From an uncultured Pseudomonadota bacterium (GTDB taxonomy: Bacteria > Pseudomonadota > Gammaproteobacteria > Methylococcales > Methylomonadaceae), in the NCBI GenBank assembly GCA_903876445.1, contig CAIQZX010000045.1:1-43786 (forward strand): 43,786 nucleotides of DNA. The letters run 5' to 3'. Shown one piece after another: positions 1-43,786 of the stretch. Within the stretch, counting starts at the first letter, position 1, and each line of letters starts with the position of its first letter. A program made the position numbers and the translations under genes. The notes beneath the pieces are model-generated. The model was not told where the DNA came from, did no database searches, and was given only the letters and a program-made list of their open reading frames with translations.

Positions 1-723
1 TGCCATGCAAGCTGCCCAAGCGTGTGACACACAAGTATCACCCGAAACGCGCCCCGCTAATTTCGCCAAACTTTCTGGCGTGCGACCTTCGGCGATTTTT
101 TCGGTGCCTTTGTGAACGTAACCAAGCCGCTCTTCTAAATTCAAAATCAATTCGCCCACCGCCTGAAAACGAAAATGTCCCGGTTCGATAATTCCTGCAT
201 GAACAGGTCCAACAGGAATTTCATAAATACCAACTCCATGTGATTGAATAAAATGATAACCCGTGTCGGGCGGCGTAATTTCTGTTGGTAAACCATGAAC
301 AGAAAAATCGTGACGCAATGGATAATCGTGTTTTCCCCATGCTTTATGGCGCGTCCAACAACGTGGATCGGGATGATTCGAAAATTCAATACCCAACATA
401 TCGTGTGTATGGCGTTCAGAGCGATTTGCAGCCGCATAAACCGTAGCTTGCGACGGAATTTCTGGTTTTGAAACGTTAACGGTGGCGCGTAATAAAATGT
501 AACGCCCTGATTTTTCAAAACAGGCATGAACATAAAATTGTCTGTCAATTTGTTCAGCCCAGCCCGCCGCCCAACGCATTTTGTTTTCGGCGGCAATTTC
601 CGCGAAACGCTGCCAATGTTTATCATCAATTTGCCACAATTCTACAGCTGGCAAAATTTGTTCGGATTTAACAAAAATTTCTGTTTCGACTAACTGCGAT
701 AAAAACGCTTTTTGCCAACTCAT
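1..723 (-). CDS. HyfG/HycE-like large subunit of an Ehr-type complex (partial, C-terminus outside the window)
   Basis: This is the N-terminal 241 codons of a hydrogenase-4/complex I-type large subunit, and the frame is open to the window edge. Residues about 1-150 form a NuoC-like domain with the signature around SERHTHDMLGIEF, HPDPR and YPLRHDF. A NuoD/NiFe large-subunit domain begins after that (HSHGVGIYEIPVGPVHAG-like stretch). The place where true NiFe large subunits have R-x-C-G-x-C reads R225-V-S227-G-D-T230-C231-V-S-H234. Both N-terminal nickel ligands of the L1 motif are therefore replaced, and only a shifted Cys is left. Family knowledge: energy-converting hydrogenase-related (Ehr) complexes lack these cysteines. 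The start ATG overlaps the stop of the upstream HyfF-like gene (ATGA). The substrate is unknown, and the C-terminal L2 motif is not visible. Confidence 0.85.
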   Translation of the reverse strand, partial: MSWQKAFLSQLVETEIFVKSEQILPAVELWQIDDKHWQRFAEIAAENKMRWAAGWAEQIDRQFYVHACFEKSGRYILLRATVNVSKPEIPSQATVYAAANRSERHTHDMLGIEFSNHPDPRCWTRHKAWGKHDYPLRHDFSVHGLPTEITPPDTGYHFIQSHGVGIYEIPVGPVHAGIIEPGHFRFQAVGELILNLEERLGYVHKGTEKIAEGRTPESLAKLAGRVSGDTCVSHAWAACMA

Positions 724-2180
724 AACGCACTCCCTGAAATCAACAATGTCGCTTGACTAAACCAATCACTTAAAAAGCCCGGAATCGCTAAACCTAACCA
801 CAACGCCAATCCCAAATGCACGATGACGGGAATAAAATTAGCTTTAATTGGAGATTGACCTTCCGGTTTTTCACCATAAACAATCGGTTGAATATGGCGA
901 AACAGCCCTGCAAACGCAATTCCAATTCCTAATAATAACAACGGCGTGAGCCATGGATATTCGCGCATCGTGGCGAGCAAAACTAAAAATTCACTCGTAA
1001 AAACGCCAAACGGTGGAAAACCTGCAATCGCCACCGTGCCAATCAACAATCCCCAACCAACTTTAGGCTGGGTTTTAATCAAGCCACGAATGCCGCTGAT
1101 TTTTTGTGTGCCAGCCAATTGAGAGGCGTAACCCACGGTCACGAAAATCGCCGATTTTACTAATGAATGAACGGTCATGTGCAGCAACGCCGCGAAGGTC
1201 GCAAGCGGACCGCCGATACCAAACGCAAACGTCATCAATCCCATGTGTTCAATCGAGGAATAACTAAACAGCCGTTTAATATCTTTTTGGCGATGCAGAA
1301 ATAACGCCGCGACTAAAAAGGAAACCAGCCCAAATCCCATCATCAAATAGCCGGCAATGTGACTTTGCGTTGCGCCATCAACCAGCATTTTATTTCGCAC
1401 TACGGCATAAAGCGCGTCATTCAATAATAAACCGGACAATACCGCCGACATGGGCGTTGGGCCTTCAGAATGCGCGTCGGGCAACCAATTATGCAACGGC
1501 ACTAAACCTATTTTCGTGCCGTAACCAATCAACAAAAACACGAACGCAATTTCTAAAATATCAGGATTTAATTGCGTCGCGTGTTCATGCAAAACCGTCC
1601 AAAGCAACGCATTTTCACTGTCACCAATTTGCGATGCAGCGTAATACAACAAAATCGTTCCGAACAACGCTTGCGCGATACCAACCCCGCACAAAATAAA
1701 ATACTTCCAAGCCGCTTCAATCGATTCTGGCGTGCGATACAAACTCACCAATAAAACCGTTGCAAGCGTCGCGCCTTCCATCGAAACCCACATGATGCCC
1801 ATGTTATTAGTCGTCAAAACCAAATACATCGCCAACATAAAACCTTGATACATTGAGTAATAAAGTTTTAAACGTGAATCCGATAATTTTCCTATTTCTT
1901 TTTCGTGCGCCATGTATGGTGCAGAAAATAACGAAGTCGTAAAACCCACAAAAGCCGTCAGTACAATCAAATACACGTTAAACGAATCAATTAAAAACGC
2001 TTTGCCACTTGATAAAATCGTACCTTGATTAAAAACGGTAATCGCTAGCCAAATTGTGATAAATAAACTCACGGCGTTAATGCGCGTGTTGAGTTTGCCA
2101 ATATCTTCTTTATGACCTATAAGCCCAAAAAATAAAATTCCTGCCGCCGATAATAGCAATAACAAATAAACCGCAATCAT
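720..2180 (-). CDS. HyfF-like antiporter-type membrane subunit (NuoL/M/N superfamily)
   Basis: A 486-residue polytopic membrane protein of the Mrp antiporter/NuoN/HyfF superfamily. It would be a proton- or cation-translocating arm of the membrane complex. Visible family landmarks are the transmembrane Glu region (MWVSMEGATLATVLLV), the Lys-containing helix followed by TKIGLVPLHNWLPDAHSEGP, and the second Lys helix HMTVHSLVKSAIF. These are the residues that line the ion channel in this superfamily. E. coli HyfF is about 526 residues, so the length is near normal. Its ATG overlaps the stop of the HyfE-like gene, and its own stop overlaps the ATG of the large subunit, so translation is probably coupled. 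Whether it moves H+ or Na+ cannot be read from the sequence. Confidence 0.88.
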   Translation of the reverse strand: MIAVYLLLLLSAAGILFFGLIGHKEDIGKLNTRINAVSLFITIWLAITVFNQGTILSSGKAFLIDSFNVYLIVLTAFVGFTTSLFSAPYMAHEKEIGKLSDSRLKLYYSMYQGFMLAMYLVLTTNNMGIMWVSMEGATLATVLLVSLYRTPESIEAAWKYFILCGVGIAQALFGTILLYYAASQIGDSENALLWTVLHEHATQLNPDILEIAFVFLLIGYGTKIGLVPLHNWLPDAHSEGPTPMSAVLSGLLLNDALYAVVRNKMLVDGATQSHIAGYLMMGFGLVSFLVAALFLHRQKDIKRLFSYSSIEHMGLMTFAFGIGGPLATFAALLHMTVHSLVKSAIFVTVGYASQLAGTQKISGIRGLIKTQPKVGWGLLIGTVAIAGFPPFGVFTSEFLVLLATMREYPWLTPLLLLGIGIAFAGLFRHIQPIVYGEKPEGQSPIKANFIPVIVHLGLALWLGLAIPGFLSDWFSQATLLISGSAL

Positions 2181-2854
2181 CTGTCTACCTCATTTAGTTT
2201 ATTCATCATATCCACATCGAGCGAATCAATGCTGGTACGAATGTGTAAAAAGAAAATACCGAATAAAACCGCTGCGACTAAAACGTCAAACGCTACGCCT
2301 AATTCAACCACCATTGGCATTCCGTTTGTGGCGACAATCGCGGCAAAAAATAAACCGTTTTCAATCGACATAAAACCCACAACGTGCGCGACGGCTTGAC
2401 GATGCGAAATCATCAACAATAAGCCCAACAAAACAACTGACAAACTCACCGCTAACGCATTCAGCATAATCATTGATGATGTATGAATAATGGGTTGTAA
2501 AACGTAGTAACTAAAAACCATTAAACTCGCACCACCTAACATCACAGCAGTATTATTTTTTAACGCTTCAACATCGCGGTGCATATTCATGGCAAGCACT
2601 TGTTTTTGTAACATCCATGGAATGAAAACAACTTTCAATGCAAATGTCAGGACAGCAGAAATATATAAATGCGGATTATCCAAACTGAATGCGACCATTG
2701 AAGTGGTCAACGTCAGCAACAACCCTTGCACCGCAAATACAAAAATCAGCCGCAATAATCGCCCTTGCCCAAGCATTAAAAAAGACGTTAAACCGACCAA
2801 CGCGGACATAGATAAAATCGCCTGTGTGTAAAAATCTTGAGATTCGATATTCAT
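2177..2854 (-). CDS. HyfE-like membrane subunit
   Basis: A 225-residue, highly hydrophobic protein with about six or seven membrane helices. It is similar in size and position to E. coli HyfE (216 residues), whose C-terminal part resembles NuoK/MnhC. The NuoK-like stretch is visible near residues 155-205 (HVVGFMSIENGLFFAA, then MPMVVELGVAFDVLVAA), with the buried Glu residues typical of this fold. In the family it forms part of the membrane arm that carries ions in hydrogenase-4-like complexes. The gene sits between the HyfC-like and HyfF-like genes with ATGA overlaps at both ends, which fits stoichiometric production with them. HyfE-like proteins are found in the hydrogenase-4 and Ehr branches and not in complex I itself. 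Confidence 0.85.
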   Translation of the reverse strand: MNIESQDFYTQAILSMSALVGLTSFLMLGQGRLLRLIFVFAVQGLLLTLTTSMVAFSLDNPHLYISAVLTFALKVVFIPWMLQKQVLAMNMHRDVEALKNNTAVMLGGASLMVFSYYVLQPIIHTSSMIMLNALAVSLSVVLLGLLLMISHRQAVAHVVGFMSIENGLFFAAIVATNGMPMVVELGVAFDVLVAAVLFGIFFLHIRTSIDSLDVDMMNKLNEVDR

Positions 2855-3795
2855 CGCGTGGACTCCAAAATGATATGACTTAACATTCCCAACAAGCCCA
2901 ATAAATAAGCGAAACCGAGATATTCTTGCACACGGAATAAGCGCATTTTGGCAACAGCTGTTTCAGCGATGGCTAAAACAACACACAACAAAATGAGTTT
3001 TCCAGCGATAACTAACAAGCCATAACCTAACGCCGATAAACCGAAACTTTCTGCGATGCCCCACGGAAAAAAGATGTTTGAAATCAAAACGCCGTAAAGC
3101 ATAAATTTAAGTTGACTTGCCCATTCAATTAACGCCAAATGTCGTCCGCTGTATTCCAAAATCATCGCTTCATGAATCATCGTCAATTCTAAATGCGTGG
3201 TCGGATTATCGACGGGAATGCGTCCTGTTTCTGCTACGGCGACTAACATTAACGCAAATAATGCAAACACAAATGAAGGACGTAAAACGACACCTTCATT
3301 CAAAACGTGTTCGATTGCGCCCGATAAATTTGTTGTCGAAGCGGTCATTGTTAACGTGAAAACTGCCATCAACATCGCAGGTTCGGCGAGTGATGAAATT
3401 GTCATTTCGCGCGACGAACCCATGCCGCCAAATGCGGTACCAATATCTAAACCCGCCAACGCTAAAAAGAAGCGAGCGAAAGCAAAAAATCCGACTAACA
3501 CAATTACATCGGCTTCGGCAGAAGTTGGTAAATCAACGGCAATAAACGGCACAACTGATGCAGCTAAAACCATTGCGGTAAAAACAATGTAAGGCGTGGT
3601 GCAAAACAACCACGACGCATCTTCAGAAATGACAGGTTGTTTGCGCGTTAATTTGAGTAAATCCCGATACGGTTGCAACAATGACGGTGCGCGGCGGTTT
3701 TGCAAACGGCATTTGCAAAATTTCATGAACCCCGCCAAAAATGGCGCGAGCGCGACAAATAAAGCAGTTTGTAAAATAGCGATTAACCAGTTCAT
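2851..3795 (-). CDS. HyfC/HycD-like membrane subunit (NuoH family)
   Basis: A 314-residue NuoH-family membrane subunit, which in this family anchors the peripheral arm and forms part of the quinone/proton path. The family signature is visible at residues about 20-50 (FLAGFMKFCKC, NRRAPSLLQPYRDLLKL) and at about 205-230 (ELTMIHEAMILEYSGRHLAL). The ATG at 3795 is chosen because it overlaps the stop of the HyfB-like gene in an ATGA, matching every other junction in this operon. A GGTGG ribosome site lies just upstream of it. A second ATG at 3810 would add five residues. E. coli HycD (307) and HyfC (315) support the shorter form. The gene is co-transcribed with its neighbours. Confidence 0.88.
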   Translation of the reverse strand: MNWLIAILQTALFVALAPFLAGFMKFCKCRLQNRRAPSLLQPYRDLLKLTRKQPVISEDASWLFCTTPYIVFTAMVLAASVVPFIAVDLPTSAEADVIVLVGFFAFARFFLALAGLDIGTAFGGMGSSREMTISSLAEPAMLMAVFTLTMTASTTNLSGAIEHVLNEGVVLRPSFVFALFALMLVAVAETGRIPVDNPTTHLELTMIHEAMILEYSGRHLALIEWASQLKFMLYGVLISNIFFPWGIAESFGLSALGYGLLVIAGKLILLCVVLAIAETAVAKMRLFRVQEYLGFAYLLGLLGMLSHIILESTR

Positions 3796-5819
3796 AGACT
3801 GACCACCCATAAAAGAAGAATTAACGTTGCTAACGAATAACCAAGATACGTCCGAATGTTGCCCGTTTGAATACGCCCGACTTGTTTAGCCACAACATTC
3901 ACGCCACGTTCAATCGGTTGATAAACACGAACCCAACTGTGATCTTGAATATGCAACGTATAACGCACATCAGCGACGTTTAATTTCGTATTTTCACGCA
4001 TCGTTTTTTCGACTTTTTCATCGATTAAAAATGCCGTTGCAAAAATTCGACGTAATGGCATCGTGAATGCGCTAGATGTGTATTGCATCCGATGTGTTAA
4101 ACCACCAAAACCGCAATCCCATGTTGGCGCGATTCGCATCGTGGTTTCAGAATTTCTATGCAATAACCAAAAACTGATACCTGCCGCACACACTGCGCCG
4201 ATTAAAATCAATGGCGCAGTATATGACGCTTGTTCGGGTGAAACAGGTGCAATCGAGATGAACGACAATACGTCTTTTGCAGGCAATGTTGAACCGAGTA
4301 ATTGTTTTGAAACATTATCAATTAAATGCAAAATCGAACTAGGGAAAATTCCAAAGAAAAAACATAAACCCGCCAACATCGCTGGCGCGGCGTGCATTCC
4401 TTTGTCTTGAATTTCTTTCGCTTTTTCGGCATGACGCGAACGCGGAACGCCTAAAAAAATTAAACCAAAAACTTTCACAAAACACGCTGCAGCTAATGCT
4501 GCGGTCAATGCTAATGCCGCCGCTGAAACGGGAATTAAACTCCGCAAAACACCGTTATCCAAAACATCAACCTGCAACGCGGTTTGAAACGCCAACCATT
4601 CCGACACAAAACCATTGAACAACGGCAACGATGAAATGCTCATGCAGCCAATCAGAAAAATCACGCTAGTTTTCGGCATTCGTTTAATCAATCCGCCCAA
4701 CATATCAATGTTTAATTCATGCGTTTGATGATGAATCATGCCCGCGCCCAAAAACAGTAAATTTTTAAACAGCGCGTGATTGAAGGCATGAAACAACGCA
4801 GCTAATAAACCGAGTGCAGCCAGTTCTTGTTGATCATTGGCTAAGAAAATCATGCTCAAACCCAAAACCATCACGATGATGCCAATGTTTTCAACGGAAC
4901 TGTAAGCGAGTAAGCGTTTCAAATTCTGTTGCATCATGGCGTATAAAATTCCGCTCAACGCTGAAATCGTACCGACAATCAATAACACTACGCCCCATTG
5001 CCAATGCACTTCAGGTAACAAATCGAAACAAAAACGAATCAGTCCATACAACGCAACTTTTAACATTACGCCACTCATCAATCCTGAAATATGCGATGGC
5101 GCGACAGGATGCGCTTCAGGCAACCAAACATGAATCGGAACTAAACCCGCTTTCATACCAAAGCCCATCAACGCCAATACAAACGCAATGCTCATCCACG
5201 TCGTCGAAATTGTCGAAGCGCGTAAGGCATCAAACGTAAATCCATCGGCAAAACTCGCGACCACGCCAAACGCTAAAATAATCAGCAATGCGCCAACTTC
5301 TGCCATCAATAAATATAAAAATGCGGCGCGGCGATTCGCGGCATTTTCATGTTGAAACGCCACCAGAAAATAACTTGCGACTGACATCAATTCCCACGCA
5401 ATCATGAACATAAACGCATCATCAGCCAGTAAAACCAGCATCATTCCTGCAATAAATAAGCCCGTGAACAAGCTCAAAACCGCAAAGTTTTCAGCATTTT
5501 TTTGTTCATGGTGCGTGTAATGTGGTGCATAAAAACTGACCGCAAATACCGCAATGCCAATAATCAGAAAAAAGAATGCCGACAAACTATCAAAATGAAC
5601 GTGCCACGGAATCCAAGGTAGCCCTAAACTCAAGGTATCGAGGCGGATTTCAGGATAAATCAATTCGCCCAGCCCCGCTAAAATCGCCGTCAATCCCGAT
5701 GCGCCCAACAACCAAAACACCAATTGTTTATTTACTTCGGGTTTGAATAAATGCGCGATTGCCACACCACCTGACGCGAAACTCAGTAAAACCGCGCTAT
5801 AAGCTAAAAATAAAATCAT
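3792..5819 (-). CDS. HyfB-like antiporter-type membrane subunit (NuoL family)
   Basis: A 675-residue polytopic protein of the HyfB/HycC branch of the NuoL family; E. coli HyfB has 672 residues. The ion-channel landmarks are present: a Glu in the helix WELMSVASYFLVAF, Lys in GMKAGLVPIHVWLPEAH, and a second Lys in FNHALFKNLLFLGAG. The C-terminal third is longer than in the HyfF-like paralogue, as expected for HyfB. The start is taken at the ATG at 5819, which has GGGG about seven bases upstream. An in-frame TTG four codons earlier is less likely. The gene lies 24 bases after the SulP stop. Together with the HyfF-like gene it gives the complex two antiporter-type subunits. Confidence 0.88.
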   Translation of the reverse strand: MILFLAYSAVLLSFASGGVAIAHLFKPEVNKQLVFWLLGASGLTAILAGLGELIYPEIRLDTLSLGLPWIPWHVHFDSLSAFFFLIIGIAVFAVSFYAPHYTHHEQKNAENFAVLSLFTGLFIAGMMLVLLADDAFMFMIAWELMSVASYFLVAFQHENAANRRAAFLYLLMAEVGALLIILAFGVVASFADGFTFDALRASTISTTWMSIAFVLALMGFGMKAGLVPIHVWLPEAHPVAPSHISGLMSGVMLKVALYGLIRFCFDLLPEVHWQWGVVLLIVGTISALSGILYAMMQQNLKRLLAYSSVENIGIIVMVLGLSMIFLANDQQELAALGLLAALFHAFNHALFKNLLFLGAGMIHHQTHELNIDMLGGLIKRMPKTSVIFLIGCMSISSLPLFNGFVSEWLAFQTALQVDVLDNGVLRSLIPVSAAALALTAALAAACFVKVFGLIFLGVPRSRHAEKAKEIQDKGMHAAPAMLAGLCFFFGIFPSSILHLIDNVSKQLLGSTLPAKDVLSFISIAPVSPEQASYTAPLILIGAVCAAGISFWLLHRNSETTMRIAPTWDCGFGGLTHRMQYTSSAFTMPLRRIFATAFLIDEKVEKTMRENTKLNVADVRYTLHIQDHSWVRVYQPIERGVNVVAKQVGRIQTGNIRTYLGYSLATLILLLWVVSL

Positions 5820-5843
5820 TGGTTTCCCCAATTGATTATGAAA

Positions 5844-7475
5844 TTACGATTTAATCCGACGTGCCGCCAACGGATGATCTGAAAAGGATTCGTGTGCATC
5901 CAAACCTTGAAATTTGCAATGTCCACCTTGTGATTCGTAGTCATGCTGAAACTCATGGAAAAATTCCATCACTGTGTGGTCGATTAACGTTACTTTGCTT
6001 TTGTCGAAAATCAGCGTTTTTCCGTGTTCGATTTCTGCTAACGCTTCTTTTAAGGCTAAGAAATTCGAGAAAATGGCTGCACCTTCGATAGAAATTAAAA
6101 TTGAACTGTTAGCTTGAACGTTTTGAGTGAAATGAATTTTGAATAAATTGTCAGGTTTCGCGCCGTGAAATAAATGAATCGTAAGCTTTACCAAAATTCC
6201 AATCGCGACACCAATCAATAAATCGGTCGCAATCACGCTAATAATTGTCGCAACAAAAATAAATAATTGTTCTTTACCAATACCCATTACGTTAGCGAAT
6301 TCACGCGGTGACGCTAAACGAAAGCCAGTGAAAACTAATAATGACGCGAGAGCTGCTAAAGGAATGCTATGAATTAAACGCGGGAAAAAAACGACAAATA
6401 TCAATAAAAATGTACCGTGAAAAAAGTTCGCCCATTGCGTTTTTGCGCCGTTGTTAACGTTTGCTGAACTTCGCACGATTTCTGCAATCATCGGCAAACC
6501 ACCGATTGAACCAGCCACTAAATTTCCTACACCAACAGCCGTTAAATCTTTGTTCAAATTCGAATGTCTTTTGTATGGGTCTAATTTATCAACAGCCATT
6601 GCGCTCAATAAACTTTCTAAACTTCCGACTAAAGCAATCGCAATGACCGCTTCCCAAAATTCAAGGGTGAAAAATTTGCCAAAATCAGGGAAGTAAAAAC
6701 TTGATGTGAAATTTTCAGAAATTGCGACTAAAAATTTAGGACCCACTTCGGCAGCTGGTGTGTGTTCAGGCGTAAGTAAATAAATGTGTTCATGCTCTAA
6801 TTCAAAATAATGAGCGAAAAACATTCCCATTAAAACCACGACAAGTGGCGCAGGAATCATTTTTAAAGTTTTGTTTTGAAGTAATGACCAAATAATTAAA
6901 ATCACTAATCCCGCAAAACCAATAATCGCAATTTCTAAATTCAAATTTGCAAAACTATGAGGAATTTGTGCGATGGTGGAAAGTAGACTTCCTTTTTCTG
7001 GTGTAACACCTAAAACGACATGAATTTGTTTCGCCATGATTATGATGCCAATTGCGGCAAGCATTCCATGAACGACGGAAGCTGGAAAAAATGAACTTAA
7101 ACGCCCAGCTTTAAATATGCCGAGTAAAATTTGAATAACACTTGCAATCACAATTGCCGCCAGAGCATAACGATAACCTGCCATCGCATCACCTTCGCCC
7201 AAACTTTGAACGGCATCATAAACCACAACGATTAAACCAGCCGCAGGACCGTTAATCGTAACAAATGAACCACTACCGCGTGATACCACCATGCCACCAA
7301 TAATCGCCGTGATAATACCCGCAGAAGGTGGAAAGCCAGAAGCCATTGAAATACCTAAACATAACGGCAAGGCAATTAAAAAGACTAAAAAACCAGAAAG
7401 CAAATCATTTTTCCAGTAGGCTTTTAAGCCTGCCAACCCCGTGGCGGGGAAAGATGAAGCGATTGAACCACTCAT
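5844..7475 (-). CDS. SulP-family inorganic anion transporter with STAS domain
   Basis: A 543-residue SulP/SLC26-type secondary transporter in the inner membrane. Residues about 20-430 are the transport domain (signatures KNDLLSGFLVFLIALPLCLG, GPAAGLIVVVYDAV, VAGSIGGLPMIAEIVRSSAN). Residues about 450-530 are a C-terminal STAS domain (ILISIEGAAIFSNFLALK, IFDKSKVTLIDHTVMEFF). The start at 7475 has a GAGG ribosome site six bases upstream, and an earlier in-frame start is less likely. Family members move sulfate or bicarbonate (BicA); the substrate cannot be told from the sequence. It is the first gene of the operon that continues with the hydrogenase-4-like membrane complex, which makes bicarbonate or another anion coupled to an ion gradient the most interesting option. 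No carbonic anhydrase domain is fused to it. Confidence 0.9.
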   Translation of the reverse strand: MSGSIASSFPATGLAGLKAYWKNDLLSGFLVFLIALPLCLGISMASGFPPSAGIITAIIGGMVVSRGSGSFVTINGPAAGLIVVVYDAVQSLGEGDAMAGYRYALAAIVIASVIQILLGIFKAGRLSSFFPASVVHGMLAAIGIIIMAKQIHVVLGVTPEKGSLLSTIAQIPHSFANLNLEIAIIGFAGLVILIIWSLLQNKTLKMIPAPLVVVLMGMFFAHYFELEHEHIYLLTPEHTPAAEVGPKFLVAISENFTSSFYFPDFGKFFTLEFWEAVIAIALVGSLESLLSAMAVDKLDPYKRHSNLNKDLTAVGVGNLVAGSIGGLPMIAEIVRSSANVNNGAKTQWANFFHGTFLLIFVVFFPRLIHSIPLAALASLLVFTGFRLASPREFANVMGIGKEQLFIFVATIISVIATDLLIGVAIGILVKLTIHLFHGAKPDNLFKIHFTQNVQANSSILISIEGAAIFSNFLALKEALAEIEHGKTLIFDKSKVTLIDHTVMEFFHEFQHDYESQGGHCKFQGLDAHESFSDHPLAARRIKS

Positions 7476-7652
7476 AAAAAACCTCGTTACGCTGAACAAA
7501 AAATAAAAAGTTATTTATGAGCAAAGCGATTAACGTGCCATGCAACTTAATTTATGTAATGCGTTGAAAAATTGCAGTTTTTTAAATTTTTTTAGAGTTG
7601 AAAAAATAGTGGAAGTAATAAAACTGGGGGATAAAAACCGGTGCGGTGGTTT

Positions 7653-7678
7653 TGAACTATGAACTATATATGAACTAT
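7653..7678. repeat. Three direct copies of TGAACTAT in the SulP operon upstream region
   Basis: The octamer TGAACTAT occurs at 7653-7660, 7660-7667 and 7671-7678, with start-to-start spacings of 7 and 11 bases. It lies about 180 bases upstream of the SulP start codon. Direct repeats of this kind can be activator sites, but they could also be chance in an AT-rich spacer. Confidence 0.5.
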
Positions 7679-7831
7679 AAATGTTATAGCTAACGAATGT
7701 AATTCGGAACGCTGTGTATTTAGAAGAATCAACGAATCTGGGTAGGTGTCAAATTTTATTACAATCACTTTATGATACTTTAGGTATAAACGTCGTGAAA
7801 ATGATTTTTAAAAATGGATATTCCATAAACG

Positions 7832-7869
7832 ACTTAGCCCGACTTCTGGAATCAGAAGTCGGGCTAAGT
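7832..7869. repeat. Perfect 17-bp inverted repeat with 4-nt loop
   Basis: The arms at 7832-7848 and 7853-7869 are perfectly complementary over 17 bases (core AGCCCGACTTCTG) around a GAAT loop. Neither strand has a T-run after the stem, so it does not look like a simple rho-independent terminator. It sits between the SulP operon promoter region and the end of the small membrane-protein gene. It may be an mRNA-end stabiliser or a REP-like repeat. Confidence 0.75.
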
Positions 7870-7881
7870 TACAGCAATAAA

Positions 7882-7901
7882 TCTCCCTTAAAAAGGGGAG
7901 A
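7882..7901 (-). terminator. Hairpin just after the small membrane-protein gene
   Basis: The arms TCTCCC (7882-7887) and GGGAGA (7896-7901) form a short stem. On the minus strand it is followed by TTTATT. It starts right after the stop codon of the 61-residue gene, so it is a plausible weak terminator for that gene. Confidence 0.45.
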
Positions 7902-7903
7902 AA

Positions 7904-8089
7904 TTAGTTACTGTTGTTGCGGTGTTTGTTTTCAATTTTTTGGAAAACTTCAGCTTGGCTTTGAGCCACAGCACCGCTTTGCAAATGTTTAGTTTCGTCT
8001 GCTTTTAACATTAAGACCAAAATGACGGTTGCAACAATCAAACCACCAATATAAAACCAGAAATAATCTTTTTCTTGTGTATCAGACAT
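7904..8089 (-). CDS. Small single-span membrane protein, function unknown
   Basis: A 61-residue protein with a short polar N-terminus (MSDTQEKDY), one strong membrane helix at about residues 10-30 (FWFYIGGLIVATVILVLML), and a polar tail rich in Gln and Asn. It is supported as a real gene by a good ribosome site (TGAGGATT, eight bases before the ATG) and a hairpin directly after the stop. It is monocistronic and divergent from maf. I do not recognise a family. Its size and topology would suit an accessory subunit of a membrane complex or a small stress protein, but nothing in the sequence decides this. Confidence 0.6.
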   Translation of the reverse strand: MSDTQEKDYFWFYIGGLIVATVILVLMLKADETKHLQSGAVAQSQAEVFQKIENKHRNNSN

Positions 8090-8290
8090 CTTTAAATCCT
8101 CATAGTTATTATAATAATTTTTATGTCTCTTTCTTCGAAGAGGTATCGTTTAAAACGACGGGTATATTTTTATCACGATTTTAGGTTTCGTGTCAAAACC
8201 ATAAATTTAAAATTGAATTAAAAATTCACAATTTCTTATTCAAATTCACTTAACATAAAGCGTTACTCAACTTTTCATAAGGGTCTAAAC

Positions 8291-8863
8291 ATGCCAAAAA
8301 TCATTCTCGCGTCGGCTTCACCACGCCGCCAAGAACTACTTAACCAAATCAACATTCGCCATGAAATCCAAATTGTAGAGATAGATGAATCACCGTTACA
8401 AAACGAATTACCTGCAAATTATGTACAACGTTTAGCGGCAGAAAAAGCCACTACTTGCATGAATAAATTTAAATCAAATCTCCCCATTCTTACCGCTGAC
8501 ACTGCCGTTGTTTTAGGCGACAAAATCATGGGGAAACCAAAAAGTAAAAATGATGCTTGCGATATGCTGCGCGAATTATCGGGGAATACGCATCAAGTTT
8601 TCACCGCCATCGCCTTATTTGGGAAAAATTCCAATTCTGCACTCAGCATCACGGATGTAACATTCCGAACACTTTCAGAAAACGAAATACTTGCCTATTG
8701 GGACAGTGGCGATCCATTAGACAAGGCAGGAAGTTATGCCATTCAAGGACTTGGTAGTGTCTTTATTGAACGAATTAACGGCAGCTTTTCCGGTGTGATG
8801 GGTTTGCCACTATTTGAAACGGCACAATTGCTCGCCTTAGAAGGCATAGAGGTTATTTTATGA
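8291..8863 (+). CDS. maf: Maf-family nucleoside triphosphate pyrophosphatase
   Basis: A 190-residue Maf/HAM1-fold house-cleaning pyrophosphatase that hydrolyses non-canonical or excess nucleoside triphosphates to monophosphates in the cytoplasm. It shows the N-terminal SASPRRQELL motif, the TADTAVVLGDKIMGKP block with the catalytic acid residues, and the C-terminal GSFSGVMGLPLFET block. These point to the YhdE (dTTP/UTP) subgroup more than the YceF (m7GTP) subgroup. AGGG lies upstream of the ATG. The stop overlaps the start of rng (ATGA), so the two are translated in tandem; maf-rng is a conserved pair in proteobacteria. Confidence 0.93.
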   Translation: MPKIILASASPRRQELLNQINIRHEIQIVEIDESPLQNELPANYVQRLAAEKATTCMNKFKSNLPILTADTAVVLGDKIMGKPKSKNDACDMLRELSGNTHQVFTAIALFGKNSNSALSITDVTFRTLSENEILAYWDSGDPLDKAGSYAIQGLGSVFIERINGSFSGVMGLPLFETAQLLALEGIEVIL

Positions 8864-10314
8864 GTGAAGAAATTTTAATTAACGTTACACCACCTGAAAC
8901 GCGCGTTGCTGTTATCGAAAATGGCGTTTTACAAGAGTTAATTATCGAGCGAAGTTGCAAAATTGGTTTGGTTGGAAACATTTATAAGGGGCAAGTTTGC
9001 CGTGTTTTACCTGGAATGCAGGCGGCATTTATTGATATTGGCTTGCCAAGAACGGCCTTTTTACATTTATCTGATTTATGTTCAAAAGAATTAGAAAAAA
9101 AAGGCTCTGCAAATATCGAACATTATTTACATGAAGGTCAGCATATTATTGTGCAAGTTTTTAAAGATCCACTTGGTACAAAAGGCGCACGTTTAACCAC
9201 CGATATTTCAATTCCTTCACGCTTCCAAGTTTATATGCCTTATTCAAATAATGTTGGTGTTTCACAACGTATTGAATGCGGTGAAGAGCGTGTGCGCTTA
9301 AAAAATTGTCTCGAAAAATTCAAAAAAGAAAACGAATGCGGCGGATTTATCGCTCGCACAGCAGCAGAATGTGTTGAAGATGCTGTGTTAATGGCTGATA
9401 TGGAATTTTTATTAAAATTATGGGAATCAATTCGTACAAAAATTGCCACCGCTGCGCCCAAACAATTTATTCACAAAGATTTACCTTTGAGTGTTCGTAC
9501 ATTGCGTGATTTATATCGTGAAGGCATTGAACGAATTCGTGTTGATTCGAAAGAAACTTATCATCGATTAGTCGAATTTGCTGAAATTTTTGCACCCGAA
9601 ATTGTTCCTGTTATAGAACATTACACAGGCGAATGCCCTGTTTTTGATATTTACAGCGTCGAAGATGAACTTGAAAAAGCCTTAGCCAGAAAAGTAAAAC
9701 TCAAATCCGGCGGGCATTTAGTGTTTGATCAAACAGAATCAATGACCACGGTTGATGTGAATACTGGGGGTTATGTCGGTGGGCGGAATTTAGAAGAAAC
9801 GATTTTTAAAACGAATTTAGAAGCCGCTCAAGCGATTGCAAGACAGTTGCGTTTGCGAAATTTAGGGGGGATTATCATTATCGATTTTATCGATATGAAA
9901 GGTGAAGAACACAAACAACAAGTGTTACAAGCCTTTGAACGGCATTTAGAAAAAGATCGGGCAAAATCAAAAATCACCGAAGTATCAATTTTAGGATTGG
10001 TCGAAATGACGCGCAAACGCACCCGTGAAAGTTTAGAGCATATTTTATGTGAACCTTGCTCTGCATGTGGTGGAAGAGGCGTTTTGAAAACAGCAGAATC
10101 CGTTTGTTTGGAAATTTTCCGTGAAATTATTCGTGAAGTTAGACAATATAAAGTTCAACAAATTTTAGTTTTAGCATCTAACGAAGTGGCTGAAATGTTA
10201 CTTGATGAAAAAGCCGATATGCTTACCGAATTAGAAGCATTTTTGAATGTACAAATTAAATTTCGTTCTGAATCGGGCTATAACCAAGAACAATATGACG
10301 TGGTTTTATTATAA
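8860..10314 (+). CDS. rng: Ribonuclease G
   Basis: A 484-residue RNase E/G family endoribonuclease; E. coli RNase G has 489 residues. It has an N-terminal S1-like RNA-binding domain (residues about 35-125, GNIYKGQVCRVLPGMQAAF), the catalytic block with the metal-binding aspartates in TVDVNTGGYVGGRN and IIIDFIDMK, and the Zn-link cysteines near the C-terminus (EPCSACGGRG). It lacks the long disordered C-terminal scaffold of RNase E, so RNase G is the right call. It matures the 16S rRNA 5' end and degrades some mRNAs. The start overlaps the maf stop. Confidence 0.95.
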   Translation: MSEEILINVTPPETRVAVIENGVLQELIIERSCKIGLVGNIYKGQVCRVLPGMQAAFIDIGLPRTAFLHLSDLCSKELEKKGSANIEHYLHEGQHIIVQVFKDPLGTKGARLTTDISIPSRFQVYMPYSNNVGVSQRIECGEERVRLKNCLEKFKKENECGGFIARTAAECVEDAVLMADMEFLLKLWESIRTKIATAAPKQFIHKDLPLSVRTLRDLYREGIERIRVDSKETYHRLVEFAEIFAPEIVPVIEHYTGECPVFDIYSVEDELEKALARKVKLKSGGHLVFDQTESMTTVDVNTGGYVGGRNLEETIFKTNLEAAQAIARQLRLRNLGGIIIIDFIDMKGEEHKQQVLQAFERHLEKDRAKSKITEVSILGLVEMTRKRTRESLEHILCEPCSACGGRGVLKTAESVCLEIFREIIREVRQYKVQQILVLASNEVAEMLLDEKADMLTELEAFLNVQIKFRSESGYNQEQYDVVLL

Positions 10315-10322
10315 TTTTAAAA

Positions 10323-10354
10323 TTTCCGCATCTTCCTGTTGAACGATGCGGAAA
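10323..10354. terminator. Hairpin between convergent rng and pgeF
   Basis: The arms TTTCCGCATC (10323-10332) and GATGCGGAAA (10345-10354) are perfectly complementary over 10 bases with a 12-base loop. The minus strand continues with ATTTTAAAATT, so it could end the rluD-pgeF transcript. On the plus strand the following run is mostly A. Confidence 0.5.
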
Positions 10355-10380
10355 AACGTGACACTACTTTTCTAAATTTT

Positions 10381-11115
10381 TTAATCTCGCCAGATTAAAG
10401 CTGCCATTCGACCAGTTTGTTTTTCTCGGCGATAAGAATAAAACTTTTCAGCTTCTGTTACGGTACAAAATTCACCACCATAAATTTCTGTAATGCCTAA
10501 AAAATTTAATTCAATTCGCGCTAATTGATAAATATCTGCGAGCCAATGCGAACCATTTTTTTTGAAGGCAACTAAATAATCTTGCGATTTTTTCAAAAAA
10601 ACATCGCGTACATCGTCACCCACTTCAAAACATTCAGCACCAATTGCAGCACCTAACCAAGCAATTAAATCTTTTGTTTTTAATGCGGCGACCGTATTTG
10701 AAATAATGTTTTTTTCTAAACCGCGCCATCCAGCGTGAATTGCGGCGATTTGCGTACCATCTTTTGAACATATCAAAATTGGTAAACAATCTGCTGTCAT
10801 TACCGCACAAACCACATTTTTTTGATTTGAAAAACTCGCATCGGCTTTCGGCAAAATCAAATTTGTAGACGCTTCGATAACGGTGTTGCTATGAATTTGA
10901 TTCAGCCAAAACGGTTCATTTAGCAAAGATAATTCTGTTTTGAGCAACCGCCGATTTTCTAAAACGACTTTCAAATCATCGTCAACGTGCGTCGCTAAAT
11001 TGAACGTGTTGTAAGGGGATTTACTTACACCACCATTTCGCGTTGTCATAATGGCATGAACATTTGCAGGCGCGTTCCAGGTTGGAAAAATGAAATTATC
11101 GTTCTTCCGCATCAT
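10381..11115 (-). CDS. pgeF: PgeF/YfiH family multicopper-oxidase-fold protein (purine nucleoside phosphorylase / peptidoglycan editing)
   Basis: A 244-residue YfiH/DUF152 family protein. The zinc-binding catalytic triad of the family is visible: His in FNLATHVDD, Cys in MTADCLPIL and His in AAIHAGWRGL. Family members have purine nucleoside phosphorylase/adenosine deaminase activity, and in E. coli PgeF removes mis-incorporated residues from peptidoglycan precursors. The reaction here is inferred from family only. The first of two adjacent ATG codons has AGGA just upstream. The gene overlaps the 3' end of rluD by 20 bases, as often seen in gammaproteobacteria. Confidence 0.9.
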   Translation of the reverse strand: MMRKNDNFIFPTWNAPANVHAIMTTRNGGVSKSPYNTFNLATHVDDDLKVVLENRRLLKTELSLLNEPFWLNQIHSNTVIEASTNLILPKADASFSNQKNVVCAVMTADCLPILICSKDGTQIAAIHAGWRGLEKNIISNTVAALKTKDLIAWLGAAIGAECFEVGDDVRDVFLKKSQDYLVAFKKNGSHWLADIYQLARIELNFLGITEIYGGEFCTVTEAEKFYSYRREKQTGRMAALIWRD

Positions 11116-12046
11116 TTTTTCCTAATGTCGCCAGTAAATTCAACATATCTTCGGGCAACACTTGTTCCCATTCCATATATTCATTTGTTGTTGGATGAAC
11201 CAATCCCAATTTTGCGGCGTGTAAGGCTTGACGTTTGAAATTACGCAAAACAAGCTCCAGTTCTTCGCTACATTTTGCGGGCATTTGAAAACGTCCGCTA
11301 TAAAGTGGGTCGCCAAGTAAAGGAAAACGAATATGCGACATGTGAACGCGGATTTGATGCGTGCGTCCGGTTTCGAGTTTGACTTGAATATGCGTGTGGC
11401 GTTTGAAGCGCGTAATCACACGATAATGTGTGACCGCTTCTTTTCCGTCACGATTTACGGCATAACGCAAACGATCCGTCGGATGTCGGCCAATTGGGTC
11501 GTCAATAGTGCCGCCCGCAATCATACGATTATGTGTAATTGCCTGATATTCGCGATGAATAGTTCTTTCTTGTAATTGTTCAGTCAAATCATTGTGGGCT
11601 TGCAATGTTTTCGCCACCATTAACAATCCGCTCGTATCTTTATCGATTCGATGCACAATGCCCGCGCGTGGCAGCGTTTCCAATTGTGGCGCGTGATGCA
11701 ATAACGCATTTAACAATGTGCCATTCCAATTCCCAATTGCAGGATGGACAACTAATCCAGCAGGTTTGTTCAAAATCAAAATATCATCGTCTTCAAAAAC
11801 AATATCGAGAGGAATATTTTCGGGTTCATAAGTAATAACAATTTCCGGTTCAGCATCCAACGAAATCCATTCGCCGCCTTCTAATTTATCGCGTGGTTTT
11901 AATGTTTCACCATCCACTTGGACGCGACCCGCCTTGACCCATGTTTGTAATTTACTTCGCGAATAATCGCTAAACAATTCGGCCAGTGCAGCATCTAAAC
12001 GCATTCCTGACATTTCATGTGGCACTTCGGTTGTTAATATCGTCAT
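11096..12046 (-). CDS. rluD: 23S rRNA pseudouridine synthase RluD
   Basis: A 316-residue RluA-family pseudouridine synthase; E. coli RluD has 326 residues. It has an N-terminal S4 RNA-binding domain (residues about 15-75) and the catalytic block GIVHRIDKDTSGLLMVAK with the catalytic Asp. RluD modifies U1911, U1915 and U1917 in helix 69 of 23S rRNA. Assignment to RluD over RluC (another member is encoded at 28103-29065) rests on the divergent bamD neighbour and the downstream pgeF, which is the conserved rluD context. Confidence 0.93.
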   Translation of the reverse strand: MTILTTEVPHEMSGMRLDAALAELFSDYSRSKLQTWVKAGRVQVDGETLKPRDKLEGGEWISLDAEPEIVITYEPENIPLDIVFEDDDILILNKPAGLVVHPAIGNWNGTLLNALLHHAPQLETLPRAGIVHRIDKDTSGLLMVAKTLQAHNDLTEQLQERTIHREYQAITHNRMIAGGTIDDPIGRHPTDRLRYAVNRDGKEAVTHYRVITRFKRHTHIQVKLETGRTHQIRVHMSHIRFPLLGDPLYSGRFQMPAKCSEELELVLRNFKRQALHAAKLGLVHPTTNEYMEWEQVLPEDMLNLLATLGKNDAEER

Positions 12047-12145
12047 ATTTTTAATTCACTTGTTGTTAAGTTATACTCGCGCCACTAAATACGCTGATTT
12101 ACAGGCTTTTAATTAGCGCAAATTCATTTCTAAATCTTACAATTT

Positions 12146-12997
12146 ATGCACACCATTCTAATTAAATTTTTAACCGCTTGTTGTTTAATTCTTTCTTTAA
12201 CTGTTTTGACGGGTTGTGAAACATTGAAAAGTTTAGCCGGAAGCGGTGGTTCAACCGATGAGGAAACTTACGCTGGTTGGAATGCGGACAAATTTCGTTC
12301 TGAAGCAAAAACGATGTTAGAAGCGAGCAATTACGATAAAGCAACCAAACTTTATGAAGCGTTAGAAGCGCGTTATCCTTTTGATAATGCCGCACCACAA
12401 ACGTTGATTGATAGTGCTTATGCGTATTATAAAAACAATGATGCTGAAGCCGCTATTTCGACAGCTGATCGTTTTATTAAAACCTATCCGCGTGATAATC
12501 ATGTTGATTATGCTTATTACTTGAAAGGTTTAGTAAATTACAATCGCGGAATTACGTTTGTAGACCGTTTTTTACCGACTGATACATCACAACGCGATCA
12601 AGTTTATGCTAACGATGCCTTGGAAAACTTTGCAGAATTGATGCGACGTTATCCAAAAAGCCACTACATTGCAGATGCTCAACAACGTAGCGTGGCAATC
12701 AAAAATAATTTGGCGATGCACGAAATCAACATTTCTCGTTATTACATGAAACGCAATGCTTATATTGCAGCGGTGAATCGCGCTAAAACGGTGATGGAAA
12801 AGTATCCGCGTTCAATTGCAGTACCCTTTGCATTAGAAATTTTACAAGAATCCTATACACAATTAAATATGACGGATTTGGCTGCCGACGCAAAACGAGT
12901 TTATGATCAAAATTACCCAAATGGCGCACCTGTTCAAGAAAACAGCGGTGCGACAATTTCTCATCAAGTTTGGGATTTTATTGGTTTAGATAAGTAA
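12146..12997 (+). CDS. bamD: Outer membrane assembly lipoprotein BamD
   Basis: A 283-residue BamD/ComL/YfiO lipoprotein. A signal peptide ends in the lipobox LTGC (Cys24), followed by TPR-type helical repeats over about residues 45-250 (AKTMLEASNYDKATKLYEAL, IADAQQRSVAIKNNLAMHEI). It is an essential part of the BAM complex that inserts beta-barrel proteins into the outer membrane, acting on the periplasmic side. It is divergent from rluD, the usual arrangement. The C-terminus is slightly longer than in E. coli (245 residues), ending in a short polar extension. Confidence 0.94.
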   Translation: MHTILIKFLTACCLILSLTVLTGCETLKSLAGSGGSTDEETYAGWNADKFRSEAKTMLEASNYDKATKLYEALEARYPFDNAAPQTLIDSAYAYYKNNDAEAAISTADRFIKTYPRDNHVDYAYYLKGLVNYNRGITFVDRFLPTDTSQRDQVYANDALENFAELMRRYPKSHYIADAQQRSVAIKNNLAMHEINISRYYMKRNAYIAAVNRAKTVMEKYPRSIAVPFALEILQESYTQLNMTDLAADAKRVYDQNYPNGAPVQENSGATISHQVWDFIGLDK

Positions 12998-13027
12998 AGC
13001 ACCGGAAAAACCAACTTATTCAGATAT

Positions 13028-14902
13028 TTATTGAGCTGGCGTTGAAGGCAAATTAATTTCAACGTCTGCTTTTTCTTCTAACGTGTTAATTAGCGCGTTA
13101 AATTCGCTGTCACCAATCGCTTTGGAAATGTTTTTCTTTGCCATTTCTGTTCGTTTTTTATCGTCTTCGCTAATGACACCATCTTGAACTTTCGTTAGAT
13201 TTACAACAACTTGTTCATGCGTGGGCAAAGCTACTGAAAAAACGGTTGGTTTATCTGTAATAGGTTTTGCAGCTTTAAAAATAGCTTCATTTAACACAAC
13301 ATTAAAGTCTTTTTTCATTCGTGTTAAACCTGCCGCTTTTTGTATTGGAAATTTATATTCGGTTGCAATTTTTTCAAATACCTCGCCCGCTAACAGCTTC
13401 GATTTAATGGTTTTTGCCGTTTCGATAACATGTTGTTGAGCTTGTTCAGCTTGAACCGCTTTAATCACATTTTCTTTTACATCAGCTAAAGGTTTATTTT
13501 CGGCGGCTTTGTGTTCAAGTAACCGTAAAACCACTAAATGATCGGTGCTAACTTCAATAGGCGTGCTATTTGTGCCTTGTAACACTTCGTCACTAAATGC
13601 CACGCTACGAACTTTCTCATCAGCAAAAATACCTTCGCCTTGTGCTTGCGTGAACAAGCTGGTTTTTTTAATCGTTAAATTAAGCTGATTTGCCGCAGCT
13701 TGTAAATTATCTGAATTTTGATAACTGATTTCAGTTAACGATTCACCTTGTTGATAAAATAAATTTTCAGCTTGGGATTTTTGGTAGGCTTTTGCGACTT
13801 CCGCTTTGACGCTTTCGAAAGGTTTAATTTCAGCGGGTTTTAATTCCGTCACTTTAATTAAGTGATAACCAAATGGTGATTTAACTGGTACAGAAACTTC
13901 ACCTTGTTTTAAAGCCATTGCGGCATTATCAAAGTCTTTTTCCATTACACCAGCATTAAATAAACCTAAATCGCCACCATTTTTGCCAGTTAATTTATCT
14001 TCTGATAATTCGTTCGCCACAACAGAAAAATCTTTAGTTGTTAAAGCAGTTTTGGCATTATTTGCTTTTTCTAAAGCTGTTTTTTCATCTTGTTTATCGT
14101 TGATTTCGAAAAGAATGTGACTAATTTTGCGCCGTTCTGGTGTGCTGTATTGAGCGGATTGCTCATCGTAAAAAGCCTTAACTTTTTCGTCTGTCACCTC
14201 AATCGTTTTTGCTAAATCTTCTAATGTGAGTTCGATATATTCAACCGATACTTGTTCAGGCAATTGGTATTGTGTTTGATGAGCTTGATAATAAGCGTTA
14301 ACTGTATCGTCACTAGGTGTTTCAGTTATTGCTATGACAGGGATCGTCACATATTCAACATCACGTTGTTGATTTTGGATTTTAAATACACGCTCCAAAT
14401 CGTAAGGCGTGACAAAACTGCTATTTAAAATACTTTGTTGAAATTGCTCCATTACCAATGCGTTTTTAATTTGACTGACGAATTCGTTAGAAGACATTCG
14501 TTGTGATGATAAGAGTTGTTTATATTTTGTTTCATCGAATTTAGCGTCTGTTTGAAAATACGGTAATGTGTGAACAAAATCGCGAATCGTATCATCCGTA
14601 ATTGTTAAACCTTTCGCATGAACGTATTGTAAAAGCACTTCGTCTTTGATGAGTTTACTTAAAGCTTGTGACTTAATGGTCGCTTCATCAACAGCTAAAC
14701 CACCTAAACTTTGCTGATATTTCTCATAGGCTTTATTGACATCACGTTGGAAAAAATCTTTTTTACCTACGGATGCGACGGGAGCTTCCTGTCCATCGTT
14801 GATATAGTTATTAATTCCCCATAAAACAAATGGGACGCAAATGACGGTAAGAATAACGCCTGCAAAAGCACCTTGGGATTTTTCTCTAATTTTTGTCAGC
14901 AT
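13028..14902 (-). CDS. ppiD: PpiD periplasmic folding chaperone (SurA-N / parvulin domains)
   Basis: A 624-residue PpiD homologue, the same size as E. coli PpiD (623). It has an N-terminal inner-membrane anchor (residues about 15-33, FAGVILTVICVPFVLWGI), a SurA N-like chaperone domain (about 35-200), and a parvulin domain (about 260-360, ERRKISHILFEI through GGDLGLFNAGVMEKDF and SPFGYHLIKV). It helps fold proteins leaving the Sec translocon in the periplasm. GAGGT lies ahead of the ATG. It follows hupB and the tRNA pair, conserved gammaproteobacterial order, but a strong terminator separates it from the tRNAs. Confidence 0.94.
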   Translation of the reverse strand: MLTKIREKSQGAFAGVILTVICVPFVLWGINNYINDGQEAPVASVGKKDFFQRDVNKAYEKYQQSLGGLAVDEATIKSQALSKLIKDEVLLQYVHAKGLTITDDTIRDFVHTLPYFQTDAKFDETKYKQLLSSQRMSSNEFVSQIKNALVMEQFQQSILNSSFVTPYDLERVFKIQNQQRDVEYVTIPVIAITETPSDDTVNAYYQAHQTQYQLPEQVSVEYIELTLEDLAKTIEVTDEKVKAFYDEQSAQYSTPERRKISHILFEINDKQDEKTALEKANNAKTALTTKDFSVVANELSEDKLTGKNGGDLGLFNAGVMEKDFDNAAMALKQGEVSVPVKSPFGYHLIKVTELKPAEIKPFESVKAEVAKAYQKSQAENLFYQQGESLTEISYQNSDNLQAAANQLNLTIKKTSLFTQAQGEGIFADEKVRSVAFSDEVLQGTNSTPIEVSTDHLVVLRLLEHKAAENKPLADVKENVIKAVQAEQAQQHVIETAKTIKSKLLAGEVFEKIATEYKFPIQKAAGLTRMKKDFNVVLNEAIFKAAKPITDKPTVFSVALPTHEQVVVNLTKVQDGVISEDDKKRTEMAKKNISKAIGDSEFNALINTLEEKADVEINLPSTPAQ

Positions 14903-14938
14903 ATGGCTACCTCGAAAAACGCATTGTTAGTAAGCAAA

Positions 14939-14972
14939 AAAAAACCTCGAACCAAAAGGTTCGAGGTTTTCT
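14939..14972 (-). terminator. Rho-independent terminator of the tRNA transcript
   Basis: A perfect stem AAAACCTCGAACC / GGTTCGAGGTTTT with a loop of about four bases. On the minus strand it is followed by a run of about nine T residues. It directly follows the 3' end of tRNA-Asp and separates the tRNA unit from ppiD. Confidence 0.9.
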
Positions 14973-14980
14973 TAGTTATT

Positions 14981-15057
14981 TGGCGAAGCGGACGGGACTC
15001 GAACCCGCGACCACCGGCGTGACAGGCCGGTATTCTAACCAACTGAACTACCACTCC
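14981..15057 (-). tRNA. tRNA-Asp (anticodon GTC)
   Basis: A 77-nucleotide cloverleaf on the minus strand starting GGAGTGG, with anticodon loop CTGTCAC (anticodon GTC) and T-loop GGTTCGAGTCC. The acceptor 3' strand is CCGCTTC, with discriminator G and encoded CCA. G2-U71 is the only wobble in the acceptor stem. Confidence 0.96.
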
Positions 15058-15064
15058 AAAGTCG

Positions 15065-15140
15065 TGGTGGGTGCTGAGGGGTTCGAACCCCCGACCCTCG
15101 CCTTGTAAGGGCGATGCTCTCCCAGCTGAGCTAAGCACCC
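15065..15140 (-). tRNA. tRNA-Val (anticodon TAC)
   Basis: A 76-nucleotide cloverleaf on the minus strand starting GGGTGCT, with D-arm GCTCAGCTGGGAGAGC, anticodon loop CTTACAA (anticodon TAC) and T-arm GGGTTCGAACCC. The acceptor end is AGCACCC followed by ACCA. It lies seven bases upstream of tRNA-Asp and is probably co-transcribed with it, possibly also with hupB. Confidence 0.96.
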
Positions 15141-15153
15141 GACTTGATAAGAA

Positions 15154-15432
15154 CTAGTTTACAGCATCTTTTAATGATTTACCAGCTTTAAATGTAGGAG
15201 TTTTTGCTGCTTTGATTGTAATTTCCTCTCCAGACTGCGGATTACGCCCTTTTCGCTCTGCTCTCTCCTTCACAGAAAACGTTCCAAAACCCACTAAAGC
15301 GACCGCATCGTTTGCGCCTAATGCTTTTGTAATTGCCGCAATAAAACAATTCAATGCACGTTCCGCATCTGCTTTTGTTAATTTTGTTTCAGATTCTGCA
15401 ACCATTGCACTGATCAATTCCGATTTATTCAT
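15154..15432 (-). CDS. hupB: DNA-binding protein HU (beta type)
   Basis: A 92-residue HU/IHF-family histone-like protein, starting [11 protein letters not shown]. It has the beta-arm signature [19 protein letters not shown] and a basic C-terminus. The dimer bends and compacts DNA without sequence specificity. Placement directly after lon and before tRNA genes and ppiD identifies it as the HupB-type gene. A strong AGGGGG ribosome site precedes the ATG. IHF subunits are excluded by the context and the C-terminal sequence. Confidence 0.95.
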
Positions 15433-15593
15433 TATTCCCCCTAAGGACGTGATTTTTAAATTTTATAGTTAGCAAAATGCCGTATTCTCTCGTTTCCAAC
15501 AACTTGAAACGCTGGTATTTATAACAATGCCCTGCTAATCCTGTCAAGAAAAAAACCGTTACACTCTTTGAATTCTGTGGCTTCCAAAGATTT

Positions 15594-17999
15594 TCAATGC
15601 GCTGTTACGCGCGGTGAATTTTTTTTCGACGATTCAATTTTCGGGGCATCTGTTAAATCAATTGAAATCGATTCGCGCGGAACGGGTTGATATTGCAGTG
15701 CAATTTCTAAAACTTCATCAATCCATCGCACTGGTTTAATAGCTAAATTCTGCTTAATGTTTTCTGGAATTTCAACCAAATCTTTTTCATTATCTTTTGG
15801 AATAATTACTGTCGAAATACCACCACGATGCGCGGCAAGTAGCTTTTCTTTTAAACCTCCAATTGCTAATACTTCACCACGTAATGTAATTTCACCCGTC
15901 ATGGCAACAGAGGCTTTTACAGGAATTTTAGTCAATGCTGACATAATTGCCGTACACATTCCAATTCCTGCACTTGGTCCATCTTTTGGTGTCGCCCCTT
16001 CGGGTACATGAACATGAATATCTTTATTTTGAAACCACTCGTCTTCAATACCAAAAATTTCCGCACGACTACGAACAACTGTCATTGCTGCAGCAATCGA
16101 CTCTTTCATTACGTCACCTAATTTACCAGTAGTCGAATACTTACCTTTCCCGTTAATTACGGCGGTTTCAATTGTTAGCAACTCGCCACCAACCGAAGTC
16201 CATGCTAAACCTGTGACGCAACCAACTTGATCTTTTTCTTCTGCCAAACCGTAGCTATAACGCTGAACACCTAAATAATCATTCAAATTTTTGGTGGTAA
16301 TTTTAACTTTTGTTTTACGCGGTTTGAGTAACAAATCTTTTACAACTTTGCGGCAAATTTTGGAAATATCACGTTCCAAATTTCGTACACCCGCTTCACG
16401 CGAATAATAGCGAATCATGTCGCGTACAGCATCTTCGGAAATGTCGATTTCTTTATCTTTTAGCCCATTTTCTTTGATTTGTTTGGGAATTAAATAACGT
16501 AAAGCAATGTTAATTTTTTCGTCCTCTGTGTAACCTGCTAAACGAATAACTTCCATTCTATCGAGCAATGCGGGTGGAATATCCATACTATTCGCTGTTG
16601 CAACAAACATTACGTCAGACAAATCAAAATCTACATCTAAATAGTGATCAACAAACGCATTATTTTGTTCCGGATCTAACACTTCTAATAACGCTGAAGC
16701 CGGATCACCACGCAAATCTGTTGCCATTTTGTCAATTTCATCGAGTAAAAATAACGGATTTTTTACTTTTACTTTTGATAAATTTTGGATAATTTTACCT
16801 GGCATTGCGCCAATATAAGTGCGACGATGCCCTCGAATTTCTGCTTCATCTCTTACTCCACCTAACGCCATTCGAACATAAGTGCGATTCGTCGCACGGG
16901 CAATTGATTCACCCAAAGAGGTTTTACCCACACCCGGAGGACCAACCAAACATAAAATAGCCCCTTTTAATTTATCAACACGCTGTTGGACTGCGAGGTA
17001 TTCCAAAATACGTTCTTTGACTTTTTCCAAGCCATAATGTTCTTCGTTCAAAATTGCTTCGGCAGCAGCCAGCTCTTTTTGAACTTCCGTTTTTTTATTC
17101 CACGGTACATTCACAAGCCACTCAATATAATTACGAACAACAGCCGATTCTGCGGACATAGAAGACATCAATTTTAACTTTTTTAATTCTTCTAAGGCTT
17201 TTGTTTTTGCTTCTTCAGGTAATCCCGCCTCATCAATTTTTTTAGTTAATAAATCAATTTCGGATGCAGCTTCATCCATTTCGCCCAATTCTTTGTGAAT
17301 AGCTTTGATTTGTTCATTTAAATAGTATTCGCGTTGATTTTTTTCCATTTGTTCTTTTACACGAACTCGAATCCGTTTTTCTGTTTCGAGTAAATCAACT
17401 TCGCCTTCCATGAATGCCATTAACAATTCTAAACGTTTACCAACGTCGAATGTTTCTAAAAGAAGCTGCTTATCAACTACTTTTAAATTCATGTGTGCTG
17501 CCATCGTGTCGGCTAAACGACTTGCATCATCAATTTCGTTCAGTGCATTTAATACCTCGGGAGGAATTTTATTATTGAGTTTGACGTAATTTTCAAACGA
17601 GCTTAGTGCCGTACGTTCTACAATTGCTTTTTCTTTGTCCGGCATATCGTAAGTTTCATCAATCTCTTCGACTTTTGCACAAAGAAAACCATTGTGACGT
17701 TCATAACCATGAACGATACAGCGTTGATCACCTTCCATTAACACCTTTACCGTGCCATCGGGAAGTTTAAGCATTTGTAACATATTTGATAGTGTTCCAA
17801 TCTCATATAAATCTTCGATTTCGGGCGAGTCGATTTCAGCTTCTTTTTGCGCGACAAGCAAAACTTGATTATTGGCTTTGATGGCGTTATTTAGAGCATC
17901 AATAGATTGGTCACGTCCGACAAAAAGTGGAATCACCATGTTTGGATAAACCACCACATCACGCAATGGCAGTACAGGAATAAGCAATAATTCAGTCAT
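15594..17999 (-). CDS. lon: ATP-dependent protease Lon
   Basis: An 801-residue Lon protease. It has an N-terminal substrate domain beginning LLLIPVLPLRDVVVYPNMV, a coiled-coil middle, an AAA+ module with Walker A GPPGVGKTSL at about residue 352 and Walker B FLLDEIDKM, and a C-terminal protease domain. The catalytic dyad is Ser676 (DGPSAGIGM) and Lys719 (GGLKEKLLA). It degrades misfolded and regulatory proteins in the cytoplasm. The start is placed at 17999, where the family N-terminus begins. A further in-frame ATG at 18011 has no ribosome site. hupB follows 161 bases downstream, the usual order. Confidence 0.96.
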   Translation of the reverse strand: MTELLLIPVLPLRDVVVYPNMVIPLFVGRDQSIDALNNAIKANNQVLLVAQKEAEIDSPEIEDLYEIGTLSNMLQMLKLPDGTVKVLMEGDQRCIVHGYERHNGFLCAKVEEIDETYDMPDKEKAIVERTALSSFENYVKLNNKIPPEVLNALNEIDDASRLADTMAAHMNLKVVDKQLLLETFDVGKRLELLMAFMEGEVDLLETEKRIRVRVKEQMEKNQREYYLNEQIKAIHKELGEMDEAASEIDLLTKKIDEAGLPEEAKTKALEELKKLKLMSSMSAESAVVRNYIEWLVNVPWNKKTEVQKELAAAEAILNEEHYGLEKVKERILEYLAVQQRVDKLKGAILCLVGPPGVGKTSLGESIARATNRTYVRMALGGVRDEAEIRGHRRTYIGAMPGKIIQNLSKVKVKNPLFLLDEIDKMATDLRGDPASALLEVLDPEQNNAFVDHYLDVDFDLSDVMFVATANSMDIPPALLDRMEVIRLAGYTEDEKINIALRYLIPKQIKENGLKDKEIDISEDAVRDMIRYYSREAGVRNLERDISKICRKVVKDLLLKPRKTKVKITTKNLNDYLGVQRYSYGLAEEKDQVGCVTGLAWTSVGGELLTIETAVINGKGKYSTTGKLGDVMKESIAAAMTVVRSRAEIFGIEDEWFQNKDIHVHVPEGATPKDGPSAGIGMCTAIMSALTKIPVKASVAMTGEITLRGEVLAIGGLKEKLLAAHRGGISTVIIPKDNEKDLVEIPENIKQNLAIKPVRWIDEVLEIALQYQPVPRESISIDLTDAPKIESSKKNSPRVTAH

Positions 18000-18124
18000 A
18001 AAATTTACCATAAAATGAAAGTTAAGAAACGGTTAAAACTATGGGGCAAGGTTATACGAAAAACAAGTCATTGATTGTTATACTGTCAGGACTAATTTTA
18101 ATCAACAAGATTGTCGTAATCATT

Positions 18125-18496
18125 ATGAACCAACAAAAAGTGAAACCTATACATTTATTACGCGGTGAACGAGCAGAGCAACAAGCCTGTGATTTTTTAA
18201 TTTCGCAAGGTTTAATTGTTGTTGAGCGCAATTTTCGCTGCCCGTATGGCGAACTAGATTTAATCATGAAAGATAACAAAACATTAGTAATTGTTGAGGT
18301 ACGTTATCGAAAAAATTCAAAATTTGGTAGCGCGTTAGAAAGTGTAACTCGATCAAAACAAAACAAACTGATTGCTGCAACAGAAGTTTATTTAAGCACA
18401 CTACAAACAAACGAATTGATACCAATGCGTTTTGATGTAATAGGAATTTCAGGAGACAACGATTTGCAATGGGTGAAAAATGCGTTTGAAATCTAA
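18125..18496 (+). CDS. YraN/UPF0102 family endonuclease-like protein
   Basis: A protein of about 123 residues in the UPF0102 (YraN) family, which has a restriction-endonuclease-like fold. It shows RGERAEQQACDFL, then RNFRCPYGELDLIM and VIVEVRYRK, the Glu/Asp/E-x-K-like positions of the family (the last basic residue is Arg). The molecular function is not established. I chose the ATG at 18125 because it gives the usual short lead before the first conserved Gly. The frame is open back to 18041, but that would add 28 hydrophobic residues not typical of the family. The usual partner gene is not adjacent. It is divergent from lon. Confidence 0.8.
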   Translation: MNQQKVKPIHLLRGERAEQQACDFLISQGLIVVERNFRCPYGELDLIMKDNKTLVIVEVRYRKNSKFGSALESVTRSKQNKLIAATEVYLSTLQTNELIPMRFDVIGISGDNDLQWVKNAFEI

Positions 18497-18500
18497 CTCA

Positions 18501-18520
18501 GGGCGAGTTTCAACTCGCCC
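18501..18520. terminator. Hairpin between the convergent yraN-like gene and mltD
   Basis: The arms GGGCGAGTT (18501-18509) and AACTCGCCC (18512-18520) form a perfect 9-bp stem with a 2-base loop. The plus strand continues GTTATAATTT, which is only a weak T-tract. Confidence 0.55.
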
Positions 18521-18528
18521 GTTATAAT

Positions 18529-19995
18529 TTAACCCGCGTTTTTAGATTTTTTATTATGCGGAGTGTTTTTGCCAGCTACAGCCACAATAACGGGTTTTAC
18601 CGTTGATTTTTGACTTTTTGATTCCGATTTTTTCTCTAAAAACAATTTATTATTTAAAGCTAATGCCTTGTTATTAGAGGAAATCTTGTGTGCCATTACG
18701 ACGATATGATTTGGCATTTTTAACGATTTACCTTTTTCATTGTCTTTGTGGTCTTTTGAATCTTTGTCTTTTAATGCGAGAACTGCCTTTTTATCATTTT
18801 TGTCGATTTTTTTCGCGGTCAATAAAGTTTTGACACTTTGTTTTGGTTCGACTTTAGTCATGATTTTAACTGGTTCAGATTTTGCCTTATGAAGAATAGC
18901 AGCCGCAGGTTTAGACTCAAGATAAATTGCAGTGCTTTCGTCTTCGCCGTCATTAAAACTTTCAGAAACCCATTGTTCGAATGGCAACTGTGCTAAGTTT
19001 TCTTTGAAAGATTCGACTTTTGCGACGGGAATTAACAAACGACGTGGTCCAGAACCTTCTGGCGCAGTCTTAGACTTATTAAACGCTGGGTTTAATTTCA
19101 AAAACTCGTTTAATGTCATGTTTGCCATTTCTGCCGCTTTGTTTAAATTCAACTGAGAATCTAATTTTACGACTTCAAAATAGGGCTTATTTGGAATGTC
19201 ATGCAAACTGACATTGTATTCGTCTGCATTTGCAAAAATTTTAGCAATCGCTAATAAACGTGGCACATAATTCGCCGTTTCGTCAGGCATTCGTAATGAC
19301 CAATAATCTGTTGGCATATTGCGATCTTCATTATGTTCAATAGATTTTCTGACATTACCTTTGCCCCAATTATAGGAGGCGAGCGCGAGTAACCAATCAC
19401 CATCAAAAGTTTCGCTTAGTTGTTTCAAATAAGTAGTGGCGGCTTTTGTAGACGCATAAACATCGCGTCGTCCGTCATACCATGAATTCTGCTGTAACCC
19501 AAACATCCGTCCTGTTGCTGGCATGAATTGCCACAATCCTGACGCATCTGCTTTTGAATTTACATTTGCTACAAATGCGCTTTCAACAACCGGTAATAAA
19601 GCTAATTCACCAGGTATATTTTTTGCTTCAACTTCATCAAGAATTAAATGTAAATAAGGTTCGGCACGGTGTTGAATCGTATTTAAGGCTTGTGGATGAT
19701 TCAAATACCACTCAATTTCACGATCAATACGTTCATTTTCAATTTTCGGCAAAGAATATAATGAAAGAAGTCTTTCCCAAACTGTATCTTTATGCGATTC
19801 AGCCGTTTTTTTAATTTCCGCTTTATCTATTGGTTGGTAATTTTGGAAGTAACGATCAACATAGGCGTTATTTGGCTCTGGCGTGAGTTCATTGACCGTA
19901 AGCGCATCTTTTGCATTTTGCGAACAACCTGCTGCAGTTAGTGTCATCAACATCACTAATAAGTTAACGTGTCTGTTTAGTTTTACTGGCATCAT
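18529..19995 (-). CDS. mltD: MltD-like membrane-bound lytic murein transglycosylase, without clear LysM repeats
   Basis: A 488-residue lipoprotein with a signal peptide ending in the lipobox TAAGC (Cys24). The SLT goose-lysozyme-like domain spans about residues 115-260, with catalytic Glu138 in LLPVVESAF, then ASGLWQFMPATGR and LALASYNWGKGNV. It would cleave the peptidoglycan glycan backbone, forming anhydro-muramyl ends, from the periplasmic face of the membrane. E. coli MltD carries C-terminal LysM repeats. Here the region after residue 350 is a low-complexity Lys/Ser/Asp-rich tail with no convincing LysM motif, although MPNHIVVMAHKISSNNKALA might be a decayed one. A separate region at residues 260-330 matches the MltD linker (LKLNPAFNKSK). 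Confidence 0.88.
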   Translation of the reverse strand: MMPVKLNRHVNLLVMLMTLTAAGCSQNAKDALTVNELTPEPNNAYVDRYFQNYQPIDKAEIKKTAESHKDTVWERLLSLYSLPKIENERIDREIEWYLNHPQALNTIQHRAEPYLHLILDEVEAKNIPGELALLPVVESAFVANVNSKADASGLWQFMPATGRMFGLQQNSWYDGRRDVYASTKAATTYLKQLSETFDGDWLLALASYNWGKGNVRKSIEHNEDRNMPTDYWSLRMPDETANYVPRLLAIAKIFANADEYNVSLHDIPNKPYFEVVKLDSQLNLNKAAEMANMTLNEFLKLNPAFNKSKTAPEGSGPRRLLIPVAKVESFKENLAQLPFEQWVSESFNDGEDESTAIYLESKPAAAILHKAKSEPVKIMTKVEPKQSVKTLLTAKKIDKNDKKAVLALKDKDSKDHKDNEKGKSLKMPNHIVVMAHKISSNNKALALNNKLFLEKKSESKSQKSTVKPVIVAVAGKNTPHNKKSKNAG

Positions 19996-20080
19996 TTGAC
20001 CTTTGTAGTTATGAAGTGTTTTGATTATAGTGAGTTTTTAGTCTCAAATCATTAAAACACCCTTAAATTGAGTGAACATT

Positions 20081-20788
20081 ATGAAACGCGATTTTTTATT
20101 TGCTTATTACGAAACCCCGCGCGGAAAATTATTAAAAGACCTTGAAGTCACATACTTACAGCGTTCAATTACAGTAAGTTGTCAGCAAACAATTTTGCAA
20201 GTCGGTGGATTGGGCTGGGAAAATGAATTTATTGATTGTTCACTTTATCAGTATTTTTCGGTCATCGATGCCAAGAATTTGGCATGTCAAGAAGCGTGTA
20301 AAATTCAGGCAAAATCTTATGCGTTACCTATTCAAAGTAATTCAATTGATATGATAATCGTGCCGCATTTACTTGAATTTGATGCCGCACGTTTTCAAAC
20401 TTTCCGAGAATTAGAACGTGTTTTAAAACCAGAAGGTATTTTAATTGTAATGAATTTTAATCCATGGAGTATTTGGGTTCGTTATCAATTTTTATGGGAT
20501 AAACGGCTTGCAGATTCATGGGGAGGACATTTTATTTCGCGTTCACGTTTATTTGATTGGTTAAAATTACTCAATTTCGAGGTTTCGAGTAAAACAGAAT
20601 TTTATTTAGATTCAACTAAAACACTAAATGGTGCCGCCGCTTTAAATAGTTTGGCTTTTACCTCAACAGCTTATGCAATTAAAGCCATTAAGCGACGATA
20701 TAATCCAATTCCAATGTCACTGGTACAATCGTTAATGCCGCGTTTAGCGGTATCAAATCCCTTAGCTGCAAAGGTGAAACATGACTGA
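20081..20788 (+). CDS. YafS-like SAM-dependent methyltransferase
   Basis: A 235-residue class I methyltransferase-like protein. The SAM-binding start is [13 protein letters not shown], and the later beta-strand motifs are [13 protein letters not shown] and [19 protein letters not shown]. The substrate is unknown. It occupies the place of E. coli yafS, next to rnhA and near mltD, where GloB is usually also found; gloB is absent here. The ATG at 20081 is chosen; a GTG three codons earlier is less likely. The 3' end overlaps the start of rnhA by eight bases. Confidence 0.82.
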
Positions 20789-21218
20789 ACCCGTAATTAT
20801 TTACACTGACGGTGCTTGCCGAGGAAATCCTGGGAAAGGCGGTTGGGGCGCAATTTTGCGTTATAAAGGAACTATCAAAGAATTACATGGTGGTGAGCGC
20901 GATACAACAAATAATCGTATGGAATTGATGGCGGCAATTTCAGCCTTAGAAGCCTTGAAAAAACCATGCGTCGTACAATTACATATTGATTCAAAATATG
21001 TTTTGGATGGAATTACAAAATGGATGCCAAATTGGAAAAAATCTGGCTGGAAAACAGCGTCGAAATCCCCCGTGAAAAATGAAGATTTATGGCGACGCTT
21101 AGATGCAGCTATTAAAACGCACACGATTGATTGGCGGTGGGTGAAAGGACATTCTGGAAATCAAGGCAACGAACGGGCGGATGCGTTAGCCAATTTAGGC
21201 ATTGATTCGTTACGATAA
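20781..21218 (+). CDS. rnhA: Ribonuclease HI
   Basis: A 145-residue RNase HI with the complete catalytic set: Asp10 ([13 protein letters not shown]), Glu48 (NNRMELMAA), Asp70 ([10 protein letters not shown]), His124 ([13 protein letters not shown]) and Asp134. It removes the RNA strand of RNA-DNA hybrids, such as R-loops and primers. The basic handle region [21 protein letters not shown] is present, as in the E. coli enzyme. The AAGGTG ribosome site lies within the end of the methyltransferase gene, and the reading frames overlap by eight bases. The usual neighbour dnaQ is not here. Confidence 0.96.
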
Positions 21219-21220
21219 TC

Positions 21221-22999
21221 TTACTGATAATCGCCATATAATTTGGCGTATAAACCATTTTGTTCAAGCAATGCTTTGTGATTCCCCTGCTCACAAATGG
21301 CTCCTTCTTCAAAAACATAAACGTGGTTTGCTTGTTTTACGGCACTTAAACGATGAGCAATAATAATTGTAGTGCGGTTTTGTAAAAAATCTTGCAACGC
21401 TTCATGCACTTTAAATTCCGTTTCACTATCTAACGCCGATGTGGCTTCATCTAAAATAACAACTTTCGGATTTGCAACCACCATTCGCGCTATGGCTAAA
21501 CGTTGGCGTTGACCACCGGATAATCGCATTCCACCGCGTCCAACTACCGTATCTAAACCGTTCGGCAACTCTTTTACTTTATCCGACAATTGAGCAATTA
21601 TTAGCGCGTTCCACAATTCGTTATCAGTAACGTTTTTACCTAACGTCAAATTAGCTCGAATCGTATCATTAAATAAAATAGGATTTTGCAAAACAGTTAC
21701 GACGTTTTCTCGCACGACATCTAAACCAATTTTTTCAATAGGTACATTATTAAATAAAATTCTGCCTATAGATGTTGGATAAAGTCCGATGAGAATTTGA
21801 ATTAACGTTGATTTTCCGCCACCACTCGCACCAACTAAAGCGACTTTTTCTCCGGCTTTAATGTTTAAATGAATGCCGTTGAGAATTTTTTTGTTGCCGT
21901 AACTAAAATGTAAATTTTCAACACAAACAGAAACCGATTGTTTATTTTTAAATGGATTTTTTTCATGCGGATAGCGCGGTTCTTGACGTAATGCGGTTAA
22001 TTTATTGATGCGAGTCAAAGCCGCTTTCGCGCCATAAAACGCATATTGAATGTTTAAAATTTCTTGCACAGGGGACATCATGAACCATAAATAACCAAAT
22101 ACAGCCAACATTTGTCCAATCGTCAAATTAGAATAAAACACAAGCAACATCGCGCAAGCACGAAAAATATCAAAACCAAACAAAAAAACTAAAAAACTAA
22201 ATCGTGAAGCAGCTTCACTTTTCCATGCAAATGCGCTGGAATTATTTTTAACGTTTTTCGCTAACTCTGTCAGTTGTTCACAATAGTATTTTTCACGATT
22301 GCTCGCGCGAATTTGATGAATCGCCTCTAAAGTTTCTGTAAGTGAAAGTTGAAAAAATTCGTAAGCGGAATTTTCTTTTGCTTTGAGGTGTTTAACGTTT
22401 CCACCCACCACGCGAGTGAAATAAATGACCACCGGATTAAGCAATAAAATAAATAAACCTAATTGCCAGTGCATCCATAACAAAACTATCGCCGTCCCAG
22501 TGACAGTAAGAATGGCGACCAATAATTTACTGACAGTTGAGCCAACGAAATTATCAATCGTATCTAAATCTTTAATTAAATTTGTACTGACTGTTCCAGA
22601 ACCAAGGCTTTCATATTCTGCCATTGAAATTGTTTGTAAATCACCAATCAATTCAGAACGAATGCGAAACACAATATCTTTTGCGATTAACGTAAATTGC
22701 CGCGATTGCAACACATTCAAAATTAACGCTAAACAACGTAATAAAACGGTTAAAACTAAAACTGCACTGATATAAAGCAACGGGGATTGCCATTCAATGG
22801 GTGAAATCGCATTCACAGTATGAACAACGATTGCCGGTTTTTTTAGTAATACTTCATCAACCAGCAGCGGCATCAATAAGGGTATCGGCACACTAATTAT
22901 CGTGGCGAAAATTGCAATCAAATGTGCCGACAACAATTGCTTTTTATGTTGTCGCGCAATCGAAAGAATATAACGCCAAGAATACGATTTAGCCGACAT
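21221..22999 (-). CDS. ABC exporter, fused membrane and ATPase domains (MsbA/MDR type)
   Basis: A 592-residue half-transporter. Residues about 1-340 form a type-1 exporter membrane domain with six helices. Residues about 355-590 form the ATPase with Walker A VALVGASGGGKST (about 385-397), signature LSGGQRQRLAIARM, Walker B VVILDEATSALD and the H-loop IIIAHRLSAV. It would act as a homodimer. No C39 peptidase or C-terminal extension is present, so a bacteriocin exporter is not indicated. The substrate (lipid, drug or peptide) is not predictable. It starts two bases after the stop of the nqrM-like gene, with a weak ribosome site, so translation coupling is likely. Confidence 0.88.
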   Translation of the reverse strand: MSAKSYSWRYILSIARQHKKQLLSAHLIAIFATIISVPIPLLMPLLVDEVLLKKPAIVVHTVNAISPIEWQSPLLYISAVLVLTVLLRCLALILNVLQSRQFTLIAKDIVFRIRSELIGDLQTISMAEYESLGSGTVSTNLIKDLDTIDNFVGSTVSKLLVAILTVTGTAIVLLWMHWQLGLFILLLNPVVIYFTRVVGGNVKHLKAKENSAYEFFQLSLTETLEAIHQIRASNREKYYCEQLTELAKNVKNNSSAFAWKSEAASRFSFLVFLFGFDIFRACAMLLVFYSNLTIGQMLAVFGYLWFMMSPVQEILNIQYAFYGAKAALTRINKLTALRQEPRYPHEKNPFKNKQSVSVCVENLHFSYGNKKILNGIHLNIKAGEKVALVGASGGGKSTLIQILIGLYPTSIGRILFNNVPIEKIGLDVVRENVVTVLQNPILFNDTIRANLTLGKNVTDNELWNALIIAQLSDKVKELPNGLDTVVGRGGMRLSGGQRQRLAIARMVVANPKVVILDEATSALDSETEFKVHEALQDFLQNRTTIIIAHRLSAVKQANHVYVFEEGAICEQGNHKALLEQNGLYAKLYGDYQ

Positions 23000-23001
23000 T
23001 T

Positions 23002-23199
23002 CTATGCTTGACTGCTTATTTGTGCGGCTTTTTGGGCATCATATTTTTTACGTTTATCACATTTTTCAATGCAAACGCATTCAGCTTCTGACTTGCCGCC
23101 ACCGCATGAACCTTTAATTGCTTTTCTTCCGAAAATCACACCCACTGCCATAATTGCAATTACCACTAACATCACACCAAATGTCATTAAAAATGTCAT
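23002..23199 (-). CDS. nqrM: NqrM, (Na+)-NQR maturation protein
   Basis: A 65-residue protein matching the NqrM (DUF539) family. It has one membrane helix (residues about 4-23) followed by the signature GVIFGRKAIKGSCGG, with Cys32, Cys41, Cys43 and Cys47 in the exposed tail. In Vibrio and Azotobacter, NqrM is required to mature Na+-translocating NADH:quinone oxidoreductase, probably delivering Fe to its NqrD/E site. The start at 23199 has a perfect AGGAGA site; an upstream in-frame start would add 15 residues. No nqrA-F genes are in the window, so the Na+-NQR, if present, is elsewhere. An ABC exporter gene follows at once. Confidence 0.88.
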   Translation of the reverse strand: MTFLMTFGVMLVVIAIMAVGVIFGRKAIKGSCGGGKSEAECVCIEKCDKRKKYDAQKAAQISSQA

Positions 23200-23375
23200 T
23201 TTTTCTCCTATAAATTTAACGTAAATAAGTGACAATTCTACCACAAGCCAAAATTCCTCTTACAAAGTAAAAACTCAATCTGTTGTAAATTTGTAAATTG
23301 TTATAACTCGGTTTATGCAAATTATTATAGAATCTGATTTTTCCTGACACTTTCAAAAAAGTTTTATTATTGCGA

Positions 23376-24824
23376 ATGCTTAAAAAACTTCTCTCTCAAA
23401 CTGCCATTTATGGACTAAGTAGTATTTTCGGACGCTTCCTAAATTATTTACTTGTTCCGCTTTATACTTATTATTTTACCGCGACAGAATACGGCGTTGT
23501 TTCAGAATTCTATGCGTATTCGGGTTTCTTGTCGGTTTTTCTATTGCTCGGTTTTGAAACCGGTTATTTCCGATTTCGAAGCGATAATCCTAAAGCCTAT
23601 GCCACTGCATTAAGTTTTGTTTTATTTTTAAATCTGAGTATTTTTGGTTTACTCACTGCGTTTAACAGTGGAATTTCCGGCGCATTAAATTACGCGACTC
23701 ATCCAGAATATGTTTTTTATTTTGCCCTAATTCTGACATTTGATGCGATTGCCTCGCTGCCTTTTGCAAAACTTCGAGCCGAAAATCTCGCTCTGCGTTT
23801 TGCTAGCATCAAAATTTTTGAAATTCTGCTAACGGTCGCGTTGAGTTTATTTTTCATCGTTCTTTGTCCAAAATTACAAGCGCAAAATGTTGAATGGCTG
23901 CATTATGTTTATTCTTCTAGCGTCGGCGTAGGTTATATTTTTCTGGCGAATTTATTTGCGAGTGGAAGTAAATTTTTATTTTTATTACCACAATTAAAAG
24001 GTTTGAGTGCTGGCTTTGATTGGCAATTATTTAAACGAATGGCAAATTATTCCTTACCAATGGTAATTATCGGTTTTGCTGGAATTATTAACGAAATGCT
24101 TGACCGTGCGCTACTGAAATATCTGTTGCCTTACGATACAGCGATAAATTTAGCGCAATTAGGCATTTATAGTGCGTGTTATAAATTATCGATTTTAATG
24201 ACATTGTTTATTCAGGCTTTTCGTTATGCGGCTGAACCTTTCTTTTTTTCCTATTCTAAAAATAGCGATGCCAAACTTGTTTATGCTCATGTTTTGCATT
24301 ATTTCAGTATTTTTTGCGTGTTTATTTTTCTGTTAGTGACGTTATATTTAGATTTTTTCAAATACTTTATTGGCGAAGAATTTCGCGCTGGATTACACGT
24401 TGTTCCGATTTTATTGATGGCGAATTTGTTTTTGGGCATTTATGTTAATTTATCAATTTGGTACAAACTCAGCGACAAAACAATGATGGGAGCTTTAGTT
24501 TCCTTATTTGGCGCGGCATTAACGGTTATTTTAAATTTTTATTGGATTCCAAAATTTGGTTATACCGGTTCAGCGTATGCGACGTTAGTTTGTTATGTCA
24601 TAATGACAATTTTTTCTTACGCCTTAGGACAAAAATTTTATCGTGTAGATTATGATGTTAAAAGTGTTTTAGGCTATTTATTTTTAGGCATAGGTTTGTA
24701 TTTTTCGAATGTTGAACTGCAACCGCTTTTGCAGTGGAAAATTGGATTTTTATCAACAGAACTTATGATTTTATTTTTGTTGATCACGGTGTTTGTTGAA
24801 AGGCGGCGATTTTACCGAAAATAA
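23376..24824 (+). CDS. Wzx-like polysaccharide flippase (MVF/MATE-type)
   Basis: A protein of about 482 residues with roughly 12-14 membrane helices. It begins MLKKLLSQTAIYGLSSIFGR and continues LLVPLYTYYFTATEYGVVSE, the typical N-terminus of O-antigen/polysaccharide lipid flippases. Such proteins move lipid-linked oligosaccharides across the inner membrane. It is a lone gene: no glycosyltransferases or polymerase sit beside it, so the polysaccharide it serves is unknown. The ATG at 23376 is preferred to the TTG two codons earlier. No strong ribosome site is seen. Confidence 0.82.
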   Translation: MLKKLLSQTAIYGLSSIFGRFLNYLLVPLYTYYFTATEYGVVSEFYAYSGFLSVFLLLGFETGYFRFRSDNPKAYATALSFVLFLNLSIFGLLTAFNSGISGALNYATHPEYVFYFALILTFDAIASLPFAKLRAENLALRFASIKIFEILLTVALSLFFIVLCPKLQAQNVEWLHYVYSSSVGVGYIFLANLFASGSKFLFLLPQLKGLSAGFDWQLFKRMANYSLPMVIIGFAGIINEMLDRALLKYLLPYDTAINLAQLGIYSACYKLSILMTLFIQAFRYAAEPFFFSYSKNSDAKLVYAHVLHYFSIFCVFIFLLVTLYLDFFKYFIGEEFRAGLHVVPILLMANLFLGIYVNLSIWYKLSDKTMMGALVSLFGAALTVILNFYWIPKFGYTGSAYATLVCYVIMTIFSYALGQKFYRVDYDVKSVLGYLFLGIGLYFSNVELQPLLQWKIGFLSTELMILFLLITVFVERRRFYRK

Positions 24825-24833
24825 AAAATCGCC
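24805..24833. terminator. Hairpin between the flippase and the TonB receptor genes
   Basis: The arms GGCGATTTT (24805-24813) and AAAATCGCC (24825-24833) are perfect over nine bases and overlap the last codons of the flippase gene. An A-rich loop and the T-rich inner stem allow use in either direction between these convergent genes. Confidence 0.6.
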
Positions 24834-24840
24834 CAAATTT

Positions 24841-26895
24841 CTAATAACTCACTCGAATCCCGACTTCTGCGCTACGACCCGCTTCGGGCGCAAAGTTTCG
24901 CAAATACGAAACCGAACTGCGGATATTTTCATCGAGTAAATTTTTACCTTTCGCAAATAACAAAATTTCTGAATTCGCAAAACTCGCTATTTTGTATTGT
25001 GTGCCGATGTTCAACAGCAAATACGCAGGTGTTGTAGTTTCATTTTCGCCCGAATTTGTTTGCGATTCGCCGCGCGTTAAACGTACATTTCCTGAAAAAT
25101 CATTTTTTTCGTAACTCAACTGCGTGCCATAACGTAACGGCGGCATTCTTGGAACATCGCCGCCTTTATCAAATGTGCCGCGCGTGTAATCGCTAAACAA
25201 CGTTAAATCCACCGCGCCAAATTTATTATCCAAAAGTGGAAAAACGGTTTTCGCTTCAAAACCTTTGAAAATCGCGGCTTGTTGCTCACTGTGTAAAAGT
25301 GGGAAACATTCGGCACAATCGCTGTCGTTTGCCACAAATTCGCCGTCTTCTGCATTAAAAAGTTGTGCCGAATCGCGTTGTTGGTAAATGTAATCGCTCA
25401 CCCAATTATGAAAAAAGTTGAAATCCGCTTGCACCCAAGACGCATCAAATTGATAACCCAAATCCAAATTATTCGACAATTCTTTTTGCAAATTTTCGTT
25501 GCCGAGTTCATAACTGCGCGTCGCATGGTGAAAACCGTCAGAAAATAATTCTTGAATTTGCGGCGCACGTTGCGAATGCGTGAACGCTAAACTCAATTTA
25601 TTTTGTGAATTTATTTGCCACATCGCCGACATCGAACCGCTTAATGGAATATACGAAACATCGTTGCGACCTTCTGGCGTGATTTGCGTTGATTCAACGC
25701 GCCCGCCTAATTCGTAAGTCACGGCGCCGACTTTGAGCGATTCGACGTTAAAAATGCCGTAAGTTGCAATGTCTGATTTTGGAACGATTTTGCCTTCTTC
25801 GCCTAAACCTTGAAAGGTACTATTCGTAGATTGAAAACCTAAAACGCCTTTATTATTTTTAATCAGTGGCGCGTGTTCGAGTTCAAAACGGCTTTCGTAA
25901 GTTTCATTTAAAAATACCGTTCCCGCGACACTTCCATCAAATTCAGTGTGTGCGTAATCGGTGTAACCAAATTTGAGTTTGGCTTTTTCAACGAACGCGA
26001 ATGGATTATTAAGCTGACTTTTAAAGTCATATTTGGTTTGTTTCATTTCAACATGAACAGGTGTTTCGCCGTGTCCATCGGGTGGAATGCCGTAATTTCG
26101 CTCGGTTTGATTGATTGCTGCGCCCACTAAACCCACGTCGCCAATCATTGAAAAACCCGCTGAACCGCCTCGCGCTCGACTTTGCGTGTTATCGATGAAA
26201 CCGACAGAATTTTGTAATTCACCTGCTGGAACGGCGTTAAAACTGGGGTCATGTTGACGCGCTCGCGTTTCATCAATTGCCGCGCCGCCAATGCTGGTAT
26301 TTCCCGCATCACGATAAAAACCATCAACGTGATAGGCAAAATTTCCTTTCCCGCCTTCAAGTTTCAACGCGCTTGAAGATTCGTCGGTGGCGGAATCGTA
26401 ACGTTGTTCTCCCGCGCCGCCGATAAATTTGTCGAATAGCTTTTCAGGAATTCGCCCGTCAATCACATTTACTACGCCGCCAATCGCGCCACTTCCGTAA
26501 CGCAACGTATCTGCACCACGCAACACTTCAATGCGTTCTGCAATAATTGGATCAACGCCCGTTGCGTGGTCAGGACTTAACGACGACACGTCGTTATTAC
26601 CTAAGCCGTTTTGCATCACTTTGACACGCGAACCCGATTGCCCACGAATAACAGGCGTTCCCACGCCCGAACCAAACGATTGATTACTTATGCCGCCTTC
26701 ATTTTGCAAGGTTTCGCCCAAGGTTGAACCAATTTTGTTGCGTAATTCGTCGCCTGTTAAAAGCAACGAATTTTCTGTTTCTGTAGAAATTGGCGCGATA
26801 GATTGAACATTCATGTCATCAAGTTGCTCAATTTCTTCGGCAAAAATCGGCGAACTGAAAAGTAAAAAGCACGCGGTAATTTTTCTAAATTTCAT
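24841..26895 (-). CDS. ZnuD-like TonB-dependent outer membrane receptor
   Basis: A 684-residue TonB-dependent receptor with a signal peptide (MKFRKITACFLLFSSPIFA), a plug domain (about residues 45-150, with TPVIRGQSGSRVKVMQNG and ERIEVLRGADTLRYGSGAIG) and a 22-strand-type barrel ending RSAEVGIRVSY with an aromatic C-terminus. It overlaps the stop of the zur gene in an ATGA and shares its Zur-type operator, so it is most likely the zinc receptor ZnuD. A loop with SDCAECF and His residues could bind metal. Other substrates, such as haem, cannot be excluded by sequence alone. The start at 26895 replaces an upstream in-frame start that lies inside zur. Confidence 0.87.
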   Translation of the reverse strand: MKFRKITACFLLFSSPIFAEEIEQLDDMNVQSIAPISTETENSLLLTGDELRNKIGSTLGETLQNEGGISNQSFGSGVGTPVIRGQSGSRVKVMQNGLGNNDVSSLSPDHATGVDPIIAERIEVLRGADTLRYGSGAIGGVVNVIDGRIPEKLFDKFIGGAGEQRYDSATDESSSALKLEGGKGNFAYHVDGFYRDAGNTSIGGAAIDETRARQHDPSFNAVPAGELQNSVGFIDNTQSRARGGSAGFSMIGDVGLVGAAINQTERNYGIPPDGHGETPVHVEMKQTKYDFKSQLNNPFAFVEKAKLKFGYTDYAHTEFDGSVAGTVFLNETYESRFELEHAPLIKNNKGVLGFQSTNSTFQGLGEEGKIVPKSDIATYGIFNVESLKVGAVTYELGGRVESTQITPEGRNDVSYIPLSGSMSAMWQINSQNKLSLAFTHSQRAPQIQELFSDGFHHATRSYELGNENLQKELSNNLDLGYQFDASWVQADFNFFHNWVSDYIYQQRDSAQLFNAEDGEFVANDSDCAECFPLLHSEQQAAIFKGFEAKTVFPLLDNKFGAVDLTLFSDYTRGTFDKGGDVPRMPPLRYGTQLSYEKNDFSGNVRLTRGESQTNSGENETTTPAYLLLNIGTQYKIASFANSEILLFAKGKNLLDENIRSSVSYLRNFAPEAGRSAEVGIRVSY

Positions 26896-27386
26896 GCGGA
26901 AACCACCGTATTTTTTTCTTGCGTGCAATGACCACAAATGCCATGAATTTCAATCGCTTTACTGTGAACAAGAAAGTTTGCGTTTTGTAATTCTTGCGAG
27001 AGAGCTTGCATCACCAAATCGGCGTGCCGTTCTTCAACGTTTTCGCATTGCTTACAAATTAACAATAATTGTTCGTGCGTGGTTTTCAAATCGCAGCAAC
27101 CAATAAACGCATTTAAACTTTCGACGCGATGAATAAAACCTTGTTCACGCAAAAAATCTAACGCGCGGTAAATCGTGGCGGGTTTGGCGGCACTTTGTAA
27201 CGGTTTGATGCGTTCGAGTAAATCGTAGGCTTTGACGGCATGATGGTCTGCCCAAATGAGTTCTAACACTTGTTGGCGAATCGCGGTGAGTTGCACACCG
27301 CGTTCGGTGCATAATTGCGCCGCTTGTGTTAGCGCGGTTGTAACGCAATTTTCGTGATTATGTTGTTTAATCTGGTCACTTTGCAT
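26892..27386 (-). CDS. zur: Zur, zinc-responsive Fur-family repressor
   Basis: A 164-residue Fur-family regulator. A winged-helix domain (about residues 15-95) includes KPATIYRALDFLREQGFIHR, which is closer to Zur than to Fur. The dimerisation domain has structural-zinc cysteines Cys111-x-x-Cys114 and Cys151-x-x-Cys154 and the His-rich EIHGICGHC end. With Zn bound it would repress zinc uptake genes. It is the first gene of a pair with the ZnuD-like receptor. A near-perfect Zur operator lies 26 bases upstream of its ATG, so it probably represses itself. Confidence 0.9.
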   Translation of the reverse strand: MQSDQIKQHNHENCVTTALTQAAQLCTERGVQLTAIRQQVLELIWADHHAVKAYDLLERIKPLQSAAKPATIYRALDFLREQGFIHRVESLNAFIGCCDLKTTHEQLLLICKQCENVEERHADLVMQALSQELQNANFLVHSKAIEIHGICGHCTQEKNTVVSA

Positions 27387-27411
27387 GAATAATAATTGAT
27401 TAACTTATAGT

Positions 27412-27426
27412 TGTTACAATATAACA
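27412..27426. promoter_or_regulatory. Zur operator candidate
   Basis: TGTTACAATATAACA is an interrupted palindrome with one mismatch between its arms. It matches the gammaproteobacterial Zur-box core TGTTATANTATAACA at 14 of 15 positions (from memory of the consensus). It lies in the spacer between the HAD phosphatase gene and zur, just upstream of zur-znuD. Confidence 0.75.
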
Positions 27427-27468
27427 TATCACACTATGTAAAAATGATACAAACTTTAAATTATCAAA

Positions 27469-28119
27469 TTATTTGATGAGGCGTAATAATTCCGTCGTTT
27501 GCAAAAAACAATGTAACGGCTGGCAATTTTGTAATTCTGTTAAATCATGTGCGCCACTCGCTACACCAATCGACGCAATACCTGCATTCAACGCCATCTG
27601 TAAATCATGAGTTGAATCACCCACCATTAACGTCCGTTCTGGTGAAATTTCGGCGTGTGCCATAATTTCTTCCAACATCAATGGATGTGGCTTAGATTTC
27701 GTTTCATCGGCACAGCGCGTCAGGCAAAATAAGTCGCGTGTATTGGTCGCGTCTAACGCTTCATCCAATCCCTCACGAGTTTTTCCTGTGGCAACCGCTA
27801 ATTTAAAACCTGCTTGATTTAATGTTTCAAGCATTTCATAAATGCCTGAAAATAAATCATCGCGGCTAATTTTTTTCGAGAAATAAGCGGTTTCATAACG
27901 ATTTACTAAATCCAAAACTTCGTCCGCATTCGCGTCAGGAAATAAGGCTTCAATCGCACGCTCAATACTTAAACCAATCACATCTTTAGCGGCTTGATAA
28001 TCTGGCATTGCGTGGCGCGTCTCGTTGGACGCATTTTGTAAACAACGGGCAATCCAATCAATGGAATCGATTAGTGTGCCGTCCCAATCAAAAATTATTA
28101 AATCAAAGCGGTTTTTCAT
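27469..28119 (-). CDS. HAD-family phosphatase (phosphoglycolate phosphatase-like)
   Basis: A 216-residue HAD-IA hydrolase. Motif I is FDWDGTLID (nucleophile Asp11, acid Asp13), motif II VATGKTREG, motif III around Lys in DETKSKPHP, and motif IV MVGDSTHDLQMA. The cap domain is the alpha-helical C1 type. The substrate is uncertain: Gph-like or general sugar-phosphate phosphatase. It follows rluC with a 17-base overlap, the arrangement seen in many gammaproteobacteria (a RluC-linked HAD gene), so it is probably translated with rluC. Confidence 0.86.
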   Translation of the reverse strand: MKNRFDLIIFDWDGTLIDSIDWIARCLQNASNETRHAMPDYQAAKDVIGLSIERAIEALFPDANADEVLDLVNRYETAYFSKKISRDDLFSGIYEMLETLNQAGFKLAVATGKTREGLDEALDATNTRDLFCLTRCADETKSKPHPLMLEEIMAHAEISPERTLMVGDSTHDLQMALNAGIASIGVASGAHDLTELQNCQPLHCFLQTTELLRLIK

Positions 28120-29065
28120 TTGTTAGTAACAGTTGAAGTTGTGAAGGTAAAGGCGCGTTAATTTTCATGGATTCGCCCGTTGTTGGATGCGAAAACGTTA
28201 AGGTTGTCGCGTGTAAAAACATACGTTTATAGCCTTTATGTTTGAATGTTAAATTTATATCGTCACGTCCATAACGTTCATCGCCAATAATAGGATGTCC
28301 CAAATGAACCGCATGAACACGAATTTGATGTGTGCGACCTGTTTTTGGTGCGGCTTCAACCAGCGTGGAATCTTCAAAAGCGGTTAAGCGTGTAAAAACT
28401 GTTTCCGCTTCTTTGCCCGCCGCATTGATTGTCACCATGCGTTCGCCGCCTTTTGCGACATTTTTCAAAAGTGGTGCGTTAATCACTAATTTTTTCTTTT
28501 TCCATTGTCCCGCAAGCAACGCGGTATAGGTTTTGTGAATTTTATTATCTCGAAAAATTGCATGAAAAGCGCGTAATGCACTACGTTTTTTGGCAATCAC
28601 TAAACAGCCCGACGTGTCTTTGTCTAAACGATGCACAAGCTCTAAAAAATGCGCTTCAGGACGCAATAAACGTAAACCTTCGATAATGCCAGAACTAACA
28701 CCACTTCCACCATGCACGGCAAAACCTGCGGGTTTATTTACAATCAAAAAACCATCGTCTTCATACAAAATACTGTGTTGCAAGGCTTCTTTTAAATTGG
28801 TTGGAACGAAAACTTCTTCGCTACGTTCAGCGATTCTAATGGGCGGAATTCGGATAATGTCGCCTGTCATTAAGCGATAATTTACTTCGACGCGCCCTTT
28901 ATTGACGCGCACTTCGCCTTTGCGAATAATTCGATAAATTCGCGTTTTTGGCACGCCTTTTAAGCGCGTGATTAAAAAGTTATCCAATCGTTGCTCGTGA
29001 TTTTCTTCGGTGATTTCAACTAATTCAACTTTAGTTGGGAGTTGGTTATTCGATTCGTTTGTCAT
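28103..29065 (-). CDS. rluC: 23S rRNA pseudouridine synthase RluC
   Basis: A 320-residue RluA-family pseudouridine synthase; E. coli RluC has 319 residues. It has an N-terminal S4 domain (residues about 20-80, QRLDNFLITRLKGVPKTRIY) and the catalytic ELVHRLDKDTSGCLVIAKK with its Asp. It would modify U955, U2504 and U2580 of 23S rRNA. RluC is chosen over RluD because the full RluD context is at 11096-12046 and because this copy precedes the HAD phosphatase gene typical for rluC. Confidence 0.92.
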   Translation of the reverse strand: MTNESNNQLPTKVELVEITEENHEQRLDNFLITRLKGVPKTRIYRIIRKGEVRVNKGRVEVNYRLMTGDIIRIPPIRIAERSEEVFVPTNLKEALQHSILYEDDGFLIVNKPAGFAVHGGSGVSSGIIEGLRLLRPEAHFLELVHRLDKDTSGCLVIAKKRSALRAFHAIFRDNKIHKTYTALLAGQWKKKKLVINAPLLKNVAKGGERMVTINAAGKEAETVFTRLTAFEDSTLVEAAPKTGRTHQIRVHAVHLGHPIIGDERYGRDDINLTFKHKGYKRMFLHATTLTFSHPTTGESMKINAPLPSQLQLLLTNEKPL

Positions 29066-29141
29066 TTTAATCGGGAGATTTTGAAAAAATTATCATAATT
29101 TAATAAATCTGAGGGTTAATTTATGTGAGTAAGATTCAAAA

Positions 29142-29177
29142 ACGGACATCAATTTTTCGTTTAAAAACTGATGCCGT
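29142..29177 (-). terminator. Terminator after zwf
   Basis: Imperfect arms at 29142-29157 and 29163-29177 (ACGGCATCAGTTTTT against its complement with one bulge). On the minus strand the stem is followed by TTTTTGAATC. It lies just downstream of the zwf stop codon. Confidence 0.7.
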
Positions 29178-29195
29178 TATGTGTAGCTGAGAGCG

Positions 29196-30659
29196 TTACT
29201 CTTCCCAAATACGTCCATCACGCGCCAACAAAGCATCCGCTGCATTGGGTCCCCATGTTCCAGCGGGATACGGTTTTGGTGTATCACTTAAATTTGCCCA
29301 GGCGCGTTGAATTGAATCCACCCATTTCCATGCTTCCTCAGTTTCTTCGCGACTAATAAATAATGTGTTATTTCCACGCATCGATTCAAGTAACAACCGT
29401 TCATAACCACCTGAAACGTGTTTTTTGGTTTGATTTAAAAAACTCAAATCGAGTTTGTTTTTTTGTAATCGAATTGAACCATCAATGCCCGGAATTTTGT
29501 TCAATACTTCAATTTCAACGCCTTCTTTTGGCTGCAAATGAATAATCAGTTTATTGGGTGGTAAATCGTAAAAACTATCTTTGAAAATGTTGTGTGGCTG
29601 TTGTTTAAAATACACCACGATTTCCGTGCGTTTATAACTCATGCGTTTTCCCGTGCGGAGATAAAATGGCACGCCAGCCCAACGCCAATTATCAATGTCT
29701 ACACGCATTGCAACGAAACTTTCTGTCGCACTTTCTGTATTTGCGCCCTCTTCTTCCAAGTAACCCGGAACTTCTTTACCTTTGAAATACCCGCGTGCGT
29801 ATTGACCGCGCACGGTACGTTTCCCAACATTGTAGTCTGCAATTGGACGCAAGGCTTGCAACACTTTTATTTTTTCATTGTGAATACTTTGAGCTTCTAA
29901 ATTAACCGGCGGCTCCATTGCGATGAAAGTTAAAATCTGCAATAAATGGTTTTGCAACATATCACGCAATTGACCGGATTTATCAAAATAATCCCAACGC
30001 CCTTCAATGCCGACTTCTTCTGCAACCGTAATTTGGATGTGATCAATGGTGTTGTGACTCCAATTCGTGGTGAAAATAGAATTTGCGAACCGTAACGCCA
30101 GTAAATTTAAAACCGTTTCTTTACCCAAATAATGATCGATACGATAAATTTGCTCTTCGTTAAAAACGGATTGCATCGTGTCATTGATTTCTTGCGATGA
30201 TTTCAAATCGTTGCCAATCGGTTTTTCAATTACAATGCGCGAATCTTTTGCAACCAATTTTGCTTTCTGCAAACCATTACAAATACTTTTAAATAAAAAC
30301 GGTGGAATCGCTAAATAATTGATAGTGGTGCGGTTCTTTTGGTCAAGCACCTCGCCCAATTTTTTGAATTCATTCGCATCGCTAATATCCAATTGCAAAT
30401 AATCAAACCGCGCAGATAAACGTTCCCAAACATTTTGCTCCAACGGTTCATTTAAAAATTCTTCCAAACTTTTTTGAGCAATCACTGTAAAACTTTCACG
30501 AGTTTCAGGCAGTCTATCAACAGCAATAATGCGCGTTTGAGGTTCAAGCAAATTTGATTTATCTAGTTGATAAAGTGACATCATCAATTTGCGCCGTGAT
30601 AAATCGCCCAAGCCACCAAAAATAACTAAATCACAAGGTTTATATTTTTTTTCGTTCAT
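29196..30659 (-). CDS. zwf: Glucose-6-phosphate 1-dehydrogenase
   Basis: A 487-residue G6PDH; the E. coli enzyme has 491. The NADP-binding start is LVIFGGLGDLSRRKLMMSLY and the active site is YRIDHYLGKETVLNLLALR with the catalytic His. The C-terminal domain carries the RTGKRMSYKRTEIVVYF block. It catalyses glucose-6-phosphate oxidation to 6-phosphogluconolactone, making NADPH for the pentose phosphate or Entner-Doudoroff route. The usual partners pgl and edd are not adjacent. It is followed by its own terminator and appears monocistronic. Confidence 0.96.
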   Translation of the reverse strand: MNEKKYKPCDLVIFGGLGDLSRRKLMMSLYQLDKSNLLEPQTRIIAVDRLPETRESFTVIAQKSLEEFLNEPLEQNVWERLSARFDYLQLDISDANEFKKLGEVLDQKNRTTINYLAIPPFLFKSICNGLQKAKLVAKDSRIVIEKPIGNDLKSSQEINDTMQSVFNEEQIYRIDHYLGKETVLNLLALRFANSIFTTNWSHNTIDHIQITVAEEVGIEGRWDYFDKSGQLRDMLQNHLLQILTFIAMEPPVNLEAQSIHNEKIKVLQALRPIADYNVGKRTVRGQYARGYFKGKEVPGYLEEEGANTESATESFVAMRVDIDNWRWAGVPFYLRTGKRMSYKRTEIVVYFKQQPHNIFKDSFYDLPPNKLIIHLQPKEGVEIEVLNKIPGIDGSIRLQKNKLDLSFLNQTKKHVSGGYERLLLESMRGNNTLFISREETEEAWKWVDSIQRAWANLSDTPKPYPAGTWGPNAADALLARDGRIWEE

Positions 30660-30836
30660 AATTGTTTTAATTTTTTAGAGTGAAAGAAAGAAAGCATCTA
30701 ACAACGTCTTAACGTGTTGCAGATGATGCGTTATTATCGCAGAATTTACTGGTTCTGACAGTGCTAACGTGGCACAGTGCAGCAATGATTGCTATTATTC
30801 ACACATAAAGTGAAATCAAAATAAAGCCAACTCTTC
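30660..30836. promoter_or_regulatory. Divergent control region between zwf and the signalling cluster
   Basis: This 177-base spacer must carry promoters for both zwf and the kinase cluster. It holds two palindromes: AGCAAT-G-ATTGCT at 30781-30793 and TTCAC-N7-GTGAA at 30798-30814. The second lies about 25 bases before the kinase ATG. Whether they bind a regulator is unknown. Confidence 0.45.
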
Positions 30837-33047
30837 ATGAATAAATTTGCAGTTCAAAACAGAACATACTTTTTTAGTAAAAAAAACAAAGTTAGAAAAA
30901 AATATACCGTTACGTCTATAACCTACGCTCTTTGTGGCTTAACACTTTTTGGAACATTACTTTTAAGCATCGTGACATCCCTTCAAGTTGAACGATTTTT
31001 ACATGAACAATTACGCCTTAGAATTTCCGATGTCGTCATGATGATGGCACAAAGAATAGATGGTGATTTGCATGGTCAAATTCATACAATTGACGACACA
31101 AAAAGCGAAGCATTCATTAAGTTGAAAAACGATTTATGGAATATGCGGGAACACGGTACTGAAATCGCTAATGCCTATACTATGCGAAGAAAAGAAAATG
31201 GCGAGTTAGTGTTTATCGTCGATAGTTCAGCAAAAGATCAAAATGCGATTGGTGATGTTTATCCTGCTGAATTCACCACCGAAACACTCGTTAAAGCCAT
31301 GAATGCTACACCAGAAACACTTGTAAACTATTACGTTGAACCTGAAATTGATAGTGACAGCTGGGGAACATGGTTATCAGCTTACGCGCCGATTATGACA
31401 AAAGATGGAAAACTTGACGGTATTGTTGGCGTTGATATTTCTGCAGATAGCATTCAGAAACAAAAACTTGAATGTATTTTTACTATTTTTTTAGCAGCTA
31501 TTGTTATCTTTCTTATTACATTGCCTTTTTTATTTCGGTTAATGAATTTTATTCGCGCCATGACGTTAGAATTAGAACAGTCGAATCATGATTTTCGCGT
31601 TTTATTGGATAATTCCGGCGAAGGTTTTTTATCTTTTGGCAGAAATCTAATAATTGAAAATCAATACAGTAAGGCTTGTGAAACCATGTTAGGCGAATCA
31701 CCTGCTGGAAAAGAAGTAACAACGGTCTTTTTTCGTGACGATAAAACGAAAATTGATTTATTCCATTCCATTATTGCCTCGGTATTAGAAGAAAAAGATG
31801 AGTTTGTATTGGAAAATATGCTGTCGTTATTACCAACAGAAATTCAACATGAAGGAAGAGTTTTAAAAACTGAATATAAACTTGTTCAATCTCAAAAATT
31901 TATCGTCGTTTTAAAAGATATTACTCAAGAGCGGCACGTTACGGAAATGTTAAACAAAGAGCGTCTACAGCTTCAATTGATTGTTGTTGCCGTATCTGAT
32001 AATCGTAATTTTTTTGATGTTGTGAATGCGTTTCGGGAGCTATTAACACAAATACCCAAAATGCTAAATTCAACACTAGCACCTCACACAATCGTTAAAG
32101 AGCTTTATCTTGAAATTCATACGCTGAAAGGAATGCTAAATCAATTCAGTTTTCCAAATACGCCGAAAATCTTACATGAAATAGAAAGTGATTTATCTGA
32201 ATTACGTTTACTTGACGATGCTGAAACTACGACTAAAAAAATCGCAACACATATTTCAGTAAAAGCCTTACAAATCGCTTTTGATAAAGATATTGCTATT
32301 ATTACCGATAAGTTAGGCGTTAATTTCATGGCAAATGGTGAAAATATCGTATTGACTTATTATCAGGCTCGAAAACTCGAAAAACTGGCCACACAACTCT
32401 TACGCGGTGAATCAATTGATGTTTCCGTAGAAAATATCCGCAATCTTCTGGAAGAAATTAGTAAATTACGCCAAGTAACGTTTGAAGACGTGCTACTTGG
32501 TTTTGATAGTCTAGTGCAAAAAACGGCAGAAAGAATGGAAAAAGAAGTCGCACCACTTATCGTAAAAGGTGGTTCTGATATTTGGATTGATCCACACGCT
32601 TATCAGTCATTCTTACGTTCGTTAGCGCATATTTTTCGTAATTCCGTGGCGCATGGAATTGAGTCTCCAGAAACACGCTGGGAATTAGAAAAATATGAAG
32701 TTGGTAGAATTACTTGCTATGTAGACGTAGTTGATAACCAAATTCAATTAACCATTTCGGATGATGGCGCGGGTATCAATCTTAATGCGTTGCGTAAAAA
32801 AGTTGTAAATAATGGACTGTACACTACCGAGGAAGTGAGTAAATTTTCTGATGACGACGTAACAGAATTTATTTTCATGGATAATATCAGTACACTAGAT
32901 GACGTGACAGACATAGCCGGAAGAGGCGTTGGACTTGCGGCAGTGAAGAATGAAGTTAAAAACATGGGTGGTCAAATAGTTGTCAAGACAATTGCTAAAA
33001 AAGGAACTCAGTTTATTTTCACTTTGCCATTACCTGAAAAATTTTAA
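30837..33047 (+). CDS. Membrane CheA-like hybrid sensor: periplasmic domain, PAS-like, Hpt and HATPase
   Basis: A 736-residue sensor kinase. It has TM1 at about residues 27-50, an extracytoplasmic sensor of about 160 residues, TM2 at about 212-236, a PAS-like domain at about 250-370, and an Hpt domain with phospho-acceptor His428 in EIHTLKGML. A CheA-type catalytic ATPase follows at about 580-734, with the N-box around Asn602 (HIFRNSVAHGIE), DDGAGIN and GRGVGLAAV. Unlike CheA, the Hpt is internal and there is no CheW-like domain, so coupling to receptors is not expected; the protein senses by itself. The sensor domain is a close paralogue of the one in the cyclase encoded at 34037-35749. It is first in a cluster with CheX-like and CheY-like genes. 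Confidence 0.88.
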   Translation: MNKFAVQNRTYFFSKKNKVRKKYTVTSITYALCGLTLFGTLLLSIVTSLQVERFLHEQLRLRISDVVMMMAQRIDGDLHGQIHTIDDTKSEAFIKLKNDLWNMREHGTEIANAYTMRRKENGELVFIVDSSAKDQNAIGDVYPAEFTTETLVKAMNATPETLVNYYVEPEIDSDSWGTWLSAYAPIMTKDGKLDGIVGVDISADSIQKQKLECIFTIFLAAIVIFLITLPFLFRLMNFIRAMTLELEQSNHDFRVLLDNSGEGFLSFGRNLIIENQYSKACETMLGESPAGKEVTTVFFRDDKTKIDLFHSIIASVLEEKDEFVLENMLSLLPTEIQHEGRVLKTEYKLVQSQKFIVVLKDITQERHVTEMLNKERLQLQLIVVAVSDNRNFFDVVNAFRELLTQIPKMLNSTLAPHTIVKELYLEIHTLKGMLNQFSFPNTPKILHEIESDLSELRLLDDAETTTKKIATHISVKALQIAFDKDIAIITDKLGVNFMANGENIVLTYYQARKLEKLATQLLRGESIDVSVENIRNLLEEISKLRQVTFEDVLLGFDSLVQKTAERMEKEVAPLIVKGGSDIWIDPHAYQSFLRSLAHIFRNSVAHGIESPETRWELEKYEVGRITCYVDVVDNQIQLTISDDGAGINLNALRKKVVNNGLYTTEEVSKFSDDDVTEFIFMDNISTLDDVTDIAGRGVGLAAVKNEVKNMGGQIVVKTIAKKGTQFIFTLPLPEKF

Positions 33048-33059
33048 GCTGGAACGAAA

Positions 33060-33572
33060 ATGATTATTGATGTAATGGAATCTGTTACAAAAAGAACTTG
33101 CACCTATCTCGAAAGTGAGTTCAAAATTAACGCAATCAAAAATAACAGTGAAAGTGGGAAATTGGAATCGATTGCGTTACTAGATATGACAACGTTAATT
33201 GTAGTGAGTACTGCAAACGTTAATTTGTTGGTTATTTTCAGCTTTGAGAAACCCTTAATTAACTGGATTTTTCATGAAATGACAGATGGCTTGGGCATTA
33301 AAGATTATGAGATTGATCGATACCGAAAGGCTGCGGCAGGTGACGTTATTAACACTGTTTTGGGCAATTCAACAATAGATTTAGAAGGTTCGGAAAAAAA
33401 AGAAATTCATATTACGCCGCAGAAAATTTTGGATAATGTAAAAACAATTCAAGAAATGGGATATAGCATGTTTTACGCGCAGCATTTAGATACACCATTA
33501 GGTAAAATGACGATTTTTTTCGTCGGTTCGGACGAACTTTTTAGTAAAAATTTTTGTGTGGTAAATTGGTAA
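33060..33572 (+). CDS. CheX-like chemotaxis-phosphatase family protein
   Basis: A 170-residue single-domain protein resembling the CheX/CheC family, which dephosphorylates CheY-type receivers. The family helix motif is recognisable as AAAGDVINTVLGNSTIDL, followed by the ITPQKIL strand start. The canonical E-x-x-N spacing is not exact here: Asp-x-x-Asn appears instead of Glu-x-x-Asn, so catalytic activity is uncertain. It lies 13 bases after the kinase gene and four bases before the response regulator gene, which strongly suggests it acts on that regulator. It could also be a CheX-fold adaptor. Confidence 0.72.
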   Translation: MIIDVMESVTKRTCTYLESEFKINAIKNNSESGKLESIALLDMTTLIVVSTANVNLLVIFSFEKPLINWIFHEMTDGLGIKDYEIDRYRKAAAGDVINTVLGNSTIDLEGSEKKEIHITPQKILDNVKTIQEMGYSMFYAQHLDTPLGKMTIFFVGSDELFSKNFCVVNW

Positions 33573-33576
33573 TACA

Positions 33577-33990
33577 ATGGATAATTCAGATGTTTTAAAA
33601 GTTATGGTGGTAGATGATTCACCGATTATAGTAAAAAAATTAACTGTCCTTTTAGAAACATTAGGTTATAAAGTTATTCAATCCGCTGAAAATGGTAAAG
33701 ATGCTGTTGAGATTTATAAACGTTTACAGTTAATAGATTTTAAGCCTGACGTGATAACGATGGATATTACGATGCCGGAAATGGATGGGATTGAAGCAAC
33801 ACGAACTATAATGAACGAATTTCCCGATACAAAAATTGTAATGGTTACATCGCATGGACAAGAAGCAATGGTATTAAACGCACTAAAAGCAGGTGCAAAA
33901 GGTTATGTGTTAAAACCTTTTGACCAGCAAAAGGTCTATGAAACCATCCAAAAAGCGTGTAAAAGAAAAGTTCAATTACAATTTGGTTGA
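33577..33990 (+). CDS. CheY-like single-domain response regulator
   Basis: A 137-residue receiver domain only. The acidic pocket is Asp13-Asp14 (VVDDSP), the phospho-acceptor is Asp63 in ITMDITMPEMDG, and the conserved Thr/Ser (MVTSHG) and Lys (VLKPFD) are present. There is no DNA-binding or enzymatic output domain, so it must act by protein contact, as CheY does, or as a shuttle in a phosphorelay. The likely donor is His428 of the kinase encoded two genes upstream, and the likely phosphatase is the CheX-like protein. Its output target is unknown; the adjacent cyclase is a candidate. Confidence 0.92.
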   Translation: MDNSDVLKVMVVDDSPIIVKKLTVLLETLGYKVIQSAENGKDAVEIYKRLQLIDFKPDVITMDITMPEMDGIEATRTIMNEFPDTKIVMVTSHGQEAMVLNALKAGAKGYVLKPFDQQKVYETIQKACKRKVQLQFG

Positions 33991-34036
33991 TGGTTTTTTT
34001 GTAACAATTTTTTGATATTCCTTTAAGAGAGGCGCG

Positions 34037-35749
34037 ATGAAAAATCTTAGTGAAAATGAAAATAAAAAAATGCCTAGAAAATACACACTTAAATTTACGT
34101 TAATTTCAGCATTTTGCGGATTGTCGTTATTTGGAGCTGTAATTTTAACGGTCGTAACGTTGTACGAATCGAACAGTTTTATTCGAGAACAATTACGACT
34201 TCGGCTTACAGATGTAATCAGTACGATGGCATACCAAATTGATGGTGATCTTCACAGCCAAATAAAAACGGTTGCCGACGAAAAAGGCGAGCCGTTTCTT
34301 AAATTGAAAAGTGATTTGCAAACCATGCGTCACCGTGGAACAGGTATTACGAATGCGTATACACTACGAAAATTAGATAATGGCGACATCATCTTAGTCG
34401 TCGATGGCTCGAAAGAAATTAAAAATGTCACGGGTGATGTTTACCCGCCGAAAGCGGTAACTCAAACGCTTTTGAATACATTTAATGCTACAAAAGAAAA
34501 TCAATTCGGGACAATCTACACAGAACCTGAAATTTATGAAAATCCTCAAGGTGTTTGGTTATCCGCTTATGCGCCAATTTTCACAACAGATGGGAAACTT
34601 GATGGTGTTGTAGCTATTGACGTGTCTGCTGAAAGCATACGAGATCATGAATTAGAATATATTATAATGATGGTTTCTGTGTCAGTTGCAGTGATGCTTT
34701 TCATACTACCTTTAGCGTTTGTGACGGCGAATCGAATTCGTCTTCCTTTGGCGCAATTAACTTCTGAAATGGAAAAAATTGGGAAGTTCGAGCTAGAAAG
34801 TAAAGTGGATATTGTTTCGCGTGTTAGCGAAATCAACAGTATGAGTCACCAGCTTGAAGGTATGAAAAAAGGACTTCGTTCCTTCAAAAAATATGTTCCT
34901 GCTACGTTAGTACAAGAATTGATTCAGCTAGGTTCGGACGCGCAATTAGGTGGCGAGAAAAAGGATTTAACGATTTTCTTTTCCGATATAGCTAATTTCA
35001 CAGGAATTTCTGAAAAACTAGATCCAGAAAGATTAGTGGGTTTCTTAGGTGAATATCTCGACGTGATGAATGTTAGCTTGTTGAAAAATCAAGCGACAGT
35101 AGATAAATACATCGGTGATGCGGTGATGGCATTTTGGGGCGCACCTCGGAATGTTGAAAATATGGCGATTAGAAGTTGTTATGCCGCGCTAGAATGTCAA
35201 CGAAATGTTCAACTTCTTGGTCAAAAATGGAAAGCGGAAGGCTTAGATTTCGATTTCTATACTCGAATTGGTATTCATACCGGTGAAGTGATTGTTGGAA
35301 ATATCGGTTCTGATACCCGAATGAACTACACCGTTATTGGTGATAATGTGAATTTGGCAAGCCGTATTGAATCAATCAATAAATTTTATGGCACCGCAAC
35401 GTTAATAAGTGAATCTACCTATCTTCAAGCAAAAAGTGAAGGCTTCGTAACGCGCTTAGTTGACCGCGCTGTTTTAGTTGGCAAAGCAACCCCCGTTAGA
35501 CTTTATGAATTAGTTGGAATTAAGGGCGAAGTTGATGATAAAAAGTTGAAGCAGATTGAACTTTATGAAAACGCTTTTGATTTGTACAGCCAAAAACAAT
35601 TTGCTGAAGCGATTGTTTTACTTGAACAGTTAACATCAGAATCACCTTCAAATCTTGCAGCGACGAAATTACTTGATCGTTGCCAACGTTACATCGTCAC
35701 ACCACCTGCCGATAATTGGCAAGGTGAATACGTTTTAGCGAGTAAATAA
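34037..35749 (+). CDS. Membrane class III adenylate cyclase with periplasmic sensor
   Basis: A 570-residue sensor cyclase. It has TM1 at about residues 18-42, an extracytoplasmic sensor at 43-205, TM2 at about 208-230, a HAMP-like segment at about 230-285, and the cyclase domain at about 300-480. Metal-binding Asp317 (FFSDIANFT) and Asp361 (DKYIGDAVMAFWG) are present. Lys357 and the Thr of YTVIGDNVNLASR are the adenine-specifying positions, so cAMP is expected over cGMP; the transition-state Asn and Arg follow in NLASR. The C-terminal 70 residues look like a TPR-type helix pair (QKQFAEAIVLLEQL). GAGAGG lies ahead of the ATG. The sensor half is paralogous to that of the upstream kinase. Confidence 0.92.
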   Translation: MKNLSENENKKMPRKYTLKFTLISAFCGLSLFGAVILTVVTLYESNSFIREQLRLRLTDVISTMAYQIDGDLHSQIKTVADEKGEPFLKLKSDLQTMRHRGTGITNAYTLRKLDNGDIILVVDGSKEIKNVTGDVYPPKAVTQTLLNTFNATKENQFGTIYTEPEIYENPQGVWLSAYAPIFTTDGKLDGVVAIDVSAESIRDHELEYIIMMVSVSVAVMLFILPLAFVTANRIRLPLAQLTSEMEKIGKFELESKVDIVSRVSEINSMSHQLEGMKKGLRSFKKYVPATLVQELIQLGSDAQLGGEKKDLTIFFSDIANFTGISEKLDPERLVGFLGEYLDVMNVSLLKNQATVDKYIGDAVMAFWGAPRNVENMAIRSCYAALECQRNVQLLGQKWKAEGLDFDFYTRIGIHTGEVIVGNIGSDTRMNYTVIGDNVNLASRIESINKFYGTATLISESTYLQAKSEGFVTRLVDRAVLVGKATPVRLYELVGIKGEVDDKKLKQIELYENAFDLYSQKQFAEAIVLLEQLTSESPSNLAATKLLDRCQRYIVTPPADNWQGEYVLASK

Positions 35750-35759
35750 AATTTGTTTT

Positions 35760-35785
35760 TAGGTCGGAGAAAACTCTCCGACCTA
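35760..35785. repeat. Perfect 11-bp inverted repeat between convergent genes
   Basis: The arms TAGGTCGGAGA (35760-35770) and TCTCCGACCTA (35775-35785) surround an AAAC loop. It lies between the convergent cyclase and porin genes. Neither strand has a T-run after the stem, so it is either an unusual terminator or a REP-like repeat. Confidence 0.7.
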
Positions 35786-35795
35786 CTCCAAAAAA

Positions 35796-37169
35796 TTAAA
35801 ATTCATACGCTGCCGAAATCATTCCTTGAAGCCACATTTTATTCCCTCCTAAGTATTCTTTTCCGGCTGTATTTGGTAAAAAGGCTTCTAAGCCAATCGA
35901 AATATCTAACGCATCATTCAATTTCCAATCCGTTAATAAATTAACTTCATTGCCATAATTTGCAGACGACAACTCAAATACAGATGGATTTACAAAAGTG
36001 TAATTGAAGTAAATTAAATTTACTGTCACGCTTTCTTTGGGTGTCAGAATCAATCTGCCAACATGAGTAATTAAATTTGAATTATCCAGTATCCATTCGC
36101 CGTTAATTTCCCCTTGAAACCATGTTCCCCAAGTCGAAAAGCCCGGTGACATTCCATCAAATCCTTCTTCTTGAATCGCATAACGATAACTGATGGTGGG
36201 TTGCCAAATTAAATCTTCCCGTTTGTATTCAATTTGCCCAAACCCGCCAGAAGCCTGATTTTTTATTTTATTCGTCGAATTTATTTGATAAACATATTCG
36301 GTACTCATCGTAAAATTTTCCAAGGGTACAAATTCAAATCGCGCATTAAAAGCGTCATTATTGATTACCTGTTTATCCAATACATCAAACGAGCCATCGT
36401 CGTGTAAAAAACGTTTACTGTTTGTATTGATATAACTCAAACCCAAACTCGTATTTTCAGAATATGTGTATTCAACGTTCACGCCTTGATAACGTTTTTT
36501 ATCCGCTGGATTTAGTGGACGGGTTTCTAAATAAAATCCTTCCAACTTTATCAATTCAAAATTCAAACGACCGAGTAATGTATTATTAAAAGCAGTGCGT
36601 GGATTTATCCAACCCGCGCCACGATTACCGCCATTTTCTGCGCCATAATTCAACAAAAATCCCGAACCCAATTTGTAATTTTGTTTACCAGCAGATAAAT
36701 CGACAGTAATTTTTTCTTCTGCATCGAATAATTCCCCCGATTTCCAACCTAAAAAAAGCTCTTCGGTTTTATTTTTGTAACGATAATTATCGTAACGTCC
36801 GAACACAATGAAATCATTTTCTTGCTGGTACATTTCAACGCCTTTTTGGGTATAACCAGAAGGATCGTGACCTAGTGTACTGCTGTAAACATAACTAAAT
36901 CCGCCATAAAATTTGCTTTCAAGTGGCAAATTTATAAATCCGTTAAATTGTGGTTTGACGCTCATTTCCCAAAAAAAATCACTGAGATTAGCTTTCGCCA
37001 TTGAACCTGCTTGATTATTCATTTCAGAGAAAGCCGCATTTTGAAATTGTAAGCCGGCAAACAAAGAACAGCGTTCGCCGTCATAAATTTGATATTCGGC
37101 GAAAACAACATTTGACAAAGTAATTGCCAAAATACTGGGATAAATTTGATATATAACGCTCTTTTTCAT
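35796..37169 (-). CDS. Outer-membrane porin-like beta-barrel protein (alginate-export/porin type)
   Basis: A 457-residue protein with a signal peptide (residues about 1-24, ending VVFA) and many alternating-hydrophobic strands rich in Tyr, Trp, Asn and Gly. It ends SAAYEF, a typical outer-membrane barrel C-terminus with terminal Phe. The overall pattern, including the final block VNLLTDWKLNDALDISIGLE, resembles alginate-export/OprB-like barrels, but I cannot fix the family or the substrate. It is monocistronic and convergent with the cyclase. Its location next to a cAMP signalling cluster could be chance. Confidence 0.7.
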   Translation of the reverse strand: MKKSVIYQIYPSILAITLSNVVFAEYQIYDGERCSLFAGLQFQNAAFSEMNNQAGSMAKANLSDFFWEMSVKPQFNGFINLPLESKFYGGFSYVYSSTLGHDPSGYTQKGVEMYQQENDFIVFGRYDNYRYKNKTEELFLGWKSGELFDAEEKITVDLSAGKQNYKLGSGFLLNYGAENGGNRGAGWINPRTAFNNTLLGRLNFELIKLEGFYLETRPLNPADKKRYQGVNVEYTYSENTSLGLSYINTNSKRFLHDDGSFDVLDKQVINNDAFNARFEFVPLENFTMSTEYVYQINSTNKIKNQASGGFGQIEYKREDLIWQPTISYRYAIQEEGFDGMSPGFSTWGTWFQGEINGEWILDNSNLITHVGRLILTPKESVTVNLIYFNYTFVNPSVFELSSANYGNEVNLLTDWKLNDALDISIGLEAFLPNTAGKEYLGGNKMWLQGMISAAYEF

Positions 37170-37264
37170 TTTTGATTTTTGTAGATTTTAATCGTGAAAT
37201 TCAAGGTTTAATGCGTGTTGTCACATACAATACGCTTCATATTTCTTTTTAAAGGTTTTATTTT

Positions 37265-39991
37265 ATGACTTCACCGCTGATTCTTGTTGATGGTTCTTCA
37301 TTTTTATACCGTGCTTTTCATGCTGTTCCACCGCTAACAAATTCGAAAGGCGAACCGACTAACGCAATTTTAGGCGTTTCGAATATGTTGCGTAAATTAC
37401 TCAATGAATACAATCCGACGTTTATGGCGGTGGTTTTCGACAGTTCGGGAAAAACATTTCGTCACGAGTTATCGGCAGATTACAAAGCAAATCGAATTTC
37501 GATGCCCGACGATTTGAAAAGCCAAGTAAAGCCATTACACGCGCTGATTCGTGCAATGGGTATTCCGTTAATTTCTGCATCGGGCGTTGAAGCCGATGAT
37601 GTGTTGGGCGTTTTGGCGTGTTACGGAGAGCGTGAAGGTTACGACGTGATTATTGCCACAGGTGATAAAGATATGGCGCAACTCGTCAATGATAAAATCA
37701 CGCTTGAAGACACCATGAGCAAAACCAAACTCAATCCCGAAGGTGTTTTTGAAAAATTTGGTGTACACCCAAATCAAATCGCCGATTATTTAGCGTTGGT
37801 TGGCGACAGTTCAGACAACATTGCAGGTGTGCCAAAAGTCGGTGCAAAAACCGCCGCAAAATGGCTTTCAGAATATGAAACGCTTGATAATTTAGTTATC
37901 AATGCGGATAAAATCACAGGCAAAGTCGGTGAAAATTTGCGTGAACATTTACCAAAATTAGAACTCGCTAAAAAATTAACTGTGATTCGTTGTGATTTGG
38001 ATTTGCCTTACAACATGGCGGATTTAAAACGCCGCCCGATTCATGATGAACAGTTACGCGAATTTTTGAGTGAACTTGGATTTTTGTCGTGGTTAAATTC
38101 ACTGAATAAAAATTCTCCTCATATCGACACAAAGCCTTTTTTAACAAATGTTGAAATACCTGAAGCTACCGAAAATACTTCGACAGCGCATTACGACACA
38201 ATTTTAACGATGTCGCAGCTTGATGCGTGGCTTTCACGTTTAGAAAAATCGGCGTTAATCGCTTTCGATACTGAAACCACGAGTTTGGATTATATGAAAG
38301 CAGAAATTGTTGGTTTATCGTTTGCGGTTCAAACAGGTGAAGCCGCTTATTTGCCGCTCGCGCACAATTATCCGAATGTGCCACAACAATTAAATCGTGA
38401 ATTAGTTTTAGAAAAACTGCGCCCACTTTTGGAAAGTCCAACCGTTTTAAAAGTCGGGCAAAATCTGAAATACGATTATCACGTTTTGGCGAATCATGGC
38501 GTGATGTTACGCGGCATTGCTCACGACACGATGTTAGCTTCTTACGTTTTGGACAGTACAGGCAAACACAATTTAGATTTTCTTGCACAAAAACACCTGA
38601 ATTTAAAAACCATTCGATTTGAAGATGTGGCTGGCAAAAAAGGTGTCAAACAACTGAATTTTTCAGAAGTTGAAATTGACGCTGCCGCACGTTACGCTGC
38701 CGAAGATGCGGATGTTTGCGTGCGTTTGCATCATGCGTTGCAAGCAAAATTGCAAGCCGAGCCGAATTTACTCGCGCTTTATAATGAATTGGAAATGCCG
38801 CTTTCTTCGGTGTTGGCGCGAATTGAACGTAACGGTGTTTTGATTGATGACGATTTATTAGTGGCACAAAGTTTTGAGCTTGAACAGCAAATCATGTCAC
38901 TTGAGCAAAAAGCGCATAATTTAGCAGGACACAGTTTTAATTTAGGTTCACCGAAACAAATTCAAACGATTTTGTATGAACAATTAAATTTACCTGTTTT
39001 AAAACGTACCCCAAAAGGTCAACCGTCAACCGATGAATCGGTGCTGCAAGAATTAGCGGAAGATTATGAATTACCAAAATTGTTAATTGAGCATCGCAGT
39101 TTGAGCAAATTAAAATCGACTTACATTGATAAATTGCCGCAACAAATTAACGTCAAAACGGGGCGTGTTCATACGTCTTACAACCAAGTCGTAACAGTGA
39201 CGGGGCGTTTATCGTCTTCTGACCCAAATTTACAAAATATCCCAATTCGTAGCGCGGAAGGTCGCAAAATTCGTCAAGCGTTCATTGCCCCAAAGGGTTA
39301 CAAAATTGTCGCGGCGGATTATTCGCAAATCGAACTGCGAATTATGGCGCATTTGGCAAACGATGACGGATTGATTACGGCGTTTCAAAATGGCGAAGAT
39401 ATTCACCGTGCCACGGCATCCGAAGTGTTTAAAGTGCCGCTTGATGAGGTCACGAATGAATTACGCCGCAACGCCAAAGCGATTAACTTTGGCTTGATTT
39501 ATGGAATGTCGGCATTTGGGTTGGCGAAACAATTGGATATTTCACGCACTGACGCGCAAAGCTATATCAAGTTGTATTTCGAGCGTTATCCAAATGTGAA
39601 AAAATATATGAACGAAACAAAAATTTTGGCAAAAGAACAAGGTTTTGTGGAAACACTTTTTGGACGGCGTTTATATTTGCCAGAAATTAACTCAAAAAAT
39701 GCGATTTTGCGCCAATATGCCGAACGCACCGCGATTAACGCGCCCATGCAAGGTACAGCGGCGGACATTATTAAACGTGCGATGATTTCTGTTGATAATT
39801 GGCTCGAAACTGAAAACGTCGATGCAAAAATGATTATGCAAGTTCATGACGAATTGGTTTTTGAAGTGAAAACGGAGCAAATCGACAGCGCGATTGAAAT
39901 CATTAGAACTTTAATGAATAGTGCGGCGGATTTAACTGTGCCTTTAATTGTCGATGTTGGCGTGGGTGATAATTGGGACGAAGCGCATTAA
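37265..39991 (+). CDS. polA: DNA polymerase I
   Basis: A 908-residue Pol I with all three domains. The N-terminal 5'-3' exonuclease (residues about 1-290) has EADDVLGVLA, TGDKDMAQL and VGDSSDNIAGVPKVGAKTA. The 3'-5' proofreading domain (about 320-500) keeps its acidic residues in FDTETTSLDY, so it is probably active. The polymerase domain has motif A VAADYSQIELRIMAHL, motif B RRNAKAINFGLIYGM and motif C MQVHDELVFEV. It fills gaps and removes RNA primers. AAAGG precedes the ATG. It is convergent with typA across a strong shared terminator. Confidence 0.97.
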   Translation: MTSPLILVDGSSFLYRAFHAVPPLTNSKGEPTNAILGVSNMLRKLLNEYNPTFMAVVFDSSGKTFRHELSADYKANRISMPDDLKSQVKPLHALIRAMGIPLISASGVEADDVLGVLACYGEREGYDVIIATGDKDMAQLVNDKITLEDTMSKTKLNPEGVFEKFGVHPNQIADYLALVGDSSDNIAGVPKVGAKTAAKWLSEYETLDNLVINADKITGKVGENLREHLPKLELAKKLTVIRCDLDLPYNMADLKRRPIHDEQLREFLSELGFLSWLNSLNKNSPHIDTKPFLTNVEIPEATENTSTAHYDTILTMSQLDAWLSRLEKSALIAFDTETTSLDYMKAEIVGLSFAVQTGEAAYLPLAHNYPNVPQQLNRELVLEKLRPLLESPTVLKVGQNLKYDYHVLANHGVMLRGIAHDTMLASYVLDSTGKHNLDFLAQKHLNLKTIRFEDVAGKKGVKQLNFSEVEIDAAARYAAEDADVCVRLHHALQAKLQAEPNLLALYNELEMPLSSVLARIERNGVLIDDDLLVAQSFELEQQIMSLEQKAHNLAGHSFNLGSPKQIQTILYEQLNLPVLKRTPKGQPSTDESVLQELAEDYELPKLLIEHRSLSKLKSTYIDKLPQQINVKTGRVHTSYNQVVTVTGRLSSSDPNLQNIPIRSAEGRKIRQAFIAPKGYKIVAADYSQIELRIMAHLANDDGLITAFQNGEDIHRATASEVFKVPLDEVTNELRRNAKAINFGLIYGMSAFGLAKQLDISRTDAQSYIKLYFERYPNVKKYMNETKILAKEQGFVETLFGRRLYLPEINSKNAILRQYAERTAINAPMQGTAADIIKRAMISVDNWLETENVDAKMIMQVHDELVFEVKTEQIDSAIEIIRTLMNSAADLTVPLIVDVGVGDNWDEAH

Positions 39992-40002
39992 AACCAGAAA
40001 AT

Positions 40003-40040
40003 AAAAAAAGCGCGAAACGGTAAAAGTTCGCGCTTTTTTT
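40003..40040. terminator. Bidirectional terminator between polA and typA
   Basis: The arms at 40003-40016 (seven A then GCGCGAA) and 40027-40040 (TTCGCGC then seven T) make a strong stem flanked by A and T runs on both sides, so it can work for both convergent genes. Confidence 0.92.
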
Positions 40041-40059
40041 CGCTACAAAAAATTAACGG

Positions 40060-41871
40060 TTAATTTTTTCCGGCGCGTTTACGCTCATTTTCAGTTAATA
40101 ATTTTTTGCGTAAACGAATTGATTTTGGCGTAACTTCAACCAATTCATCTTCAGAAATAAATTCTAATGCTTGTTCAAGCGTTAATTTTTGAATGCGTGC
40201 TAAAACCAAACTTTCGTCTGTTCCTGATGCACGAACGTTTGTTAATTGTTTTGGTTTACAAGGATTGACGCACAAATCGTTGGTGCGTGAATGCAAACCA
40301 ACTAACATTCCTTCATAAACTTCATCACCGTTTACAAGCAATAATTCACCACGTTCTTGTAATGGATGTAACGAATACGTCACCGCTTTGCCCGCAATCA
40401 TTGAAATCATTACACCACGCATACGACTGCCTACATCACCAGCTTTCATTGGACCGTAATGGTCAAAAACGTGATAAAGCAAACCTGAACCTGAAGTTGC
40501 TGTCATAAACTCGGTTTGAAAACCAATCAAACCGCGTGACGGCATCATATATTCCAAACGAATTCGACCTTTGCCATCTGGCACCATATTGGTTAAATCG
40601 CCTTTGCGATCGCCCAATTTTTCCATGATGGTACCTTGATGCTCTTCTTCAACTTCGATTGTGACCATTTCAAATGGTTCACATTTTTTGCCATCGATTT
40701 CTTTCAAAATAACTTCTGGACGCGAAACGCCCATTTCAAAACCTTCACGGCGCATATTTTCGATAAGCACCGACAAATGCAATTCGCCACGACCTGAAAC
40801 TTGGAATTTATCTGGATCAGCCGTGTCTTCAACTTTTAATGCTACGTTATGTTGCAATTCTTTTTGCAAACGGTCACGAATTTGACGAGTCGTAACGAAT
40901 TTGCCTTCACGTCCTGCGAAGGGTGAATTATTAACTTGGAATGTCATCGAAACAGTCGGTTCATCAACCGATAACGGTGTCATGATTTCAACTAATTCTG
41001 GACTGCAAATGGTATCTGAAATTTCTAATTTTTCGATACCCGCAAACGCAATAATATCGCCAGCCCGAGCTTCTTGAACTTCAACACGTTCTAAACCGTG
41101 GAAACCATAAACTTGCAACATTCTGCCTTTTCGTTCAACGCCTTCGCGGTTCACGATTACGAGTTGTTGGTTTGGTTTGATGATGCCACGTTGAATACGA
41201 CCGATACCAATAACACCGGTATAAGTATTGTAGTCAAGGCTGGTCACTTGCATTTGGAAAGGACCATCGATATTTACGGGTGGAGGACTTACTTTATCAA
41301 CAATCGTTTGGAACAACGGTGTCATGTCACCGCCTGAAACAGTGGGTTCTAAACCTGCGTAACCGTTAATCGCTGACGCATAAACGATTGGAAAATCAAG
41401 TTGCTCATCAGTTGCACCTAAACGGTCGAATAAATCAAAAGTTTGGTCTACAACCCAATCTGGACGCGCACCTGGACGATCAACTTTGTTAATGACGACA
41501 ATTGGCTTTAAACCCAAAGCAAAGGCTTTTTGCGTTACAAAGCGGGTTTGTGGCATCGGACCATCAACTGCATCAACGAGTAATAATACTGAATCCACCA
41601 TCGACAAAACACGTTCCACTTCACCGCCAAAGTCCGCGTGTCCTGGAGTGTCTACGATGTTGATGTGGTAGCCGTTCCAATCAAGAGCGGTATTTTTTGC
41701 CAAAATGGTAATGCCGCGTTCTTTTTCGATGTCGTTGGAATCCATGATGCGCTCAGTCACTTTTGAATGTGCGGCAAAAGTTCCCGATTGTTGCAATAAT
41801 TTGTCCACAAGCGTGGTTTTACCATGGTCAACGTGGGCAATAATTGCAATGTTTCTTAGTTTTTCAATCAC
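40060..41871 (-). CDS. typA: Ribosome-associated GTPase TypA/BipA
   Basis: A 603-residue translational GTPase; E. coli BipA has 607. It has G1 [14 protein letters not shown], the G2 Thr in ERGITI, G3 [10 protein letters not shown] and G4 [13 protein letters not shown]-Tu-like and EF-G-like domains and the BipA-specific C-terminal domain follow. It assists 50S assembly and adaptation at low temperature or stress. The start codon is GTG at 41871, supported by the family N-terminus [20 protein letters not shown] and by AAGAG upstream. It ends at the shared polA terminator and is separated from the rhodanese gene by about 58 bases. Confidence 0.96.
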
Positions 41872-41929
41872 TTTTTGTACTCTTAGTTAAATAAAATTTG
41901 GGTTGTTGCTATTTTAATTCCGGAATGTT

Positions 41930-42322
41930 TCAACTCTGTTGCCAAGGCAAACCCGCAAACCGCCAGCCATTCAAATTACCACGCTGTTGGTTTTCGTCTA
42001 ACGTGCCTTCAAATCCTTCTGTAACGTTGATGAGATTTGTGAAACCCGATTGCTGAAGTAAAACAGCGGCATCCAATGAGCGTTGACCACTTCGACACAA
42101 CAATAAAATTGGTACGTTAAAATCCCCTGCCACCTGAAAAACATTCTCTACAAAACGTCCATTCAGCTGCCAATCAGGAGCTTCTTTCCATGCAATATGA
42201 ATGGCTTGCGGCGGATGCCCAACAAATAAATGTTCCATTTTTGTTCTTACATCAATTAACAGCCCATTTTCATTGCTTTGCAAAAAATCCCAGGCTTGTT
42301 GTGGATTCAAGTTTTTAATCAT
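41930..42322 (-). CDS. Single-domain rhodanese-like sulfurtransferase
   Basis: A 130-residue rhodanese-fold protein. LLIDVRTKMEHLFVGHPPQ is the CH2A-like start. The active-site loop has Cys76 in LLCRSGQRS, so a persulfide-carrying enzyme is likely. The C-terminus FEGTLDENQQ and NGWRFAGLPW matches a common stand-alone rhodanese subgroup. The physiological sulfur donor and acceptor are unknown. It is upstream of typA on the same strand and could be co-transcribed with it. No signal peptide is present, so it is cytoplasmic. Confidence 0.88.
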   Translation of the reverse strand: MIKNLNPQQAWDFLQSNENGLLIDVRTKMEHLFVGHPPQAIHIAWKEAPDWQLNGRFVENVFQVAGDFNVPILLLCRSGQRSLDAAVLLQQSGFTNLINVTEGFEGTLDENQQRGNLNGWRFAGLPWQQS

Positions 42323-42599
42323 TAAAAATTCCGAAAGTTGAAATAATTAGCGACTATTATCGCATTCATTAACGTTTTTCGCGCGGATAATGGTAATAAT
42401 CCAAAATTTCAACCCAATTAAAACAAAAAATGACTGATATTTTCAGTAATTATTGATAATTTTTACGGTTTTTATTTTGTTGCCTTTTATTCTTGGGACT
42501 GTAAAATTTCAGAAATTTTCTCCCTTTTTAACTTACCGTGCAAAATTCCCCACCCAGAGCTGATAGGCTTGGGATGGATAGCACTCCTTCGGCGAAGCG
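42323..42599. other. Intergenic region upstream of the rhodanese gene
   Basis: AT-rich spacer holding the promoter region for the rhodanese-typA pair and probably the unresolved left limit of the mobile-element remnant. No gene, tRNA or clear regulatory element was seen. Confidence 0.5.
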
Positions 42600-42890
42600 G
42601 CTTTTGATTTTCTTATTCATACTGTAAAATTCCCGTGCGCTTACATTGTTTGTCATCGAAAACCAAGAGGCTGACAATGTGTGAAAAGCAAACCTATTTG
42701 CAATCTAAACCAATCATAGTTAGATTGTGCAACCAATTTGAGGCGGCAGGTTCTGTCGTGACTGCAAAGCGTTCCCCAGTGTCTACACGAGTCAAAACTC
42801 GTGATACTGCGAGAGGTACTGACGAAAATATCAGTACGGGTCGGTCGAAGCCACCACTAGAACAGGATAGCGTTTAGTGGGGGTAGTTCA
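42600..42890 (+). mobile_element. IS200/IS605-type right-end remnant with structured RNA-like hairpins
   Basis: The right end is a hairpin CCACCACTA (42851-42859) / TAGTGGGGG (42875-42883) followed by TAGTTCAC. This is an end style I associate with tnpB-bearing IS200/IS605 elements. Two more perfect hairpins precede it: CACGAGT/ACTCGTG (42786-42803) and GTACTGA/TCAGTAC (42816-42837). An open frame at 42635-42877 carries SSKT near its start and stops inside the terminal hairpin. It could be a decayed tnpB 3' end, but the zinc-finger cysteines are not intact. The left limit is not resolved. Stacked hairpins next to the element end resemble the omega/re-RNA region of such elements. Confidence 0.5.
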
Positions 42891-42891
42891 C

Positions 42892-43520
42892 ATGAACAAC
42901 AAAATAATTTTGCTGTCTGAAATTTTTGGACTTGCGCTTGTCTATTTTTTAACGGGTAATTTAAGCCATTTTTCAAGCGGGTTTCATTGCTTTTTTACCG
43001 ATTTATCGCAATGGTTTTCCACATGATACCGTTGCCGAAAGACAAAAAAATATCTTAGGTTTTGCCGTTGCTGTTTTTCGCGTTGGCGATATGCTGAACG
43101 CTGCGTTAAAAGAAGTGAATCATGAAAATTTGCGACTTCATATCACTGACGCGAATGGTGATAAAAACGAAAACGTATTGTTTGATAATTTACCGAACGA
43201 ACACAAATCTGAAAAAACGATTGCTTTACTGTCTGCTCAAACTATTTCAATCGATAATCGAATTTGGTTTTTTGAAATTAGCACGACAAAAGATTATGCG
43301 ACGAATCACAGAATGCTACATTCCGGAACAAATATCCGTGCGAGTATTTTATTAGTCGGTTTATTTTTCACTAGCTTTCTAGCCGTTATTTCGTTGGTTT
43401 CAAGTGGACGAAAAGCCATTTTAGAAGAAACGGTAAAACTCCGCACAGCGGATTTAAATAAGCTGACGGAACAATTACAAACCGTTTTCAATGTTAGCCC
43501 AATTGGTTATTTATTGATTG
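42892..43520 (+). pseudogene. Broken MASE1/CHASE-type sensor gene with PAS start, cut by an IS end
   Basis: An ATG at 42892 opens MNNKIILLSEIFGLALVYFL, like the first helix of a membrane sensor (MASE1-like), but the frame stops at 43024. A different frame, open from 42965, reads FIAFLPIYRNGFPHDTVAER and continues as the second half of a CHASE-like extracytoplasmic domain. After that come a membrane helix (about 43333-43400), a coiled coil (KLRTADLNKLTEQLQ) and the start of a PAS domain (VFNVSPIGYLLI). Reading then runs into an IS200/IS605-type end at about 43521. The gene thus has a frameshift, probably with a large internal deletion, and an IS insertion. The missing part probably held PAS and a kinase or GGDEF output. 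Confidence 0.7.
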
Positions 43521-43786
43521 TTGACATCCTCCCCGCCCTAAAGGGAACGGGGATTCCTGATTTAACTCAGGAGCAGGTGTGTATCACTACTACCTGCTGG
43601 TTTCTGCTGCTGACGGCATTACAGCACCGTTCACTTCACAGACTAACCCCCGAAAGTCCTCGGGTTGTTTTTGATTTTTGTGGCGAATCCTAACACTGTT
43701 CTCTTGGTTTTCGATGAATGTGTTTTATTGGTCTCGAGCCTAAAAGAGCTATGTCACCATGGCACTAACACTAGCTACTGGTCACA
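43521..43786 (-). mobile_element. IS200/IS605-type element end (partial, continues beyond the window)
   Basis: The boundary starts TTGACATCC and is followed by a CCCCGCCCT/AGGGAACGGGG hairpin at 43531-43552, a typical right-end structure of tnpB-type IS elements read from the outside. Further stems follow: CCTGA/TCAGG (43556-43571), AGCAGGT/ACCTGCT, and CCCGA/TCGGG. The orientation is minus, with the element body running off the right edge. It shares the 17-mer TCATCGAAAACCAAGAG with the remnant near 42653, in inverted orientation. No full transposase frame is visible. Confidence 0.65.

Follow-up and report, generated by a model that had tools for sequence, protein, structure and literature searches.

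A CheA-like kinase, CheX-family phosphatase and lone receiver recur as a cassette that, in one genome, adjoins an adenylate cyclase with the same type of sensor

A CheA-like sensor kinase (KIN), a CheX-family phosphatase (CHEX) and a stand-alone CheY-like receiver (REC) were found to form a three-gene cassette in several phyla; at the locus studied here, they are followed by a class III adenylate cyclase (CYC). We propose, with belief and doubt about evenly balanced, that at this locus a single periplasmic signal drives two outputs in the cytoplasm, one through a phosphorelay and the other through cAMP. The window (the whole stretch of DNA analysed, 43,786 nucleotides) belongs to a bacterium related to methane oxidisers, represented by a MAG of 223 contigs. 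KIN (736 aa, positions 30837..33047), CHEX (170 aa, 33060..33572), REC (137 aa, 33577..33990) and CYC (570 aa, 34037..35749) all lie on the forward strand, separated in this order by 12, 4 and 46 bases; within the 46-base gap, the scan listed nothing terminator-like. The ORF coordinates agree with the original prediction of four genes at these positions, and the names given to them proved mostly right. A gene convergent with CYC had been overlooked; it encodes a predicted outer-membrane porin of 457 aa (OMP, 35796..37169, reverse strand).

KIN gave a HATPase_c match (Pfam, 2.7e-13, residues 595–733), and the protein ends straight after it, at residue 736. CheA models were the best NCBIfam matches for the ATPase part (5.9e-41), yet they stayed far under their cut-offs; CheA-type ATPase motifs were located at residues 599–609, 642–648 and 695–700. 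The Hpt match was under the Pfam cut-off (18.1 vs 24.6 bits), and the candidate phospho-His is His428, within EIHTLKG. KIN combines the P1 (Hpt) phospho-His and the CheA-type P4 ATPase of a CheA. The CheW-like P5 regulatory domain, which belongs to the CheA core, is absent according to Pfam, and there is no C-terminal room for it past HATPase_c. Residues 250–370, approximately, look PAS-like, as judged by eye with no Pfam match.

The sensor domain of KIN begins at about residue 50 or 51 and extends to about residue 212 (30987..31472, forward strand). In the predicted structure, it is a Cache fold between two membrane helices, the arrangement of a single-Cache (PDC) sensor; this agrees with the original prediction of a kinase that combines a membrane sensor of its own with an internal Hpt. 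The structure model (pLDDT 75.8) resembles CitA/DcuS/WalK-type Cache sensors, its fold neighbours being WalK (VIA Z 14.3), CitA (13.7) and DcuS (13.6). A search of PDB sequences with the sensor profile yielded nothing significant (one match at 0.73), and in NCBIfam, DpiB/CitA matched weakly in the region of the second membrane helix.

CHEX scored below the Pfam cut-off for CheX (21.7 vs 27 bits). Its profile matched the solved CheX structures 3hm4, 1squ, 3h4y and 1xko at 2e-5 to 7e-5, the top match being 4hyn, a CheC-type fusion (4.4e-6). In addition to the profile matches, CHEX has the [E/D]xxN motif of CheX as D95-x-x-N98. PMC3510030 gives the CheX-type motif as ExxN; among 58 relatives of CHEX, the Asn was present in 58 of 58, and the acidic position was Glu in 41 and Asp in 17. 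CHEX is proposed to dephosphorylate REC~P. Searches with CHEX found no match among plasmids and no relative among viral contigs. For REC, the only Pfam match was Response_reg (1.2e-31), in line with the predicted receiver without an output domain. Residues D13/D14, D63 (within TMDITMP), T91 and K113 were invariant across 10 aligned rows, which gives REC the acidic pair, phospho-Asp, Thr/Ser and Lys of a stand-alone CheY-like receiver. A 5-residue insertion (residues 51–55) is missing from its nine aligned relatives.

With its Hpt His, CheA-type ATPase, CheY-like receiver and [DE]xxN CheX-family protein, the locus is similar to chemotaxis CheA–CheY systems with CheX. It differs from them in the membrane sensor of KIN and in the missing CheW-like P5. 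Moreover, none of the four proteins showed a receptor, CheW, CheR or CheB domain in Pfam, as had been predicted. CheW (PF01584) had no Pfam match on this contig; the CheW matches of the genome lie elsewhere, on three other contigs (C16, C130 and C154).

CYC was matched by Guanylate_cyc at 2.7e-22 (PF00211, 79.7 bits vs a cut-off of 21.9), and its HAMP match was below the Pfam cut-off. The residues expected of a class III adenylate cyclase were located, namely, Asp317 and Asp361, which we take to bind metal, Lys357 and Asp436, presumably for adenine, and Asn439 and Arg443, presumably for the transition state. The N-terminus of CYC carries the same type of sensor as KIN (47% identity over 237 aa), a relationship overlooked in the original prediction. 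Within the genus, this sensor type also occurs on HisKA kinases and on hybrids. A sensor tree of 29 rows, built after one fragment (G006, 110 residues) had been dropped, placed the seven CYC sensors, from two genera, in one clade (100/100), separate from the 22 kinase sensors. The two sensors of the window therefore look like old paralogues that were brought together; a recent tandem copy was rejected on this tree.

In this genus, genes that encode the sensor usually have the porin gene next to them. The porin gene directly adjoins a sensor gene in 9 of the 14 genus genomes with a porin match, and lies beside the cassette REC in a tenth. Porin genes not beside a sensor gene accompany SDF dicarboxylate symporters in five genomes (G005, G459, G540, G471 and G520); the porin gene of G013 and G007 terminates at a contig edge, and beside that of G016 no sensor gene and no symporter were identified. 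A direct same-strand porin–CYC pair was seen in one other genome, G484, from another genus, where 12 bases separate the porin from the cyclase downstream of it; the cyclase is placed elsewhere in G001, G010, G013 and G016. The structure prediction for OMP failed (pLDDT 28.8), and the porin profile gave one weak, chance-like match to PDB sequences (9q6n, 0.045). Alginate_exp (PF13372) matched weakly in 2 of 11 porin members (best 1.5e-4), with no match for the OMP of the window.

If the locus has two outputs, a small ligand would enter through the neighbouring porin and be detected by KIN and CYC, each with its copy of one Cache-type sensor. The ligand is probably a dicarboxylate or an acidic amino acid, because of the sensor fold resemblance and the porin neighbours. 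In the first branch, the sensor of KIN would control the CheA-type ATPase, leading to phosphorylation of His428 in the internal Hpt; the phosphoryl group would pass to Asp63 of REC, CHEX would hydrolyse REC~P, and REC would act on a partner through protein contact. In the second branch, the same kind of sensor would act via HAMP on CYC, controlling its class III catalytic domain and hence cAMP. At the level of sequence comparison, we regard the genes, the common sensor, the conserved catalytic motifs, the KIN–CHEX–REC conservation and the porin–sensor linkage as established; we infer that phosphotransfer occurs, that cAMP is produced and that both branches respond to one ligand, as well as the class of that ligand. 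Since the KIN–CYC linkage occurs in one MAG only, it is no proof that the two branches serve a common function.

Within the genus, KIN, CHEX and REC are adjacent at the window locus and occur together in all nine other genomes with a CheX match. G010 has a different kinase N-terminus and no porin match and keeps CHEX and REC; G014 keeps the porin and the sensor, the latter on a HisKA hybrid kinase, and gave no CHEX match. These swaps show that the sensor/porin module is separable from the CHEX–REC module. The genus thus illustrates module rebuilding, in which the sensor tends to travel with the porin, and CheX and the receiver with the Hpt–ATPase core. Outside the genus, a search with the single CHEX sequence gave a match in 0 of 43 genomes; a kinase profile did reveal cassettes in further genera of the same family, so this zero reflected the limits of sensitivity and sampling. 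Gene absences in these MAGs may also be assembly gaps.

CYC behaves differently from the cassette genes. Of the 10 genus loci with CheX, one has CYC after the cassette, and of the 5 genomes in which both were seen, one has them linked; CYC is also present in G013 and G016, two genomes without a CheX match. On these neighbourhoods and CheX-less occurrences, we rejected CYC as a conserved member of the unit. Of the four-gene order that had been expected to be conserved, the KIN–CHEX–REC part stood, in several phyla, and the KIN–CYC linkage was confined to one genome. The cassette and CYC might then be functionally separate and lie near polA by chance, with REC serving motility, pili or c-di-GMP proteins elsewhere. 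CYC adjoins polA in G001, where the cassette is elsewhere, and contig pieces of G008 place both cassette and porin in the zwf–polA interval, without CYC; the commonness of the sensor type in the genus points the same way. Against this, the genes share a strand, a 46-base gap and a sensor family, and a porin adjoins CYC. We consider such independence rather unlikely. The same flanks argue against an error of assembly at the KIN-to-CYC junction, which the single occurrence in a genome of 223 contigs could suggest and which we hold to be extremely improbable: zwf on one side and polA on the other agree with the corresponding site in G008, and CYC stands at polA in G001, so that the neighbourhood is as the relatives predict.

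Distant relatives of the cassette were collected as 77 named kinase loci, a biased sample fetched by two peptide patterns, with about a dozen loci from the genus of the window and others closely related to each other. CheX lies within 1.5 kb of the kinase or is fused to it in 57 of 77, a receiver (any receiver-like ORF within 1.5 kb being accepted) in 60, and both in 51. CheX was not found within 1.5 kb in 20 loci, 7 of them at contig ends. Six ORFs are kinase–CheX fusions, four of which (L138, L143, L146 and L147) have weak CheX matches (2.6e-13 to 8.6e-9). The recurrence of kinase, CheX and receiver as a unit, beyond what chance would give and including kinase–CheX or CheX–receiver fusion ORFs, upholds the idea of a self-contained, receptor-less relay; its existence as a three-gene cassette across phyla had been overlooked.

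A downstream neighbour was in view at 68 loci, and at 13 of them this next gene encodes a diguanylate cyclase (GGDEF) (in one, L089, it comes after the kinase rather than the cassette), compared with 11 of 698 other ORFs from the same 77 loci and six more. The Fisher value of 8e-9 overstates independence, because the sample is biased and its loci are related. KIN–CHEX–REC–diguanylate cyclase loci were found in Magnetospirillum, Spirochaeta, Desulfohalobiaceae, Methylococcaceae NSP1-2 and others. They have the same kinase core, CheX and receiver as the window cassette, but their fourth gene is a GGDEF protein with a PAS-Cys (PAS-like) N-terminal domain, whereas that of the window is an adenylate cyclase with its own sensor. 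From this neighbour, the receiver output may be a nucleotide cyclase. The predicted output through a cyclase accordingly has comparative support for nucleotide cyclases in general, but not for CYC. Counting against a cassette–cyclase connection, no genome in a phylum draw of 398 had both the kinase core (4 genomes, including that of the window) and the PAS-Cys domain (13 genomes). Three of these 13 were examined; each carried the domain on a small diguanylate cyclase, with no kinase core or CheX detected in 14 kb.

REC~P or REC could instead bind and regulate CYC in a single kinase-to-cAMP pathway, with CYC in the place of the diguanylate cyclase. CYC is the fourth same-strand gene, 46 bases past REC with no terminator-like site listed between them, and the GGDEF enrichment among relatives fits such control. 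The profile search found PAS-Cys in 0 of 18 genus genomes (vs 13 of 398 in the phylum), so the position after the cassette is free; on this result we also rejected the idea that the genus has such a diguanylate cyclase at another site. The GGDEF matches listed for the genus align mainly from about model position 115, and a few from 61–92. There is a functional precedent in Pseudomonas aeruginosa, where Pil-Chp, a chemotaxis-type phosphorelay, is associated with and controls the class III adenylate cyclase CyaB. Pil-Chp has a receptor, CheW-like proteins and the multi-Hpt ChpA, whereas here the cyclase link consists of gene position in one genome. The rarity of the linkage and the CheX-less genomes with CYC argue against this control, as does the architecture of CYC, which has its own sensor and, like the rest of the window, no match to the PAS-Cys profile. 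A class III cyclase occurs in 1 of the 77 loci (L151), as the second gene after the kinase, with no CheX or receiver in view on a contig that begins inside the kinase. We judge regulation of CYC by REC unlikely; with the cassette and CYC linked in one genome, a kinase-to-cAMP pathway is possible, but not established. Also unlikely, in our estimate, is the broader proposal of a scattered, multi-phylum and apparently undescribed class of receptor-less relays whose receiver would drive a cyclase by contact (the PAS-Cys diguanylate cyclase in many relatives, the sensor-bearing CYC here), with cAMP set by the coincidence of ligand and phosphorelay.

The cassette itself is little described and scattered across phyla; no description of it was found in open-access titles and abstract openings, among the matches listed. 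If our assignment is true, a lone receiver, a dedicated CheX and a self-sensing CheA-like kinase would put chemotaxis parts to a third use, distinct from receptor arrays and from ordinary two-component pairs. The recurring diguanylate cyclase neighbour makes the role of output-less receivers directly testable, namely, whether REC~P is a nucleotide cyclase switch. The six kinase–CheX ORFs resemble the CheA–CheC/CheX fusions of Leptospirae, which join a kinase and a CheX-type phosphatase in one protein; these are F1-class CheAs of chemosensory systems (PMC10782961), while the kinases here carry their own sensors. The domain count for kinase N-termini covered 55 of the 68 listed, after omission of three short ones and of ten that carry the genus sensor. 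Upstream genes were counted for 33 of 55 listed, and this count served only to point to the hydrogenases.

An ORF scan of 30837-35749 located four ORFs on one strand, separated by intergenic gaps of 12, 4, and 46 bases. The first of them, KIN, is a membrane kinase; it contains an Hpt domain (His428) and a CheA-type ATPase, and a domain search of the protein found no CheW-like end. It is accompanied by CHEX, a CheX-family protein, and by REC, a lone receiver in which a 5-residue insertion (residues 51–55, window positions 33727-33741) is absent from nine aligned relatives. The fourth product, CYC, belongs to the class III adenylate cyclases and has all six expected catalytic positions. The predicted functions of the locus are phosphotransfer, ligand response, and cAMP production. 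CHEX scored under the Pfam cut-off. Searched against solved structures, a ten-row CHEX profile had the CheC-type fusion 4hyn as its best match (4.4e-6), followed by CheX proteins (2e-5 to 7e-5), and D95xxN98 aligned with the active-site region of the latter. Every one of the 58 CheX ORFs at the named loci kept the motif Asn; 41 had Glu as the acid and 17 had Asp. An ExxN rule for CheX is given in PMC3510030.

Single-sequence searches detected CHEX in 10/18 genus genomes and in none of 43 genomes outside the genus. It lay together with KIN and REC in all nine other genus genomes that carry it, and a kinase profile search extended the cassette to further genera within the family. Of the four-gene order in the original prediction, KIN–CHEX–REC recurred in these genomes, but CYC adjoined the cassette in the window alone of the ten genus loci. 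The kinase core is rare (4/398 genomes in a phylum-wide draw, the window's genome among the four). Scanning named genome contigs with the PAS–Hpt region of KIN gave 77 named loci, from Pseudomonadota, Desulfobacterota, Campylobacterota, Clostridium, Spirochaeta, Marinitoga, and others (phylum names are our own assignment). CHEX was within 1.5 kb of KIN or fused to it at 57 of the 77, a receiver-like ORF within 1.5 kb at 60, and both at 51. Six ORFs read as KIN–CHEX fusions, with a weak CheX match in four, and three as CHEX–REC fusions. Judged by these comparisons, a three-gene relay acting as a unit is well supported. The N-terminal part of KIN changes freely between loci: the 55 scanned N-termini contained PAS, GAF, protein-kinase/AAA, SBP_bac_3, CHASE4, NMT1, and Cache domains. 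AAA_16 matched seven and Pkinase six of them, so a Ser/Thr-kinase plus AAA front end is expected on some kinase-core proteins. Kinase-core proteins of about 1,680–2,130 residues occurred at L104, L106, L110, L111, L115, L116, L119, and L131, mostly in Rhodospirillaceae.

Full-length CYC was present in 5/18 genus genomes; G006 had a further fragment, located at a contig end. Another genus contributed two more copies, in G484 and G546 (the latter cut by the contig start). Both CYC and the kinase core were seen in G000 (the window's genome), G001, G010, G484, and G546, and stood together only in the window (1/5). G013 and G016 had CYC and no CHEX match. In G001, CYC adjoined polA, with the cassette elsewhere; in G008, as pieced together from three contigs, zwf neighbours the cassette and polA the porin gene, with no CYC. 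The window resembles a combination of these two arrangements. That KIN–CHEX–REC and CYC are just loose neighbours ranks second among our readings, and we consider it doubtful.

KIN and CYC have an N-terminal part in common (47% identity over 237 residues), laid out as a membrane helix, about 160 periplasmic residues, and a membrane helix. A model from 12 sequences (pLDDT 75.8) gave a single-Cache fold, with WalK (Z 14.3), CitA (Z 13.7), and DcuS (Z 13.6) as the nearest folds. In a tree of 29 sensors, the seven cyclase sensors, from two genera, formed one fully supported clade, and the window's KIN sensor fell outside it. The two sensors thus look like old paralogues now side by side. CYC is part of the locus by position and sensor, not by conservation. 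One signal with two outputs is the most likely reading of the window locus, with about an even chance of being right. Direct control of CYC by REC, which the original prediction had raised as a possibility, ranks third and is unlikely.

The next gene after CYC, at 35796-37169 on the minus strand, looks like an outer-membrane porin gene; Alginate_exp matched weakly in 2/11 family members. A porin match was obtained in 14 genus genomes, and in nine of them the porin gene lay directly beside a gene with the KIN/CYC-type sensor: seven had it upstream of KIN (G001, G002, G004, G009, G011, G012, G015), G014 had it upstream of a hybrid kinase, and in the window it converges with CYC. The G008 copy converges with REC, at the opposite end of the cassette; the contigs of G013 and G007 stopped at the porin, and no sensor gene was found beside it in G016 or G005. 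In G484, CYC follows the porin gene after 12 bases. Two swaps give a hint as to which parts go together. G010 kept CHEX and REC, with a different N-terminus on KIN and no porin match; in G014, porin and sensor persisted, the latter carried by a HisKA hybrid kinase, and no CHEX match was found. The replaced N-terminus of the G010 kinase (L018:8318-10324, minus strand) includes a sub-threshold HisKA-like stretch. Two overlapping frames downstream of the G014 kinase (L074:4153-5279) encode a receiver and an HD domain, and look like one response regulator broken by a frameshift. In five genomes where the porin was not beside a sensor gene (G005, G459, G540, G471, G520), an SDF symporter lay with it; both genomes scanned for an SBP_bac_3 protein (G459, G471) proved to have one nearby. 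These neighbours suggest a dicarboxylate or amino acid as the substrate.

Diguanylate cyclases recurred beside the cassette. At 13/77 named loci (downstream neighbour in view at 68), a GGDEF protein of 300–322 residues followed directly on the same strand, counting L089, where the gene lies between KIN and CHEX. The background was 11 GGDEF proteins among 698 other ORFs of 83 loci (Fisher 8e-9, the loci not being independent). We aligned these 13 with those of L121, L137, L138, and L180; a PAS-like N-terminus with PCxxC (PAS-Cys) was present in 16/17 and the RxxD inhibitory site in 17/17. The PCxxC motif is nearly invariant in the family, which includes L180:2390-3307 (minus strand) and L149:12324-13244, and its cysteines may serve metal binding or redox sensing. 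Genes with this N-terminus lay within 2.6 kb of KIN at 23/77 loci, 20 with GGDEF and three joined to histidine-kinase domains. Searches for PAS-Cys found it in none of the 18 genomes of the genus and not on CYC; it also occurred away from the cassette (G083, G146, G186), and no genome of the phylum draw had both it and the kinase core. A nucleotide cyclase is thus a repeated partner of the cassette, and the window has a different one, CYC, in the position of the GGDEF protein.

L151 (2-6348, a Campylobacteraceae MAG) was the only named locus of the 77 with a class III cyclase. There, two genes come after the kinase core, the first for a protein with an HD-GYP-type match, the second for a cyclase of 717 residues; we read MBL-GAF and CHASE2-like parts at this locus. 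In Deltaproteobacteria (L121:4444-11183 and its relatives L120, L123-L126, L152, and L157), [NiFe]-hydrogenase subunit genes precede KIN. The order in L121 is PAS-Cys diguanylate cyclase, hydrogenase large subunit, small subunit, KIN, CHEX, and REC, with gaps below 50 bases, and this form of the cassette may sense H2. In L089, KIN adjoins a hydrogenase pair that is more distantly related.
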